DNA from: Rariglobus hedericola
GTDB taxonomy: Bacteria > Verrucomicrobiota > Verrucomicrobiia > Opitutales > Opitutaceae
NCBI RefSeq assembly: GCF_007559335.1
Contig: NZ_VMBG01000001.1
Coordinates: 682,001 to 746,000, forward strand
Reading direction: 5' to 3'
DNA length: 64,000 nucleotides
Shown here: positions 1 to 64,000 of the stretch, in pieces
Layout of the letters: every line of letters begins with the position of its first letter
How positions within the stretch are numbered: position 1 is the first letter of the stretch
Position numbers and translations under genes: made by a program
Notes under the pieces: model-generated
What the model was told of the DNA's origin: nothing
Seen by the model: only the letters and a program-made list of their open reading frames with translations
Databases searched by the model: none

Positions 1-635
1 TTGTCGGGCAGCTGGCCGGTCGCCGTGGCGCTGGCGGCGTTGACGAAGATCGGCGGGTTAACCTCCACGTAGCCGGCCTTGCCATTCTCATCCAAAAAGA
101 AATGGAGCAGCGCACGCACGATCTTCGCACCGTCACCGATGTAGAACGGGAAGCCTGCGCCGGTGACCTTGGAGCCGCGGGCGAAGTCGAAGAGTTTCTC
201 GAAGCCGGCGATCTCCCAGTGTGCCTTCGCGTCGGGCGAAAGCGTGGCAATGTCGCCCCAGGTCGAGAACGTCACGTTTTCCTCGGGCGTGCGGCCTTCG
301 GGAACGGATGCGTGCGGGAGGTTGGGCAGCGTCATCATGAGCTGTTTCAACTTATCCTCGGTGTCCTTCAGGCTGAGTTCGCCTTCCTTCACCTGGGCCG
401 ACACGGCCTTCATCTCGGCGACCTTGGCGATGAACTCGGGGGAACCCTTGGGCAGCTTCACCATCTCGGCATTGGCGGCCTTTTGGGCACCGCGCAGGCT
501 CTCGACCTGCTGAAGCTGGATTCGCCACGCGCTGTCCAGCGCAACGATGGCATCGAGATCGACGTCGAGATGTTTTTTGGCAATCGCCGCACGGACTAAG
601 TCGGGCGATTCACGAAGGAGCTTGGGATCGAGCAT
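1..635 (-). CDS. serS: Seryl-tRNA synthetase, 5' part (3' end outside window)
   Basis: Charges tRNA-Ser with serine in the cytoplasm. Reading leftwards from the ATG at 635 gives an N-terminus of SerRS type (MLDPKLLRESPDLVRAAI), then the long two-helix coiled-coil arm that binds the tRNA long variable loop. The start of the class II catalytic domain follows (GFPFYIGDGAKIVRALLHFF, then EVNPPIFVN). About 211 residues are present and the gene runs off the left edge, so motifs 2 and 3 are not visible. No strong Shine-Dalgarno sequence precedes the ATG. Family identity is clear from the order and spacing of these segments. Confidence 0.93.
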   Translation of the reverse strand, partial: MLDPKLLRESPDLVRAAIAKKHLDVDLDAIVALDSAWRIQLQQVESLRGAQKAANAEMVKLPKGSPEFIAKVAEMKAVSAQVKEGELSLKDTEDKLKQLMMTLPNLPHASVPEGRTPEENVTFSTWGDIATLSPDAKAHWEIAGFEKLFDFARGSKVTGAGFPFYIGDGAKIVRALLHFFLDENGKAGYVEVNPPIFVNAASATATGQLPD

Positions 636-891
636 GGCGGGTGTCTTAAATGCGAACTATCGCGGTCCGCTCATGAACGCAGCAAGTGGAAAGTAGTTGG
701 GGCGGCGGCCTCCCCAAGACCTAAAGAATAAGCCTTGCATCGCTTCCACCACTCTAGCGGCATAATTGTTTAACTTCGATGTCCCGACTTCGTTCGCCTC
801 TTTTTCATCCCAACGCCGGACTTTGTCCGGCCCTGTCCACCCCTATGGACCTGAAGCGGATCTGAGCAGGCTGAGACCGCGTTAATTGCTC
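636..891. other. Intergenic region between divergent serS and the glycan locus
   Basis: 256 bp without a convincing gene. It must hold the promoters of serS (leftwards) and of the glycan operon (rightwards), but no clear -10/-35 pair is visible. A 7-bp perfect hairpin with a TTT loop (815-821 / 825-831) is present. It lacks a T tract on either strand, so it is not called a terminator. Confidence 0.4.
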
Positions 892-1752
892 ATGGATGCC
901 GCCACTCTGGCCGAGATTAACTCGCTTGAAAGCGCACTGAACGGCTGCAAACGACATCCGTTACCGCCCGACTTGGAAGCGCGCAGGCATGCCTTGCTCG
1001 CCCGTCATCTGGGATACGAGCCTCGTCGGCCGCTGCCGATTGTTTACGTGATCGGTGACAGTCATTCCGCCTTTTTCGCCGGAGCCGAAAGCTGCCGGTT
1101 TAAAAAAGGGCGTGGCATTTTCACGGGATTCTTTCGCCGTCGTTACGTTGGCGCATTCACGGAGTTGTTGCCCGTGTTCCGCGTGTTCCATGTTGGACCC
1201 GGCACGGCATGGAAGGCCGATGATCACGGCTCCTCCACGCGCAGCCGGGAAAAAATCGATGCGCTCATCCGTCACGATATTCCAAAGGGCGCGACCATCC
1301 TCGTGGCCTTTGGCGAAATCGATTGTCGCTGCCATATTCCCCGTGCCGTGCTCGCCGGCCAATCGATCGAACAGGCGGTGGACGCAACCTTGGCGCGCTT
1401 CATGCGCTTGGTGGATCGGCTGAGCAGTCTCGGGTTTCGCATGGCGGTGTGGGGACCACCGGCCGTTGGTCTGCTCAAAGAGGGCAAACCCGACGAACCC
1501 TTTCCCGCCACCGGCACCTACGAACTGCGTTTACAGGTGACTCATGCCTATTGTGAGGCGTTGGCCCGCGCTTGTGCGCAACGGCACGTGCCCTGCGTAT
1601 GCCTGGCCGGAACCTATCACGACTGGAACGAGCGCCCGGACAGGCGAAACTTTCTCGATAACGCGCATGTGTCGCAAAATTTAATGCCCCTCGCTCTGCG
1701 TTTGCTAACCGCCGCGAATGTCCTGAATCTTCCCGCATCCACGTCCCGATGA
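892..1752 (+). CDS. SGNH/GDSL-like hydrolase or acyltransferase-like protein in glycan locus
   Basis: A 286-residue protein starting at the ATG at 892; an in-frame TTG at 886 is a less likely alternative. It carries the GDS block I motif (GDSHS, residues 55-59), a block-III-like segment (FGEIDCR, about residue 138) where the usual G-x-N-D is altered, and a late D-x-x-H (DNAHVSQ, about residue 262). This is the layout of SGNH-fold esterases and acyltransferases. There is no signal peptide or membrane segment, so a cytoplasmic location is likely. Its stop overlaps the next start (ATGA at 1749), so it is translationally coupled to a glycosyltransferase and probably modifies, or controls modification of, the surface glycan. 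The substrate is unknown. Confidence 0.6.
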   Translation: MDAATLAEINSLESALNGCKRHPLPPDLEARRHALLARHLGYEPRRPLPIVYVIGDSHSAFFAGAESCRFKKGRGIFTGFFRRRYVGAFTELLPVFRVFHVGPGTAWKADDHGSSTRSREKIDALIRHDIPKGATILVAFGEIDCRCHIPRAVLAGQSIEQAVDATLARFMRLVDRLSSLGFRMAVWGPPAVGLLKEGKPDEPFPATGTYELRLQVTHAYCEALARACAQRHVPCVCLAGTYHDWNERPDRRNFLDNAHVSQNLMPLALRLLTAANVLNLPASTSR

Positions 1753-2507
1753 ACACGCCCCCCGTCAACATCCTCTGCATCAAGTGGGGCACTCGCTACG
1801 GCCCGCATTACGTCAACATCCTGCGTCGTTCGGTGTCCCGTCACCTCAACCGCCCGTTCATTTTCCACTGCTGCACGGAGGATGCCACCGGGCTCGATCC
1901 TGAGATTCGGGTCATTCCGTTTCCGGCCGATCCCGGCTTAAAGCGCGGATGGCCCGACGTGCTGGTGAAACTGATGGTGACTAAGGATGGTTTCGGCGGA
2001 TTGACCGGCCCCACCCTGTTTCTGGATCTGGATGTCGCAATCATGGCGGACATCGGCCCGTTCTTCGATTTTCAGCCCGGCAAGAACTGCATCATTCACA
2101 ATTGGGTAAAGGCCCGCAAAGAGCTGGTTGGTCAGCGCCCGCACGTCGGCAATTCCTCCATCTTCCGCTTCGAGGCCGGTGCATCCAATTATATCTACGA
2201 AACCTTCCTCCGCGAAATCCATCGCGCTGAAGACCGTTCTGTTTTCAACACCGAGCAGGCCTTCCTTACTTATGCGATGAAGGAAGTCCATTGGTGGCCC
2301 GATGAATGGGCCCGCAGCTACAAGCGCCATTGCCGCCCGCTGTTTCCGTTCAATTTATTCACGACGCCCAAGCCGCCGAAGAACTGCCGCATCCTCGTGT
2401 TTCACGGCCGCCCCGATCCCGACGAAGCGATCCGCGGTTTCAAAGGCTCCAAGATTCACCACCACATGCAGCCCGCACCGTGGATCGCCGATCACTGGAA
2501 ACAATGA
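1749..2507 (+). CDS. Glycosyltransferase, GT8/GT-A-like with DxD motif
   Basis: A 252-residue cytoplasmic protein. The N-terminal half has a Rossmann-like pattern ending in FLDLDVAIM (residues 91-99), where the D-L-D is the expected metal and nucleotide-sugar binding DxD of GT-A enzymes. A conserved-looking VGNSSIFRFEAG segment and a late VFHGRPDPDEA segment resemble GT8-type acceptor and metal-ligand regions. It overlaps both neighbours by four bases (ATGA at 1749 and at 2504), so the three genes form one coupled unit. Donor and acceptor sugars cannot be read from the sequence, and the family assignment is approximate. Confidence 0.65.
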   Translation: MNTPPVNILCIKWGTRYGPHYVNILRRSVSRHLNRPFIFHCCTEDATGLDPEIRVIPFPADPGLKRGWPDVLVKLMVTKDGFGGLTGPTLFLDLDVAIMADIGPFFDFQPGKNCIIHNWVKARKELVGQRPHVGNSSIFRFEAGASNYIYETFLREIHRAEDRSVFNTEQAFLTYAMKEVHWWPDEWARSYKRHCRPLFPFNLFTTPKPPKNCRILVFHGRPDPDEAIRGFKGSKIHHHMQPAPWIADHWKQ

Positions 2508-3346
2508 CTGTATCCGGAAACGATTTCTGGGCATCCATAGATGCCATCATTGTCGTCAATCTGGATCGCCGGGCCGATCGCTGGGCCGACATGCAGGAGC
2601 ATCTTCAATCGGTGGCTCCGATGGCGAAAGTCCACCGGTTATCCGCGGTGCTCGGTGCCGATCTGCCCGGTTACGGAAGCTCACGCTGGTTTCGTCGCAC
2701 CCGTCGCGCCGGGACTTGGGGTGGACGCGCCGGCTGCATTCTATCGCACCGCAATGCCCTGCGCCTCGCCCGCTCAAGTGGCTGGCAACGGATTTTAATC
2801 CTTGAAGATGACGCCCGCCTGTCGCCGGAACTCAATGGACCGGCCGGCCAAAAACTGGCTGGATACCTCACCGCGGAAAACAGGCCGGGTGTATGTTATT
2901 TAGGATACACCTCGCCTCGTGGCCCCGCCCGCTTGTTGGGCACACTGGATGCGGACCATGCGCTTTATGCGTTGAGAGGCGCCAGCACCACGCACGCCTA
3001 CATCGTGGATGCGGCACTCTATCACCCGCTGCTGGATTTGCTCCCGCAAACCGATGCAGGGATTTGGTCCTGGGTGGCGCGCCACACCGCGATTGATCGT
3101 TGGTATTCCCTCGCCCTCACTCGCATGACGACCGTGGCGGCAGTCTCACCACAATTGGCGCTGCAAGCCCCGTCGTTGTCCGATATCACAGCCCGGGAAT
3201 CGTCTTACGTTGAGTCCGGCAAGGGCAATGAACTCGCATCACTCCAAGGCGGTTCATTCACGGGTATGTTGGCTGCTGCCAGCGACTGCCTCAGTGCAAT
3301 CCCCCGAAATCTAAAATATCTGCTGCGTTGTTTCCGCGGATTTTAA
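2504..3346 (+). CDS. Glycosyltransferase family 25 (LPS-type)
   Basis: A 280-residue protein. The ATG at 2504 overlaps the preceding stop. It shows the GT25 pattern: IIVVNLDRRADRW (residues 15-27), the GCILSHRNALRLA block (about 77-89) and the acidic EDD metal-binding motif in ILILEDDA (97-104). GT25 enzymes add galactose or other hexoses to LPS core or capsule, or act on protein glycans. The length is close to the usual 230-280 residues. A late aromatic-rich segment (about residues 185-205) occupies the place where a second acidic motif is often found. It most likely builds the surface glycan with its coupled neighbours. Confidence 0.8.
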   Translation: MTVSGNDFWASIDAIIVVNLDRRADRWADMQEHLQSVAPMAKVHRLSAVLGADLPGYGSSRWFRRTRRAGTWGGRAGCILSHRNALRLARSSGWQRILILEDDARLSPELNGPAGQKLAGYLTAENRPGVCYLGYTSPRGPARLLGTLDADHALYALRGASTTHAYIVDAALYHPLLDLLPQTDAGIWSWVARHTAIDRWYSLALTRMTTVAAVSPQLALQAPSLSDITARESSYVESGKGNELASLQGGSFTGMLAAASDCLSAIPRNLKYLLRCFRGF

Positions 3347-3349
3347 TCC

Positions 3350-4423
3350 ATGCCTGATCACACGCCATTAATCCGGGTGAAATTTCTCACCAAGAATCCC
3401 AAGGCGGATGTCTCCGTGGAGTGGAGCCGTTTCCTACCGGGCGGAAACCCCGTGCTCGGCGGATGCCATTTCTTATTCGATCGCAACGAACGCAACTACG
3501 ACTGGCTGGTCGTCTATGATGATATGCCTTCGGTTGCTGGGGAACGATTCACCCTCTGGCGGGAATCCTTGGCCTGCCCTCGTGAAAACACGCTGCTCAT
3601 CACCACGGAGCCCTCCACGATCAAGGTTTACGGGAAAGGGTTTTTGCGGCAGTTCGGGCATGTCCTGACGAGCCAGGAACCGTGGGCGATTCGCCACCCC
3701 GGAGCGATTTTCTCACAGACGGGCCTGATCTGGTTCTACGGCGGAGAAACGGAGCATGCGAATTACGATTATATCTCCAACCATTCGCCGGACGCGAAGC
3801 AGCGGGATATTTCCACAGTCTGCTCCTCCAAGCAGCAACGCCACACGCTGCACCACGACCGCTTCGAATTCACGCGGAAGTTCAAAGAGGTTTATCCGGA
3901 CCTCGATGTGTTCGGACATGGCGTGCGCTTCATCGCAGACAAAGCCGAAGCGCTCGACCCCTATCGCTACCACATCGCGATCGAGAACCACGTCTATCGA
4001 CATCACTGGACCGAAAAACTCTCCGACTGTTTTCTCGGACTCACTCTCCCCTTCTATCACGGCTGTCCGAATGCCGCGGATTATTTCCCCGAGGAAAGTT
4101 TTATTCCGATCAACATCCATAACTTCGAAGAAACCAGTGAACGCATCAAACAAGCGATCAAGGATCGTGAGTTCGAAAAACGCCTGCCGGCACTGCGTGA
4201 AGCGCGGAGATTGGTGCTGGAGGAATACTGTCTATTTCCGCTGGTGAGCAGGCTTGTTCGCGAACGAACAGCGACCACTCCAATTTCCCAGCAACTATCT
4301 AAATCGCCGGTCCTTCTCAGCCGGCATGCCTGGCGTAAGGCCGGCCCGTTGAACGCAATCTCCTACGGACTGGAAAAGACGATTGTTTCGCTAAGGCAAA
4401 AAAACGCCGCACGAAGTGCGTGA
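3350..4423 (+). CDS. Glycosyltransferase family 10 (alpha-1,3/4-fucosyltransferase type)
   Basis: A 357-residue protein starting 3 bp after the GT25 stop. The C-terminal half holds the GT10 signature (residues about 205-252): HIAIENHVY, then WTEKLSDCFLGLTLPFYHGC, then DYFPEESFI. E212, E222 and K223 fall at the positions that bind GDP-fucose in the family. The N-terminal acceptor domain is more divergent, as is usual. A basic, partly helical tail (about residues 300-357) may hold it to the inner membrane, as in Helicobacter enzymes. It ends 17 bp from the stop of a convergent paralogue. GDP-fucose is the expected donor, but GDP-sugar synthesis genes are not in this window. Confidence 0.85.
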   Translation: MPDHTPLIRVKFLTKNPKADVSVEWSRFLPGGNPVLGGCHFLFDRNERNYDWLVVYDDMPSVAGERFTLWRESLACPRENTLLITTEPSTIKVYGKGFLRQFGHVLTSQEPWAIRHPGAIFSQTGLIWFYGGETEHANYDYISNHSPDAKQRDISTVCSSKQQRHTLHHDRFEFTRKFKEVYPDLDVFGHGVRFIADKAEALDPYRYHIAIENHVYRHHWTEKLSDCFLGLTLPFYHGCPNAADYFPEESFIPINIHNFEETSERIKQAIKDREFEKRLPALREARRLVLEEYCLFPLVSRLVRERTATTPISQQLSKSPVLLSRHAWRKAGPLNAISYGLEKTIVSLRQKNAARSA

Positions 4424-4440
4424 TCGTCTGGTTTCCCCTC

Positions 4441-5448
4441 TTAGCCGTGCTTTAATCGATAGATCCAGCCACGCACCGGTCGAAAGGCTTTTTCAGAGCG
4501 TATAGTTATCGTTTGGGCGTGAGCGTCAGAGTGGAATTTTTCAACCCATTGAGCGAAACGAACGAAGGGATTGTAGACGTCCAGTTCGAGTTCACGGGCC
4601 GTTCGCACCGCGGCGATCTCCGCATCATTACGCGGACTCGCAAGCAATCGCTCAATCGTTGCCACCGCTCCATCGACATCGTCCATATCTAGAGCGCAGA
4701 ATGAGTCGGAAGGGAAATAGTCCGACAGATTCGGGCAACCTACATAAAGAGGAAATGCCCACCCTAGATAAGCGTCGGCCAGTTTTTCAGTCCAATAGTG
4801 AGGGCTCTGGCTGTTTTCCAAAGTCAGATGAAAACGATGCGGCCATACGGCATCCATTTTATCATCAATGGGGGTAAACCCTTTCCCGAAGTGCACGATC
4901 TTGTCACCAAGCCGGGCCTTCAATTTTTCCAAGAACTCAAGTCTGCGCCGCTGACCGGGAGTGCTCGCGGTGCTCGAACACACCACTGACACGCGATTGC
5001 TTTTTTCGGGAACTGGAAGCGCCTTCAAATGATCATAGCCGAAGGTGTAGGCGTTTCGTTTCCAGCTCAATCCCACCATCCAGAAGAGTGCAAGTGCGTC
5101 TATAACCAGTCGGGGATGCGCGGAACCATGATGCGTATCCACCACGTGGGCGAATTGTCGATAGAACGATTTCGCATACCGTTTCTTAGCCGGTGGTTCC
5201 CCTGCAATAAACAACGTGTTGCCTGGAGCAACCAATGCGGTTTCACGCGGCTTGGCATTCCCGAACACGATCCAAAAATCACACGGTTCGTTATCGGGTG
5301 GATGAACAAGGAAACGGCACCGGCCGATTTTCATGCTTCGTCCCGGAGTGAACCATTCCAGTCCGCCCACTTCAAATCCGATGGTCACGCGCACAACCAA
5401 TTCGCGACCGGAATCTGCGTTCATCACATCTGCCGAAAACTCCTTCAT
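4441..5448 (-). CDS. GT10-like glycosyltransferase, divergent paralogue
   Basis: A 335-residue protein with the same C-terminal pattern as the plus-strand GT10: HLTLENSQS, then YWTEKLADAYLGWAFPLYVGC, then DYFPSDSF (residues about 203-250). The core E and E-K residues are kept. The two proteins also share a V-C-S-S segment followed by an R-rich helix and an H/F-G-x-G stretch just upstream, so they are homologous along most of their length although clearly diverged. Its start overlaps the stop of the upstream methyltransferase (ATGA at 5445-5448). It is predicted to transfer fucose or a related GDP-sugar to a different acceptor position. Confidence 0.75.
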   Translation of the reverse strand: MKEFSADVMNADSGRELVVRVTIGFEVGGLEWFTPGRSMKIGRCRFLVHPPDNEPCDFWIVFGNAKPRETALVAPGNTLFIAGEPPAKKRYAKSFYRQFAHVVDTHHGSAHPRLVIDALALFWMVGLSWKRNAYTFGYDHLKALPVPEKSNRVSVVCSSTASTPGQRRRLEFLEKLKARLGDKIVHFGKGFTPIDDKMDAVWPHRFHLTLENSQSPHYWTEKLADAYLGWAFPLYVGCPNLSDYFPSDSFCALDMDDVDGAVATIERLLASPRNDAEIAAVRTARELELDVYNPFVRFAQWVEKFHSDAHAQTITIRSEKAFRPVRGWIYRLKHG

Positions 5449-6206
5449 GCCGGGCGTGAAAAACGGAAGAGCCCGCAGCCGAAATCAAGACCTTCTGCAG
5501 ACTGTGGTGAAACCTGTTCATTCCACGCCGTCGCACGATTGTTTTCAATGAGAGAGAATTCCTCCAGTTTCAGTTCGGGCATGGCCGCAATGATTTGCGC
5601 CGGCGAGAAAACGCGATGGGCGTGAAACACAACACGCGAGCGTCCGCAGGGAGTGCCGATGAGTAATTGCCCGCCCGGTTTCAAAACGCGCTGAAGTTCA
5701 ACCAACCCCTTAAGCCAGCCATCCGGGTCCATCGGATCACCATAACGGCCCAATCCAATGTGTTCGATAACATGCAAACAACTAAGACTGTCGATGGACC
5801 TATCCGCAAAGGGGAGCTCACATACGCTACCTTGAACACCGATGATATTAGGCACGGCCGTGTCGATTCGGCGGATGTCCACATACTTCACGGGGAGAAA
5901 ACTGGCAACATGGGCGACAAAGCCGTCCAAGCGGCTGCCGACATCCACATGTTCGGGGGAGTGATGATGAAATACCCGCTGAGCCGCCCAGATGTCTTGA
6001 AGGAAATAATGCCCGCGTGCAGCCCCCGCCGAATCGTGGCGATCTGCAAGGTAAGGTTTTAGTTCGCCCAAGGTTGCTTGCCATTCAGACGGGGCAATCC
6101 GTTGCCATTGCCGGTATCCGCTCGCAAACCAGAGAACATCCTTGGGGCGTGAAAAAAAACGGCCGGCCAATTTAAGGACATTACGAACGGACTTCAGGGA
6201 ACTCAT
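5445..6206 (-). CDS. DUF268-like / SAM-dependent methyltransferase-like protein
   Basis: A 253-residue protein from the ATG at 6206. This start is chosen because an AGAGG Shine-Dalgarno sequence lies just upstream; a longer frame opens at 6248. The central part looks like a class I methyltransferase core: a VDVGSR motif-I-like segment, LPFADRSIDSLSCLHVIEH, and VLKPGGQLLIGTP. Motif I is weak (D-V-G-S-R rather than D-x-G-x-G). The HYFLQDIWAA and HRVFSP segments are typical of DUF268 proteins, which occur in polysaccharide loci. Coupling to the GT10-like gene suggests a role in glycan modification. Catalytic activity is not assured. Confidence 0.65.
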   Translation of the reverse strand: MSSLKSVRNVLKLAGRFFSRPKDVLWFASGYRQWQRIAPSEWQATLGELKPYLADRHDSAGAARGHYFLQDIWAAQRVFHHHSPEHVDVGSRLDGFVAHVASFLPVKYVDIRRIDTAVPNIIGVQGSVCELPFADRSIDSLSCLHVIEHIGLGRYGDPMDPDGWLKGLVELQRVLKPGGQLLIGTPCGRSRVVFHAHRVFSPAQIIAAMPELKLEEFSLIENNRATAWNEQVSPQSAEGLDFGCGLFRFSRPA

Positions 6207-6375
6207 GAATTGCCTCTTTGAAGCAAATTCAGGCGACAGTGCCAGCACGAAGCTGGACTACTTTGACCTCAACACATTGCGCCTGCCTCGCAGGGTGGGC
6301 CTTGGCGGTCATCATTGCTACTTGCAGAATGCGAATCGGCCTTGCTTCTGAGACATTCTGCAGATCCGGGATTAA

Positions 6376-6990
6376 TCAACTTTCATATCCTAGCATCTCA
6401 AAATCCTGCCGATATAAATCCTGCACAATTTTACGCTCAACCGGTGTGTAATAGTCACTCAGACGCATTTCTGAACCCACCGTTTGATTGATATGATGTA
6501 ACTGCAAACCGGGCAGTCCGATCTTAGCCGCTACATAGGACCAGTCCTCGGCCAGGTTTTCAAAACGTCCTACAAAATCCACGATGATGTTTCCATCTGC
6601 GTCACTGATGCGATCATAGAGCCCCTTAAAGTTCCAGTCAGCCAATGATGAGTAACCAGTCTCCTTTTGCTGTGCAGTGTAGGACGCGAAATCGAGCGTC
6701 ACCACCTTATGCTTTTTCAAGTAAAGATAGACTGAAAGAAAGTGGGTGTAGGGATGCCTGACGAAACCGAAGGTGAAGTAATCATCCCAATTTTTCTTCT
6801 TAGATTTTGTTACCGAACGCACGCCCAGCCGCTTTGAGGCCCGGGATAACATTTTACCTGTTTTCACCTCATATGCGGTGTGGTGCCTGTCATCAAACGT
6901 TTCGCAATAAGGCTTCAACGTATGGCTGAGGGATTGCGATGCCACCCTCATATTACAGACGCATATGAATTTTAGAGTATTGGATATCAA
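6376..6990 (-). CDS. Sulfotransferase family 2-like protein
   Basis: A 204-residue protein resembling carbohydrate sulfotransferases that use PAPS. FGFVRHPYTHFLSVY (residues 74-88) matches the 3'-phosphate-binding motif (R78, S86). VGRFENLAEDW and the C-terminal YTPVERKIVQDLYRQDFEMLGY are typical of the family. The N-terminal phosphosulfate loop (CNMRVASQSL) is unusual because the K-T/S of the common P-K-x-x-S/T loop is replaced. The start is TTG at 6990; an in-frame stop lies just upstream and the next ATG would remove this loop. The gene is visibly more AT-rich than its neighbours and stands alone between gaps, suggesting separate acquisition. Confidence 0.7.
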   Translation of the reverse strand: MISNTLKFICVCNMRVASQSLSHTLKPYCETFDDRHHTAYEVKTGKMLSRASKRLGVRSVTKSKKKNWDDYFTFGFVRHPYTHFLSVYLYLKKHKVVTLDFASYTAQQKETGYSSLADWNFKGLYDRISDADGNIIVDFVGRFENLAEDWSYVAAKIGLPGLQLHHINQTVGSEMRLSDYYTPVERKIVQDLYRQDFEMLGYES

Positions 6991-7147
6991 TGTGGATGCT
7001 GATTACCGGACCGACGTTAAATTTAGCCTAGGAGAAAGCCTCCTAGCACAGAAAATACCAACGAAGGGTTACGCGCTGAAATAGCCTTTACCTTCAACCA
7101 GTTGGCTGGTGGACCAACGTAATGAAGACGGGTTCCCGTCCGTCTGG

Positions 7148-8368
7148 TTACCGCTGAGCGCTTAAATTCCCCATCAACTCACGAGCCCAAGCAACGTCAT
7201 CGCGGCGGGTTTCGCAGTAACGACGATGCGCTTCGCGAATTGCCGCCAGGTGCGCCTCGAGGTTGTCCGAATCCACGCGGACGCCGAATCGAGTCACATC
7301 GGCTGGGTCAGCGTTATCTTCCATCATTCGTTTCACCATGAGGCTGCCGATTTCTGAGTTGAAATGCAGCAGGTCAAACCAGCGGGGCATGCTTTGATCG
7401 CCGGCCGTCAGCACGGGTAGCGATTCGTCAGCCGGAGCAATCGGTGTAAGGAAATCCCAAAACTCAGCGGGTGGTCCGGATGACGGATGACGATTTGCCT
7501 CGACGCACACCGCCGTCAACGCGCGGCGTTCGGCCGCCCATGGAATGGTTGCCGGTAAATTCTCGGACGGATGCACCAGCAACAGCGCATGCGCCGGAGG
7601 ATAAACCACCAGCACCCGCACTCCGCGTGCACGTAACGACACGATCAACTCCGTCAATGTAGTGACCTTGGCCGCACGGGGCGGCTGCGGTCGTTCGGCC
7701 CACATCTCCGCCTCATGTTTGAACAGTTTGGGCGCGTAGCCGGTCACATGCCGCCGGATATCAGGCATGATGTAGAAATTATTCCAAAAGCCTAACTCGT
7801 CCCGTTCACTCTTTTTTTCGCGAAGAGCATTTCCCAATAAAACAAACGACGCCTCAACCGCAGGAACGCCGAACACATAGCCGAGCTCGCGCTCGATGGA
7901 GAACCCAGTGTCGGCGAGTCGTGAATTCGGGAAGTCCGTGTTTTTTCGCGTGTCCAAATCGGTGCAGATATCGCCTGGATCGACGCCAAAGATCACCAGT
8001 TTGAGCGACTGGCTCTGCTCCATCAGATACCGGCAAAGAGCCACGTTTTCCAGGATGCTGCTTCCGGCCATGCCCAGGTTAATTGTCCGCATGCCGCCAA
8101 ATGAAGGATGCCGGGGATCGATCCCGATTTCCATGTGTGACGTGCCGAAAACAGCCGCCTCCCATTCGGCGCCCCTTCGCACCATACCGGTTTTGCCAAC
8201 GCGAACCGCGTCGCCGATTTCCCGATAAGGCTCGAGTGATTTGATGGACCAAGGCGCGCCCACAACCCGCCAGGGATCCACCAGTGAAGTCAGGATTGCG
8301 GCCAGCACCAACGCGCCCGCAATCACGCCACCCAACCAACCCGCATAAGTGCGCATGGGATGTTTCAT
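7148..8368 (-). CDS. AlgX/AlgJ-like SGNH partner of MBOAT O-acyltransferase
   Basis: A 406-residue protein with one N-terminal membrane segment (about residues 8-30) and a large domain expected outside the inner membrane. FGTSHMEIGIDP (residues 74-85, S77 in the GTS motif) and a late FDLLHFNSEIG are the catalytic Ser and Asp-x-x-His blocks seen in AlgJ/AlgX-like and DHHW-type proteins next to MBOAT genes. It overlaps the MBOAT stop by one base, so the pair is translated together. Predicted role: transfer to the extracellular glycan of the acyl group passed by the MBOAT protein. The acceptor sugar is unknown. Confidence 0.75.
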   Translation of the reverse strand: MKHPMRTYAGWLGGVIAGALVLAAILTSLVDPWRVVGAPWSIKSLEPYREIGDAVRVGKTGMVRRGAEWEAAVFGTSHMEIGIDPRHPSFGGMRTINLGMAGSSILENVALCRYLMEQSQSLKLVIFGVDPGDICTDLDTRKNTDFPNSRLADTGFSIERELGYVFGVPAVEASFVLLGNALREKKSERDELGFWNNFYIMPDIRRHVTGYAPKLFKHEAEMWAERPQPPRAAKVTTLTELIVSLRARGVRVLVVYPPAHALLLVHPSENLPATIPWAAERRALTAVCVEANRHPSSGPPAEFWDFLTPIAPADESLPVLTAGDQSMPRWFDLLHFNSEIGSLMVKRMMEDNADPADVTRFGVRVDSDNLEAHLAAIREAHRRYCETRRDDVAWARELMGNLSAQR

Positions 8369-9912
8369 CAGAATTGAAAGTAGATGAATTCGCTCAGTTT
8401 GTTAAACTCACGGCCGACCGCGTAAAGCAACCCCAGCACGAGCAACATCCATGGCCATGTGGGCCGCCATTGCCACATCCGGCGCCGCTCGGTCGGTGCG
8501 ATCACTGCCGGACCGTAATGCGGGGAATAACGCCCCAACCAGCGCTGGCTGTTGGGGAGCAACCAGGCAATCAGCATGGCCGCTATCAATGGGCGCCAGG
8601 CGCGGGAGCTTTTCACGATTTCGGCTCCTTTGGCCGGCCAGCTTTCCCAGCCGTTCAATCCAACCATGGAGGCGTAAATGCCATGGGTTGTTTTCCAAGC
8701 CGCCTCAGCGGATCCGTTGGCACTCAACTCATATGAGCCGGCGCGAAAAGGAACCCACGCCATGACCACTGCAAGAAACGTCAGAGGGATGGCTACTCCC
8801 CGGGGCAACGGTCCCCATCCCGCCCGTTCACGAATCGCCGCCCAGCCATGATTCACGCATAAATAAACCCCGTGCAGTAATCCCCACAGGAAAAACGTGA
8901 CGCCGGCTCCATGCCAGAGTCCGCCCAGAACCATCGTAACGAGAAGGTTGCTGTAACGACGCGCCGGTCCCCGACGGTTTCCGCCCAAAGGAAAATAAAG
9001 ATACTCACGCAAAAACCGCGACAGCGTGATGTGCCACCGTCGCCAGAAATCAACGATCGAAGTCGCCTTGTAAGGTGAGTTGAAGTTCAGCGGCAGGCGG
9101 ATGCCGAAAAAATACGCTATGCCGATCGCCATGTCCGAGTAGCCCGAGAAATCAAAATAGATCTGCATCGTGTAACCGAGGGCAGCGGCCCAAGCCTCGC
9201 CAAACAGGAGCGGTCGGGCACCCGACGCTGCAAAGTCGAACAAGGGCGTGGCCGTGCGTGCGACATAATCGGCGATAACCACCTTCTTGAATAATCCGAC
9301 TGCCAGCAGCGTGAGTCCGACCGCGAACTGCCGCCGCCCCGGCCTCGCGGCCTGCGCATTGAACTGCGGCATCAGTTCCGTGTGATGGACAAGAGGACCA
9401 GCGATCAAGTGAGGGAAGAACGTAACGAATAACAGGTAGTCGTTGAAGTTGTAGTCTTTCGTTATTCCGCGATGTGCATCGACCAGATAAGCCACCTGCA
9501 AAAACGTGAAAAATGACACCGCGAGTGGCAGCACCAAGTGGGGTATTTCGTGCGGCCACCCGGTGGCTCCATTGAGCAACGTAGCAAAAAGCCCCAGATA
9601 TTTATAATACGCGAGCAAAGCGAGGTTTGCCCCTACTCCCAGGGAGAGGAGTGCAAACCTGCGGCGCGGGGAGCTCGTATGTGCAATACTTCGCCCGCAC
9701 CAAAAATTTCCCGCGCATGACGCCAGAATCAGGATCAAATAAAACGGCGTCCACGCTTCGGACGGATCGGGCGACCACCATGCATAAAATCCCAGACTCA
9801 CCAAAACCAGCCAGCCCATCGCCCATCGCCAGCGTAACCGGCCCAGCGTGACATACACCGCCAGGGTGAGCGGTAAAAACAGGAGCAGAAAAACATAGGA
9901 GTTGAACAACAT
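8368..9912 (-). CDS. MBOAT family O-acyltransferase (AlgI-like)
   Basis: A 514-residue polytopic inner-membrane protein. It has many hydrophobic segments, and the MBOAT core includes QIYFDFSGYSDMAIGIAYFFG, FWRRWHITLSRFLREYLYFP and GGLWHGAGVTFFLWGLLHG, the latter carrying the invariant active-site His. Length and motif order match AlgI/PatA-type proteins that move acetyl groups from cytoplasmic acetyl-CoA across the membrane. It is coupled to the AlgX/J-like gene downstream and lies 23 bp after the GT11 gene, placing O-acylation in the same operon as fucosylation. Confidence 0.92.
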   Translation of the reverse strand: MLFNSYVFLLLFLPLTLAVYVTLGRLRWRWAMGWLVLVSLGFYAWWSPDPSEAWTPFYLILILASCAGNFWCGRSIAHTSSPRRRFALLSLGVGANLALLAYYKYLGLFATLLNGATGWPHEIPHLVLPLAVSFFTFLQVAYLVDAHRGITKDYNFNDYLLFVTFFPHLIAGPLVHHTELMPQFNAQAARPGRRQFAVGLTLLAVGLFKKVVIADYVARTATPLFDFAASGARPLLFGEAWAAALGYTMQIYFDFSGYSDMAIGIAYFFGIRLPLNFNSPYKATSIVDFWRRWHITLSRFLREYLYFPLGGNRRGPARRYSNLLVTMVLGGLWHGAGVTFFLWGLLHGVYLCVNHGWAAIRERAGWGPLPRGVAIPLTFLAVVMAWVPFRAGSYELSANGSAEAAWKTTHGIYASMVGLNGWESWPAKGAEIVKSSRAWRPLIAAMLIAWLLPNSQRWLGRYSPHYGPAVIAPTERRRMWQWRPTWPWMLLVLGLLYAVGREFNKLSEFIYFQF

Positions 9913-9935
9913 ATGTCGCGAATCGGCCGGTCCTT

Positions 9936-10811
9936 TTATGTCGGGATAATACGCCAGTGCCTGGCGGGAAAAAGCGGTATGACTGTGCTGGGTTCAGGCG
10001 CAAAAACGTGGCCGATGTCAGGGGATCGCAACCACGCTCCCCACCAGCTGAAGCTGCTGTTGGCGGTAATGGCATGCTTGCAACGGGTCATCAACCAGAG
10101 GTCGGCCAGCTCATCTTCCGTGTTGTGACTAACCGTGCGCACTGTGCTACCGCCAAAATTCAGCGCCTTCACAGGCCAGGCCTGATCGTCGCCAAACAGA
10201 TAGAATGGCACATCGCCCCGCTCTTTGCGCACGGCATCAATGGCCGTCTGATAATAGGATGCCTCCAGCAACGGCGTATAACGCACACGACGCACGTGAA
10301 GAAAAACGGATTCGCCCTGAGTCATCTCCGCACCGAGTTCATGATTACGGGCATCACCCGGTTCCGGCGGCGTCAGCTCCCGACGTATGGTTGAAGATTG
10401 ATCGGTGAAATAGGCTTCGTCCTGCCAGTAACCCAACAAAGTCACCCGCGCACGCTGCGAATTCAGGGTTGTGAGCTGATCCGCTGATTGTGTGCGGCGC
10501 TCGGCCAGGTAACTGCGTTGGTTGCGCGGCAGCAGCTTGTTGAACGCGCGGATGAGTTTGTGTCGTGGATGCTTGAGCGTGGGTGCGACCCGCCAGGATT
10601 CCGGCATGGGTTCCGCGGCAATCGGGAACCGGTCCAGCCTATACGAACGACCAAAGCCATCCGCCGTGTAGCCGCGAACAGTATCCAAATACAGCTTGCG
10701 TCCGGTGCGCAGGGCCAGTGCCCGCGCCGTCGCATAGATGAAAAGCTGGTTGCCCAAGCCTCCCTTGACGATGGCGATGACCGCCGGCTGCTTGTCGGGC
10801 TGTTCGCTCAC
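9936..10811 (-). CDS. Glycosyltransferase family 11 (alpha-1,2-fucosyltransferase type), altered motif I
   Basis: A 291-residue protein. GGLGNQLFIYATARAL (residues about 17-32), the FGDD-x-x-W segment and the C-terminal HAITANSSFSWWGAWL block are characteristic of GT11 enzymes using GDP-fucose. The core motif normally reads H-x-R-R-G-D-Y; here it reads HVRRVRY, so the G and the conserved acidic residue are replaced by V and R. The gene otherwise looks intact and is coupled to the upstream dehydrogenase (ATGA at 10808-10811). It may use a changed substrate or be impaired. Confidence 0.82.
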   Translation of the reverse strand: MSEQPDKQPAVIAIVKGGLGNQLFIYATARALALRTGRKLYLDTVRGYTADGFGRSYRLDRFPIAAEPMPESWRVAPTLKHPRHKLIRAFNKLLPRNQRSYLAERRTQSADQLTTLNSQRARVTLLGYWQDEAYFTDQSSTIRRELTPPEPGDARNHELGAEMTQGESVFLHVRRVRYTPLLEASYYQTAIDAVRKERGDVPFYLFGDDQAWPVKALNFGGSTVRTVSHNTEDELADLWLMTRCKHAITANSSFSWWGAWLRSPDIGHVFAPEPSTVIPLFPARHWRIIPT

Positions 10812-12079
10812 GCCTTGTGATACTTCGCGGGGCGGCGGCGCAGGCAGTTGCGCGTATCGATTACGGGCATCGGATACGCGGTGAAATCGAACTCCTTGTA
10901 GGCTTCGTGTCCGGTCGAGAGCACGATCAAATCGTAATCGGGCGTGATCTCGGTGATCGATTTACGGCCGGCATAGATGGCGTGTTCACGCGTGAGCGGA
11001 ATCACCGGCACGAACGGATCATGATACGCGACCTTGGCGCCGAGTGCCTCGAACTTCTCGATGAGTTTGTAGCTGGGGGACTCGCGGTCGTCGTCGACGT
11101 TGGCCTTGTAGGCGAGGCCGAGGATGAGCACGCGGGCGTTTTTAACCGCCTTGCCGTCGTTGTTGAGCGCTTCGAAGGCGATCTTCACCACGTAGTCCGG
11201 CATGGCGGTGTTGATCTCGCCGGCGAGTTCGATGAAACGCGTGTGCTGGCCAAACTCACGGGCCTTCCAAGTCAGGTAAAACGGATCAATCGGAATGCAG
11301 TGTCCACCGAGTCCTGGGCCCGGATAAAACGGCATGTAGCCAAACGGCTTGGTCTTGGCCGCTTCGATTACTTCCCAGATGTCGATGCCCATCGCCGCGT
11401 ATACGACCTTAAGTTCGTTCACCAAGGCGATGTTCACGGAGCGGAAAATATTTTCGAGGAGCTTGGTCGCCTCGGCCACGCGGCACGAGCTGACCGGCAC
11501 GAGCTTCTGGATGGCGATGCCGTAAAGCGCCAGCGCCTTGTCGAGACACGCCGGTGTGAGGCCGCCGACGACCTTCGGAATGCTGGCAACCTTGCTGTCG
11601 GGATTGCCCGGATCTTCGCGCTCCGGCGAAAACGCCAGATGGAAATCCACACCGGCTTTCAAGCCCGAGCCTTCTTCGAGCACCGCGCGCAACTCACCAT
11701 CGGTCGTGCCGGGATAGGTCGTCGATTCGAGCACGACCAACACGCCTTTGCTCAAGTGCGGTGCCAGCGCGCGGCCGGTGTTGAGCACATAGCTCAAGTC
11801 AGGCTCGCGAAACGCGTTCAACGGCGTGGGCACGCACAGGATGATCGCTTCGACTTCCTTCGCCCGCGAAAAATCCACCGACGCCTCCAGGCGTCCCGCA
11901 GCACGTTGCTCGGCGACCGCCGCCGGCGTGATGTGCTTGATGTAGCTGCGGCCGGCGTTGATCGCATCGGTTTTCTTCGAGTCGATATCAAGGCCCAGCA
12001 CACGGCAGCCCGAACGGGAGAATTGCAGGGATAAGGGCAGGCCCACGTAACCGAGGCCGACGATCGCAAGGGATTTCAT
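10808..12079 (-). CDS. UDP-sugar 6-dehydrogenase (UDP-GlcNAc dehydrogenase-like, nucleotide sugar dehydrogenase)
   Basis: A 423-residue cytoplasmic enzyme that oxidises C6 of a UDP-hexose to the uronic acid with 2 NAD+. The N-terminal Rossmann domain begins VGLGYVGLPL (about residues 7-16). The middle domain carries ESTTYPGTT and FSPEREDPGN. The catalytic Cys lies in GPGLGGHCIPIDPFYL. The C-terminal domain has LGLAYKANVDDDRESP. This motif set is closer to WbpA/WbpO/VipA-type UDP-HexNAc dehydrogenases than to the Ugd type. The start at 12079 is chosen because the upstream in-frame extension overlaps the next gene in another frame. Product: a uronic acid for the surface glycan. Confidence 0.88.
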   Translation of the reverse strand: MKSLAIVGLGYVGLPLSLQFSRSGCRVLGLDIDSKKTDAINAGRSYIKHITPAAVAEQRAAGRLEASVDFSRAKEVEAIILCVPTPLNAFREPDLSYVLNTGRALAPHLSKGVLVVLESTTYPGTTDGELRAVLEEGSGLKAGVDFHLAFSPEREDPGNPDSKVASIPKVVGGLTPACLDKALALYGIAIQKLVPVSSCRVAEATKLLENIFRSVNIALVNELKVVYAAMGIDIWEVIEAAKTKPFGYMPFYPGPGLGGHCIPIDPFYLTWKAREFGQHTRFIELAGEINTAMPDYVVKIAFEALNNDGKAVKNARVLILGLAYKANVDDDRESPSYKLIEKFEALGAKVAYHDPFVPVIPLTREHAIYAGRKSITEITPDYDLIVLSTGHEAYKEFDFTAYPMPVIDTRNCLRRRPAKYHKA

Positions 12080-12114
12080 TGAAGGGACTATCGGAGCGAA
12101 CCGCGGGCCGGGCT

Positions 12115-13224
12115 TCAAGGCTTGGTTACGAGTTCCTTGTAAACGGCCAAAGACGACTCGCACATGCATTTGAGCGTATAAGGTTCGCCCACCACGCCCG
12201 GCACGGGCCGCTCGCGCAACACCCGTTGCGTCGCCGCCAGCAAGCCCGCCTGATCGCCCAGTCGCACGCAACCAGCCGGAAAAAACGGCCGCAATTGCTC
12301 CCCCACTCCGCCATGATCGTAACCGATGAACGCGCGGCCCAGTGCGAGTGTTTCCAACGTCACGCGGCCGAACGACTCCGGCTGCTGAGATAGCGAATAC
12401 ACGATGTCACTGACCGCCATGATCTCCCGCACATCCGATCGGTGACCTAGAAAACTCACATCCTCGCCCACTCCCAGCTCCGCAGAGCGCGCGCGCAACT
12501 CCGCCAGATAAGCGCGTTTTTTAGGGTGGGTATCGCCCACCACCAATCCATGCACCGCGATGCCGGCTTTTTTGAGCCCGGCGAGTAGTTGGAAAAAATC
12601 CTCGTGGCCCTTGAGCCGGGTGATTCGACCCGGGATGAGCAGCACTGCTTTGCCCGCACACTGCGGTTGGGCGGCCTGCCAGCTCGCCAGCCATTCCGCA
12701 GCGGGCGTAAATCCGCGCGGATACTGTTCAAGCGTCACGCCGCGAGGCACGACGCGAATAACATCAGCCGGCACCTGCGGATAATTCTTGAGGATGTAGT
12801 CGCGAATGCTTTCCGACACCGCGATCACCCGCTCGCCCTTCACCATGATCGCCGAGTAGGCGTTAACGGAGTAAAATCCGTGAACGGTCGACACGAGGTG
12901 CGGGCGTTTCAGCGGATCCATTTTGCGCCAGGCCAGCCAAGCGATCCAGCCCGGCACGCGTGAGCGGATGTGCACGATGTCCGGCCGTTCCTGCTCGAAC
13001 ACGCGGCGCAGCGCACGCACCTGAAAAAGCGATCCGAGGCTTTTGCGATGAACGGGCAACGTCACGTGTTTCGCTCCTATTTTCTCCAACTCTGTCACCA
13101 GACGTCCGCCGTTTGAAACCACGACGGCCTCATGTCCTTCGGCGATGAGTGCGCGTGCGATTTCCAGCGTGCCGCGCTCGACACCACCGGCGTTTAACTC
13201 GGGTAAAATCTGCAAAACCTTCAT
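12115..13224 (-). CDS. Glycosyltransferase family 4 (GT-B)
   Basis: A 369-residue cytoplasmic or membrane-associated glycosyltransferase. The N-terminus LPELNAGGVERGTLEIARAL is the acceptor-side G-G-x-E-R motif of GT4. The C-terminal domain has LLIPGRITRLKGHEDF and the nucleotide-sugar binding E-x7-E block (about residues 308-330, SFGRVTLETLALGRAFIGYD). The family is common in LPS core and O-antigen assembly. Its start overlaps the stop of the ELM1-like gene (ATGA at 13221-13224), so the two are probably co-translated. Sugar specificity is unknown. Confidence 0.88.
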   Translation of the reverse strand: MKVLQILPELNAGGVERGTLEIARALIAEGHEAVVVSNGGRLVTELEKIGAKHVTLPVHRKSLGSLFQVRALRRVFEQERPDIVHIRSRVPGWIAWLAWRKMDPLKRPHLVSTVHGFYSVNAYSAIMVKGERVIAVSESIRDYILKNYPQVPADVIRVVPRGVTLEQYPRGFTPAAEWLASWQAAQPQCAGKAVLLIPGRITRLKGHEDFFQLLAGLKKAGIAVHGLVVGDTHPKKRAYLAELRARSAELGVGEDVSFLGHRSDVREIMAVSDIVYSLSQQPESFGRVTLETLALGRAFIGYDHGGVGEQLRPFFPAGCVRLGDQAGLLAATQRVLRERPVPGVVGEPYTLKCMCESSLAVYKELVTKP

Positions 13225-14147
13225 CGGAAAAATCGGTTGATAATCAGGTCGGCGCAGCGGGCCGTTTCGTGCAATGCGGGAGCCGCCCCCCAGGCTTCGG
13301 GAGCTTTGCGCCATGCGTCCAGCGTCCGCACGTAGCCATCCGCGAGCAGATCGTTGACTGCCTTTACCGTGCGAGCCGCCGGGTTTTTCACGGGCAGTGG
13401 CAAGACGCCCACGCGTGCGCCCGCAGTCAGGGCTTCGAAGATCATCGAGACACTGTCTTCGGTCACCCACACTTCGCGAGCCGCGCTAAGAGTCGCCGGC
13501 AGCCAGCCCGGTTGCGTTTGCTGGTGCGGCACTCGCGTCACGCCGGGCGTGGCGATTTGAGTAATGAAATTTTCGGGCGTGCGGCGTGAATCGCCCACGG
13601 TCCACGCGAGGTCGGGACGGGAGCGCACAATCTCCTCAATCGCCTGAGGCAATGGATCGCCGTTCCAACCATGATGCTTGGACGGCCCGCCGATCAAGAT
13701 GACGCCGGTGTTGGTTTTCAACGGTGCATCTTCGGAGATTCGATTGAGCGCACCTCGGGTGGTCACGACGCGACCGTGATCGGCAGGCTTCGCAAGATCA
13801 TGGCGGGGAACCAAACACAGATCGAACAGCCAGGACGGCAGCGACGGACGCATGATCACGACAGATTTGGCTCCAAATCTCCGTGCCGCCGCCAGCAATG
13901 AAAAGTGGGTGCCGTGTCCCGTTCCGATCACCAGTTGGGGCGCATCGCCGCTCGTTGGGTGTGCACACGCCAGCTTACGTTTAGTCCAGAAGCCGGCACC
14001 TACCGGAAAGCGCACAAGCTCGACGTTCGCTCCCGTGCGGCGACGCAGTGCTTCGGCGAGTCCGGCGCTTTGATTCTCATGGCCGGGACGTCCGTCGGAG
14101 AGAATGCGAATTGAGGTAAGTGCGCGCGGATTCATGTCTGTGTTCAC
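13221..14147 (-). CDS. ELM1/GtrOC1-like protein (mitochondrial fission ELM1 family)
   Basis: A 308-residue protein opening with ILSDGRPGHENQSAGLAEAL, the hallmark of the ELM1 family, and containing VIGTGHGTH, VILIGGPSKHHGW and WVTEDSVSMIFEALTAG. The fold looks like a GT-B glycosyltransferase. In bacteria these genes sit beside lipid A acyltransferase and GT4 genes, as here. The GTG at 14147 overlaps the upstream stop by four bases (GTGA) and is favoured by coupling; an ATG at 14135 is the alternative. Biochemical function in bacteria is not settled; a role in LPS glycosylation is inferred from context. Confidence 0.8.
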   Translation of the reverse strand: MNTDMNPRALTSIRILSDGRPGHENQSAGLAEALRRRTGANVELVRFPVGAGFWTKRKLACAHPTSGDAPQLVIGTGHGTHFSLLAAARRFGAKSVVIMRPSLPSWLFDLCLVPRHDLAKPADHGRVVTTRGALNRISEDAPLKTNTGVILIGGPSKHHGWNGDPLPQAIEEIVRSRPDLAWTVGDSRRTPENFITQIATPGVTRVPHQQTQPGWLPATLSAAREVWVTEDSVSMIFEALTAGARVGVLPLPVKNPAARTVKAVNDLLADGYVRTLDAWRKAPEAWGAAPALHETARCADLIINRFFR

Positions 14148-15406
14148 GGTTGCGTGGTCACGACTACACCGGCTTCGCGCCCCGCTTTCCCCAACTCTTT
14201 GCCGAAATTCGGAGCATAAACGAAATCCAACGGCAGCGCGGCGGACGCATCAATTTCGCGCAGGCATTCAGTCCAGGCTTCAGTAGGTTTACCCGAATTT
14301 TCAGGGCGTGTGTGCACCAACGCGTCGGGCGCAATCCAAGTAGGGCGCGCCGTGCCTGCCGGCACGCAGTATTCAAACGCGAGGTCGTCGGGTTCGATCG
14401 ATAACAATGCCGGAACCGGCGCAGCATCCCTATCCAACCACACGAGGCATCGGCGTTTTTTGGGAGCGATCAACTGTTCGCCGGTAGAACCACGCGGAGT
14501 TTTTCCGGGAACGAATTGCGGTTGGTGGCGGCTGACTTTCCACCGGTCCTGCAGCCAAAACACATCCGCCGGACTCTCGCGCATGACGACCTCGAGCAAG
14601 CGCATGCAATTCGCCGTGGTCGGTTCGCCTTCGAGTTTGTGAAGCTTGATCGACCATTTACCGGGAACGGTGGTTTTGACCGACATCGCCACCACTTGCG
14701 CACCGGTGCGCCGCGCGAGAATCGCCGGCAGCGGAGTGCACACTGTCATGCGACCGAAGAACGGCACCGTTTCACCGATACCGATGGCGCGTTGATCACT
14801 AATGATGCCGAGACAGCCGCCGTCGCGCAGATAAGATGCGAGCATCATCGGGTTCACGCCTTTGGCGAAAGGCACCAGGCCCGTTCGCTTGCGGGTCGCG
14901 ACGACGCGCGCATCCATCACCGGATTGTTGAGCGGACGATACATGGTCGCCGCTTTGCCGGGAGGCAGGATTTGGGGGAATTTTTGCGCCAACGCCTCCC
15001 AGTTGCCCATGTGCGCGAGCAGCACCACCACGCCTCGTCCGGCAGCCATGGCCGCATGCATCACCTCGGGGTTTTCGTTGTCCACCGCCTTGTTCAACCG
15101 AGCTTCGCTCAAGGTGGCGGTGCGCAGTGAAGCGATGAGATTGGCTCCCGAACGCCGGAATACTTCATCCGCCAACGCCGTGATTTCGTCGCGTGATTTT
15201 TCGCCGGCAAACGCGATGCGCAGGTTGCGATTCACCGTGCGACGGTGGCGCTTGGAGAGCCGTCCCGCCACCGCTCCGAGACGCGCCCCCAGCAACGCCG
15301 CCCGTCGCGCCGTGAACAGACCGGTGATTGTTTCCAGCGCCAGGTAAACCAGCCATTCAAGCCTCCACTTGCACCGGCGGGCGAATGAGGGAGACGGGTT
15401 GCTCAT
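14144..15406 (-). CDS. LpxL/HtrB-type lysophospholipid (lipid A) acyltransferase with C-terminal extension
   Basis: A 420-residue protein. The N-terminal 300 residues match the lipid A late acyltransferase family: a hydrophobic anchor (about 18-35), AHMGNWEALA with the catalytic H132-x4-E137 dyad, YRPLNNPVMDARV, and CLGIISDQR with the PFFGR block. It would add a secondary acyl chain to the lipid A precursor at the cytoplasmic face. Unlike the usual roughly 300-residue enzymes it carries about 120 extra residues (from about 300) with a weak beta-alpha pattern. The extension starts like a Rossmann or GT9 domain but is too short to be one. It heads the minus-strand ELM1-GT4-dehydrogenase string and uses the ATG at 15406. 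Confidence 0.82.
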   Translation of the reverse strand: MSNPSPSFARRCKWRLEWLVYLALETITGLFTARRAALLGARLGAVAGRLSKRHRRTVNRNLRIAFAGEKSRDEITALADEVFRRSGANLIASLRTATLSEARLNKAVDNENPEVMHAAMAAGRGVVVLLAHMGNWEALAQKFPQILPPGKAATMYRPLNNPVMDARVVATRKRTGLVPFAKGVNPMMLASYLRDGGCLGIISDQRAIGIGETVPFFGRMTVCTPLPAILARRTGAQVVAMSVKTTVPGKWSIKLHKLEGEPTTANCMRLLEVVMRESPADVFWLQDRWKVSRHQPQFVPGKTPRGSTGEQLIAPKKRRCLVWLDRDAAPVPALLSIEPDDLAFEYCVPAGTARPTWIAPDALVHTRPENSGKPTEAWTECLREIDASAALPLDFVYAPNFGKELGKAGREAGVVVTTQP

Positions 15407-15580
15407 GCGCGCAAAAGCCCGGCTTCCGACAGGGGTTGATAAATGAAAAAACGGCGGACCGGCATGATTAAAACCTCGCACGGTGTCCGTCCGGTCTATC
15501 CGCCGCAAGCTCCCAGAACAGCCGTAATTCGCGCCTCACAATGCTTGCAGTTCGCCCCGCTTTTGCGCCCCATTTCCCCC

Positions 15581-17308
15581 ATGCCGATCCTGACGGTTTC
15601 CGACCTTCGCACTTACTTCCATACCCGCAGCGGCGTTTATCGTGCGGTGGATGGAGTGAGCTTCCAGCTCGAGCGCGGCGAAATCCTCGGGATCGTAGGC
15701 GAATCCGGCTCCGGCAAGTCCGTCACGTGCTACTCGCTGATGGGCCTCGTGCCCCAGCCTCCCGGGCGCATTGAGGGCGGCACCGCGATGTTTGATGGCG
15801 TCGACTTGCTGCATTGTTCGCCGAAGGAGGCGCGCGCGATCCGCGGCAAACGCATCTCGATGATTTTTCAGGATCCGATGACGTCGCTGAATCCGTTCAT
15901 GCGGGTGTCCGAGCAGATCATCGAGCCGTTACTCATCCACGAAAAAATCTCCCGCAAGGACGCACTCGCCCGCGCTCTCGCCATGCTGGAAGCCGTGGGG
16001 ATCACCGATGCGGCCAAGCGCATGCACAATTATCCACACGAGTTCTCAGGCGGCATGCGCCAACGCGTGATGATCGCCATGGCATTGATCACGCGGCCCG
16101 ACATCCTCATAGCCGACGAGCCCACCACCGCGCTCGATGTCACCGTGCAGGCGCAGATCCTCGCGCTCATCAAAAAACTTCAGCGAGAGTTCGGCATGGC
16201 CGTCATCTTCGTCACGCACGATCTCGGCGTCGTCTCCGGACTCTGTGACCGCGTGCAGGTCATGTATGCGGGGCGCATCATGGAAACAGCGGACACCCGC
16301 ACGCTTTTCCGCAACCCGCAGCATCCTTACACCAAAGCCCTGCAACGCTGCGTGCCCGCTCTTCAGGAAAAGGGCCGTCCGCTCTTCACCATTCCCGGTT
16401 TGCCGCCCGATCTTTCGAAGCCGATTTCGGAAACCGAACTGCTCGCGCGCTTTGAATTTCCGCCCGAGGAAACCTCCGCCATCACCGCGCAAGCCCGTGC
16501 GCCGATCGACCAGTCGGACACCATTTTGGAAGTGAAGGATGTCTCCACCTATTTCCCCGGACGGGCCTCGGGCTTTTTCGGCAAAGCGTCGCCCGTCGTG
16601 CGTGCCGTTGATGGCGTCAGTTTGAACGTGAAACGCGGCGAGGTCATCGGTCTCGTCGGTGAATCCGGCTCGGGCAAATCAACGCTGGGCCGCACCATCA
16701 TGCAATTGGTGCCTCCCACCTCGGGCGCCGTCATCCTTGAGGGCAAAAACCTCACGGCCGGATCGGCCGCCGATTTCTCCGCCGTGCGCCGTGATTTGCA
16801 GATGGTTTTCCAAGATCCGTTTGCCTCGCTCAATCCGCGCATGACCATCTTTGCCGCACTGGCCGAACCCCTGCTGGCCCATGCGGTGTGCAAGCCCGCC
16901 GACGTCACCGCGCGTGTCGTCGAACTCATGCGCCAAGTCGGCCTGCCTCCGCGCGACATGCAGAAATATCCGCATGAGTTTTCCGGCGGCCAACGCCAAC
17001 GTATCGCCATCGCCCGCGCACTGGCGCTCGATCCCAAGGTGATCATCGCCGACGAACCGGTGTCCGCGCTCGATGTATCCATTCAGGCACAGATTTTGAA
17101 TCTGCTCGCCGATCTCGTCCGTCGCCTGAACCTCACGCTCATTTTTATTTCCCACGATTTGTCCGTGGTGAAACACATCTCGGATCGGATCGCCGTCATG
17201 TATCACGGCAAAATCGTCGAGCTCGGCCCTGCTCTGGAAGTCATGGAGAACCCGCAACACGAGTATACCCGCACGTTGCTCAGCGCGATTCCACGCATCG
17301 AACGATAA
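15581..17308 (+). CDS. Fused dipeptide/oligopeptide ABC transporter ATPase (DppD-DppF / YejF-like)
   Basis: A 575-residue protein with two complete ABC ATPase domains in tandem. Domain 1 has Walker A GESGSGKS (40-47), signature FSGGMRQRV and Walker [13 protein letters not shown]. Domain 2 repeats this with [17 protein letters not shown] and [11 protein letters not shown]. Each domain is followed by an oligopeptide-ABC C-terminal tail ([24 protein letters not shown]). It energises uptake of peptides or nickel-like substrates with DppB/DppC-type permeases, which are not in this window. The start at 15581 gives the standard N-terminus; in-frame sequence upstream looks non-coding. It is divergent from the LpxL-type gene. 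Confidence 0.92.
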
Positions 17309-17356
17309 GCGACGAACAGCTGCCGTGTTCGCACAGTTGAAGGCTGTTCACTTCAT

Positions 17357-18469
17357 TCAACGGCCAATCGGCGCCGCATCCTTGAACGCCTGCTGCAAGC
17401 GGCCTCCGGCAAAGACGACCGCGCTCCTCGCTTGCGGCACCACGGCGCCCAACCCGAAGAAATCGTGGACGACTCCCTCGTAATTACGATGGGCCACATC
17501 AACGCGCGCTTCCCTAAGTTTCCGCGCATAGGTTTCTCCCTCGGATCGAAGCGGATCGATCTGCGCGGTAATAATGGTCGCCGGCGGCAGGTCGTCGAAA
17601 CTCGCTGCGCGCAGGAGTGCGAACCGTGGATTAATGCGATCCGCCGGAGAGACGGAATGGTCCAAATACCAATCGATCAACGGCCGCCCGAACGGGATCA
17701 CGTTGGTGTTTTCGGAATAAGACGGCGTGTCCGTCCGTGAGTCCAGCAGGGGATAAATCAGCAACTGGTGGAGCGGCACGGGCACGTTGGAATCGCGAGC
17801 GCGGATGCAGACTCCCGCGGCCAGATTTCCGCCCGCGCCTTCACCCGCCACGGCAATGCGACGCGGATCTCCGTTGATTTCGGCGGCATGGGCGAGCGTC
17901 CATTGATAGGCGGCGAACGCGTCCTCCGTCGCGGCGGGGAACTTGTTTTCCGGCCCCTGGCGGTAATGCGCGGAAATGACGATCGCCTTGGCGGCGTTGG
18001 TGAGCGCCCGGGCGCTCGCGTCATAAGAATCCACGCTGCCGATGACGAAACCGCCTCCGTGAAAATAAATGATCACCGGCATCGGGCCGGTGCCATCAGC
18101 TGTAGGTGTATAAACACGTAATCTGATTTCGCCCGCGGGGCCGGCGATGGCGCGATCGGCGATTTGCGCAACGGGTTCGGAGCCTCCGCGTTTGCCGCGC
18201 GTTTTCAGCACGGCGTTAACCGCATCGGCCAAGGTGGGCTGACGACGGGCTTCGGCGGTAGTCAGCGTGGCGATGGGTTGAGGCACCAAGCGTGCATACT
18301 GATCCAGCACGACCTGCATGTCAGTGGACGGGTTTTGCGGTCCGGTGAGAACAACAGTCTGCACCCGTTCATAAACAAAAGGGGGTTCGGCCCGCGCCGA
18401 TTCAACGACGATGAGGGCCGAGACAAGCCCCAAGCTCAAGTAACTGGCTACTGCGCAAGGGGACCTCAT
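17357..18469 (-). CDS. Alpha/beta hydrolase, HSL (lipase/esterase family IV) type, nucleophile Ser replaced
   Basis: A 370-residue exported protein with a signal peptide (residues 1-27, hydrophobic core then A-R-A). The HSL oxyanion motif HGGGF is at 137-141. A DPLRSEG segment supplies the expected Asp and VVHDFFG the expected His. The nucleophile elbow, normally G-D-S-A-G, reads GEGAG (209-213), so Gly 211 replaces the catalytic Ser. The rest of the fold looks intact and undisrupted. It may be a non-hydrolytic binding protein or belong to a subfamily with different chemistry. It is divergent from typA. Confidence 0.8.
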   Translation of the reverse strand: MRSPCAVASYLSLGLVSALIVVESARAEPPFVYERVQTVVLTGPQNPSTDMQVVLDQYARLVPQPIATLTTAEARRQPTLADAVNAVLKTRGKRGGSEPVAQIADRAIAGPAGEIRLRVYTPTADGTGPMPVIIYFHGGGFVIGSVDSYDASARALTNAAKAIVISAHYRQGPENKFPAATEDAFAAYQWTLAHAAEINGDPRRIAVAGEGAGGNLAAGVCIRARDSNVPVPLHQLLIYPLLDSRTDTPSYSENTNVIPFGRPLIDWYLDHSVSPADRINPRFALLRAASFDDLPPATIITAQIDPLRSEGETYARKLREARVDVAHRNYEGVVHDFFGLGAVVPQARSAVVFAGGRLQQAFKDAAPIGR

Positions 18470-18656
18470 GCGGACAAGGTGAATCAAGCTTTTCGATTTT
18501 GCGACCTCGCTATCCTCGCCAGGACACAAGGCTGAACCAGCCGCTTAGAGGCCGGCCTGCGCGACGTTTGTGCAACGCGCCTTCCTTAGGCCTTGCCAAG
18601 CGTCAAGCCGCACCGCACGTTCTTCCTTTTTTCAAGACCGAACGCCTTACGCGCCT

Positions 18657-20474
18657 ATGAACCAGAACATCCGCAATATCGCCATCATCGCACACGTCGA
18701 CCATGGCAAAACCACGCTCGTTGACCAGCTCCTCAAAGAGGGCGGCGTCTATCGCGCCAATCAGGCCGTTGAGGTCCGCGCCATGGACTCCATGGACCTC
18801 GAAAAAGAAAAGGGCATCACGATCAAGGCCAAGAACACCTCTGTTCACTGGCAGGGTAAAATCGTCAACATTCTCGACACGCCCGGCCACGCCGACTTCG
18901 GCGGCGAAGTTGAGCGCGCCCTCCGCATGGTGGACGGCGTTCTCCTCGTCATCGATTCCTACGACGGTCCCCAGGCTCAGACCCGTTTCGTGCTCCGCAA
19001 GGCGCTCGCCCACGGCCTCAAGGTCGTCATCGTCATCAACAAGATCGACCGTCCCAACGCCGACCCGGTCAAGATGTATGACAAGGTCCTCGAGCTCCTC
19101 ATGGAACTCGAAGCCACCGAAGAGCAGTTCGATGCTCCCGTCGTTTACGGCTCCGGCCGCGATGGTTACATGATGTATAAACTCGGCGATGAGAAGAAGG
19201 ACATGACCCCTCTCTTCCAGACGATCATCGATCACGTCCCGCCTCCGTTCGCCAAGCCCGAAGAGCCGTTCCACATGCTGGTCTCCAACATCGACTGGTC
19301 CGACTACGTCGGCCGTATCGCTGTCGGCAAGATCCTCGGCGGCGTCATCAAGGTTGGCGACCCGATGTTCGTCATCCGCCACAACGAACCCGGCAAGAAG
19401 GTCCGCACCAAGGTCACCAAGATTTTCGAGTTCACCGGTCTCGGTCAGCGCGAAGTCGAACAGGCCCACGCAGGTAACATCGTCGGTCTCGCCGGCTTCG
19501 AAGACGTCGACATCGGCGACACCCTCGATGTCCGTGAAGACGGCCACGCTCTTCCCTTCACCCAGATCGATCCGCCCACGCTGGAGATGCAGTTCTCCGT
19601 TAACGACGGCCCGCTCGTCGGTCAGGAAGGCAAGCTCGTCACCTCCCGCCAGATTCGTGAGCGTCTGATGCGCGAGCTGAAGACCAACGTCTCCATCTAC
19701 ATCGACGACGCCGAGCGCGCCGGCGTGTTCAACGTCAAGGCCCGCGGCACCATGCAGGTCGCCGTCCTCGTCGAGACCATGCGCCGCGAAGGCTTCGAAA
19801 TGCTCGTCTCCCGCCCCACGGTGATCGAAAAGATCGTCGATGGCGCCCGCCATGAGCCTTACGAGACCGTCTGGGTCGAAGTTCCGGATGAGTGCGTCGG
19901 TTCCATCATGCAGAACCTTGCCAACCGCAAGGGTCAGCTGACCAACATGGAAAAGCTCACCGCCACCACCATGATCGAGGCCACCATCACGACCCGCGGC
20001 CTCATCGGCCTGGAAATCGACGTGATCAACGCCACCTCCGGCCGCGGTATCACGAGCCACTTGTTCAAGGAATATGGCCCGTATGCCGGTGAAGTGCTCA
20101 CCCGTATGACCGGCGTCATCACCGCGACCGAAGCCGGCGAAACCACGACCTACGCCCTCTTGATGGTGCAGGAACGCGGCAAGCTGTTCATCGGACCCGG
20201 CGAGCAAGTGTTCGAAGGCATGATCGTCGGCGAGAATCCTCGTAACGAAGATATCTCCTGTAACGCCGTCCGCGAAAAGGCCCTCACGAACTTCCGTTCG
20301 CAGGGTTCGGGTGTCGCCACCGGCCTCATCCCCGCCGCCAAGATGTCCCTCGAGCGCGCGCTCGAATACATCGCTTCGGACGAGCTCCTCGAGGTCACGC
20401 CGAAGAACCTCCGCCTCCGCAAGCGCATCCTCAACACGGGCGAGCGCCTCAAGGCCAAGAAGTCGGGCAAGTAA
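18657..20474 (+). CDS. typA: Ribosome-associated GTPase TypA/BipA
   Basis: A 605-residue translational GTPase (usual length about 605). G1 is AHVDHGKTT (residues 12-20), G2 lies in KEKGITI, G3 is DTPGHADF and G4 is NKID. EF-Tu-like domain 2, the EF-G III/V-like domains and the TypA-specific C-terminus follow. It binds the ribosome and is linked to 50S assembly and growth under stress or cold. Codon use is strongly biased towards C-ending codons, as in highly expressed genes. The ATG at 18657 fits the family N-terminus; in-frame sequence upstream is not conserved in character. A strong terminator follows at 20512-20542. Confidence 0.97.
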   Translation: MNQNIRNIAIIAHVDHGKTTLVDQLLKEGGVYRANQAVEVRAMDSMDLEKEKGITIKAKNTSVHWQGKIVNILDTPGHADFGGEVERALRMVDGVLLVIDSYDGPQAQTRFVLRKALAHGLKVVIVINKIDRPNADPVKMYDKVLELLMELEATEEQFDAPVVYGSGRDGYMMYKLGDEKKDMTPLFQTIIDHVPPPFAKPEEPFHMLVSNIDWSDYVGRIAVGKILGGVIKVGDPMFVIRHNEPGKKVRTKVTKIFEFTGLGQREVEQAHAGNIVGLAGFEDVDIGDTLDVREDGHALPFTQIDPPTLEMQFSVNDGPLVGQEGKLVTSRQIRERLMRELKTNVSIYIDDAERAGVFNVKARGTMQVAVLVETMRREGFEMLVSRPTVIEKIVDGARHEPYETVWVEVPDECVGSIMQNLANRKGQLTNMEKLTATTMIEATITTRGLIGLEIDVINATSGRGITSHLFKEYGPYAGEVLTRMTGVITATEAGETTTYALLMVQERGKLFIGPGEQVFEGMIVGENPRNEDISCNAVREKALTNFRSQGSGVATGLIPAAKMSLERALEYIASDELLEVTPKNLRLRKRILNTGERLKAKKSGK

Positions 20475-20511
20475 CCTGCGCCCGCTGTTTACAGCGAGTC
20501 ATCAGGCTTTC

Positions 20512-20542
20512 AAAGCCGCCGGATTCAACCGGCGGCTTTTTT
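20512..20542 (+). terminator. Intrinsic terminator after typA
   Basis: A GC-rich stem (AAGCCGCCGG paired with CCGGCGGCTT, loop ATTCAA) is followed directly by a run of six T. It lies 38 bp after the typA stop and separates it from the ABC gene. Confidence 0.9.
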
Positions 20543-20603
20543 GTGCCGTATATTCCCGCAGCTTCGCTCTAGTGTTGTTGTTTTCAGGCTAATATTTTCG
20601 CTC

Positions 20604-22448
20604 ATGGCCGTGCCCCCCACTTTTTTCTCCAGGCTTAAAACGTTCTGGACTCTCGCCCGGCCGTTCTGGGTTTCAGAGGAGAAGAAGTCCGCGTGGGTTT
20701 TGCTGTCGGCCGTCATCACGCTCACCATCGCGCAAAACTGGATCGGCATCCGTCTCTCGTATTGGAACCGCTCGTTCTTCGATACCGTCCAGCGTGGTGA
20801 TTACGGTTATTTCGTCCACCTCGGTGGCGTGATGATCGCACTCATTTTTTTATCGATCACGTTCTGGCTGGCGGAGGACTACCTATTTTCTTCGCTGAAG
20901 ATCCGCTGGCGCCGCTGGATGACGGCACGTTTTCTCGATCAGTGGCTGGGTGATCGCGCGCATTACCTCGGACAACTCGACTCGGCTCACGGCGACAATC
21001 CCGACCAACGCATCAGCGAAGATATCCGCAGCTTCGTCTTCACGTCGCTCGACCTGTTGATGCAGCTGCTCTCGGCACTGATCGGCTTCATCGCTTTCGT
21101 GGTCATCCTGTGGACCCTCTCCGAGGGACCGCCCACTCCGCTCGGCCAACAGCCGCCCGTGAATCTTCCCGATAAGTTCATGTGGCTTCAGCCCGCTTAT
21201 CTCACGCTGTGGAGCGCCTACGAAACAAGCATGGCGTTCATCACGTCGATTCCCGGGCATCTCGTTTGGTTTTGTTTTCTCTACTCCTGGCTCGGCAGCT
21301 GGCTCGTAAACAAAGTCGGACGTCCGATCATCGGCCTCGCCTACGAACAGGAAAAACTCGAGGCCGACTTCCGCTTTGGTCTCATCCGTTTGCGCGAAAA
21401 CAGCGAGAGCACCGCACTCATCGAAGGTGAATCCGCCGAGCGTCGGACGCTAGGCGCGCACTTCGCCCGCATCGTGGGCAACTTCAACGCGCGGCTCATC
21501 AAGCAGGTTCACTTAAACGCATTTAAGGCCGTCTATTTCCGTCTCTCCGACTCCGTCCCGCTGCTGCTCTCCGCACCACGTTTTTTCGCCGGCACCATTT
21601 CGCTCGGCCAGCTCACGCAGCTCACGGGCGCCTTCGGCCGCGTGCAAAGTTGTCTCAATGTTTTCATCAACAGCTATGAGACCATCGCCGGCTGGTGGGC
21701 GGTCACCGAACGTCTCGATGGTTTCGTGCGCGGCATCGAACACGCCCAGGAACTGCGTGCCACCCAGAGTCGTATCTACTCTTCCGGCGAGCGCGGGACC
21801 CAACTGGTCGTCAGCGACCTCGCCCTCTTCCGCCCCGACGGCAAGCCCTTGCTCGCTCCGGTCAACTTTACGCTTACCCCTGGCGACTCGGTGCTCATCA
21901 CCGGCCCGTCCGGTTGCGGCAAGAGCACGCTCCTCCGCGCCCTCGCCGGCCTTTGGCCCTACGAACAAGGTTTCGTCCACCTGCCCGCGCCCTTTCGCTG
22001 CATGGTGATGCCGCAGCGCCCCTACCTGCCGATCGGCACGCTCCGGGCCGCCGTGTGCTATCCGGAACCGCCGGAAAAGTTCACCGACGAAGCCGTCCGC
22101 ACCGCCCTCGCCTTAGCCCAAGTCCCTTCGCTCGCCGCCCGCATCGATGAGGACGCGCACTGGTCCCAACGTCTTTCCGGCGGTGAACAACAGCGTGTCG
22201 CCCTTGCCCGCATCTTTCTCCTCAAGCCGGACTGGCTCTTCCTTGACGAAGCCACCTCGGCCATGGATGAAGCCGCCGAGCACGCGTTTTACATGAGCCT
22301 GCGAGCCACGCTCCCGAACGTATCTTATCTAACCATCGCCCACCGAAGCACCTTGCGTGCAGTCCATGCGCGACATTTCAGCATTTTGACCCACGAAGAT
22401 GGCACGCATCACCTCACTGAAGTGAACAACGCCATGGCAAACTGGTAG
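20604..22448 (+). CDS. ABC transporter, fused membrane/ATPase, YddA / SbmA-BacA-like (ABCD-type)
   Basis: A 614-residue half-transporter. The N-terminal part (about residues 1-330) is a SbmA/BacA-like membrane domain with several hydrophobic segments and the ENSESTALIEGESAERR EAA-like loop. The C-terminal ATPase has Walker A TGPSGCGKST, the Q-loop MPQRPYLPIG, signature LSGGEQQRVALAR and Walker B LFLDEATSAMD. Relatives import peptides or move very-long-chain fatty acyl compounds, including a role in lipid A VLCFA content in rhizobia. The ATG at 20604 is used; in-frame codons upstream lie in the terminator region. Substrate unknown. Confidence 0.87.
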   Translation: MAVPPTFFSRLKTFWTLARPFWVSEEKKSAWVLLSAVITLTIAQNWIGIRLSYWNRSFFDTVQRGDYGYFVHLGGVMIALIFLSITFWLAEDYLFSSLKIRWRRWMTARFLDQWLGDRAHYLGQLDSAHGDNPDQRISEDIRSFVFTSLDLLMQLLSALIGFIAFVVILWTLSEGPPTPLGQQPPVNLPDKFMWLQPAYLTLWSAYETSMAFITSIPGHLVWFCFLYSWLGSWLVNKVGRPIIGLAYEQEKLEADFRFGLIRLRENSESTALIEGESAERRTLGAHFARIVGNFNARLIKQVHLNAFKAVYFRLSDSVPLLLSAPRFFAGTISLGQLTQLTGAFGRVQSCLNVFINSYETIAGWWAVTERLDGFVRGIEHAQELRATQSRIYSSGERGTQLVVSDLALFRPDGKPLLAPVNFTLTPGDSVLITGPSGCGKSTLLRALAGLWPYEQGFVHLPAPFRCMVMPQRPYLPIGTLRAAVCYPEPPEKFTDEAVRTALALAQVPSLAARIDEDAHWSQRLSGGEQQRVALARIFLLKPDWLFLDEATSAMDEAAEHAFYMSLRATLPNVSYLTIAHRSTLRAVHARHFSILTHEDGTHHLTEVNNAMANW

Positions 22449-22525
22449 GCTCCCACGGCATGCAGGGTTTTACCACTTTGAACTTGATACGGAGTCTCAA
22501 TAGCCATCCATTGAACCTTTAGACT

Positions 22526-23239
22526 ATGCCAACCTCTCTCTTCTTCGCGTTTCTGATGGGACAAACTCCGATGGAGCTCTTCACCCACGGTGGTCCGATT
22601 ATGTGGCCCATTTTGATCGTCTCCTTTCTGGCGATCACCGTCGTCGTGGAACGCACGATTTTTCTTTTTCGCGAGAGCTCCAGCCGTGAGCCCGAGGTAG
22701 TCGAAAAGATGCTCGAATACGTCGAAACCCGTGACACCGCCAGCGCCGTGGCCCTCGGCGCCAAGAGCAGCGATTATGTCGCCCGCATCCTCGTTTACGC
22801 CCTCACGCACAAAGAGCACTCCCTGCCCAACGCCTTCATGCGCGCCGCCAACCGCGAGCTCGCCCGTTTTCAGCAAGGCATGGCGTGGCTCGACACGTGC
22901 ATCACCGCCGCCCCGTTGCTCGGTTTGCTCGGCACCGTCACGGGCATGATGGCCACGTTCAGCGTTCTTAGCGGTGGTGGCGATCTCAGTGCCAGCACAG
23001 GCGCGATTACCGGCGGCGTCGGCGAAGCCCTTATCGCCACCGCCTGTGGTCTCGTTATCGCGATTCTCGGCCTGTTCCCTTACAACGTCCTCAGTGCACG
23101 CATCGAGGCCGCCAAGCACGATATCTCGGATGCATCCAACGCCCTCGAGGTCATCATCAAGAAGGCCGATGCGTGCAACGACTGCCCGGCCACCATCGCC
23201 TCAATCCGCGCGCCCGCCGCTCCTTCGCCCCGCGCATGA
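22526..23239 (+). CDS. exbB: ExbB/TolQ/MotA family proton channel subunit
   Basis: A 237-residue inner-membrane protein with three hydrophobic segments: near 22-45, 130-155 (APLLGLLGTVTGMMATF) and 165-195 (GEALIATACGLVIAILGLFPYN). These carry the family pore motifs, including the conserved Thr/Ala-rich third helix. It forms the pentameric stator that drives a TonB- or Tol-type protein from the proton gradient. It opens a seven-gene operon; its stop overlaps the first exbD start (ATGA at 23236). The C-terminal tail is slightly extended and cysteine-containing. Confidence 0.93.
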   Translation: MPTSLFFAFLMGQTPMELFTHGGPIMWPILIVSFLAITVVVERTIFLFRESSSREPEVVEKMLEYVETRDTASAVALGAKSSDYVARILVYALTHKEHSLPNAFMRAANRELARFQQGMAWLDTCITAAPLLGLLGTVTGMMATFSVLSGGGDLSASTGAITGGVGEALIATACGLVIAILGLFPYNVLSARIEAAKHDISDASNALEVIIKKADACNDCPATIASIRAPAAPSPRA

Positions 23240-23667
23240 GCGGTATGCTCCCAGGACAGTTTGCCGCCGCGCCCAAGCGGGCTCGTATCGAGATCATTCC
23301 CCTCATCGACGTGATCTTCTTCCTGCTGGCTACGTTCGTCCTCTTCACGTTGTCGCTTGATAAGTCCGGTGGTCTGACGGTTGCCTTGCCCGCCACCGAG
23401 ACCAGTCAGGCGCGCGTCTCGGAAGGCGCAGTCACGCTCACGTTGTCGGTCGACGGCACGATCGCCTGGGATAAGCAGCGCGTGACGCTCGACGACTTCA
23501 TCGCCCGCCTGCAGGCCTACAAACAAACCACCCCCGAACCCCGCATTCTGATCAACGGTGATGAAAAGGCCTCGTTCTCCCAGGCGCGCTACGTGATCGA
23601 CGAGGTCCGCAAGGCCGGCATCTCCAGAATTCTCATCGAAACCCGCATTCGTCCCGCCGGCTCTTAA
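23236..23667 (+). CDS. exbD: ExbD/TolR family protein, copy 1
   Basis: A 143-residue protein. A short cytoplasmic N-terminus and IEIIPLIDVIFFLLATFVLF form the single membrane helix with the essential Asp at residue 25. A periplasmic domain of about 95 residues ends in a VRKAGISRI helix typical of ExbD/TolR. It pairs with the ExbB pore and couples proton flow to movement. It is followed after 20 bp by a second copy whose membrane helix is nearly identical while the periplasmic domain differs. Confidence 0.93.
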   Translation: MSGMLPGQFAAAPKRARIEIIPLIDVIFFLLATFVLFTLSLDKSGGLTVALPATETSQARVSEGAVTLTLSVDGTIAWDKQRVTLDDFIARLQAYKQTTPEPRILINGDEKASFSQARYVIDEVRKAGISRILIETRIRPAGS

Positions 23668-23687
23668 GCGGCAGGCACCTCTTCACC

Positions 23688-24119
23688 ATGTCTGGCTCAT
23701 TTGGAGGACAATCTGCAGGCGGCGCCAAAAAAGCGCGCATCGAGATCATTCCGCTCATCGACGTGATCTTCTTCCTGCTGGCCACGTTCGTCCTCTTCAC
23801 TCTCTCGCTGGATAAAATCCAATCCGTCCCCGTGGATCTTCCGCAAGCCACGCCCGCGGCCCGTCCGATCACTGAGGACGATCTGGTTGTTCTGCAAATC
23901 TCCGAGCCCGGCACCGCGTATTGGAACCGGGAACTCATTTCCTCGACCGAGATTCCGCGCCGCTTGCTCGACTACAAAGCAACCGTCCCCGCGCCGCGCG
24001 TCCTCGTTTCCGGTGACGACAAAGCCCGTTACGGCGATGCCGTTCTTGCACTCGACGAGGTTCGCAAGGCTGGCATCACCGTCTCCATCGAAACCGCCTT
24101 CCGCGCCACCGGCCGCTGA
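23688..24119 (+). CDS. exbD: ExbD/TolR family protein, copy 2
   Basis: A 143-residue protein, the same length as copy 1. The membrane helix and its Asp 25 match copy 1 at protein level and nearly so at DNA level. The periplasmic domain from about residue 45 is clearly diverged (VPVDLPQATPAA against LTVALPATETS). Tandem unequal ExbD pairs suggest an asymmetric ExbD dimer in the ExbB pore, which is an inference. It is followed 8 bp later by tonB. Confidence 0.92.
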   Translation: MSGSFGGQSAGGAKKARIEIIPLIDVIFFLLATFVLFTLSLDKIQSVPVDLPQATPAARPITEDDLVVLQISEPGTAYWNRELISSTEIPRRLLDYKATVPAPRVLVSGDDKARYGDAVLALDEVRKAGITVSIETAFRATGR

Positions 24120-24127
24120 ACCCCGCC

Positions 24128-24802
24128 ATGAAACGCGATCTCATTATTGGCCTGATTGTGGCGCTGCTCATTCACGGTGGCCTCGCGCTCGGCGGCGATT
24201 TTTTGAAGGGCAAACCCGCGCCCGCTCCGGTAGACGATAGCATCCCCGTCGTCGAACTCGCGCCGCTGCCTCCGCTCGAGCCCGAGACCCTCGACATGCC
24301 CGAGCCGTCCAGCGAAGGCGGCGGTGATCTATCCGATTTGGTGCCGCCCATGCAGGCCGATACGCCCGCGCCCACCGCCTCTACGTTCACGCAGCAGATC
24401 CAGCCACCACCTCCACCCGGCATCAGCCGTCCCGCCACCATCACCTTGATGCACGGCCGCCCCGGCACCGGTATTGGCACCGGCACGGGCGACGGTTTCA
24501 AAAACATCTTCGATCTTGCCTCTCTGGATCAGCTTCCGGCTCCACGCACGCCCATCCGTCCGGTGTATCCACACGAGATGAGCCGGGCCGGCATCAACGG
24601 CGAAGTGTCCGTCGGCTTCATCGTCGACTCCGAGGGCAGCGTGCGAAACGCCTATGTGATCAGCTCCACCAATCGTGAGTTTGAGCCCGAGGCCTTGCGC
24701 GCCGTCAGCCGCGCCAAGTTCAAACCCGGTCGCAAAAACGGCACCAACGTCAGCACCCGCAACGTGCAACTCACGATCACCTTTAATATCTCGGGCAACT
24801 GA
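24128..24802 (+). CDS. tonB: TonB family energy transducer
   Basis: A 224-residue protein. One N-terminal membrane helix (residues 5-22, including the H of LLIHGG that meets the ExbB/ExbD channel) is followed by a Pro/Glu-rich periplasmic spacer (about 30-105). The C-terminal TonB domain (about 140-222) has PVYPHEMSRAGINGEVSVGFIVDSEG, VISSTNREFEPEALRAV and KFKPGRKNG. It passes energy to outer-membrane TonB-dependent receptors or another outer-membrane partner. No receptor gene is nearby. The start of the TPR gene follows after 2 bp, so these are co-translated. Confidence 0.93.
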   Translation: MKRDLIIGLIVALLIHGGLALGGDFLKGKPAPAPVDDSIPVVELAPLPPLEPETLDMPEPSSEGGGDLSDLVPPMQADTPAPTASTFTQQIQPPPPPGISRPATITLMHGRPGTGIGTGTGDGFKNIFDLASLDQLPAPRTPIRPVYPHEMSRAGINGEVSVGFIVDSEGSVRNAYVISSTNREFEPEALRAVSRAKFKPGRKNGTNVSTRNVQLTITFNISGN

Positions 24803-24804
24803 TC

Positions 24805-26160
24805 ATGGCCTCCCCTCGCTACACGCTCATCTTTGCCGCCTTGCTGGTGCTCGTCGCCCCGGCTTCGATGCGCGCACAGACGCCGGCCACACCCCAGATT
24901 TCCGAAGCCCTCTCCGCCGAGTTCGGCAAACTCCGCGAGCTCACCGAAGCGCAGTCGTATGCCACCGCGCTCGTCAGTATCGATCGACTGCTCGGCGTTG
25001 CCCCGGCCGACAGCTACGACCGCATTCTGCTCTCGCAGGTCAAAGCCCAGATCCTCCTCAGCCAGGGCAAATACGCGGACTCTATCAGCCCGTTTGAAGA
25101 GGTCCTCCGGCTCGCTGAACGCCCGGGCTATTTGAGCGCCGCCGCGCAGACCGACACACTGTTTCTCCTCGCCCAGCTCTACCAACAGCAAGCCTCCGAA
25201 TCCAAGGATTTGGCCGTGCAGCGCAAGATGCTCGCCAGCGCCGCGACATACCTGAATCGCTGGCAGGCCCGCACCCCGAACCCCACGCCAGCCGGCCAGC
25301 TCTTCGCCGCCTCGCTCTATTACCAGCAGTCCACGCTCGTTCCTGAAAAGATCGATTCCACCCTGCTCGCCTCGTCTCGCGCTGCCGCCGAGGCCGGTCT
25401 CCCGCTCCAGCTCAAGCCGCCTGCGTCGCTTTACGTGCTCATTCTCGCTACGCTTCAACAAAGCGAAAAACACCTCGAGTCCACCGACATCCTCGAACTC
25501 CTCGTCGAACAAAACCCGGCGAACTCCAGCTACTGGCAGCAGCTTTCCGCGACCTATCTCGCCCTCGCCGGTGCCGCCAAAAACGAGCGCGAGGCCGACC
25601 GCTATAACCTCCGCGCGCTCCTCACCCTCGAACGCGCGCAAGCCCGCGGATTCCTCGTCTCGCCCAAGGAAAACTTCAACGTCGTCGCCCTCTATCTCGG
25701 CCTGCGCCAGTTTGATCCCGCCATCGCGTTGCTCGAAAAAGGCCTGTCCGACGGCACGCTGGAAAACACCCGCCGCAATTGGGAACTCCTCGCCAATTCC
25801 TATCAGCAATCCCAACGCGAAACCGAAGCCATCGCCGCACTCGAAAAAGCCGTCGTCCGCCTGCCTGAGGACGGACAGCTCGAGTTTTCCCTCGCCCAGC
25901 TTCTTTACGGTCGCACTCGCGTAGCCGACGCCCGCCGACACCTCGGATTCGCCGTCAAAAAAGGTCACTTGGACAAGCCCGGCCAGACGCGTCTCTTCCT
26001 GGCCTATACCGCGTTCGAACTCCAGGATTACGCCGATGCCGCGGCCAAAGCCGGTGAAGCGGCGAACTTCGATGACGTGAAAAAAGACGACCTAGTCCGT
26101 CTCAAAAAAGCCATCGACGACGCGCTGCGCACGCGTGTCTCCGCCACCTCGAAATCCTGA
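24805..26160 (+). CDS. Exported TPR-repeat protein of the Exb/Ton operon
   Basis: A 451-residue protein with a signal peptide (residues about 1-25, ending ASMRAQ). It is almost wholly helical after that, with several TPR-like helix pairs, for example VALYLGLRQFDPAIALLEKGL, NSYQQSQRETEAIAALEKAV and LAYTAFELQDYADAAAKAGEA. It likely acts in the periplasm as a scaffold. Its place directly after tonB, with gaps of 2 and 15 bp, says it is part of the energised complex. No enzymatic motif was seen. Confidence 0.85.
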   Translation: MASPRYTLIFAALLVLVAPASMRAQTPATPQISEALSAEFGKLRELTEAQSYATALVSIDRLLGVAPADSYDRILLSQVKAQILLSQGKYADSISPFEEVLRLAERPGYLSAAAQTDTLFLLAQLYQQQASESKDLAVQRKMLASAATYLNRWQARTPNPTPAGQLFAASLYYQQSTLVPEKIDSTLLASSRAAAEAGLPLQLKPPASLYVLILATLQQSEKHLESTDILELLVEQNPANSSYWQQLSATYLALAGAAKNEREADRYNLRALLTLERAQARGFLVSPKENFNVVALYLGLRQFDPAIALLEKGLSDGTLENTRRNWELLANSYQQSQRETEAIAALEKAVVRLPEDGQLEFSLAQLLYGRTRVADARRHLGFAVKKGHLDKPGQTRLFLAYTAFELQDYADAAAKAGEAANFDDVKKDDLVRLKKAIDDALRTRVSATSKS

Positions 26161-26175
26161 TCCTTCTCTCCGCCC

Positions 26176-26709
26176 ATGAACAAAATTTACTTCACCGCTC
26201 CGATTGTCGCGCTCGTCCTTTTTATCGGCGCCTACACGTGGTCGCGCAGCGGCTTCGCCGAACGCGATGAAGCCCGACGCATCGAGCTCAAAGCCGCGCA
26301 TGAAGCCAAGGCCGCCACCGAGCGAGCCGCGCGTGAAAAGGCCATCGCCGAAGCGCTCGTCTTCAATGAACAACGCAAAAAAGAGCGTCTGGAGCGTGAA
26401 GCCCGTGAAGCCGCCGAACGCGAAGCCCGCGCAGTCGCACTCGAAGCGCGCGACCTCGCCTTCCGCGAGCAAGAACGTCTCACCCGCCAGATCCAGCGTC
26501 TCAAACGCGAACTCTCCACCGAACAGGAAGCCGTCAACCGCCTTCAGATCGACCGCGACGCCGCGCTCTCCGAGCAGACGTTTCTGAAGGCCTTCGTTCC
26601 CGAGTCCCGCGCCAATGCCGCCGCGCTCACCCGCGTCATCAATCAAATCGCCGCCGCTGAAGCCGCCCGCGTAAAAGCCGCCGCCGAGGCCGCTAAAGCC
26701 AAGTCCTGA
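26176..26709 (+). CDS. Membrane-anchored coiled-coil protein 1 of the Exb/Ton operon
   Basis: A 177-residue protein. One N-terminal membrane helix (MNKIYFTAPIVALVLFIGAY) is followed by about 150 residues of charged Ala/Glu/Arg/Lys-rich sequence with heptad spacing, predicted to be a long coiled coil in the periplasm. The C-terminus is Ala/Lys repeat-like. It has the same plan as the next gene (N-terminus MNKIYFTAPIV against MNRLYLIVPVV), so the two are paralogues. No catalytic motif. Function unknown; it may be a rod linking inner and outer membranes. Confidence 0.8.
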   Translation: MNKIYFTAPIVALVLFIGAYTWSRSGFAERDEARRIELKAAHEAKAATERAAREKAIAEALVFNEQRKKERLEREAREAAEREARAVALEARDLAFREQERLTRQIQRLKRELSTEQEAVNRLQIDRDAALSEQTFLKAFVPESRANAAALTRVINQIAAAEAARVKAAAEAAKAKS

Positions 26710-26738
26710 TCCACGCTTTGTTCTACTCCGGCTCCGAA

Positions 26739-26773
26739 CTACTCGCTACCCGCTACTCACCACTCGCTACTTC
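26739..26773 (+). repeat. Heptanucleotide-periodic repeat, copy A
   Basis: Five 7-bp units in perfect phase, variants of CTACTCG (also CTACCCG, CTACTCA, CCACTCG, CTACTTC). The element ends 12 bp before the ATG of the second coiled-coil gene. A near-identical 35-bp copy (34/35) lies at 28769-28803 and a related one at 63046-63080, each again just ahead of a start codon. Confidence 0.85.
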
Positions 26774-26785
26774 GCCAGCCACGCC

Positions 26786-27289
26786 ATGAACCGTCTTTAC
26801 CTGATCGTCCCCGTCGTCCTCCTCGCCCTCTTCGGAGGCATCTATTGGCAGCACACCCAAGTCGACGCCCGCCGCTCCGCCGAAAAAGCCGCCGTCGCCG
26901 CCGAGGCTGAAAAAGTCGAAGCCGCCAAAAAAGCCGAAGCCGAACGCCTCGCCCGCATTGACGCCGAAAAACGCGCCGCCGAGCGCCGCGTTGAGGAAGA
27001 AAAGAAAGCCACCGAAAAGCTTGCCCGTTACGAAGAAGAAAGCCGCCGCATTGCCACCGACACCGCGCGCTACAACGCCAAGGTCGCCGAACTCATGAAC
27101 GACTCCGTCGAGCTCGAGAAACAACTCGCCGACCTGCGTGCCCGCCGCACCGCATTGAACACTGAAAACTTCGCCCTCGCCAAAGACGTGGAGCTGGCCC
27201 GCATCGCCAAGCGCAACGCCGAGCTAGAAATCCAACGCCTCACCGAGATGGTTGCCCGCCAAGCCGGCAACACCACGTTGGCAAAGTGA
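26786..27289 (+). CDS. Membrane-anchored coiled-coil protein 2 of the Exb/Ton operon
   Basis: A 167-residue protein with an N-terminal membrane helix (MNRLYLIVPVVLLALFGGIYW) and a long charged coiled coil. The first half is an Ala/Glu/Lys/Arg helix, the second half more regular (ELEKQLADLRARRTALNTENF). It is a paralogue of the preceding gene, separated by 76 bp that contain the heptad repeat. It ends the operon. Function unknown; probably a structural periplasmic element of the ExbBD-TonB assembly. Confidence 0.8.
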   Translation: MNRLYLIVPVVLLALFGGIYWQHTQVDARRSAEKAAVAAEAEKVEAAKKAEAERLARIDAEKRAAERRVEEEKKATEKLARYEEESRRIATDTARYNAKVAELMNDSVELEKQLADLRARRTALNTENFALAKDVELARIAKRNAELEIQRLTEMVARQAGNTTLAK

Positions 27290-27332
27290 CTTAACCCAGC
27301 CGCGCACGCGCCCTTCTGTAGTCCGCCGCCCT

Positions 27333-27386
27333 AATCCGTCGGTAGTCTGTCCTCGGCCCTCTGCAATCCGTCGGTAGTCCGTCCTC
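27333..27386. repeat. 22-bp imperfect direct repeat pair in intergenic region
   Basis: Two 22-bp copies at 27333-27354 and 27365-27386, differing at one base, with a 32-bp period. They lie in a C/T-rich tract between the Exb/Ton operon and tRNA-Pro. Parts read as 7-bp units (CCGTCGG, TAGTCYG), so they may be a relative of the heptad repeats. Function unknown. Confidence 0.6.
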
Positions 27387-27504
27387 CTCCGCGTCCTCTG
27401 GGCGAAAAACTCCGTTTGCTACGCGAACAGATTTTGTTTGCAGACCCAAAACGCGCCCGCTTGCCTTCGCGCTCCACTGGAAACAGCGGACGAAAATGAG
27501 TCGT

Positions 27505-27581
27505 CGGGACGTAGCTTAGCCTGGTAGAGCGCTACATTCGGGTTGTAGAGGTCGAGAGTTCGAATCTCTCCGTCCCGACCA
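27505..27581 (+). tRNA. tRNA-Pro, anticodon CGG
   Basis: A 77-nt cloverleaf. The acceptor stem CGGGACG pairs with CGTCCCG, the D arm contains AGCCTGGTAGAGC, and the anticodon stem CTACA/TGTAG encloses the loop TTCGGGT with anticodon CGG. The T arm GAGAG-TTCGAAT-CTCTC follows, then discriminator A and an encoded CCA end. It decodes CCG proline codons. Confidence 0.95.
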
Positions 27582-27872
27582 TTTTCTTTTCCTCAAGAGG
27601 AGACCAGAACGGACGAAACGAGACTGGCAGAGTCACTTGCTAGACTTTAAAGGGACGCACGAAAATGACACGCAGCGTCAAAGTGTTACCCTGTTTGCCC
27701 CTAAAAGCCGCCAGTTTGGTCGGATTCGGATGCATGCTAAAAATCATCGGCCCGGCCCCATGTGACCGCACCAAATACCTGTTCACAGCAGCCGGCCTGG
27801 GTGCTTTTTTTGCGCCTGCCCAAGAGCTTTCAGCTAGCCGCAAACGTCCTGTGACATCACAAATTTAAACCC
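27582..27872. other. Intergenic region after tRNA-Pro
   Basis: 291 bp in which I see no convincing gene. Short frames exist on both strands (for example 27665-27868), but they lack a ribosome-binding site, family features and coding-like codon use. The promoter of the lipoprotein gene at 27873 is presumably here. Confidence 0.4.
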
Positions 27873-28613
27873 ATGAGCTCGATACGCAGCCTTCTGAACC
27901 TCTTCATTGTCCCCGTATCACTGTTCCTTTTCACGGGATGCGGTATCACAGGAGGGACCAGTGCGAAAAAAGTCGCACTCAACCCGGCAATCTCAGGCGC
28001 AACCCTGTCGCGTTCTGTGCAAATTGGCGCTGTTAGCGCCCGCGCCGGTGCCGGTGTAAACAAAGCGATCGGAGCTTACAACTTAGGCAAATTCGACGAA
28101 TCGGATTTAATCACCCTGCGTGAAAGTGTGCGGCGAAGCATTCCCAGTGGAAATCCCGCCAGTGCATCCGTGCACATCATCGTTCAACATTTCGCACTTA
28201 CCTTCACCAATAACGGAGGCGCCAACCTAGCCATCATCGATTGGTGCACGGCCGACGGTTCCCACATCCTCGCAAGCGAACGTTTTTACGCCGCCTATTA
28301 TACCGGCAACAAGCTCATCGGCACCGAAACCCTCGGTATGGCCAAGAGTCGGCTGCTTCACGCTGCGGCGGCTCGCATCGCCGAGCGCTCCCTTGCCGCA
28401 GCGAACAATCTGCCTATGCCGCCCGGTCCACCGCTGACTTTCGACGATCCTGAACCTGCAAATGCGACCATGCCCAAAACCATGTCGGCGGCAGGAGCGC
28501 CAGGGTTGGCCGCTGTATTCGTCCAGCAAACTATGCTCGGTGGTCTCGATGATGCCGTGCGACTTTTACCCGATTCGCCTATCCCGCCGGTGGATTGGAG
28601 CAAGCAGCTGTAA
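27873..28613 (+). CDS. Predicted lipoprotein of unknown function
   Basis: A 246-residue protein. A short positive N-terminus and hydrophobic stretch end in a lipobox (LFTGC, Cys 23), so a lipid-anchored outer- or inner-membrane protein facing the periplasm is expected. The body has no recognised motif; a mixed alpha/beta region (about residues 60-160, VHIIVQHFALTFTNNGGANLAIIDWCT) is followed by a Pro-rich and Ala/Met-rich tail. I do not recognise a family. It stands alone between tRNA-Pro and two small membrane proteins. Confidence 0.7.
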   Translation: MSSIRSLLNLFIVPVSLFLFTGCGITGGTSAKKVALNPAISGATLSRSVQIGAVSARAGAGVNKAIGAYNLGKFDESDLITLRESVRRSIPSGNPASASVHIIVQHFALTFTNNGGANLAIIDWCTADGSHILASERFYAAYYTGNKLIGTETLGMAKSRLLHAAAARIAERSLAAANNLPMPPGPPLTFDDPEPANATMPKTMSAAGAPGLAAVFVQQTMLGGLDDAVRLLPDSPIPPVDWSKQL

Positions 28614-28768
28614 AATCATTCCGTCGTAGCCCACTCGCGTCCTTAAGTCGGAAACTCGGCAATCCCACCGCCGGCCGATACCGACACCCAAAAACTCCAA
28701 GAACTCCGCCCCCAGCCCCAAGCCCCCGTCGAATAATTCTCCATCTGCGATCGCATTGTCGGCTTTGC

Positions 28769-28803
28769 CTACTCGATACCCGCTACTCACCACTCGCTAC
28801 TTC
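28769..28803 (+). repeat. Heptanucleotide-periodic repeat, copy B
   Basis: Five 7-bp CTACTCG-type units, 34 of 35 bases identical to copy A at 26739-26773. It ends 10 bp before the ATG of the YcxB-like gene at 28814. Confidence 0.85.
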
Positions 28804-28813
28804 TAATTCCCCC

Positions 28814-29329
28814 ATGACCCTCACCTACGAAGCCACCCTGGCCGATTTCGCCGAACCGTCCGTCCGTCTTTTTCAGCGGGGGCCGGCTTATGCATCCAAC
28901 CGGTGGAAGGGGGCCGTCGTGTGCGCTACGGTCTTTGCCGTATTTGCCTTCTTGGGTTTTAACTCAAAAGAGAACGTAAACATCGCCGTGATCTGCCTCG
29001 CCGCCAGCGCTTGGGGCGCAGGACTTTTCATGCTGACCTATAAAAGCACCGTGCGCGGGCGCGTCATAAAATACATCGCCACCCAGACCCCCGGTTCATG
29101 GCCGCGCACCACGGAAATTGAAATCGTCGACAACAAACTGAACAGCACCACCTCCGGCGCCACTCATTCATTCCAGCTCTCCGATCTCGGCGACGTCACC
29201 GAAGATTCCAAGCGACTCGAACTGTCTTTCGGCAACCGTGGATTATTCGTGATTCCATTGAGCGCCTTCGAATCAACCGAGGAGAAGGAGGCTTTTCTTA
29301 ACGAGCTGCCGCGCCCGTCGGTGTCGTAA
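28814..29329 (+). CDS. YcxB-like small membrane protein
   Basis: A 171-residue protein. Two adjacent hydrophobic segments (about residues 34-50 and 56-72) form a hairpin, and a C-terminal soluble domain reads TEIEIVDNKLNSTTSGATHSFQLSDLGDVTEDSKRLELSF followed by GLFVIPLSAFES. This is the pattern of YcxB-like domains (membrane hairpin plus a small PH-like beta domain with a late I-P-x-x-x-F). Function is not known in the family. The start follows repeat copy B, and the next gene begins 15 bp after its stop, so the pair is probably co-transcribed. Confidence 0.7.
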   Translation: MTLTYEATLADFAEPSVRLFQRGPAYASNRWKGAVVCATVFAVFAFLGFNSKENVNIAVICLAASAWGAGLFMLTYKSTVRGRVIKYIATQTPGSWPRTTEIEIVDNKLNSTTSGATHSFQLSDLGDVTEDSKRLELSFGNRGLFVIPLSAFESTEEKEAFLNELPRPSVS

Positions 29330-29344
29330 TCACATCCGCTTCCC

Positions 29345-29974
29345 ATGTCCCTCGACTCCATCACGGAACGCAAATTCACGCGCAACGTTCACTTTGGTGA
29401 TGACTCGAAGGAGACCGCCTTGGCTCACACCTCATTCTACCAGGAGCAAATCGCCTATTACCTGGCGAATGTCTTCAACGGCAAAAACGGCTACACCCTA
29501 TCCTGCGAACAGAAGCATGATACCGATCGTGAGTTCACGATCCGCAAGGGCAGCGCGATTCTCAGCGTGAGCGCGGTGTTCGGAATCAACACCTCCTACA
29601 AGGAGCATCCGCCTCGCAAGTTTTATACGTTCACGACCACTGCGGCCCGCCGCAACGAAACCTTGGACAACACCGACAAGGCCAACGACGTGATCGAGTG
29701 GACGCTTCGCGTGACCGGTGGGATCATCGTGGGAGGAGCCTTGGCCATCCTGCTCGTTTTGTTCGGCGGCCACTTGGGCTTTTATCTGGTCACCCTCGCC
29801 TTCGGCTTTGGCTCCGCGATCGGTGGTTTTATCGGCCACCTGATCTCGCGTAAAATCTACAGCACCGTTGAAACCCGCTTGGAGCAAAAAGGCGAGATCA
29901 CCGAAATCGAGGAAGACTGGTCGTTGCTCACAGAAACGCTGGAAATGATCTTCACCGCGAAACCAGCCTCATAA
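29345..29974 (+). CDS. Hypothetical membrane protein
   Basis: A 209-residue protein with a soluble N-terminal region of about 115 residues, then two closely spaced membrane segments with Gly-rich helices (about residues 122-142 and 145-168, GGIIVGGALAILLVLFGG and FYLVTLAFGFGSAIGGFIGHL), and an acidic C-terminal tail. No recognised family. It follows the YcxB-like gene after 15 bp, so a shared function is likely. Confidence 0.65.
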   Translation: MSLDSITERKFTRNVHFGDDSKETALAHTSFYQEQIAYYLANVFNGKNGYTLSCEQKHDTDREFTIRKGSAILSVSAVFGINTSYKEHPPRKFYTFTTTAARRNETLDNTDKANDVIEWTLRVTGGIIVGGALAILLVLFGGHLGFYLVTLAFGFGSAIGGFIGHLISRKIYSTVETRLEQKGEITEIEEDWSLLTETLEMIFTAKPAS

Positions 29975-30050
29975 GAACCCGAGCCCACCTACCGACTGAA
30001 CAATCGGTATTGCACCCCGCGTTAATCACGCGACGCAGGAGTTGAGCCGA

Positions 30051-32342
30051 TTATTTTTCCGCAGACTGCAGCGTGATCGCGCAAGACAAGGCCCAGCCAC
30101 TCGTCGGATCAACGACGCCCAATGCCCCCCTGATCGGATACACTAAACGCGCGACTGCGGGATAACAGCTCACTTCAAGATTTCGGCCTTCGCGCCCGTG
30201 AGCCCAAGACCGATCGGACCACGTATCGGGACGCAGGCTCTTCCAAGCAAAAGAGCCCGACCGTTTATCGGCCGGCTCAATCGCTACCGAAAACCAAGGC
30301 GCAGATGAGCGCACCTCCGTGGTCGTGGTGATATCGAAAATTCGGTTCCGCTCCGAAACAATCAGACGGGCGATCTCACGTCCGTCGGTCCCGATGAGGC
30401 GTGCATCCTTTTCCACGGATGGACCACCCAAACCCAGGCGAATTACATCATTATTGATGACGGTATCGTTCAGCGGCTGACCGCTCGCCGCATCACGCCA
30501 TACCGGCGGGCCGGCTATTAACGCCGATGGGCTCAAGCGTAAGCTCCATCCCATGCGCACGCGTGGTTCGCGAAACGATGCGGGCACCGCCGCCTCCATC
30601 TGCGCCCATGCTTGCTCACGCGCGGCGCGCAACGTCCGTCGGCTGCCTTGCACAGCCGGCCAGGTGGCGAGCACCACATCACGCACGCGGACCACCTTCC
30701 AATCGCCCAGTCTCATCGTCTCATGAAACGAGCCATCCGGGGCCTGATCGTTGATGCGTTGCCCGCGTGTAAGCAGCAAGGCCGCCGGCTCGACCGGTGT
30801 TTTCGCAGGCTCATCAAACGACTCATTCGCTAAGTTCACCACTCCCATGTTCGGCGTGCTGGTTTCATCCGAGAATTGGTCAGGCGCACCCTTATTCGAT
30901 ACGGGCGACTTAAGCTTGGCAGGGCGCGAGCGCTCGGAGTTGGTAGCGTATAACTGATTGGTCGCATCATCGGACGTCTGTGCTTCAACTGGCAGAAGCG
31001 CAGACGCAGAATTCGCAGTCAAATCCGACGCGGGTTGATCCGGAGCAACTCCGGCATTCGGCGTTGCGTTGCGCACCACTGGAGAAACCTGCGAATTAGC
31101 TTTGGGCTTTTTTAACGATGGTGATGGCGATGGAGGTGTCGCGGGTTTTGCCTGCAACCCTATCACTTCCTGAAAAGTCGGAGCAGGGAAAGGCGCAGCC
31201 CCAGCCAAGGCTGATGGAAAGGGAATGATCGGTGAACGGGTATCCGTGTTGCCGTGAAGAGTGGCGCTGGGCGGTTGCGCATGCTTGTTCGAAGCCGCGA
31301 TGAGCGTCGCATCGGGCCTGTGTCGCGGCACATCCGTAGCCGCGCCAGGCGGGGGCGCTCCATGAGTTGCGGTCTCCCGTCCATCATCGCGGCCGGCCAC
31401 CGGAATGGCTCGCTCGGGTGCGGAGCCGCCAACCGGGGCTGCACTATCTGCGGATAACTCACCGAACGCCGACTCACTTTGCGCCAAGGGTGCCGATGCA
31501 GAAGAAAACCCTGCTCCTGACACGACGCTCCCAGTGAAAGTGCGTGATAAACCCTTAAGGGATGCGGTTGGGTTTATCCTCGAGGCCACGGAGGGCGGCT
31601 GATCTTTCATGGCCGTCGCACGGATCGTGGCAACCGGACCATTTTCCTCCGCCACTTGGTCGCGATCCGGAACTATTGACGCGGTTTCCCTAGCTGAGGG
31701 CGGTTTTATGGTAGCCCGCGTATCATTATTTTCACTACGTAAAAAAAGCATCGCCGCGCCACCGATCAAAACTACACAAGTCACCATTAGCGCGACCCAC
31801 CGTCGCCGGTGACGCAGCTTCGGTGGGTGCTCCAAGTATTTAACATCCTCCTTGGTAGCAGCGGCCGTTTCTTGAGGTTCAACTTCGTCGGCTGCACCGG
31901 CAGCACACACGGCTTTGGCTGGAATCGAAAAACCCCAGCTGCGAATCATCCAGCCGGATTCAGTCGAGACAGCATACACTGAAAGTTGCGCCTCCGAAGC
32001 ACGAATCAAGGTCCGCACTGTTGATTCAATCACGGGATACAGTTCCATGGATGCGCCGGAGTCCGCTGCACGCCGATCCAACTCGGCGGCGAGATCTACC
32101 AAGGCATCCCCCAGCCGTTGGCGCAACGCGCAGAGATCCGCGTGACTGGGCGAAGACGGCGCACGATCAGCCCGCCACGCCCATGAAATGGAGTCGCCGC
32201 TGGCCCGCCGGTGAGGTTCCAGTAAGACCCAACGAAAACTCGGCCGTAACATCGGCCAGAACGCATGCACCGGCCGATCACCCACCCTTGCCGCCGCACT
32301 CACCATATCCTCGGCCGACCAGGATACGCGCCGGGAATTCAC
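30051..32342 (-). CDS. Large SrfA-like membrane protein with long disordered linker
   Basis: A 763-residue protein starting at GTG 32342, which overlaps the lipoprotein stop (GTGA). The N-terminal soluble domain (1-145) ends in a W-G-F motif (RSWGFSIP). One membrane helix follows (about 183-202, WVALMVTCVVLIGGAAMLFL), then about 350 residues of Pro/Ala/Ser-rich low-complexity linker. The globular C-terminal domain (about 555-763) contains LGDWKVVRVRDVVLATWP. The N-terminal plan (hydrolase-like core ending W-G-F, then a membrane helix) resembles SrfA-type 'virulence factor' proteins of Proteobacteria. SrfB and SrfC are not present. Family assignment is tentative; the gene itself is well supported by length and coupling. 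Confidence 0.6.
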   Translation of the reverse strand: MNSRRVSWSAEDMVSAAARVGDRPVHAFWPMLRPSFRWVLLEPHRRASGDSISWAWRADRAPSSPSHADLCALRQRLGDALVDLAAELDRRAADSGASMELYPVIESTVRTLIRASEAQLSVYAVSTESGWMIRSWGFSIPAKAVCAAGAADEVEPQETAAATKEDVKYLEHPPKLRHRRRWVALMVTCVVLIGGAAMLFLRSENNDTRATIKPPSARETASIVPDRDQVAEENGPVATIRATAMKDQPPSVASRINPTASLKGLSRTFTGSVVSGAGFSSASAPLAQSESAFGELSADSAAPVGGSAPERAIPVAGRDDGRETATHGAPPPGAATDVPRHRPDATLIAASNKHAQPPSATLHGNTDTRSPIIPFPSALAGAAPFPAPTFQEVIGLQAKPATPPSPSPSLKKPKANSQVSPVVRNATPNAGVAPDQPASDLTANSASALLPVEAQTSDDATNQLYATNSERSRPAKLKSPVSNKGAPDQFSDETSTPNMGVVNLANESFDEPAKTPVEPAALLLTRGQRINDQAPDGSFHETMRLGDWKVVRVRDVVLATWPAVQGSRRTLRAAREQAWAQMEAAVPASFREPRVRMGWSLRLSPSALIAGPPVWRDAASGQPLNDTVINNDVIRLGLGGPSVEKDARLIGTDGREIARLIVSERNRIFDITTTTEVRSSAPWFSVAIEPADKRSGSFAWKSLRPDTWSDRSWAHGREGRNLEVSCYPAVARLVYPIRGALGVVDPTSGWALSCAITLQSAEK

Positions 32343-32803
32343 GGTTCCACTCCTTCACTGGAAAGCAACGTGCCCAGCGGCCACGTGTAGATGCGTCCGT
32401 TTTCAAAGATCAGCTCAACACCTTGATCATCCAGCGGCGCAGCCTCAGCCACGAGTGCACGCCGCACCCGATAAGCTCCTTCAACCAACTCCACGCGTCG
32501 CGTCGCCCGGGCTGAGACATCAATCCATGAAGGAACAGCCGCCTCACTTCCCGCTGCCGCCGGCGCGATGGATGTAAATGCGATGCGCCAATCATAGCCG
32601 GTATGATTCTCGACGATGATCACGGCCGGCCGGACAGCCGGATGCCGGGCATTCTTACGGTTCGAGCAGGCGACACCGCTCAGCACAAATCCAAAGAGGA
32701 CGACACCGGCACACCACAAGCGCAGAGACGACCTATCCGGCAAACGCCAGCGGAGACTCGCAGCAGAAAATCGGTGAAAAATGAAATCGAACCGCGCAAC
32801 CAT
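32339..32803 (-). CDS. Predicted lipoprotein coupled to the SrfA-like gene
   Basis: A 154-residue protein from the ATG at 32803; in-frame ATGs at 32845 and 32854, or a TTG further in, are also possible. A hydrophobic stretch ends in a lipobox (LSGVAC, Cys 46 with this start), followed by a roughly 105-residue periplasmic domain: IIVENHTGYDWRIAF, a VSARATRRVELVEGAYRVRRAL beta pattern and a final YTWPLGTLLSS. Its stop overlaps the start of the large protein, so the two form a stoichiometric pair, probably an envelope complex. No family recognised. Confidence 0.65.
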   Translation of the reverse strand: MVARFDFIFHRFSAASLRWRLPDRSSLRLWCAGVVLFGFVLSGVACSNRKNARHPAVRPAVIIVENHTGYDWRIAFTSIAPAAAGSEAAVPSWIDVSARATRRVELVEGAYRVRRALVAEAAPLDDQGVELIFENGRIYTWPLGTLLSSEGVEP

Positions 32804-32975
32804 GGCTGAAAAAAGCGTGTGATTAAACCCCTCATAACGACTCATCGCGGCCATCCCTTTAACGATTTGAACCGATTAAAATTGGGGTTGTGGCGTCGAC
32901 ACGGTGCATGGCGGCGCTTAAGCATTACGATCGCCTGATACGTTCACCCTCCGTCGATTGCCTCCGTAGTTAATC

Positions 32976-33509
32976 ATGAATTTTCGCATTCCGATCGCTG
33001 ATCGTGAACGGCCGGCGCTGGCCGGATTTGTAATCCTCTTTGCCGTCACGATCGTGTCGTGGGCGGTCCTGCATGACATCTATCTGATCGGCGTAGAGCC
33101 CAGGCATTTCACCGTCTATCACCGGCCGCTGCTACCGCTTTCAAATCCGATCTTGCTGGCGATGCAGTATGCCGTCGTGGCCACAGTGGGACCGGGCATG
33201 GTGTTTGGTGGGTTAAGTTTTTCCGCTAGCCGTCTGGGTGCTTTGCGCCCGCTCAGCCTGCGCTTTGCCTGGTTTTTATTTTTACCTTTCATCGCCGTGA
33301 TCGAATGCAGTGCACTTATGATGGGTGCACTCGCGCGGAGTCGTCATGCCGGCGGCGGTTCACTGCCCTATCCCTCGGCATTTTATCCCGACACTACGGC
33401 GGGGATCGCCTATTCCCAATCAGTCAACATCAGCGCCTATGTCGGAGCGGTGAGCTTCGGTGGATTGTTTCTGATGACATTGCTGCTCGTCCGCCGGCAA
33501 AAACGCTAG
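32976..33509 (+). CDS. Hypothetical membrane protein, four predicted helices
   Basis: A 177-residue protein with hydrophobic segments near residues 14-35, 58-80, 94-115 and 148-170, and no recognised motif. A short charged loop (RSRHAGGGSLPYPS) lies between helices 3 and 4. It is divergent from the lipoprotein/SrfA-like pair across a 170-bp gap that should hold both promoters. Function unknown. Confidence 0.6.
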   Translation: MNFRIPIADRERPALAGFVILFAVTIVSWAVLHDIYLIGVEPRHFTVYHRPLLPLSNPILLAMQYAVVATVGPGMVFGGLSFSASRLGALRPLSLRFAWFLFLPFIAVIECSALMMGALARSRHAGGGSLPYPSAFYPDTTAGIAYSQSVNISAYVGAVSFGGLFLMTLLLVRRQKR

Positions 33510-33543
33510 CAAGTCCCGAGCATTCGAGGTTCGCTCTGCGGGT

Positions 33544-33585
33544 TTTCAGGTTTCAAGTTAGCGCTTTCGAATCTCAAATCCCAAC
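33544..33585 (+). repeat. Heptanucleotide-periodic repeat of a second type (TTTCnnn)
   Basis: Six consecutive 7-bp units with the pattern TYTCRRR (for example TTTCAGG, TTTCAAG, TTTCGAA, TCTCAAA), ending 1 bp before the ATG at 33587. The sequence differs from the CTACTCG copies, but the 7-bp period and the position just before a start codon are the same. Confidence 0.55.
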
Positions 33586-33586
33586 C

Positions 33587-33913
33587 ATGTCCAATCCCTC
33601 CTGTCCCGCTTGCACGCTTGAAGATGTCCTGAGCCATTCCGATCACTGGGAATGCTCCACGTGCGGCCACGAGTGGCCCAAGGACGAAGCCCCCGAGGCG
33701 GCTCGTGTCGTCAAGGACGCCCATGGCAACGTGCTGGCCGATGGCGATACGGTCGCGCTCATCAAAGACCTCAAACTCGGCAGCGGTTCACAGGTGCTCA
33801 AATCTGGCAGCAAGGCCAAAGGGATCCGGTTGGTGGACGGCGATCACGAGATCGACTGCAAGATCGAGGGCATGGCCATCGCCCTCAAAGCCTGCTTCGT
33901 GAAAAAGGTCTGA
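33587..33913 (+). CDS. PhnA/YjdM-type zinc-ribbon protein
   Basis: A 108-residue cytoplasmic protein. The N-terminal zinc ribbon has two C-x2-C knuckles (CPAC and CSTC, residues about 6-9 and 24-27). It is followed by the PhnA beta domain: VVKDAHGNVLADGDTVALIKDLKLGSGSQVLKSGSKAKGIRLV, then DCKIEGMAIALKACFVKK. The length matches the E. coli YjdM/PhnA family. Its role is unclear; the historical phosphonate link of the name is not supported by neighbours here. Identity is firm. Confidence 0.9.
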   Translation: MSNPSCPACTLEDVLSHSDHWECSTCGHEWPKDEAPEAARVVKDAHGNVLADGDTVALIKDLKLGSGSQVLKSGSKAKGIRLVDGDHEIDCKIEGMAIALKACFVKKV

Positions 33914-33930
33914 GCTTCGCCCGACGGCTC

Positions 33931-35145
33931 TCAGCGCCCCTGGTCACGGAGGTCGCCCACGGGTAACTGCACCCAGAAACAAGTGCCGGTGCCGGTAGGC
34001 GCAGAGGTGAAGCCGATCTTGCCATTCAAGCGTTCGGTAGCCCGCTGCACCATGGGAAGACCGATGCCCGTGCCTGAATATTCAGGATGAAACCGCTCAA
34101 ATAAACCGAAGATGCGGTCCTTAGCTTCGTCCGGAATACCCAGGCCATTATCGGTAAAAAGAATGGTCGCCACGCCCTTCTTGATCTCTCCGGTGATCGT
34201 CACTTCCGGGCGCACACCGGCAGCCGTGAACTTGATACCGTTGCCGATCAAGTTCCGGAAAATAACCTGCAGCATCACGGCATCGCTGACGATCACAGGC
34301 AAAGGCTGAGGCGCTGAGATCGTCGCGTTGCGCAACGTGATATCCGCATCCATCAGCGTGATGGTGCTTCGTAATACCTCGTCGAGCGCAACAGGCTTGA
34401 GCTTCATAGCCTGCCGGCTGAGCACCGCATATTTGAGCAGATCGGAAATGAGCGTATCCATTTTTCCGACCGACTGCTGCATCTTGTCCAAGTAATCCAG
34501 CGCCTCCGGAGGCAGTTGCGCTGCGTAATCTTCACGCAAGATTCCGCTGAAGCCGGCGATACCTCGCAACGGGGCGCGCAAATCATGCGCCACCGAATAA
34601 TTGAAGCGCTCCAGCTCCTGATTGAGCTGTTCGATTTCCAATCTGCGCTCTTCGCTCTTCCGCGCTGATTCGATCAATTTGAAAATCTTCGGAACGAGTG
34701 GAAACAAGACGATCGCCGTGGCGACTGATGCGGCGGCCGTGATCACCTTGACGTAACCCGACAGCCAATAAACCGGCTCCCAGATCACCCAGACCTCCAT
34801 GAAATGCGTGAGCCCGCACGATACGATGAAGAGACCGAAAGCCAGAAACACCCAGTGAAATGGTATGCCCTTGCTGGCCTTGTAAACGAGGTAGGCGAGC
34901 GTGCTGGAGATGGAAACGTAGGCCAGGCCGATCAAGCAGTCCGACACCACGTGAAGCCACACCAACTTCGGATCGCGCAGGTAACAAAACTCATGAGGCA
35001 TGCCGATGCGCGAAAATACCGAGATGCCCATCAACTCGAAGACCAAGGCGCCCAGCGCCACCGCACCTACAATACATAAACTCCATCTGAAAAACGGGAG
35101 AGCCAACCATCGACGGGGTGAGCGATGTTCAGACTGCGTTGTCAT
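33931..35145 (-). CDS. Sensor histidine kinase with ethylene-receptor (ETR1)-like membrane sensor
   Basis: A 404-residue inner-membrane kinase. After one extra N-terminal helix (about 20-40) come three membrane helices like the ethylene-binding domain of plant ETR1: SDCLIGLAYVSIS (D69, Y76), then FGLFIVSCGLTHFMEVW (I107, C110, H114), then VKVITAAASVATAIVLFPLVP. These match ETR1 Asp25, Tyr32, Ile62, Cys65 and His69 in both identity and spacing; the Cys and His bind Cu(I) in ETR1. A linker coiled coil leads to the HisKA domain (H187 in SVAHDLRAPLRG) and HATPase (N box RNLIGNGIKFT, FTDNGLGIP, GTGIGLPMV). The gene for a response regulator lies 2 bp upstream. Confidence 0.9.
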   Translation of the reverse strand: MTTQSEHRSPRRWLALPFFRWSLCIVGAVALGALVFELMGISVFSRIGMPHEFCYLRDPKLVWLHVVSDCLIGLAYVSISSTLAYLVYKASKGIPFHWVFLAFGLFIVSCGLTHFMEVWVIWEPVYWLSGYVKVITAAASVATAIVLFPLVPKIFKLIESARKSEERRLEIEQLNQELERFNYSVAHDLRAPLRGIAGFSGILREDYAAQLPPEALDYLDKMQQSVGKMDTLISDLLKYAVLSRQAMKLKPVALDEVLRSTITLMDADITLRNATISAPQPLPVIVSDAVMLQVIFRNLIGNGIKFTAAGVRPEVTITGEIKKGVATILFTDNGLGIPDEAKDRIFGLFERFHPEYSGTGIGLPMVQRATERLNGKIGFTSAPTGTGTCFWVQLPVGDLRDQGR

Positions 35146-35147
35146 TA

Positions 35148-35594
35148 TTATGCAGGATTTAGTTCAATAGTTTCGTTAAAGTTGCCCCACCACTCGTGCA
35201 AAGCTGCGACCATGGAACCGAGCCGGTCGGGTGCAGTGGGTTTCACAACATAAGAGTTGGCTCCCAGCGAATAGGCCCGGTCGATGTCCTGCTGCAGCGA
35301 CGAGGATGAAAACACGACCACCGGCAGGCGGTAACCGAAGGGTAATTCCTTGCGCCAACTCAGGACGGCAAACCCGTCCTTGCGCGGCATTTTCAAATCC
35401 AGCAGCACGATTTTGGGCAACGGGTGTAAAACGCGATCGGTGTATGCACCGCGTCCTTGGACGTAGTCGATCAGTTCATCTCCCGAGGCGACGTGCACCA
35501 TGCGGAAACACGAACCGGCCCGCCGAAGGGCACGCTCAAGAAAGAGCGCATCGTTCAAATCATCATCAGCGACCAACAATACGTCCGCGGCCAT
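35148..35594 (-). CDS. Rcp1-like single-domain response regulator
   Basis: A 148-residue receiver protein without an output domain. Acidic pocket ADDD (residues 9-12), phosphoacceptor D66 in VLLDLKMPRKDG, Ser switch residues in VVFSSSS and the Lys of VVKPT complete the site. The long loop between helix 2 and strand 3 (YVQGRGAYTDRVLHPLPK) is typical of Rcp1-type regulators that work with phytochrome-like kinases. The ATG at 35594 is preferred over the GTG one codon upstream. It lies 2 bp before the ETR1-like kinase, which is its probable partner. Confidence 0.88.
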   Translation of the reverse strand: MAADVLLVADDDLNDALFLERALRRAGSCFRMVHVASGDELIDYVQGRGAYTDRVLHPLPKIVLLDLKMPRKDGFAVLSWRKELPFGYRLPVVVFSSSSLQQDIDRAYSLGANSYVVKPTAPDRLGSMVAALHEWWGNFNETIELNPA

Positions 35595-35658
35595 CACTGT
35601 TTGAACTCACGTCACGCGCCAAACGCAAGCGGCTTTACGTTGAGCGCCATCCGAACAC

Positions 35659-36501
35659 TCAAAATACGAACGGATTATACGTGCACTCGTTTTGGATCGT
35701 CGTGAGCGGCCCGTGTCCGGGTGCGACCGCGGTATCAGCCGGCAACTCCAGCAGGCGTTTCACATGCTTCTTGAGTCGTTCGCTGCAAAAATAAGCACCG
35801 CCGATTGAGCCCGCGAACAGGATGTCGCCCGAGACCAGCAACGAACGTCCGCCGGGCATGCCGGCTGCCCGCACCACATAACAATTGTGCGCCTCCGCGT
35901 GACCGGGCGTGGCGAGCGTCTCCACGTCGAAAATACCCAGCTTCATGCGCGAGCCCTCCTGTAGCGCCACGGCACCCGAAATCGCGGAATCAACCGGCCC
36001 GAATACCGGCACCGGCCCGAAGCGGCGCTGCACATCCGCCAAACCGGCCAGATGCTCCGTCTCAGGATGCGTGATAAAAATCGCGTCGAGGTGGCGGATG
36101 TTTGCCGGCCACACGCGCCGTAAAGCCTCGGGATCGGCTCCGGTGTCGAACAGGATGCCGCGCTGCGATCCGCAATCGGCCACGATATAGGCGTTGGCCA
36201 CGCCGATGCCGTGCGGGGTGCGCAACGGATAAAGACAGAAAGGAAGTCCGCCAATAGCCGGCAGCGGATAACGTCCCGAGGCGAGCGCGACCACTCCGAT
36301 TTCGTTGAGCCCGAGCTCACGGGCCAGCCGGAGGGTTTCGTCCGCCGTGAAATCGTAGCGGTAGTCCCACGCATCGCGGATTTTTTCAGCGGGAACGCCC
36401 GCGCGGGAGCCCAGCTCGGTCTCATCGAGTTCGGCACAGCGCATGGCCTTTTCCAAGACGTCGCCCAGCTCGTCTTCAAGGGGTGCGTGTTCGATGACCA
36501 T
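35659..36501 (-). CDS. Metallo-beta-lactamase-fold protein with N-terminal helical (HTH-like) domain and altered metal motif
   Basis: A 280-residue cytoplasmic protein. Residues 1-75 form a helical domain resembling an XRE-type HTH (LGSRAGVPAEKIRDAWDYRY, then LRLARELGLNEIGVVALA). Residues 80-270 form a glyoxalase II-like MBL fold: ILFDTGADP, FITHPETEH, TPGHAEAHNCY, SGDILFAG and APGHG. The usual H-x-H-x-D-H metal motif reads H145-P-E147-T-E149-H150, so two ligands are replaced by Glu; the later His and Asp ligands are kept. It may bind a different metal or be a sensor. It is divergent from pyrE and starts at the ATG at 36501. Confidence 0.75.
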   Translation of the reverse strand: MVIEHAPLEDELGDVLEKAMRCAELDETELGSRAGVPAEKIRDAWDYRYDFTADETLRLARELGLNEIGVVALASGRYPLPAIGGLPFCLYPLRTPHGIGVANAYIVADCGSQRGILFDTGADPEALRRVWPANIRHLDAIFITHPETEHLAGLADVQRRFGPVPVFGPVDSAISGAVALQEGSRMKLGIFDVETLATPGHAEAHNCYVVRAAGMPGGRSLLVSGDILFAGSIGGAYFCSERLKKHVKRLLELPADTAVAPGHGPLTTIQNECTYNPFVF

Positions 36502-36586
36502 AATACGAGTGTATGCACGCAACCGCCCGTCGCGGCAAAAATGTTTTTGTTTTTTCAACGGCACCCACGCAGCGTCACACCCTCTT

Positions 36587-37156
36587 ATGGATTCCCAGCA
36601 ACAAGAAGTCCTCGATATCTTCAAAAACACGAAGGCGCTGCTCACCGGTCATTTCGTGCTGCGCTCCGGCCTGCACAGCGGCCATTATTTTCAATGCGCA
36701 CAGGTCTGCCAGCGCATGGACGCCGTCACGCGGCTCACCGAGTTGATGCTGCCGCAACTCGCCGCGCTGAAGTTCACCACCGTCCTCGCCCCCGCGATGG
36801 GCGGTCTTGTGATCGGCCAGGAAGTCGCCCGCCAGACGAACTCGCGCTACATTTTTGCCGAGAAAGAAAATGACCGCCTCGTGCTCCGTCGCGGCTTCAA
36901 ATTCGCGCCTGGCGAAGGTGTCTTGATTGTCGAGGACGTCGTCACCCGTGGCGGCCGCGTTCTGGAATCCATCGAGATCGTCAAAGCCGGAGGCGGCGTG
37001 CCCGTGGCCATCGCCATGCTGGTGGACCGCAGCGCGGGCACCCTGCGCTTTGATATCCCCGCAATTTCGCTGCTGGAACTGAGCTTTCCCACCTACCCCG
37101 CCGACCAAGTGCCGCCGGCGCTGGCTGCGATTCCAGTCGAGAAGCCCGGAAGCTGA
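36587..37156 (+). CDS. pyrE: Orotate phosphoribosyltransferase
   Basis: A 189-residue cytoplasmic enzyme. It converts orotate and PRPP to OMP in pyrimidine synthesis. HFVLRSGLHSGHYFQCAQV matches the PyrE N-terminal substrate region. APAMGGLVIGQEVARQ, FAEKENDRLVLRRGF (catalytic loop) and the PRPP-binding motif VLIVEDVVTRGGRVLE follow in the correct order. The length is standard. The ATG at 36587 gives a typical N-terminus. It ends before a strong bidirectional terminator. Confidence 0.95.
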   Translation: MDSQQQEVLDIFKNTKALLTGHFVLRSGLHSGHYFQCAQVCQRMDAVTRLTELMLPQLAALKFTTVLAPAMGGLVIGQEVARQTNSRYIFAEKENDRLVLRRGFKFAPGEGVLIVEDVVTRGGRVLESIEIVKAGGGVPVAIAMLVDRSAGTLRFDIPAISLLELSFPTYPADQVPPALAAIPVEKPGS

Positions 37157-37174
37157 ACTCACGAACGAATTCCT

Positions 37175-37212
37175 GAAAAAAAGGGCCGCCGAATTTCTTC
37201 GGCGGCCCTTTG
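37175..37212. terminator. Bidirectional intrinsic terminator between pyrE and cysI
   Basis: A 13-bp perfect stem (37181-37193 paired with 37198-37210, loop TTTC) is flanked by an A run on the left and a T run on the right. It can therefore end both the plus-strand pyrE transcript and the minus-strand cysI transcript. Confidence 0.9.
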
Positions 37213-37249
37213 CGTTATAAGCGGACGCCCTTGCGTCCGTTTATGGTTG

Positions 37250-39001
37250 TTAGACTGCGGGAGCCGCAGGTTTGGGTGCGGGCACCGGCGCGAGGCCACC
37301 CGTGCCGACCTTGTGGGTCGTCGCATCGGCGGGCATGATGGTGCGTTCGCAGAAGTCGCCGAACTTTTCACCTTCATTGCGCTCCTTGGCGTAGCGCTTT
37401 ATGACGGGCTCGAGCATCTTCACCGCATCATCGATCGTGATGCTCGGCGAGACGAGTCGGTTGAGGCGCGTGCCGTTATACGCGGCACCGAGGTAGAACG
37501 CATATTTACCGGGCGCTTTGCCCACGAAACCGATCTCGGCGAGATACGGACGGGCGCAACCGTTGGGGCAACCTGTGACGCGAAGACTGATGGCGTCGTC
37601 GTGCAGGCCGGCCTCATCCAAGACGGTCTCGAAGCGAGCCAGGATGTCGGGCAGTGCGCGCTCGCTCTCGGCGAGGGCAAGACCGCACGTGGGCAACGCC
37701 ACGCAGGACAGCGCATTAAGGCGCAGGCCGGACTGGGCGTTTTCGTTGTCGAGTCCGTAGCGGGCGAGAATGGCCTCGATAACGGGCTTCTCGGCTTCGC
37801 TGACGCCGGAGATCGTGAGATTCTGCGAGGGCGTGAGGCGGAAGTCGCCGCGATGCATCTGCGCAATCTCGCGAAGGGCGGTCTTCATGGCCCAGTTGGC
37901 GCGATCAACAATGCGGCCCGAAAGAATGTGCAGACCGTAGAACCACGAGCCATCGGCATTTTTATGCCAGCCGTGCTGATCCTGAATTGTCGTGAAGACA
38001 GCGGTCTTGGCCGGAGCGAAGGTGACGCCCGAGCGGCGCTCGACCTCGGCTTTGAACCACTCGATGCCCTTGTCCTCGATGGTGTATTTGAGACGGGCGT
38101 GCTTGCGGTTGGTGCGATCACCGTTGTCGCGCTGCGTGGTGAGCACGGCCTCGCCGATCTTGTTGACGTTGTCGCGGGTGATGAAACCGAGCGTATCGGC
38201 GATACGGGGAAAGGTTTCCTCGTTGCCGTGGCTCATGCCGAGACCACCGCCTACGGTGACGTTGTAGCCGATGAGCTGGTCGTTCTCGATCACGGCGATG
38301 TAGCCGAGATCCTGCGAGTAAACGTCGATGTCGTTGGACGGGGGAACCGCGAAGCCAGTCTTGAATTTGCGCGGCAGGTAGGTGCTGCCATACATGGGCT
38401 CACGCTCGGGTTCGCCGCCGGCCACCAGCTCTTCATCGAGCCAGATTTCGTGGTAGGCGCGGGTCTTCGGCAGGGAATAGTCGGACCAGTTCTTGGCGTC
38501 CTGATAAACGAGTTCCTGCACGGCCGACTGCTCGGGGTTCACCGGACCCATGACGTTGCGATTCACATCGCCGCACGCAGCGATGGAATCGAGAAGAACT
38601 TTGTGCATGCCCTGAATCAGGGGCTTCATGTTGCCCTTCAACACGCCGTGAAATTGAAACGTCTGGCGGGTCGTGAGGCGCAGCGACGGGGACGCGAGCT
38701 CGGTGGCGAGCTGGTCCAGCACGAGCCACTGCTGGGGAGTGGCCTTGCCGCCGGGAAGGCGGACGCGAAGCATGAAGGAGTAAGCCTTGTCCTTGCCGGC
38801 TTTGCGGAGGGCGATGCGCTGGTCGCGGTCGTCCTGCTGGTAGGTGCCGTGGAATTTGATCAGCTGCTCGCTGTCGGCGGACACCGTCGCGGTGGTCGTA
38901 TCGGCAAACTCAGTCTTGAGATTGCCGCGTAGGTGGTGCGACGCGGTCTTGATGCCTTCGTTGGCGGCGAGCGGCTTCGGTGCCGCAGGGTCAGTGGTCA
39001 T
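37250..39001 (-). CDS. cysI: Sulfite reductase hemoprotein subunit (CysI-type)
   Basis: A 583-residue enzyme that reduces sulfite to sulfide in assimilation, using siroheme and a 4Fe-4S cluster. It opens with HHLRGNLKTEF and LIKFHGTYQQDDRDQR, then RVRLPGGKATPQQWL and LRLTTRQTFQFHG. The cluster ligands lie in ALPTCGLALAESER and TGCPNGCARPYLAEIGFVG (C-x5-C and C-x3-C spacing). Length and order fit NADPH- or ferredoxin-dependent CysI rather than nitrite reductase. No cysJ is adjacent, so the electron donor is unknown. A Pro/Ala-rich tail ends the protein. Start is the ATG at 39001. Confidence 0.92.
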   Translation of the reverse strand: MTTDPAAPKPLAANEGIKTASHHLRGNLKTEFADTTTATVSADSEQLIKFHGTYQQDDRDQRIALRKAGKDKAYSFMLRVRLPGGKATPQQWLVLDQLATELASPSLRLTTRQTFQFHGVLKGNMKPLIQGMHKVLLDSIAACGDVNRNVMGPVNPEQSAVQELVYQDAKNWSDYSLPKTRAYHEIWLDEELVAGGEPEREPMYGSTYLPRKFKTGFAVPPSNDIDVYSQDLGYIAVIENDQLIGYNVTVGGGLGMSHGNEETFPRIADTLGFITRDNVNKIGEAVLTTQRDNGDRTNRKHARLKYTIEDKGIEWFKAEVERRSGVTFAPAKTAVFTTIQDQHGWHKNADGSWFYGLHILSGRIVDRANWAMKTALREIAQMHRGDFRLTPSQNLTISGVSEAEKPVIEAILARYGLDNENAQSGLRLNALSCVALPTCGLALAESERALPDILARFETVLDEAGLHDDAISLRVTGCPNGCARPYLAEIGFVGKAPGKYAFYLGAAYNGTRLNRLVSPSITIDDAVKMLEPVIKRYAKERNEGEKFGDFCERTIMPADATTHKVGTGGLAPVPAPKPAAPAV

Positions 39002-39147
39002 GGTTAAGGGAAGAACGTGCAGCCTGTAAGCGCATGGTTCAAGGGGGAAAATGAGTTTGTGTGTCAGCTTACTTTGGATTGACGCCGCGCTTCTTAACCT
39101 TGCCACGCCTCTCCTCGCGCACAGGAGTTGCTACAACCCACTACCCT

Positions 39148-39903
39148 ATGAGCTTATTCTTCTCCAGCCGGGCGTTAACTACCATGGTTGCTTTATTGAC
39201 AACGGCCGCAGTTTCCCAAGCGGAATTCCGGACGTGGACCAAAACCAACGGCGAACACATTGAAGCCGAGTTGGCCGGACAAACCACCGCCGCCGTCAAA
39301 TTACGCACGAAAAACGGCTCGATGGAAATCTGGTCCAAAGACCGCTTGAGCGAGGAAGACCGCGCCTTCATCGGAATCGGCGGAAGCACCGCGGCAAAGA
39401 CCGAGACACCGGCGGCTGAAGCGCCACCAGAGCAGCCGGCGACCACGATTTTTCCGATCACTCGTCAACTGGGAGGAAAACTGGTTTCGATGACCAACGG
39501 CGTGACGGCGCCCGTGCCCGCTTCCCGTGTCGCCGGCGTGAAATATTACGCCTTTTATTATTCGGCCAGTTGGTGCCCGCCCTGCCGCGCGTTCACGCCG
39601 GACCTGGTCGAAGCCTACAAAAAAATCAAAGCGAAGCACCCCGAGTTCGAAATCGTTTTCGTGAGTTCCGACGAATCGGAGTCTGCAATGAAGTCCTACA
39701 TGAAGGGCGACAAAATGGAATGGACCGCCGTGCGCTTCGCCGACATCGCGTCCACACCCTTGCTGGAAAAATACTCGCAGCGCGGCATCCCCAATCTCGT
39801 TTTTGTCGATGGAAGCGGCAAGGTGCTTTCAGCCAGTTACGAAGGCGGCAATTACGTCGGCCCGCGCAAGGTTTTGGCCGACATCAAGAAGACGCTCAAC
39901 TGA
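39148..39903 (+). CDS. Exported thioredoxin-like protein with SHD1-like N-terminal domain
   Basis: A 251-residue protein. The signal peptide (1-24, ending AVSQA) leads to an SHD1-like domain (FRTWTKTNGEHIEAELAG, then LRTKNGSMEIWSKDRLSEEDRAFI), a pattern common in Planctomycetes and Verrucomicrobia. An Ala/Pro linker follows, then a nucleoredoxin/TlpA-type thioredoxin fold with SASWCPPCRAF as the redox site and a conserved cis-Pro region (RGIPNLVFVDG). It probably acts as a periplasmic thiol-disulfide protein. The ATG at 39148 is chosen because in-frame codons upstream give no better signal peptide. It ends at a bidirectional terminator. Confidence 0.85.
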   Translation: MSLFFSSRALTTMVALLTTAAVSQAEFRTWTKTNGEHIEAELAGQTTAAVKLRTKNGSMEIWSKDRLSEEDRAFIGIGGSTAAKTETPAAEAPPEQPATTIFPITRQLGGKLVSMTNGVTAPVPASRVAGVKYYAFYYSASWCPPCRAFTPDLVEAYKKIKAKHPEFEIVFVSSDESESAMKSYMKGDKMEWTAVRFADIASTPLLEKYSQRGIPNLVFVDGSGKVLSASYEGGNYVGPRKVLADIKKTLN

Positions 39904-39912
39904 TTCGGGCGC

Positions 39913-39946
39913 AAAAAAAGCCCGCCGGAGATACCGGCGGGCTTTG
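39913..39946. terminator. Bidirectional intrinsic terminator between thioredoxin-like gene and ahcY
   Basis: A perfect 12-bp stem (39917-39928 with 39934-39945, loop AGATA) carries A-rich sequence before it and TTT after it. It can stop the rightward thioredoxin-like transcript and the leftward ahcY transcript. Confidence 0.88.
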
Positions 39947-39966
39947 TATTCAGATAACCGTTACGC

Positions 39967-41406
39967 TTAGTAGCGGTAGTGCTCGGGCTTGTAGGGACCG
40001 TTGACGGAAACGCCGAGGTATTCGGCCTGGTTCTTCGTGAGGGTCGTGAGCTTCACGCCGATACGCTCGAGGTGGAGACGGGCGACTTCTTCGTCGAGGT
40101 GCTTGGGCAGGCGGTAAACACCGATCGCATAGGTGTCCTTGTTCTTCCAGAGATCGAGCTGGGCGAGCGTCTGGTTGGTGAAGGAGTTCGACATGACGAA
40201 TGACGGATGGCCGGTAGCGCAGCCGAGATTCACCAGGCGGCCTTCGGCGAGCAGGTAGATGCTGTTGCCCTTCGGGAAGGTGAACAGGTCGTATTGCGGC
40301 TTGATGGTGACGCGCTTCACGCCCTTGGCCTTGTAGAGGCGGTCGACCTGGATCTCGTTGTCGAAGTGGCCGATGTTACAGACGATGGCCTGATCCTTCA
40401 TCTTTTGCATGTGCTCGAGCGTGATGACGTCCTTGTTGCCCGTGGTGGTAACGTAGATATCAGCGATGCCGAGGGTGCTTTCGACGGTGTTGACCTCGAA
40501 GCCTTCCATAGCGGCCTGCAAGGCGTTGATCGGATCGACCTCGGTGACGATGACGCGGGCGCCGAAGCCCTTGAGCGAAAACGCGGAGCCCTTGCCCACA
40601 TCGCCGTAGCCGCACACGCAGGCAACCTTGCCGGCGATCATGACGTCGGTGGCGCGCTTGAGACCGTCAGCCAGCGATTCGCGGCAACCGTAGAGATTGT
40701 CGAATTTGGACTTGGTGACGGAGTCGTTCACGTTGATCGCAGGCACGAGCAACTTGCCCTTCTCGTGGAGCTGATAGAGACGGTGCACGCCGGTGGTGGT
40801 CTCCTCGGAGACGCCGCGCCACTCTTTCACCATCGCGGTGAAGATGCCCTTCTGGGTCTTCCCGATCTTCTTGAGGAGGTCTTTGATGACCTGCTCTTCG
40901 TGCGAGTCGGACTTGGTGGTGACCCAGTCGCTGCCGAGTTCCATCTCGTAGCCTTTATGCAGGAGCAGCGTGACGTCGCCGCCGTCATCGACGACGAGCT
41001 GCGGGCCCTTGCCACCGGGAAAGCTGACGGCCTTCCAGGTGAGATCCCAGTATTCCTCAAGCGTCTCGCCCTTCCAGGCGAAGACGGGCACGCCGGCCTT
41101 CGCGATCGCGGCTGCTGCATGGTCTTGGGTGGAGAAAATATTGCACGAAGCCCAGCGGACGTCGGCGCCCAGCGAGACGAGGGTCTCGATGAGGACGGCG
41201 GTCTGGATCGTCATGTGCAACGAACCGGTGACGCGAACGCCCTTCAGGGGCTTATGCTTGCCGAATTTTTTGCGGAGGGAAACGAGGCCGGGCATCTCGT
41301 GCTCGGCGACGTTGAGTTCCTTGCGGCCCCATTCGGCGAGCTTGATATCGCGGACGATGAAGTCCTGGCCTTTGGGAACATTCTTGAGAAGTGAAACGGA
41401 TGACAT
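39967..41406 (-). CDS. ahcY: Adenosylhomocysteinase (S-adenosylhomocysteine hydrolase)
   Basis: A 479-residue cytoplasmic enzyme that splits SAH into adenosine and homocysteine with bound NAD+. [31 protein letters not shown] and [15 protein letters not shown] are substrate-region motifs. [30 protein letters not shown] is the NAD+-binding site. The C-terminus ends PEHYRY as in the family. It removes the SAH product inhibitor, which fits its place 45 bp after metK in the same operon. The length is normal for bacterial enzymes with the extra internal segment. Confidence 0.97.
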
Positions 41407-41451
41407 GATGTGGTGGTGACTGTCGTTAAATAACGGATACGCGAACGGCGC

Positions 41452-42669
41452 TTACTTGACGGCCTTCACGGCCGCGAGCAGCGCGGCGACCTTCGTGGTC
41501 TGCTCCCAAGGGAGACCCGACTTGCCGAAGTGGCCGTAGTTGGTCGTCTCGCGGTAGATCGGACGGAGCAAGTCGAGCTGCTTGACGATGTCGGCGGGCT
41601 TGAAGCTGAACACCTTTTGAATGGCCTCGGTAATCGTCTCGTCGGAAACGGTGCCGGTGCCGAAGGTGTTCACATAAACGCTCACGGGATTCGGGTGGCC
41701 GATCGCGTAGGCGAACTGAACCTCGACCTGTTTGGCGAGTTTGGCGGCAACGATGTTCTTGGCGACCCAGCGGCCCATGTAAGCAGCCGAACGGTCAACC
41801 TTGGACGGATCTTTGCCCGAGAAGGCGCCGCCACCGTGACGGCCCCAACCGCCGTAGGAATCGACGATTATCTTGCGGCCGGTGAGACCGGAATCGCCCT
41901 GGGGACCACCGATCACGAACTTGCCGGTCGGATTGATCAGATACTCGGTCTTGGCGTTGAGCAGCTTAGCCGGAAGAACCTTCTTGATGACGTTCTTGAT
42001 GAGGAACGCCTCGATCTCGGAATGGGCAACATCAGCCGTGTGCTGCGTGGAGATGACGACGTTCACGATCTCGGTGGCAACGCCATCAACATAGCGAACC
42101 GAGACCTGCGACTTCGCATCGGGACGGAGCCACTTCACTTTGCCGCTCTTGCGGATTTTGGTGAGCTCGCGACCAAGGCGGTGAGCGAAGATAATCGGGG
42201 CGGGCATTAGCTCCTCGGTCTCGTCGGCGGCAAAGCCGAACATGAGGCCTTGGTCGCCGGCACCTTGCTCGGCTGTCTTTTTGCCGGAGGCCTTCTTGGC
42301 GTCCACACCCTGCGCGATGTCGGCCGACTGCGCGGTCAGGTAGTTGTTGATGAATACGGTGTCGGCGTGAAACACATCATCATCGTTGGTGTAACCGATG
42401 TGACGGATGGCATCGCGGATGACCTTGTCGACGTTGAAAGCCTCGTCGATGGGCTTGGTCTTGCCCGTCTTTTTGTCCTGCAGCTTCGGGATGGTGATCT
42501 CGCCGCCAACCACGACGACGTTGGATTTAACGAACGTCTCGCACGCAACGCGCGAGGTTTTGTCGATTGCCAAGCAAGCATCGAGGATGCTGTCGGAAAT
42601 GAGGTCGGCAACCTTGTCAGGATGCCCCTCGCCCACGGACTCGGAGGAAAACACGAATGAGTTAGCCAT
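41452..42669 (-). CDS. metK: S-adenosylmethionine synthetase
   Basis: A 405-residue cytoplasmic enzyme that makes AdoMet from methionine and ATP. The N-terminus [22 protein letters not shown] contains the first ATP-binding His-Pro-Asp-Lys. [12 protein letters not shown] is the central active-site loop, and [29 protein letters not shown] is the C-terminal ATP/K+ signature. It carries somewhat longer loops than E. coli MetK (384 aa). It is first in a metK-ahcY operon. An inverted repeat in its leader may be a regulatory site. Confidence 0.97.
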
Positions 42670-42721
42670 ATGGATAAAGTGCCGCGGACCTAATCACGTC
42701 AGAATCACCCCCGCAAGTCCT

Positions 42722-42749
42722 ATATCAACATATACGCATGGCTTGATAT
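42722..42749. promoter_or_regulatory. Inverted repeat in the metK leader, possible operator or RNA hairpin
   Basis: ATATCAA at 42722-42728 and TTGATAT at 42743-42749 form 7-bp inverted arms spaced 14 bp apart, giving a 21-bp centre-to-centre distance (two helical turns). It lies 53 bp from the metK start and about 80 bp from the divergent REC-kinase start. It could be an operator for either gene or a leader hairpin. No known SAM or SAH riboswitch pattern was recognised. Confidence 0.35.
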
Positions 42750-42830
42750 GTAGGAACATTTCATAAGGTTAAACCACTACTCAACGGAGCTTGCCGCTAG
42801 GGCGATGCACGCATTTCATCCCGCTAAAAC

Positions 42831-43979
42831 ATGTCCCCGTCTGCTGAAGAAACTGATTTGGTTGAACTTAAAGGATGCAAAATCCTTCTCGTCGATGACG
42901 ACCGGCTGAATTTACGGATCATCCGAGGGATGCTGCAAGGTGAGGGCTATATCCTAACCGAAGCAGATTCTGCGGAAGCTGCGCTGGAAAAATACCCCGA
43001 ATTCCAGCCCGACTTGGTTCTGTTTGACGTCATTCTTCCCGGAATGAACGGCTTCGAAGCGTGCCGCGAACTCCGCCGCCTTCATGGAGCCCAAACCGCT
43101 CCGGTGATGTTTATCACCGCCAAGCAAGAGTCCGAAGACATAGTCGAGGGATTCAGCGCCGGCGGAGTGGATTATATCTTCAAGCCCTTCCGCCAAAAAG
43201 AAGTCGTCGCCCGCATCCGCACACACCTGCAAAACCGGCTGCTTTCCGAGAAACAGCGCACGCTCGTCGATCAGCTCAGCCGTGCCAACGCCGCTAAAAA
43301 CAAGTTCCTCGGCATGGCCGCGCACGACCTGCGCAACCCCCTCGCTTCCATTCGCGGTCTGGCCGAATTCTTGATGGACGGCACGGTCGGCGACCTGAAG
43401 CCGGACCAGCTCGAGTTGATCAACCTCATCCACCAAGCGAGTCAGGGCATGGTGAATCTCGTGAACGACCTTCTGGACGTCGCCACGATCGAGTCCGGCG
43501 AACTCAAACTGGAGACCGCGCCGGTTGCCTTGACCGAGCTGGTCGAAAAGTCCGTCATGCTCAACGGCCTCGAGTCCGCCCGTAAACGCACTCAAATCCT
43601 TTTCGCAGAAGCCCCGCAGGTTCCCCGCCTCTCCCTGGACGCCGCCAAAATCCGCCAGGTCATCGATAATCTCTTGAGCAATGCCGTGAAGTATTCGCCG
43701 CCCGGCTCAACCGTGCGGGTCGCTCTCACCACCAATGAAACCGGTGACCAGATCATCTGCGTTCGCGATCAAGGCCCAGGCATCCCCGAAAACGAGCGCG
43801 ACCGCCTCTTCAAAGACTTTGGCCGCCTTTCCGCACGTCCCACTGGTGGCGAAAAATCAACCGGCCTCGGTCTCGCGATTTGCCGTAAAATCGTTGAGGC
43901 CCACCACGGCACGATAGTTGCAGAAAACCATCCCGCAGGCGGCTGCGAATTCCGAGTATCCCTCCCCTCCTCTTCATGA
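42831..43979 (+). CDS. Hybrid signalling protein: N-terminal receiver plus histidine kinase
   Basis: A 382-residue cytoplasmic protein. The receiver (residues about 16-130) has VDDD, phosphoacceptor D66 in LVLFDVILPGMNG and Lys 118 in FKPF. The kinase follows: HisKA with H165 in GMAAHDLRNPLASIRG, N box DNLLSNAVKYSPPG, RDQGPGIP, and GLGLAICRKIVEAHHG. There is no membrane segment, so its input is probably phosphorylation of the receiver by another kinase or the Hpt protein nearby. Its stop overlaps the next receiver gene (ATGA at 43976). Confidence 0.92.
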   Translation: MSPSAEETDLVELKGCKILLVDDDRLNLRIIRGMLQGEGYILTEADSAEAALEKYPEFQPDLVLFDVILPGMNGFEACRELRRLHGAQTAPVMFITAKQESEDIVEGFSAGGVDYIFKPFRQKEVVARIRTHLQNRLLSEKQRTLVDQLSRANAAKNKFLGMAAHDLRNPLASIRGLAEFLMDGTVGDLKPDQLELINLIHQASQGMVNLVNDLLDVATIESGELKLETAPVALTELVEKSVMLNGLESARKRTQILFAEAPQVPRLSLDAAKIRQVIDNLLSNAVKYSPPGSTVRVALTTNETGDQIICVRDQGPGIPENERDRLFKDFGRLSARPTGGEKSTGLGLAICRKIVEAHHGTIVAENHPAGGCEFRVSLPSSS

Positions 43980-44368
43980 CATTCACTGGAAAAGCCCTCA
44001 TCGTTGACGACGAACCTCACGTCCGGAAATACATCAGCCTGATCCTGCGCTCACTGGGTGCCTCAGCCATCGTTGAAGCCGCCAATGGGGCCGAAGGGTT
44101 TGCGATGTATCAACAGGAACGCCCTGACCTCGTTTTGCTCGACGTTAACATGCCCGTCCAAGACGGCCTCGAGACCATCAAACAAATCCGCGCCTTCGAC
44201 CCCGAGGCGGTTGTCATCATGCTGACCTCTCTGGCCACCCGCCAGACGATCGAACAAGCCGCAGACAGCGGCGCCTTGCACTACCTGCGCAAAGACACCC
44301 CGCGCGATGAACTCATCGCTCTGTTGAAGGATCTTCTCACCGAAGAGGCCGAAGACGAAACCGCCTGA
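43976..44368 (+). CDS. Single-domain response regulator (CheY-like)
   Basis: A 130-residue receiver with acidic pocket VDDEP (residues 10-14), D56 in VLLDVNMPVQDG, T in MLTSLA and the Lys of YLRKDTP. No DNA-binding domain. Translational coupling to the kinase before it makes it the likely phosphoacceptor. It is followed by a small gene and a GspE/PilB-type ATPase, so it may control pilus or secretion activity. Confidence 0.9.
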   Translation: MTFTGKALIVDDEPHVRKYISLILRSLGASAIVEAANGAEGFAMYQQERPDLVLLDVNMPVQDGLETIKQIRAFDPEAVVIMLTSLATRQTIEQAADSGALHYLRKDTPRDELIALLKDLLTEEAEDETA

Positions 44369-44389
44369 TCGCCCACACTCTTCGCCATC

Positions 44390-44608
44390 ATGAGCTCCCG
44401 CCCCGCCAGCAAACCCGAGCCCTCCCCTGAATCGGCCGCAGCTGCCGCTCCCGTGATCAACGAGGTTCGCTACTCACTCCCCGACCTGCTCGCAGAACTG
44501 CAGCTAGAGCGCACCACCGGCGCTTTCTCCCAGGAAAAACTGCATCAGGTAGAGATCGGAAAACTGTTCCAAAACCGAAAGAAACGTCGTGGCAAAACCT
44601 CCTCTTAA
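44390..44608 (+). CDS. Small hypothetical protein before the GspE-type ATPase
   Basis: A 72-residue basic protein. An Ala/Pro/Ser/Glu-rich start leads to a helical stretch (YSLPDLLAELQLERTTGAFSQEKLHQVEIGKLF) and a Lys/Arg tail. It has a normal start 21 bp after the receiver gene and overlaps the next gene by about 20 bp. Function unknown; possibly a small partner of the ATPase or of the kinase system. Confidence 0.5.
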   Translation: MSSRPASKPEPSPESAAAAAPVINEVRYSLPDLLAELQLERTTGAFSQEKLHQVEIGKLFQNRKKRRGKTSS

Positions 44609-46274
44609 AACCTCCCTCGCCGCCCTGGTTCGCGCCCAGCCTCATTTCGATTTCGAGGCCGAGCTCGCTTCGTTGCAGGAACAGCACGGCGACGGCCTGC
44701 CGCTGTTGCTGGCCTTGGTTGAGTCGAAGCTGATCGACAAAGACCTGGCCTGCCGTCTTCACGCCGACAGCCTGGGTTTTGCCTATGTCGATCCCTTTGC
44801 CTCGTTGATCACCGAGGAGGCCATCGCCGCTGTCCCGATGGAGATCGCCAAGAAGGTCGGCGTGCTGGGCCTCTACGTGATCGAGGGCGTTCTGACCGCC
44901 GCGTTCAGCACGCCCGAAGACACCGATGTCGTGAAGCGTGTCGGCCAGATCGTGCAGATGCCGATCAGCCCGGTCTTCTCATTCCCGCGCGACATCGCGG
45001 ATGCGATTCTCATCCAGTATTCCAACGAGAAGAATCTCGAAGATACGCTCAACGAGCTCGGCGGCTCCACTATTTTTGAAAACCCCGATATCGCGGACTC
45101 GGAGTCTCTCGTAAAGATCCTCGATGATATCGTCTATTACGCCATTCGCGAGCGCGCGACCGATATCCACATCGAACCGCAAGAAGGCCAGTCACGGGTC
45201 CGCTTCCGTATCGACGGCCTCCTGCGCGAAGTGCTCACGTTTTCGCGAAAACTCCACCGCGCCTTCCTTTCGCGCATCAAGATTCTCTGCAATCTGAACA
45301 TTGCAGAATCCCGCTTCCCGCAGGACGGACGGTTCTCAATGCCTGTCGGCACTGCTAACGCCAATTTCCGCGTATCCACGATTCCCGCACAATACGGCGA
45401 AAAAGCGGTCATCCGCATTCTCGCCATGACCGGCAAGAAATCGATGATCACGCTGGAGAAAATGATGATGTCGCAGACGGTCCTGGCACCGTTCCGTCGC
45501 CTCATTCAAAACCCCAACGGAATCATCTTCGTCACCGGCCCGACGGGTTCGGGCAAAACCACGACGCTTTATTCGGCGCTGCACGAGATCAACAAACCCG
45601 ACACCAACATCTCGACCATTGAGGATCCAATCGAGATACAGCTCGCCGGTGTCACCCAGACCCAAGTCAACAGCCACATCGACCTCAAGTTCGCCACCGT
45701 CCTGCGAGCCCTGCTCCGCCAGGACCCGGACGTGATTCTCGTCGGCGAAATCCGCGACTTGGAAACCGCCAAGATCGCCTCGGAGGCCGCGCTCACAGGA
45801 CACATCGTGTTCGCCACGCTGCACACCAACACCGCTGCGCAGGCAATCGTCCGCCTCATCGAAATCGGCGTCGAACCCTACATGGTTGCTCCGTCGATCA
45901 TCGGCGTGCTGGCCCAGCGACTCGCCGCCCGCATCTGCGAAAACTGCAAAGAGCCCTACTATCCATCCCGCGAAGTGTTGCAGAAATACTTCCGCGATGA
46001 AGGCCTGACCGACGTGCCGTTTTTCCGTGGACGTGGCTGTCCGTCCTGCCGTGGCACCGGATACAAGGGGCGCGTCGCGTTTCACGAATTAGTGCTCATC
46101 ACCGAGGAAATCCGCACGCTCATCACTAACAACGCCAGCGTGCAGCAGATCACCACCGCCGCCGCCAAAGTGGGCTTCAAACCCCTGCGTTACGACGGCC
46201 TTAAAAAAGTGCTGCTCGGCCTCACGACCATCGAGGAAATCGACGCCAACACCTCGTTCGAGTGGGCGACTTGA
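44589..46274 (+). CDS. GspE/PulE/PilB-type secretion or type IV pilus assembly ATPase
   Basis: A 561-residue cytoplasmic hexameric ATPase starting at GTG 44589. The N-terminal MshEN/GspE_N-like domain (about residues 20-150) is followed by the catalytic core: VTGPTGSGKTTTLYSAL (Walker A), the Asp box IEDPIE, Walker B-like DPDVILVGEIRD and the His box GHIVFATLHTNT. A zinc knuckle (C-x2-C and C-x2-C, ICENCKEPYY and CPSCRGTG) is typical of GspE and PilB. It powers pilus extension or type II secretion. No other pilus or T2SS gene is next to it; signalling genes flank it on both sides. Confidence 0.93.
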   Translation: MAKPPLKTSLAALVRAQPHFDFEAELASLQEQHGDGLPLLLALVESKLIDKDLACRLHADSLGFAYVDPFASLITEEAIAAVPMEIAKKVGVLGLYVIEGVLTAAFSTPEDTDVVKRVGQIVQMPISPVFSFPRDIADAILIQYSNEKNLEDTLNELGGSTIFENPDIADSESLVKILDDIVYYAIRERATDIHIEPQEGQSRVRFRIDGLLREVLTFSRKLHRAFLSRIKILCNLNIAESRFPQDGRFSMPVGTANANFRVSTIPAQYGEKAVIRILAMTGKKSMITLEKMMMSQTVLAPFRRLIQNPNGIIFVTGPTGSGKTTTLYSALHEINKPDTNISTIEDPIEIQLAGVTQTQVNSHIDLKFATVLRALLRQDPDVILVGEIRDLETAKIASEAALTGHIVFATLHTNTAAQAIVRLIEIGVEPYMVAPSIIGVLAQRLAARICENCKEPYYPSREVLQKYFRDEGLTDVPFFRGRGCPSCRGTGYKGRVAFHELVLITEEIRTLITNNASVQQITTAAAKVGFKPLRYDGLKKVLLGLTTIEEIDANTSFEWAT

Positions 46275-46392
46275 TGAATCAGCCCGTCAAGAACCCGCCA
46301 ATTCTCGCTAATTTTTTGTAAAATCAAGCTTGGCCCCAGAGCAACTGGGGTTGCGATTTGCCATCTAATCAGCTGCGAACAAGGTTTTTGCC

Positions 46393-46752
46393 ATGTCTTC
46401 TATCGTCACAGTCGATTCCGAAGCGATTGCTAATCTCCGCGCACTCAGCCCGGACGATGGCGACGTCTTCCTTAAGGAAATCCTGTCCATTTTCCTCGAA
46501 GACACTCCCTCGCGTATTGCCGAACTGCACAACAGTCGGGCTTCGGCCAACGTCACGAGTTTTGTGCGTGCGGCTCATAGCATCAAGGGCAGCTCCAGCA
46601 ATGTGGGCGCGAGTGAGCTAAGGTCGGTCGCCGAGCGACTCGAACACCAGGCCCGCACCTATGGATTGAGCGAAGTGGATGCCCAGGTGGCCGAGCTTGA
46701 GGCTTCTTTTTTGCGCGCAAAAGATGCGCTGCAAAAGTTGATCACCAACTAA
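46393..46752 (+). CDS. Hpt domain phosphotransfer protein
   Basis: A 119-residue four-helix protein with the phosphoacceptor H62 in AAHSIKGSSSNVGA and conserved helix ends (VAERLEHQA, LEASFLRAKDALQKL). It shuttles phosphate between receiver domains. It sits 118 bp after the ATPase and downstream of the receiver-kinase and receiver genes, so a relay among these proteins is likely. A short GC hairpin without a T tract (46334-46350) lies in the gap before it. Confidence 0.88.
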   Translation: MSSIVTVDSEAIANLRALSPDDGDVFLKEILSIFLEDTPSRIAELHNSRASANVTSFVRAAHSIKGSSSNVGASELRSVAERLEHQARTYGLSEVDAQVAELEASFLRAKDALQKLITN

Positions 46753-46810
46753 GAAACCTCGGCGCCCCTCGAAGGAGCGAGCACCGGAGTTGTCTCAACA
46801 GGCCGAATTC

Positions 46811-48970
46811 TTAGCGGTAAAGCGCAGTGATCGGTGCCGCCGTCAGCACGTTATACTGGCGCATGGCGAGTCGCCACCACTCAGCCAGCGATGAACTCGG
46901 CTGACGCCAGAGCTCTTCGTGGAGCCAGATCATCGACTCTGCGTCCAACAGCAACGCGAGCGTTTCCTTGGTCGTGAGTTGGGACGGGCCTTCGCTCAAC
47001 AACCGGTGGCGCAACAGTGAAAACCAGTCACGCGATTCTTCGCTCTGACGACGCTGGCGCAACATCGATACGTGAACCGCATTGATGTAGGGATCCAACA
47101 CCGCCTGGAGTAAGCCGTAATCGTTGCGCAAGGCCTCGATCGGACGCATATGCTTGTAACACTCCGCCAGATTCTGGGTAAGCCGGCTAAGCTCGTGCGG
47201 AGGCTGGGTTTCCTCAGGCGTAAGGAAAATACCGATACGACGGGCATGTGCGCCCAAGGATCCCTTGCTCAAAATAATCGAAACTGGAATCGACAGCACC
47301 AGTCCTGCCAGCACCGGACTGAGCCACCAGAAAAAGGCCGGCAGCAAAATGAACGACGATACACCCCAAACCAACCCGAAGAAGGTCTGCCCGCCGTGAG
47401 TAATGATAGCCTCACGCCAATCCGTGCCGTCCTCGACACCTCGCCGCTGGGTCACCCATGAAACGCCCTGCCCCAACAGCGAAAAGAACACGAATTTGCT
47501 GTTAAACATCATGTGCACCGGAGCCAGTAACGAAGAGAAAAAGATCTCCATCACCGCCGAGAGAGCCAGCGATCCGCGTCCCCCGAAACGCTGCGCATCC
47601 GCGCTTCTTTGAGCTGTTGCGATTACACTGATGATCTTCGGCAAAAACAGCAGAAGCATCGTGAAGATAAAAAGCACCAGTGCTTCGGGTATCTCGATTA
47701 TCCGGCCAAAAATCTGCGTGTAGGCTTCCACGCCCAATACACGCGTCGACTGGTCGAGCACTTGGTTAAACACATGAATTGTGCTGAGCACCAGGAAGAG
47801 CAGCCACAGCGGACAAGACACATAAGCCATCACGCCCATGAACAGGTGGAACCGGTTGGCCGGACGAAAACCACGGGCGGCGATCAACCACGCATGTTGC
47901 ATATTTCCCTGACACCAGCGCCGGTCGCGCTTGGCACTGTCGATCAGGGACGGCGGTCCTTCTTCATAGGTGCCTTCGATATCGTGCGCCAGCCAAACGT
48001 GCCAGCCGGCCTTGCGCATGAGTGCCGCCTCCACGAAATCGTGGGAGAGAATACGTCCGCCAAAGGGCTCGCTGCCCGGCAGGTCGGGCAGCGCACAATG
48101 CTCCATAAACGGCTGCACGCGAATAATCGCATTATGGCCCCAGTAGTTACCGTCCTGCTGCTGCCAGTAATTCAGGCCCGCCAAAAAAATCGGGCTGTAG
48201 AGGCGGTTGGCGAATTGCTGCATGCGCGCATAAAGCGACTCACCGTAGATAAGCCGGGGCGCAGTCTGGATGAGGCCGGTCTGCGGATTCCGCTCCATCA
48301 TTGCGACGAGTTTCACGATGGCCTCGCCCGTCATGATCGAATCGGCATCCAGCACGACCATGTAACGATAACGCTTCCCCCAACGGCGCAGGAAGTCAGC
48401 CACGTTGCCCGCCTTTTTGTTAATCTGATGCCGGCGTTTCCGATAAAAAATACGGCCCAGCCCGTTCACCTGTTTGCACAACTCCACCCAGGCGATTTCT
48501 TCCTGAATCCATTGGTTGGGCTTGTTGGAATCGCTCAGGATAAAGAAATCGAACGGCTCCAGTTTCTTCGTCGCTTCGAGCGAACGATAGATCACACGAA
48601 GGCCTTCGAAAACGCGGCTCACATCCTCGTTGAAAACCGGCATCACGATCGCCGTGCTCGCCAGCGAGATGTCCTCGGATTCCCAATCGATCGTGCGTGT
48701 GATGCGCTGGCGATCTCCACCGCGATTGATCACGTAAAAACCCAGCATCGCCGTGACAAAGCCCACGGCGATCTGCGCAAACAGGATCACGAAGAGCACC
48801 AGCAGCAGCCATTCAAGACCGGTGATGCCGCCGTCACGCCACAACAGATCGGCCATGAACCAGGTCGCCGTGCTCGTCAGCAGCAGCACCGAGGAATAAA
48901 ACAAGGCGCGTCTGCGGCGAAGGCGCTGAGGCAGAATGAATTGATGAACGTGCGGTCGCGAAGAATTCAT
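46811..48970 (-). CDS. opgH: Periplasmic/osmoregulated glucan glucosyltransferase OpgH
   Basis: A 719-residue inner-membrane GT2 enzyme. Two membrane helices (about 23-45 and 52-78) precede the catalytic domain with SLASTAIVMPVFNEDVSRVFEGL, the DxD of VVLDADSIM, and R-R-W in KRDRRWCQGN. Several membrane helices follow. The match to E. coli OpgH is clear, but the long N-terminal cytoplasmic extension of the proteobacterial enzyme (roughly 130 residues) is absent here, while a small gene directly upstream could supply a similar piece. It makes and exports beta-1,2-linked glucan with OpgG. Confidence 0.92.
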   Translation of the reverse strand: MNSSRPHVHQFILPQRLRRRRALFYSSVLLLTSTATWFMADLLWRDGGITGLEWLLLVLFVILFAQIAVGFVTAMLGFYVINRGGDRQRITRTIDWESEDISLASTAIVMPVFNEDVSRVFEGLRVIYRSLEATKKLEPFDFFILSDSNKPNQWIQEEIAWVELCKQVNGLGRIFYRKRRHQINKKAGNVADFLRRWGKRYRYMVVLDADSIMTGEAIVKLVAMMERNPQTGLIQTAPRLIYGESLYARMQQFANRLYSPIFLAGLNYWQQQDGNYWGHNAIIRVQPFMEHCALPDLPGSEPFGGRILSHDFVEAALMRKAGWHVWLAHDIEGTYEEGPPSLIDSAKRDRRWCQGNMQHAWLIAARGFRPANRFHLFMGVMAYVSCPLWLLFLVLSTIHVFNQVLDQSTRVLGVEAYTQIFGRIIEIPEALVLFIFTMLLLFLPKIISVIATAQRSADAQRFGGRGSLALSAVMEIFFSSLLAPVHMMFNSKFVFFSLLGQGVSWVTQRRGVEDGTDWREAIITHGGQTFFGLVWGVSSFILLPAFFWWLSPVLAGLVLSIPVSIILSKGSLGAHARRIGIFLTPEETQPPHELSRLTQNLAECYKHMRPIEALRNDYGLLQAVLDPYINAVHVSMLRQRRQSEESRDWFSLLRHRLLSEGPSQLTTKETLALLLDAESMIWLHEELWRQPSSSLAEWWRLAMRQYNVLTAAPITALYR

Positions 48971-48976
48971 GCGCGT

Positions 48977-49576
48977 TTAACGAGTCGCGTAAAAAATACC
49001 AAAAAGGGCGCCCACAAACAGCACCCACAAAAGCATCAGACGGAGCAACGGCCATTTCTCCATGCGTTCAAGCGTCTCACCGGCGGCCTCGGTGATCAGT
49101 CCGAGATCAATTTCGCGTGGCACCATGCTCGACAATGCCATGTCCGGCCCGGCTTCAATAGAACTGTCACGCATGGCTTTTAAAAATTCGTCCGAGTTGG
49201 CCTGTGAATTCAGAAACGCGTAAGGCCATTTTTGCGGTCCGTCGCACAACAACAGGGCGACACGACCCTGCGTGGCAATGCGGTCATGCGGCAGATCCTT
49301 CGCCTCCAGCACCTCGGCAAACCATTCATCCATCAGACGCTCGGTTTCCTCTGCCGCCAGAGTCGTGGGTTCGATGGCCGGATTTTCCGCATGCCGGCGC
49401 GCAGCACGTTCCAGCACCGCTTGAATCAGGCGGCTTTGATGAAGGCGGTTATGAATTCGATGGGCGCGAAGGTAGTCTTCAGCACGCACATACGCGGCAT
49501 TCCACGCCTCCATCGTTCCCGTGCGGGGACGAAAAGTCGCGAGCTGCGCTTCTACGGATTCCACAGATAGCTCCAT
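48977..49576 (-). CDS. Hypothetical membrane protein between opgG and opgH
   Basis: A 199-residue protein from the ATG at 49576; a longer frame opens at 49615 but overlaps opgG more. It is helical and charged (VEAQLATFRPRTGTMEAWNAAYVRAEDYLRAH, then ALLLCDGPQKWPYAFLNSQANS) with a single C-terminal membrane helix (about 178-197). It is separated from opgH by only 6 bp and overlaps the end of opgG, so it is an integral member of the glucan operon. It could regulate OpgH or take the place of its missing N-terminal extension. No family recognised. Confidence 0.7.
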   Translation of the reverse strand: MELSVESVEAQLATFRPRTGTMEAWNAAYVRAEDYLRAHRIHNRLHQSRLIQAVLERAARRHAENPAIEPTTLAAEETERLMDEWFAEVLEAKDLPHDRIATQGRVALLLCDGPQKWPYAFLNSQANSDEFLKAMRDSSIEAGPDMALSSMVPREIDLGLITEAAGETLERMEKWPLLRLMLLWVLFVGALFGIFYATR

Positions 49577-51066
49577 GTTTCCGTCAGGATATGCGGGGGC
49601 TTCTGGAGGAAGCAACGGAGTTCCACCGGAGTGCCCTTGCCATCGGGCTTGATGGCAAAAGCGACGCGCCAGCTTCCGTTGTAAGGATTCTTTTCGATGC
49701 TTTGATTCACCAGCTTCGCGCCTGCGCCCACCGAGATATTGGGGGTGATGGTAGGCCCGAACGGTTGGTTGCTCAAATAAGGGCCCGTGAAATCAATCCA
49801 GAAACGAACGAGTTCCGGCTCATGCGTAGCCGACCGGCCGATTCGCGTCGCCATCGCATAACCCGCAGGCGGAGTCCGCCCGCCTTTACCCTCAACGAAC
49901 CAGTGCAGCTTGTATTCAAGTTTCACCGGATCTTCCAATGACGGGAGTTTTTTCGGCACCCAGAATGCCACGATATTATCCTGGGTTTCATCCGGCGTGG
50001 GCAACTCAACCAGGCGCACGTCGCCAGCACCCCACGCGCCGACCGGCTCGACCCACACACTTGGGCGTTCATGGTAATGCGCTTCCAAGTCCTGATAGGA
50101 TTCGAATTTCCGGTCGCGTTGCACCAGACCGAAGCCCTTGGGGTTCTCGTCGGAGAACGAAGCCACCCGAACCGACTTGGGATTGGAAAGCGGCCGCCAA
50201 AGCCATTCCCCATTGCCACGCTGGACCAACAACCCGTCCGAATCGTGCACTTCAGGGCGCAGGTCTTCGTAACTGTTCGAGGTGGTTTCACCAAACCAGA
50301 ACATGCTGGTGAGCGGAGCCACGCCGAAAACCGCGACATCCTTGCGACGATAAATCGCCGTCTTCACTTCCATGACCGTGGAAGGCCCCGGCGTGATGAT
50401 GAAACGAAACGCACCCGTGACGCTCGGGCTGTCCATCAATGCATAAATCACGATCTGCTTCGCCTTGTCGCCGGGACGCTCAACCCAGAATTCCTCAAAC
50501 ACTGGAAACTCTTCTCCGCCTTGTTCGGCGGTATTCAGCGCAAGGCCGCGTGCGGATAGACCGTAACGCATCCCCTGCCCCAGCGCGCGAAAGTAACTCG
50601 CCCCCTGGAACACCGCGAGTTCATCGTAATACTCCGGGCTGTTGAGCGGGTAATGAACACGAAAGCCGGTGAAGCCCATGTCGCTCGGAATCGAACCGAT
50701 TCCGCGGTTCGCCCCGAAATTAAACAGGTCTTTGTCGTAGCGAATGAGCTCGGTCTTTCCGTCGTTCACTTCGGAAAGCTGCACTGTGCGGTTATAGATA
50801 AACCCGGGGTGGAAAAATTGAAGTTGGAACGGCAGACGATCGCGACGCCACCACGCGGAATCAGGATTAAACCGAAGGTCGCGATACTGGTCGTAGTTCA
50901 GCTTGCGCAACGACTCCGGAACGCGATTGGGACGTTCGGCGTAGGGCTTGGTCGCAAGTGTCTTGGCGCGATATTGCAGCACCTCGAAGTCAAACGGCAC
51001 ATCGCTGGCCCGAGAGATCGAGCTGCACATACTTAGCGTAAGTCCTAAAATAAGGAGTCGTTTCAT
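49552..51066 (-). CDS. opgG: Periplasmic glucan biosynthesis protein OpgG/OpgD
   Basis: A 504-residue periplasmic protein. Signal peptide about residues 1-20. The family segments YDQYRDLRFNPDSAWW, QLQFFHPGFIYNRTVQL, GASYFRALGQGMRYGLSARGLALNT, FEEFWVER and TTSNSYEDLRPEVHDSDGLLVQRGNGEWLWRPL follow in order. OpgG/OpgD shape or branch osmoregulated glucans after OpgH synthesis. Its start overlaps the uracil-DNA glycosylase stop (ATGA at 51063-51066), an odd coupling of repair and glucan genes. Confidence 0.95.
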   Translation of the reverse strand: MKRLLILGLTLSMCSSISRASDVPFDFEVLQYRAKTLATKPYAERPNRVPESLRKLNYDQYRDLRFNPDSAWWRRDRLPFQLQFFHPGFIYNRTVQLSEVNDGKTELIRYDKDLFNFGANRGIGSIPSDMGFTGFRVHYPLNSPEYYDELAVFQGASYFRALGQGMRYGLSARGLALNTAEQGGEEFPVFEEFWVERPGDKAKQIVIYALMDSPSVTGAFRFIITPGPSTVMEVKTAIYRRKDVAVFGVAPLTSMFWFGETTSNSYEDLRPEVHDSDGLLVQRGNGEWLWRPLSNPKSVRVASFSDENPKGFGLVQRDRKFESYQDLEAHYHERPSVWVEPVGAWGAGDVRLVELPTPDETQDNIVAFWVPKKLPSLEDPVKLEYKLHWFVEGKGGRTPPAGYAMATRIGRSATHEPELVRFWIDFTGPYLSNQPFGPTITPNISVGAGAKLVNQSIEKNPYNGSWRVAFAIKPDGKGTPVELRCFLQKPPHILTETWSYLWNP

Positions 51067-52022
51067 TTTTCCAGGAAATATCCACGTTGTTTGTCCGAGA
51101 TCGTCAATCCAGCCCGCTCCATAACCTTGAGCAAATCTTCCCAGGTTGCGCGCTTTGCTTTGCGTGCGGCGGAAGGGCTGGATGCCTCCTGACGCAGGAG
51201 GTAACTCGGATGATAGGTCACGATGACCGGCTTTTCAGAAAATTGTTTCCATTGCCCGCGCACCTCGCCGAGCGTTTTAAAACTGCCCGCCCCCAGCAAT
51301 CCCTGCGCCGCCGTCGAGCCGAGCGCCACAATCAGATCGGGGTTCACGATCTCTATTTGCGCGCGAAGAAATGGCAGACAGAACGACATTTCTTCGGGCG
51401 TCGGGGCGCGATTGCCCACTTGCTCCACGCCTTCCGCAGTCGGCGTTTGCGGACGCCAGTTCATGATATTACCGATGTAGATGTCCTCACGCTTCACGCC
51501 CATCGCGAGAATCATCTTGGTGAGCAATTGTCCGGCGGGACCGACAAACGGCTCGCCTTGCACCTCTTCTTCGGCGCCCGGCGCTTCACCGACGAACATG
51601 ATTTTGGCGTCAAGCGAGCCCACGCCCAGCACCACTTTTTTCCCAGGGCGCACATGGGCCGTGCACACGGGATGATTGAGCACGAGATCCTGTAACCAAG
51701 CCCAACGCGTGGCTTTATCGCCCGCCGGCAAAATCACCACGGGTGGCGGAGGCAACAGTCGCTCCGCCTCAACTTTGGGCTTCGGTGCCGCCGCCGGTTC
51801 CGAACGGGTGATCGGCGCTGAACGCGGCGCCGTCGCTTCGACCGCGGCTGGAGTGCGTGCGGCGGGGGCCGTCACCGCCGTGGTCGAGCCCGCCGCGACC
51901 GCTCGTGCAGATATGACTTTGCGAAGGGTTGCGATGCTTTCGGCAGACACTGCAACTGACGAGACGCCTGTGGATTTCAGGCGTTTGAGTTCGTCGGTCA
52001 GTGCGGTGAGCGCGGCGCGCAT
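51063..52022 (-). CDS. Family 4-like uracil-DNA glycosylase lacking full Fe-S cysteine set
   Basis: A 319-residue cytoplasmic protein. A variable Ala/Pro/Thr-rich N-terminus (1-95) leads to the UDG fold: [27 protein letters not shown] (motif A), [25 protein letters not shown], and [10 protein letters not shown] (motif B). Family 4 enzymes carry four Cys for a 4Fe-4S cluster. Here C120 and C215 are kept, but the second is H123 (CTAH) and the third is W189 (NWRP instead of KCRP). Uracil excision is plausible but the cluster probably is not built as usual. It lies between ribE and opgG. Confidence 0.85.
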
Positions 52023-52031
52023 GAAAATGAG

Positions 52032-52628
52032 TTAGCTCCGGTGAGCGAAGGCCAGCTTCTCGACATACTTGCCGAGCAAGTCGAACTCCAAATTGACCGT
52101 CGATCCCGCATGCTTCTCGCGCAGATTTGTAACCTGGATTGTCGTGGGAATAATCCACACGGCCAATGTGTCGCCCTCAACTTCGGCCACCGTCAGTGAA
52201 ATGCCATCGATGGTGATGCTGCCTTTGTGAATCAGGTAACGGCCCAAGCCTGCCGGGGCCCGAACGCGCAGATAATGATCCGCACCCCGCGATTCAAATA
52301 CCTCGATCACTCCCTGCCCGTCCACATGACCGGTTACGAAGTGTCCGCCGATCTTGCCACCAAACCGCAGCGCGCGCTCCAGATTAACCGCCGCTCCTTT
52401 GTTAAGCGTGGATAAATTGGTGAGCCGACGCGTCTCTTGGAGCACATCAAAGCAAACCCGGTGTGCATCGAACTGGGTGACCGTGAGGCAGCAGCCATTC
52501 ACGGCAATACTGTCGCCCAGCGCGACATCCTGTAATGCCACGACGGCCGCGATTTCGAGTTTCCACGCATCCACGCCCTGCGTGAACGCGATGACCGTGC
52601 CGGTTTCTTCAACGATTCCTGTGAACAT
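52032..52628 (-). CDS. ribE: Riboflavin synthase alpha subunit
   Basis: A 198-residue enzyme that dismutates two 6,7-dimethyl-8-ribityllumazine molecules to riboflavin. MFTGIVEETG is the diagnostic N-terminus. Two tandem lumazine-binding repeats are visible: DSIAVNGCCLTVT with NLERAL and GGHFVTGHVDG, then GSITIDGISLTVAEVEGD with IPTTIQVTNL. Length is standard. No other rib genes are nearby and no FMN riboswitch is visible in the 5-bp gap to the upstream HtrA-like gene. Confidence 0.96.
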   Translation of the reverse strand: MFTGIVEETGTVIAFTQGVDAWKLEIAAVVALQDVALGDSIAVNGCCLTVTQFDAHRVCFDVLQETRRLTNLSTLNKGAAVNLERALRFGGKIGGHFVTGHVDGQGVIEVFESRGADHYLRVRAPAGLGRYLIHKGSITIDGISLTVAEVEGDTLAVWIIPTTIQVTNLREKHAGSTVNLEFDLLGKYVEKLAFAHRS

Positions 52629-52633
52629 GACGA

Positions 52634-54052
52634 TTACTTGAGTTTGACGCGCAACACGGCGGTTTCGCCGCCACGACTGGTGAGTAATACGAAGTCGGTG
52701 CGATTGGTGTCCGACTCGATCACGGCGAGCTTCGCTACAGCCTCCGCATAGGTTTTCACCTCGGAACCATCGACCTCGATGATCCAGTCATCAGGTCGTA
52801 GTCCCGCAGTCCCCGCCGGACCGCTGTTCTTCACGAACTGCGCGATCACACCTTTTTGTCCGTCGACTTTCACCCGACGCACCACGCCATCGCCATAAAC
52901 AAACTCACGAGCGGTAAACCCCAGTTTCTCAAAATAAGTGCGGTCGGCCTCACGGAACAGCTTGGGCTGATCGACGAGCGTCGCCTTGATCTCCACGCGC
53001 TCGGAGCCGCGCAGCACCGTGAGCGCAACGGTGTCGCCGGGCTTTCGCTTGCCGAGTTCACGATCAAAATAAGTAACCACCACGCGGTCCGGTTTGAACC
53101 GGGGCAACGCACTGCCATCAATCGCCAGAATGATGTCGCGATTCTTGAGTCCGGCCGCTTCCGCCGGACTGCCCTCGAGCACTTCGCTCACCACGCAACC
53201 TGACTGGTCGCCGAGCTTCAGAAACGATGCGACTTCCGGATCCATCGGCTGCAAGCCGTAAGCCCCGAGCCAGGCAATCGGCCGTCCGCTGAGCGTGGAG
53301 GGTGCGCGCGTGAGCCAGGATTTGATTGCGGAACCGAGCACGAAGACACTGCTCTCCTCCATGTTGAGCAACATCACGGGCAAGCCCCGGTCGTTCCGCG
53401 AAAATTGCACATAAGTCTGGCCGAATCCGCCCACGGCGACACCGGCAAATGCGCCAGCACGATCAAAAACCGGCAGACCCGGAGACGCGACTTCAGCCAA
53501 GGCAATCGCCGTGCGCTCGGGCATCGATTGCACATGTGAAATGCGGCTCGCCAGGAAATACGGCGCAAAATCCTCGTCCTTCCCGCGCAGGCCGATGCCC
53601 CAGAACTCGGCGCCGAGCGCAGGCTCGCCCGCGTCAACCGCCGCGGCGAACGCCGTAACCGGAACCAGTTGTGCACGTAATTTTTCCTCAACACGCACAA
53701 AGTGCCAGCCGCTCAGCGGATCCTGCCCCAAGTATTCGCCACTCGAATACTCGCTCGCGGGCCGGCCGGGCAGGTAAATACGGAAATCCTTCAGCTTCGA
53801 GGGCTGCACGAAGTTATTGATCGCCGTGGGCGGGAGCACGATCGTGCCGGCCGTGTCGGCCACCAGTGCGGAGACGATCGTCGGGCGGCGATCCAGTTCG
53901 CTCTCGGTGAAAAACTCCACCGCCACGACCGACTTCACGCGTTCTTTAAACAGAGCGGGAATATCATCGGCCGCACGCATGACGGACGCCGTGCAGGCCA
54001 CAAAAGCGACAATGGCAATTCGCAGGAAATTCAAAGGGATCGGTTTCATCAT
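52634..54052 (-). CDS. Inactive HtrA-like PDZ protein (degenerate catalytic triad)
   Basis: A 472-residue exported protein with a signal peptide (about 1-27) and a trypsin-like region followed by two PDZ domains (EVLEGSPAEAAGLKNRDIILAIDG and FVKNSGPAGTAGLRPDDWIIEVDG). Compared with the HtrA gene beside it, the His loop T-N-A-H is replaced by LPPTAIN and the nucleophile loop G-N-S-G-G-P by ASPGLPVFD. Proteolysis is therefore not expected. It is translated with the active HtrA (ATGA at 54049-54052), so it is probably a partner, adaptor or chaperone-type subunit in the periplasm. Confidence 0.8.
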   Translation of the reverse strand: MMKPIPLNFLRIAIVAFVACTASVMRAADDIPALFKERVKSVVAVEFFTESELDRRPTIVSALVADTAGTIVLPPTAINNFVQPSKLKDFRIYLPGRPASEYSSGEYLGQDPLSGWHFVRVEEKLRAQLVPVTAFAAAVDAGEPALGAEFWGIGLRGKDEDFAPYFLASRISHVQSMPERTAIALAEVASPGLPVFDRAGAFAGVAVGGFGQTYVQFSRNDRGLPVMLLNMEESSVFVLGSAIKSWLTRAPSTLSGRPIAWLGAYGLQPMDPEVASFLKLGDQSGCVVSEVLEGSPAEAAGLKNRDIILAIDGSALPRFKPDRVVVTYFDRELGKRKPGDTVALTVLRGSERVEIKATLVDQPKLFREADRTYFEKLGFTAREFVYGDGVVRRVKVDGQKGVIAQFVKNSGPAGTAGLRPDDWIIEVDGSEVKTYAEAVAKLAVIESDTNRTDFVLLTSRGGETAVLRVKLK

Positions 54053-55419
54053 GGCTTGAGGATATATAGGGATACGCGGCGGTCGCTCACGGCCTCGATG
54101 AGCGTCGGCGCGGGCTTGGCGACGAAGTCGTCGTGCTTCGCCTTGGCGACATCAAGCGATGCGATGCGTTCCTGATTGATCTTGGTGATAATGTCTCCGC
54201 GCTCCAGGCCGGCCACGGCCGCCGGAAAGCCGGGCTGCACGCCGATGACCAGCAAACCCGTGTCGTCATCGAGCTGGTTCTCACGGGCGTAAGCGCGCGA
54301 AACTTTGCGCACGGTGAGGCCCCACTTCTCGAAGGCCCACTCCTCGCCTTGGCGGCTTTCGAGTTTTTCCGTCACGAGAGCGGGCGTAGTCGTTTGTTCG
54401 CCACGTTTCACCACGAGCTTCACCGGGGAACCGACCGGCAGGCTGGCGATGATATTAAGTATGGGCGGCAGCTGCTCGGGGAAACGTCCGTCCACGGGAA
54501 CACCGTTGATCGAGAGCACGATATCGCCACCGCGCAGACCGGCCTTCGCAGCGGGCGAACCGGGATCGACACTGTTTATGAGCAGGCCGGTGTTTTGTTT
54601 GAGCGAATAAAACCCTTCGAGATCTAGCAGCGCTCCCGGAACAATACCGATGTAACTACGCGTGATCGCACCGTCGGCAGAGAGGCCGGCCACGACCCGC
54701 TTGGCGATATTTGCAGGAATGGCAAAGGCGAGATTGTCCGCTCCAAGATAACCGCGTGAGTTGATGCCCACCACGCGGCCTTTTTCATCGACGAGCGGCC
54801 CGCCGGAGTTGCCTGGATTAATGGCGGCATCGGTTTGCAGCCAAGTGTTGAACAGACCAGTTTCGTAGCCTTTGACGCCACGATTATCGGCAAAGAAGCG
54901 GCGGTTGTTGGAAATGATGCCACGCGTCACCGTGCGCGTGAGTCCGTGTGGTGTGCCGACGGCATACACCGTCTGGCCGGGGTAAAGTTTATCTGAATCC
55001 GTAAACTCCGCGTGCGTGAATTTGAGGCCGCGACGCTTCACTTCGGCGAGGTCGATACGCAGCAAGGCGAGGTCCGTCCAGTGATCCCAGCCGACCAGCG
55101 TGGCGTTGACGCGCTCCAAACTCGCCAGCGTGACCGACAATTCAACCGAACGCGGACTGGCCACATGGGCGTTGGTAAGGATGAGTCCGTCGGCGGAAAC
55201 GATCACCCCCGAACCGATGCTTCCCGTAAACCGGCGGGCGCCGGTATCGAAGGACTCCTCGCGCACATCAATGCGCACGACGGCGTCCAGCAAGTGGTCG
55301 AAACCACGCGAGACGGCTGCCTCAACCACGGACACGCACGCGATAAACGCGACGGTCAGCAGGGTTATTTTTCGAGTGATTGACGACGTAGGGGATTCCT
55401 TCACGGTGGCGGGTTTCAT
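54049..55419 (-). CDS. HtrA/DegP-like S1C serine protease with two PDZ domains
   Basis: A 456-residue envelope protease. A signal or anchor helix spans about 16-34. The catalytic triad is intact: H85 in LTNAHV, D116 in WTDLALL and S205 in NPGNSGGP. Two PDZ domains follow ([24 protein letters not shown] and [23 protein letters not shown]). It acts in periplasmic protein quality control. The ATG at 55419 leaves only 3 bp to the divergent leuS ATG, so its promoter must lie inside leuS coding sequence or its true start is further in. It is coupled to the inactive paralogue. Confidence 0.93.
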
Positions 55420-55422
55420 CCG

Positions 55423-58023
<2,601 letters not shown>

Positions 58024-58036
58024 ACGTCCTGAGGAC

Positions 58037-58070
58037 AACATCAACTAGGGTATAGACCCTAGTTGATGTT
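58037..58070. other. Perfect 15-bp inverted repeat with 4-nt loop after leuS
   Basis: Arms at 58037-58051 and 58056-58070 are fully complementary, with loop ATAG. It lies 13 bp after the leuS stop and 75 bp before the FecR-type gene. There is no T tract on either strand, so a simple intrinsic terminator is doubtful. It could be an operator for the export operon, an RNA-processing site, or part of a dispersed palindrome family. Confidence 0.7.
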
Positions 58071-58145
58071 CGGTATGCGCTTTGCTAAAACGACAATCGT
58101 CCGTTAAAGATCATATCGAATTTCCCTAGGATGATTTCAACCGCC

Positions 58146-59006
58146 ATGAGCACCATCAAGCGCCTTACCTGCAAGACCGGCCCGGTCTTTTTGACCGTGG
58201 CCTTTTTCGTTGTCCTGGCATCGTTTTCACAGGCCGCCGACTCGAAGCGAAAAAACCCGACGAGCAAGCTCTATGTTGCTGATGTCGAAGGTATTTCCTC
58301 CATCAACACGGGCGAAAAAATCGAGGATTTAACCAAGAAATCGGTTTACGCCGCCGAAGGCACCATTCTGGAAACCACGCCCGAGGCCAGCAACGCCATC
58401 GTGCTGTCCAATGGCACCGGCATCGCGTTCGATCCGGACACCCGTTTGGAAATGCGTCGCTTCCTTCAAGAGCCCTTTTCCCCCAACCGCACCGATCTGG
58501 AAGTGGAGCCTTCCGTTTCCCAAACCACCGCCTTCATTGGTCGTGGAACCGTTGGTATGTGCACCAGTAAGATGGTGGCCGGTAGCACGATGACCTACAA
58601 CACGCGCCACGCCAGCGTGGCGATTCGCGGACGCAAGGTTGTGATCGAAACCAGCGACGATTCCACCGTGGTCTCCTTGCTGGAAGGTGATGTGACCGTG
58701 CGCGGCGATCTTATGTCCGGCGGTCAATCCCTCAAGCCCGGCCAGCAAGCCGTCATTACGCGGACCTCCAATTCACAGCCTCCCTCGATTAAGATCCAGG
58801 ATATCCCGCCTGCTGACATGGGCCGCCTCAGCGCGAAGGTTACGCAAGCCTGTATGGCTCGTAAAACCGTCTATTTCGAAGTGTCGGAGCGCAAAAACAT
58901 AGACATTCCAGAAGATATATTGATTCCCGTGCCGGTATATCCCGGCGTGATCCCTCCCTCGACGACGGTGAGCCCCTACACGGTGCCACCCGCTCCCTCA
59001 GCTTAA
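58146..59006 (+). CDS. FecR-domain protein of the polysaccharide export operon
   Basis: A 286-residue exported protein. The ATG at 58146 (an in-frame ATG at 58131 is also possible) gives a signal peptide ending in SQAAD (about residue 32). The FecR core (about 55-210) includes TILETTPEASNAIVLSNGTGIAFDPDT, YNTRHASVAIRGRKVVIET and SLLEGDVTVRG. The C-terminus is Pro-rich. FecR domains here are probably periplasmic ligand or glycan-binding modules, not sigma-factor regulators; no sigma factor is adjacent. It heads a run with a beta-barrel, Wza and Wzc genes (gaps of 33, 8 and 5 bp). Confidence 0.82.
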   Translation: MSTIKRLTCKTGPVFLTVAFFVVLASFSQAADSKRKNPTSKLYVADVEGISSINTGEKIEDLTKKSVYAAEGTILETTPEASNAIVLSNGTGIAFDPDTRLEMRRFLQEPFSPNRTDLEVEPSVSQTTAFIGRGTVGMCTSKMVAGSTMTYNTRHASVAIRGRKVVIETSDDSTVVSLLEGDVTVRGDLMSGGQSLKPGQQAVITRTSNSQPPSIKIQDIPPADMGRLSAKVTQACMARKTVYFEVSERKNIDIPEDILIPVPVYPGVIPPSTTVSPYTVPPAPSA

Positions 59007-59039
59007 CAAGCGTCCATAGCGCTTCCTTTTAAACTGATC

Positions 59040-60176
59040 ATGTCCCCACGTATTTCTTGGCGATGGATGGCTGTCGCCATCGGGGGCGTCTCTTTGCAGC
59101 TTTCGTCGGCTCACGCGCTGATCAAATTCAATGAAGGCCGTGACCAGCTGTTCGTGATCGGCACGATGGCGATTGGCTACGATTCGAATATCTTCGCTAA
59201 CAGTTCGGCCGAATCAGACGTGGTCACCAATACCACGCTTGCGCTCGAATACGCCCGCCGGGCCGGACTCATCAGCGTCAACGGCAACATTGGCTGGAAT
59301 CTGGGCAGCTTTGCTTCGAATGGCTCGGAAGATTTCTCGAATCCCACCATGGGATTGGAACTCGTGAAAAACACCGGGCGCACCACGGGATCGTTTACCT
59401 TGGGTGCCTCCCGGCAAAGTCAGGCAGATGCGAATGTCGGCCTGCGCACCGATTCGTGGAACTACGATGCGGGCCTTAATTGGAAATATCCCGTCATCGA
59501 GCGTTACAGCCTCGCCGGATCCTTCGGCTACAGCTTGCTCGATTACATCGACAACTCGGCGAACCTGGTGGACTTGACCAGTTACACGGCCAGCACGGAC
59601 CTGTTTTACACCTACACCTCGCAGCGCGATCTTTTCGCAGGCTATCGTATCCGCTTCGGCGAGACTTCCACGCAAAACACGATCACCGATCATGCGTTCA
59701 CCGTGGGTGTTTCGGGTAAAATCCTCTCGAAACTCAACGGCACGGTGCGTGCCGGTTACCAAATCCGTCAGGAAAGCGCATCCGGCGATACGTTTGGCAG
59801 CTACACCGCCTCGGCCTCCACCACGTGGTCGGTTAATAAACGCCTCTCGCTCACGGGCACGTTGAGCAAGGACTTCAGCACCACGGCGACCGAATCGACC
59901 ATGGATACCACGCGGTTCAACCTCGATGCCCAATACGCCTTCAATCATCGCTGGTCGGTTTTCACTGGCGTGGGCGCCGGTTACAGCGAGTTTCTCAACG
60001 GTGTTGATGGTGGCCGCGAAGACTACTACATCACCTGGAGCGCAGGCGTGAACTACACGCTTAACGACCACTTCAAGGCTTCCCTCACCTACAGCTATTT
60101 TCAAAACTGGTCCAATCGCTCCCTCTCGACGTTTGACCGTAATTCGTTAACGCTCTTTTTGTCTTCACGCTGGTAA
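59040..60176 (+). CDS. Outer-membrane beta-barrel protein (putative porin type) of the export operon
   Basis: A 378-residue protein with a signal peptide (about 1-26, SSAHA) followed by alternating amphipathic beta-strands with Tyr/Trp girdle residues. It ends in SRW, a C-terminal aromatic typical of barrel insertion signals. YDSNIFAN and the strands TGSFTLGASRQSQADANVG and ASLTYSYFQNWSNRS resemble BBP2-type 'putative beta-barrel porins' often next to Wza/Wzc genes. It probably forms or assists an outer-membrane exit for the exopolysaccharide. Specific function unknown. Confidence 0.8.
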   Translation: MSPRISWRWMAVAIGGVSLQLSSAHALIKFNEGRDQLFVIGTMAIGYDSNIFANSSAESDVVTNTTLALEYARRAGLISVNGNIGWNLGSFASNGSEDFSNPTMGLELVKNTGRTTGSFTLGASRQSQADANVGLRTDSWNYDAGLNWKYPVIERYSLAGSFGYSLLDYIDNSANLVDLTSYTASTDLFYTYTSQRDLFAGYRIRFGETSTQNTITDHAFTVGVSGKILSKLNGTVRAGYQIRQESASGDTFGSYTASASTTWSVNKRLSLTGTLSKDFSTTATESTMDTTRFNLDAQYAFNHRWSVFTGVGAGYSEFLNGVDGGREDYYITWSAGVNYTLNDHFKASLTYSYFQNWSNRSLSTFDRNSLTLFLSSRW

Positions 60177-60184
60177 GCCTTCCC

Positions 60185-60808
60185 ATGTTCAAGCGCATCC
60201 TTTACCTCCTTTTTCTGAGTGCCAGCCTGATGGGATCGCTCGTTCACGCCCAATCCAAGGCTCCCGCCCCCGCCAGCCAGACTGCGCTGGCCTACAAGGT
60301 CACCCTCACGGATTTGTTGCGCATCGACATTTATCAGGAGGATGACCTCCGCACCATCTCGCGCGTCGACTCGAAGGGTAACATCAACTTGCCGCTGGTG
60401 AGCGAAGTGCACGTGGCCGGCCTGACGGTCAGCGAAGCCCAAAAAGCCGTCGAAAACGCCTACCGTGACGGCCGTTATCTCCGCAGTCCCCAGGTGACCA
60501 TCAACGTCGAAGCTTATGCCGCCCGCGAAGTCTCCATCCAGGGCCAGGTCCGTTCGCCCGGTCGCTATCCGCTGCCCATCGAGACGTCCATGACGGTCTT
60601 GGAATTGGTCACCCGCGCCGGCGGTTTCACCGACACCGCCAAAGGCACCGCGGTGAATGTCACCCGCGTATCCCCCGAGGGTAAAAAACAAGTTTTCACG
60701 ATCGATGTGGACAGTCTGCTCAAGGGCAAGGATCGCGCCAACATCGGCGACAACTCTCTCATGCTTGAACCCGGAGACATCGTCTTCGTTCCTGAGCGTC
60801 TTATTTAA
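60185..60808 (+). CDS. Polysaccharide export protein (Wza-like, single SLBB)
   Basis: A 207-residue protein. A signal peptide (1-22, ending VHAQ) lacks a lipobox Cys, so it is not lipid-anchored. The Poly_export domain (LLRIDIYQEDDLRTISRVDSKGNINLPLVSEVHVAGLT) is followed by one SLBB domain (EVSIQGQVRSPGRYPLP, TVLELVTRAGGF, LEPGDIVFVPERLI). It is shorter than E. coli Wza (379 aa) and lacks the outer-membrane helix region. The barrel protein encoded directly upstream may fill that role. It partners the Wzc-like kinase 5 bp downstream. Confidence 0.9.
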   Translation: MFKRILYLLFLSASLMGSLVHAQSKAPAPASQTALAYKVTLTDLLRIDIYQEDDLRTISRVDSKGNINLPLVSEVHVAGLTVSEAQKAVENAYRDGRYLRSPQVTINVEAYAAREVSIQGQVRSPGRYPLPIETSMTVLELVTRAGGFTDTAKGTAVNVTRVSPEGKKQVFTIDVDSLLKGKDRANIGDNSLMLEPGDIVFVPERLI

Positions 60809-60813
60809 GAAAC

Positions 60814-62970
60814 ATGTCCTCGGTTCAAAAGCCATCGTCAGCCACCAAGGTCTCCGGTCGAGACGAAGAGATCATCGAGCGCCGCACGCTCCGTGATTAT
60901 TACATCATCCTGCGCGAGCGCCTCTGGATCGCGCTGCCGCTGGCCTTGGTGATCTCCATCGGCATGGCTTACTACCAGTCGCGCGCCACGCCGCTTTATC
61001 GCAGCGCCGCCACGCTCCAGATCGAAAAACCCGAAAAGGTCGTCACGACCGTCGATGTCGTCGATACCGGCATCAATAGCGACATCGAGCTCAACACCTA
61101 CCTGCAGGTCATCGCCAGCGCCAAGATGCGCAACCGGGTGCAGGAATCTCTCACCCCGCAAGAGCGCCAGGTCCTTCAACGTCCCTACATCAAAGACCTT
61201 GCTCCCGGCGCGACTCCGCCCACCGGGGTAGACCTTGGCGTGATGTCGGTTCAATCCGTTCGCAGCACCTTTCTGATCAACATCGCGGTCTCGCATCGCG
61301 ATCCCGATGCCGCCGCGATTCTCGCCAATCGTTACATCGAACAGTTCATCGAAAGCCTGCTCGAGAACGTCAGCGGCGGCCACGACTACGCGGTCAAATA
61401 CCTCCGCGACCGTGCCACCCAGCTCCAGGAGGAAGCCCGCATCGCCGAGCAACGCCTGCAGGACTACATGCGGGCCCAAAACCTCGTATCGCTCGATAAC
61501 AGCACCAACATCGCCCAAGCCAATCTGAGCAGCGTCAACCAGGCGCTGCAGGGCGCCCGCCTTGATCGCCTCGCGATTGCCGAGCAAGAACGCCTGGTCG
61601 AGCGCTATCAGGCCGAGAAGCGCAACCTCCTCGAGATCACCGCTATCGCCGCCTATGGCTCCGTTCCCGATCTGAGCAAACAGCTCGAAACCTTGAACCG
61701 CGATCACTCGCTCCTCGCCGAGCGCTACTTGGAACGCCACCCCAAGGTTATCAACGTGGTCAACGCCATCCACGTCGCCCAAGAGCAGTTGGACACCGCC
61801 ATCCGCCTTTCCATCGCCGACCTGAAGACCAGCCTCGAGCGCGCCGTCGCCCGTGAAAAAACCCTTGAAAAAGAATACGCCGCTCAGGAAAAGGAACAGC
61901 TCCGCCTGCGCGATCTCTCCATCGAATATCGCAGCCTCGAGAACCAGGCCCAGGTCGCCAAGAGCAACTACTCGCAGATCCTCGACCGTCTCAGTCAGGC
62001 CACGACCAGTAAATACCTGGAAAAAATCCCCGTCCGCCCGCTCGACCCCGCCTTGCCCGCCGGCAAGCCCTACACGCCCGACCTCGGCCGCATCGCCCGC
62101 ACCGCCGTGGGCGTGGGCGTGCTGGTGTTCTTCGGCGTCGCCATCGGCCTCAGCTTCATCGACGACCGCATCAAGAGCGCCTGGGACATCGAGCACTTCA
62201 TCGGTGCCAACCTGCTGGGCATCATCCCCGACCTCTCCTCCCTCAAGGACTCGGAGAAATACAAACTCGTCCTCGATAATAAAAACACCTCGGGCGTGGA
62301 GCCGTTTCTGGGCGTTTACAGCTCGGTCAAGATTCACTCCAAGCTCGATTTCCCCAAGTCGATTTTGGTCACCAGCACCATTCCGGGTGAGGGCAAGACG
62401 CTCATTTCATCCAATCTCGCCGGCAGCTTTGCCCGTCACGGCAAGTCCGTGCTGCTGATCGACTGCGACCTTCGCCGCCCGATGATGCATCGCCACTTCG
62501 AACTCGCCAACGAAGCCGGCTTGATCACGTGGTATGAGAAGGGCGCCAGCCTCGATGGCGACCTCACGATCAACCCCAGTCTCGGCATCACGTCCATCGG
62601 TGAAAACCTTTCCCTGCTGAGTTCCGGCGGACGCTCCAAGAGCCCGACTCAACTCCTCGAAAGCCCCATTTTCGGACAACTGCTGGAGAAGCTTAAAAAA
62701 CACTACGATCTCATCGTGGTGGACTCCCCGCCTTTGGGCGCCGTCACCGACTCGCTGCTCATTGCCGAGCGCGTCGACGAAGTCATCTACGTCTGCCGCT
62801 TCAATCGCGCCTTCCGCAAACACATCCGCCTCTACATTAAAGCGCTTCGTTCCGGCAAAAACGAAATCCTCGGCGTCGTGCTCAACGGCCTTTCCCCGCG
62901 CCGCATCGAATACTACTCCAACTACCGCTACTACCGGAGCTATAAAAAATACTACGGCACCCAGGACTGA
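60814..62970 (+). CDS. Wzc-like polysaccharide copolymerase and BY-kinase
   Basis: A 718-residue inner-membrane protein. A Wzz domain with two membrane helices (about 38-58 and 427-448) flanks a long periplasmic coiled coil (about 190-400) with the GNVR-type late segment. The cytoplasmic BY-kinase has Walker A TIPGEGKT (about 524-531), Walker A' LLIDCDLRRP and Walker B LIVVDSPP. The extreme C-terminus is a Tyr cluster (several Y in the last 22 residues) that is autophosphorylated. It controls chain length and export through the Wza-like protein. A terminator follows at 62995. Confidence 0.95.
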   Translation: MSSVQKPSSATKVSGRDEEIIERRTLRDYYIILRERLWIALPLALVISIGMAYYQSRATPLYRSAATLQIEKPEKVVTTVDVVDTGINSDIELNTYLQVIASAKMRNRVQESLTPQERQVLQRPYIKDLAPGATPPTGVDLGVMSVQSVRSTFLINIAVSHRDPDAAAILANRYIEQFIESLLENVSGGHDYAVKYLRDRATQLQEEARIAEQRLQDYMRAQNLVSLDNSTNIAQANLSSVNQALQGARLDRLAIAEQERLVERYQAEKRNLLEITAIAAYGSVPDLSKQLETLNRDHSLLAERYLERHPKVINVVNAIHVAQEQLDTAIRLSIADLKTSLERAVAREKTLEKEYAAQEKEQLRLRDLSIEYRSLENQAQVAKSNYSQILDRLSQATTSKYLEKIPVRPLDPALPAGKPYTPDLGRIARTAVGVGVLVFFGVAIGLSFIDDRIKSAWDIEHFIGANLLGIIPDLSSLKDSEKYKLVLDNKNTSGVEPFLGVYSSVKIHSKLDFPKSILVTSTIPGEGKTLISSNLAGSFARHGKSVLLIDCDLRRPMMHRHFELANEAGLITWYEKGASLDGDLTINPSLGITSIGENLSLLSSGGRSKSPTQLLESPIFGQLLEKLKKHYDLIVVDSPPLGAVTDSLLIAERVDEVIYVCRFNRAFRKHIRLYIKALRSGKNEILGVVLNGLSPRRIEYYSNYRYYRSYKKYYGTQD

Positions 62971-62994
62971 TCCGGTCCTTTTGCCTTGGTCCCC

Positions 62995-63031
62995 AGCCGC
63001 GTGGCGCGAAGCGCCTCTACGCGGCTTTTTT
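62995..63031 (+). terminator. Intrinsic terminator after the wzc-like gene
   Basis: A compound stem: the outer arms AGCCGCGT and ACGCGGCT enclose an inner GGCGC/GCGCC hairpin. It is followed by six T (63026-63031). It ends the FecR/barrel/Wza/Wzc operon 25 bp after the last stop. Confidence 0.88.
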
Positions 63032-63045
63032 GTTTCCGTCTCCGG

Positions 63046-63080
63046 CTACTCGCTACTCACTACCCGCTACTCGCTACTTC
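63046..63080 (+). repeat. Heptanucleotide-periodic repeat, copy C
   Basis: Five 7-bp CTACTCG-type units in perfect phase, the same unit variants as copies A and B but in a different order. It ends 3 bp before the lpxI ATG at 63084. Confidence 0.85.
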
Positions 63081-63083
63081 GTC

Positions 63084-63932
63084 ATGCCCGCCTTGTCCGC
63101 CTTCCTGCCCGCCGATTTTAATCCGCAACGCCCCGTCGCGCTCATTGCCGGCCAAGGCATTTATCCCGTTCTCATCGCACAGGCCATTCGTCGCGCCGGC
63201 GTGCCCATCCGCCTCATTGCCTTCGACGAAGAAACGCGCCCGGACTTAATTGATTCGTTCCCCGCCGCCGATCGGCGCGTCATCCAGGTCGGCCAGCTCG
63301 GCAAGATGCTCGACACGCTCAAGGACTACGATGCGGGCTACGCGCTCATGGCCGGACAAATCACTCCGCGCCGTCTCTTCAAAGGCCTCCACCCCGACTT
63401 CAAAGCGGCCCGCATTCTCTTCTCCCTGAAACGTCGCAATGCGGAAACCATCTTCGGCGCTATCGCGCAGGAAATCACCGCGCTGGGCGTCCACCTGCTT
63501 GATGCCCGCAGTTTCCTCGACGATCAACTCGCCCACTCCGGTTGCATGACCGGAAAAAAATTCCCCATCGACCCCGACTACGTGGCCCACGGCGTGCAGA
63601 TCGCCCGCGAGTCCGCCCGTCTCGATATCGGCCAGGGCTGCGTTGTCCGCAAAGGCACCGTCCTTGCAGTCGAAGCCTTCGAGGGCACCGATGCGATGAT
63701 CCGCCGCGCCGGCGAATTCAAGACCGACGAATCCCTCTTCGTTAAAACCGTCAAAGCCCGTCAGGATTACCGCTTCGACGTGCCGTGCTTCGGCCTCAAG
63801 ACACTCGAAACCATGCGCGAAGCCGGCCTCAAAGCCGCCGCCCTCGAAACCGATCGCGTCATCCTCCTGGATAAACCCGCCGTCCTCGCCCAGGCCAAAT
63901 CCTGGGGCATTCAACTGCTGGGTTTCGAATAA
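63084..63932 (+). CDS. lpxI: UDP-2,3-diacylglucosamine pyrophosphatase LpxI
   Basis: A 282-residue cytoplasmic or peripheral enzyme that cleaves UDP-2,3-diacylglucosamine to lipid X and UMP in the lipid A pathway, replacing LpxH. The LpxI N-terminal domain (ALIAGQGIYPVLIAQAIRRAG, GQLGKMLDTLK, MAGQITPRRLF) is followed by the C-terminal domain (ARESARLDIGQGCVVRKGTVLAVEAFEGTDAMIRRAG, VKTVKARQDYRFDVPCFGLKTLETM). The length is normal. The ATG at 63084 follows repeat copy C. A short start of another gene lies 50 bp downstream. Confidence 0.95.
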   Translation: MPALSAFLPADFNPQRPVALIAGQGIYPVLIAQAIRRAGVPIRLIAFDEETRPDLIDSFPAADRRVIQVGQLGKMLDTLKDYDAGYALMAGQITPRRLFKGLHPDFKAARILFSLKRRNAETIFGAIAQEITALGVHLLDARSFLDDQLAHSGCMTGKKFPIDPDYVAHGVQIARESARLDIGQGCVVRKGTVLAVEAFEGTDAMIRRAGEFKTDESLFVKTVKARQDYRFDVPCFGLKTLETMREAGLKAAALETDRVILLDKPAVLAQAKSWGIQLLGFE

Positions 63933-63982
63933 GCCCGTCGCCCGCGCTTGCGCACCGGCGTTTCCAGAACCACTTTCCGCCC

Positions 63983-64000
63983 ATGAAAAACGATGTCGTC
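63983..64000 (+). CDS. Possible start of a further gene (cut by window edge)
   Basis: An ATG at 63983 opens a frame of six codons (MKNDVV) to the window edge, 50 bp after lpxI on the same strand. Only position supports it; no function can be assigned. Confidence 0.35.

Follow-up and report, generated by a model that had tools for sequence, protein, structure and literature searches.

Does a bacterial sensor kinase that carries the membrane domain of the plant ethylene receptor ETR1 also sense ethylene? The question is raised by a kinase and an adjacent response regulator of Rariglobus hedericola, which lie in a window of 64,000 nucleotides, the whole stretch of DNA that was analysed.

The kinase, its regulator and their neighbourhood

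The kinase gene (33931..35145, minus strand) codes for a protein of 404 aa with an N-terminal hydrophobic segment followed by ETR1_N, HisKA and HATPase_c domains. In the Pfam scan, ETR1_N (PF25487; residues 61-157; 34675..34965, minus strand) was matched over profile positions 2-97 of 97 with 124.4 bits and an E-value of 2.3e-36, the curated cut-off of the family being 27 bits. This profile search bore out the ETR1-type domain that a first-pass annotation had proposed. An unrelated membrane family was ruled out for the membrane domain, PF25487 being the sole sensor-domain family above cut-off in the kinase. In a profile search of the source genome, this kinase gave the only ETR1_N match. HisKA was found at residues 178-240, including H187 (E 1.7e-12), and HATPase_c at residues 288-396 (E 7.7e-21), and the H, N, G1 and G2 motifs were all present; the protein is thus an orthodox histidine kinase with the complete HisKA/HATPase part that the annotation had described. 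No GAF, PAS or receiver domain was matched by Pfam in the 404-aa kinase, and with a gap of about 20 residues between ETR1_N and HisKA it is not built like a plant receptor with GAF. Hydropathy peaks (Kyte-Doolittle) started at residues 23 (2.35), 61, 94 and 134, and a further one was seen at residue 282, within the soluble HATPase part.

The regulator is a single-domain protein of 148 aa from its ATG (35148..35594, minus strand; open frame 35148-35597). The ATG at 35594 is where the first-pass annotation had ended the pair. Both genes are on the same strand with the regulator first, and two bases separate the regulator stop from the kinase ATG. Pfam matched Response_reg alone, with no output domain, and the receiver Asp, Ser and Lys residues were present (D10-D12, D66, S96 and K118). 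The best ten PDB matches, with E-values from 8e-20 to 4e-14, included RphyB, RcpB, RcpA and Rcp1. With one receiver, no output domain and Rcp/phytochrome regulators among its top matches, the protein is of the Rcp1/RcpB kind, which agrees with the Rcp1-type neighbour proposed earlier. The catalytic residues of both the kinase and the receiver are intact.

Conservation of the locus was analysed by tblastn (E up to 1e-5) in seven relatives (L001-L005, L112 and L113, about 4-5.5 kb on each side); the queries were 12 proteins encoded between 30,051 and 42,669 of the window. The kinase was found in all seven with 61.5-71% identity. The regulator was found in five (L001-L004 and L113) with 51-74% identity, always directly upstream of the kinase, and was not found near the kinase in the roughly 5 kb read upstream in L005 and L112. 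None of the other ten proteins had a match nearby in any of the seven relatives at this threshold. Only the kinase and the regulator recur at the locus, and therefore the pair is conserved as a unit while its neighbours change.

Among these neighbours, a metallo-beta-lactamase-fold protein (35659-36645, minus strand) lies on the same strand and ends 64 bases before the regulator ATG. The region 37250-42669 contains a sulphite/nitrite reductase found by Pfam and open reading frames that by eye resemble a thioredoxin-fold protein, S-adenosylhomocysteine hydrolase and methionine adenosyltransferase. In the tblastn search, the metallo-beta-lactamase-fold protein, the reductase and the thioredoxin-fold and S-adenosylhomocysteine/methionine-type proteins had no counterpart next to the pair in the seven relatives. 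In the Opitutaceae record L005 (4821-6182), the kinase is placed between same-strand open reading frames resembling SufU and SufS by eye.

The source genome was also searched for ACC deaminase and a Cu P-type ATPase. ACC deaminase gave no match in the profile search, with a model that found some match in 6 of 14 control genomes and exceeded its cut-off in none of the 14. The Cu P-type ATPase model matched at four places, none above the cut-off of 397 bits (best 378.7), and exceeded the cut-off in 13 of the 14 control genomes. Neither search decides whether there is a link to plant association or copper supply.

Binding-site residues and the clade without the helix-1 proline

The first-pass annotation had placed the ETR1 residues Asp25, Tyr32, Ile62, Cys65 and His69 at D69, Y76, I107, C110 and H114 of the kinase with nearly identical spacing. 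All five were present at these positions, with intervals of 7/31/3/4 against 7/30/3/4 in ETR1. Ethylene binding by ETR1 requires these five and two more residues, I35 and P36, which had gone unmentioned. I79 corresponds to I35, but the place of P36 is taken by S80, so that the kinase keeps six of the seven (D25, Y32, I35, P36, I62, C65 and H69). The copper site of an ethylene receptor is present as C110 (C65), H114 (H69) and D69 (D25), and K91 is kept as K133. P36 is presumably the position of the tomato Never-ripe change. In the cited sections of PMC11819568 and PMC6586836, both of which refer to Wang 2006, alanine scanning is described as showing that all seven residues, including P36, are required for ethylene binding by ETR1; the part of PMC6586836 used here names I35, P36 and I62 among them. 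According to the same sections of both papers, the Cys and the His hold copper, the Asp positions the His and the helix-3 Lys affects output; the former part of PMC6586836 adds that S98 moderately affects binding and T94 affects signalling. In the portions of PMC7700396 and PMC6727826 that were available, nothing further on P36 was found, and the Never-ripe position did not appear in that of PMC6727826.

To place the substitution, 174 distinct domains from fetched loci were aligned. Numbering followed an ETR1 sequence that we take to be the reference sequence; its numbering fits the published residue numbers, and it matched PF25487 with 116.9 bits. Before counting, 13 identical duplicate domains were removed. 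Nineteen fetched loci gave no domain with the profile used for the alignment: ten carry the kinase part only (L006-L015) and nine are weak, although two of the nine, L038 and L205, exceed the Pfam cut-off. Another five places of the cyanobacterial phylum were left out, three of them fragments of 31-39 positions and two matches below cut-off. At the P36 position, Pro was found in 137 domains, Ser in 18, Ala in 14, Leu in three and Thr in two, and all seven residues were kept in 113 of the 174. None of the six binding residues kept in the window kinase varied in five orthologues with 59-70% identity to it.

In a tree of 92 domains computed without the P36 column, the window kinase fell in a clade of 14 rows with support of 100/99. 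The clade comprised eight Opitutaceae, four cyanobacterial rows (L063 from Kovacikia, L179, L182 and L183), L120, and L065 from Deinococcus. At the P36 position it had 13 Ser, one Ala and no Pro. These 92 rows out of 175 included every third cyanobacterial row with all seven residues and 9 of the 22 P36-less cyanobacterial rows, the latter chosen by residue pattern, while L037, L135 and others were left out. Because some rows had been chosen by residue pattern, a second tree was made with all 175 rows and without all eight functional columns. It recovered the same clade with an SH-aLRT value of 100 and 15 rows, none of them bearing P36; the added row, L135, has Thr at this position and has lost other residues too. 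Both trees rest on 111-118 columns and their finer branching is unsure, as is, owing to long branches, the clade membership of L065, L120 and L135.

The other six residues were kept in 13 of the 14 clade rows versus 4 of the 23 P36-less domains outside (Fisher test, p 1.4e-5, a descriptive value only as it ignores kinship), or 13 of 15 versus 4 of 22 when L135 was counted inside. C65 is also lost in L183 and L135, both of which fall in the clade. Judged from these alignments, the loss of P36 appears mostly to accompany decay of the site elsewhere, and mostly not in this clade. The clade differs at other membrane positions as well. Ala or Gly occupied ETR1 position 40 in 14/14 clade rows versus 15/160 outside, Ala position 57 in 14/14 versus 8/160, and Ala position 97 in 13/14 versus 12/160. 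These small residues may enlarge a cavity or aid helix packing. The helix-3 positions T94, S98 and T101 were the same as in ETR1 in all 14 rows. Among the titles and abstract openings listed in the literature search, there was no report of this clade or of a bacterial receptor lacking P36.

The extra N-terminal part of the kinase (residues 16-55; 34981..35100, minus strand) consists of a hydrophobic segment, with a helix at about residues 17-38, and the motif MPHEFCY directly before ETR1_N. The additional N-terminal helix suggested by the first-pass annotation is thus matched by a hydrophobic segment, with the hydropathy peak of 2.35 from residue 23. Two AlphaFold predictions of six sequences each (mean pLDDT 62.0 and 69.7) both placed a helix at residues 17-38 with low to medium confidence there, and helices at 59-90, 96-122 and 126-164 were predicted in the weak model with the mean pLDDT of 69.7. 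Foldseek with these weak models gave no match in the PDB at E <= 0.001, and when the PDB was searched by sequence with residues 52-165, there was none at E up to 1 either. MPHEFCY is invariant in the window kinase and five aligned orthologues, and appears as MPHETCY in L055 and LPHEFCY in L020. The hydropathy of the segment was 1.75-2.57 in the window kinase, L002-L005, L020 and L055, and 1.45-1.6 in L063 and L065; the segment was visible by eye in L001 and L179, and visual inspection of the open frames of the clade rows L182, L183 and L120 did not reveal it. As a unique mark of the clade it was ruled out by the P36-bearing L053 (2.58), L061 (2.62) and L064 (1.43). Clade builds outside Opitutaceae included, by eye, kinase-receiver hybrids (L063, L206 and L208), PAS-like parts (L207) and a kinase with a receiver (L209). 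Among the clade members examined, a compact kinase with its own Rcp1-type regulator was found in Opitutaceae only.

Distribution of the ETR1_N domain

At E up to 0.001, 24 of the 387 genomes searched in the window's phylum had an ETR1_N match (23 over cut-off), as had 23 of 200 genomes in its family (20 over cut-off). The domain was found in 45 of 146 genomes of Cyanobacteria, the phylum of the Okeania record (44 over cut-off), in 13 of 198 genomes of the phylum of the Roseivirga record (all 13 over cut-off), and in 3 of 198 and 3 of 201 genomes, one over cut-off in each case, of the phyla of the records titled Deltaproteobacteria and Chloroflexi, respectively. Matches were also present on 19 plasmid records, including those of Azospirillum, Novosphingobium and Deinococcus. 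The closest relatives of the window kinase are Opitutaceae records. Presence within the window's genus is patchy: among the genomes listed, four of nine had a match, which was of the Ser type in the window, G438 and G471 and of the Pro type in G529 (L048).

Several side observations were made on these copies. Some cyanobacterial genomes carry many matches, six in one Okeania genome (L072 and L078-L082) and nine in G688, and binding residues are altered in several cyanobacterial copies (L082; L185, L189 and L201). In L041, L042, L056, L124 and L128, the equivalent of ETR1 D25 is Asn while Cys and His are kept, and the equivalent of K91 is Leu (L041, L042 and L128) or Asp (L056 and L124). The joint change affects the two partners of a proposed contact between helix 1 and helix 3; against a paired change, the Asp is likewise Asn in L093 and L111 but the Lys is unchanged there. 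L056, from the window's family, and L124, from the phylum of the Roseivirga record, carry ETR1_N deep inside large proteins and join with support of 100/100, a grouping that hints at transfer between phyla. L040, a larger P36-bearing ETR1_N protein of the window's family, has an Rcp1-like receiver just before and just after its open frame (L114 from G085, 6258-6662 and 2496-2903, minus strand).

Candidate ligands and comparison with known systems

The earlier interpretation stood in part. The family, the copper-site residues, the complete kinase and the Rcp1-type partner were borne out, but the suggestion of ethylene as the ligand is weakened because P36, required in ETR1, is Ser here and no clade member has Pro. 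On the strength of the alignments, ethylene binding should not be assumed for the Pro36-less subfamily. We consider the best reading, with a probability of roughly 0.6, to be a Cu(I)-loaded two-component sensor of a small ligand, a natural variant of the ethylene-receptor family without P36. The ETR1_N domain, presumably of three helices and part of a kinase dimer, would most likely use C110 and H114 to hold Cu(I), with D69 positioning them. A small Cu(I)-binding ligand (an alkene such as ethylene, CO or some comparable apolar molecule) would arrive through the membrane, K133 would pass the signal onward, and autophosphorylation at H187 would be altered by ligand binding. From the kinase, the phosphoryl group is predicted to reach D66 in the neighbouring regulator of Rcp1 type. 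As this regulator has no DNA-binding or output domain, it probably acts by binding a partner protein. Since the clade lacks the helix-1 proline but mostly retains the copper-site residues, its ligand choice or gating probably differs from that of the plant receptor.

It is possible, though short of probable, that the kinase is an ordinary ethylene receptor, in which Ser80 would substitute for P36 in this background and the ligand would be ethylene as in SynEtr1 and AzoEtr1. The retention of six of the seven residues and of K91, the ETR1-like T94, S98 and T101 throughout the clade, and the similar layout and partner described for AzoEtr1 in the cited part of its report are all consistent with this. 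Against it, ETR1 cannot do without P36, 137 of the 160 domains outside the clade have this proline, and the clade also differs at positions 40, 57 and 97. The same differences allow another tentative reading, that the clade kept Cu(I), rebuilt the pocket by the change of P36 to Ser and of bulky to small residues at the three positions, and would sense something other than ethylene, perhaps an alkene of larger size or a different gas that binds Cu(I).

Copper itself might be the signal, with the pair reporting copper availability at the membrane. The retention of the copper residues alongside the loss of P36, which ETR1 needs for ethylene binding, would fit such a sensor. We regard it as improbable, as the Pfam scan of seven neighbours of the pair gave no copper-handling family, and the femtomolar Cu(I) affinity of ETR1, given in the cited section of PMC6586836, is more in keeping with a cofactor than with a reversible signal. 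That the membrane domain has decayed into an anchor, with the signal entering elsewhere, is very unlikely. In its favour, P36 is lost, 19 of the 23 domains without this proline outside the 14-row clade lack one or more others of the seven as well, which looks like decay, and C65 is gone from two clade rows. Against it, nearly all clade rows keep the other six, these do not vary between the window kinase and its five orthologues, and Pfam matched no other sensor domain in the kinase.

A clade that lacks this proline but mostly retains the copper site offers a natural experiment on what determines ligand choice in the receptor family. The compact kinase of about 400 aa, with no GAF or PAS match and with its own regulator, may also be a handy system in which to rebuild signalling of the ETR1 type, from the ligand through to phosphotransfer.

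That ethylene receptors occur beyond plants and cyanobacteria has been published, and the presence of the domain here is not new. AzoEtr1 of Azospirillum brasilense, for which we took L062 (Azospirillum brasilense Sp 7 record), binds ethylene in a binding assay and is adjoined by a lone-receiver regulator, as described in the section consulted of PMC11819568. With AzoEtr1 published and ETR1_N found across several phyla, the novelty that the first-pass annotation had seen in sensing outside these groups does not hold. AzoEtr1 shares with the window kinase the placement of ETR1_N on a kinase outside plants and cyanobacteria, the adjacent lone-receiver regulator, the Cys, His and Asp of the copper site, and a spacing of 19 between that His and the Lys of helix 3. 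It differs in having all seven residues including P36, where the window kinase has S80, in having a PAS domain and in lacking the extra N-terminal hydrophobic segment. Its regulator gene lies downstream of the kinase gene according to that section of PMC11819568, whereas the window regulator lies upstream. A search with the window regulator through the 1.8 kb that follow the Azospirillum gene did not recover the Azospirillum regulator, and therefore the two partners are not close kin.

SynEtr1 (slr1212) of Synechocystis PCC 6803, compared by its description in the cited parts of PMC6682694 and PMC11819568, is likewise a bacterial ETR1_N kinase with phosphotransfer to a response regulator; it also carries a cyanobacteriochrome, and its regulator slr1213 raises csiR1 transcription. 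Arabidopsis ETR1, as presented in the part of PMC6586836 used above, shares the domain family, six of the seven binding residues and K91, but has Pro36 in place of Ser80, and the window kinase differs from it further by the lack of a GAF match, the extra N-terminal segment and a different partner. The phytochrome regulators Rcp1 and RcpB (PDB 1i3c, 1jlk and 1k66) are likewise single receivers and aligned with the window regulator over nearly its full length; they belong with phytochrome, whereas the window regulator adjoins an ETR1_N kinase.
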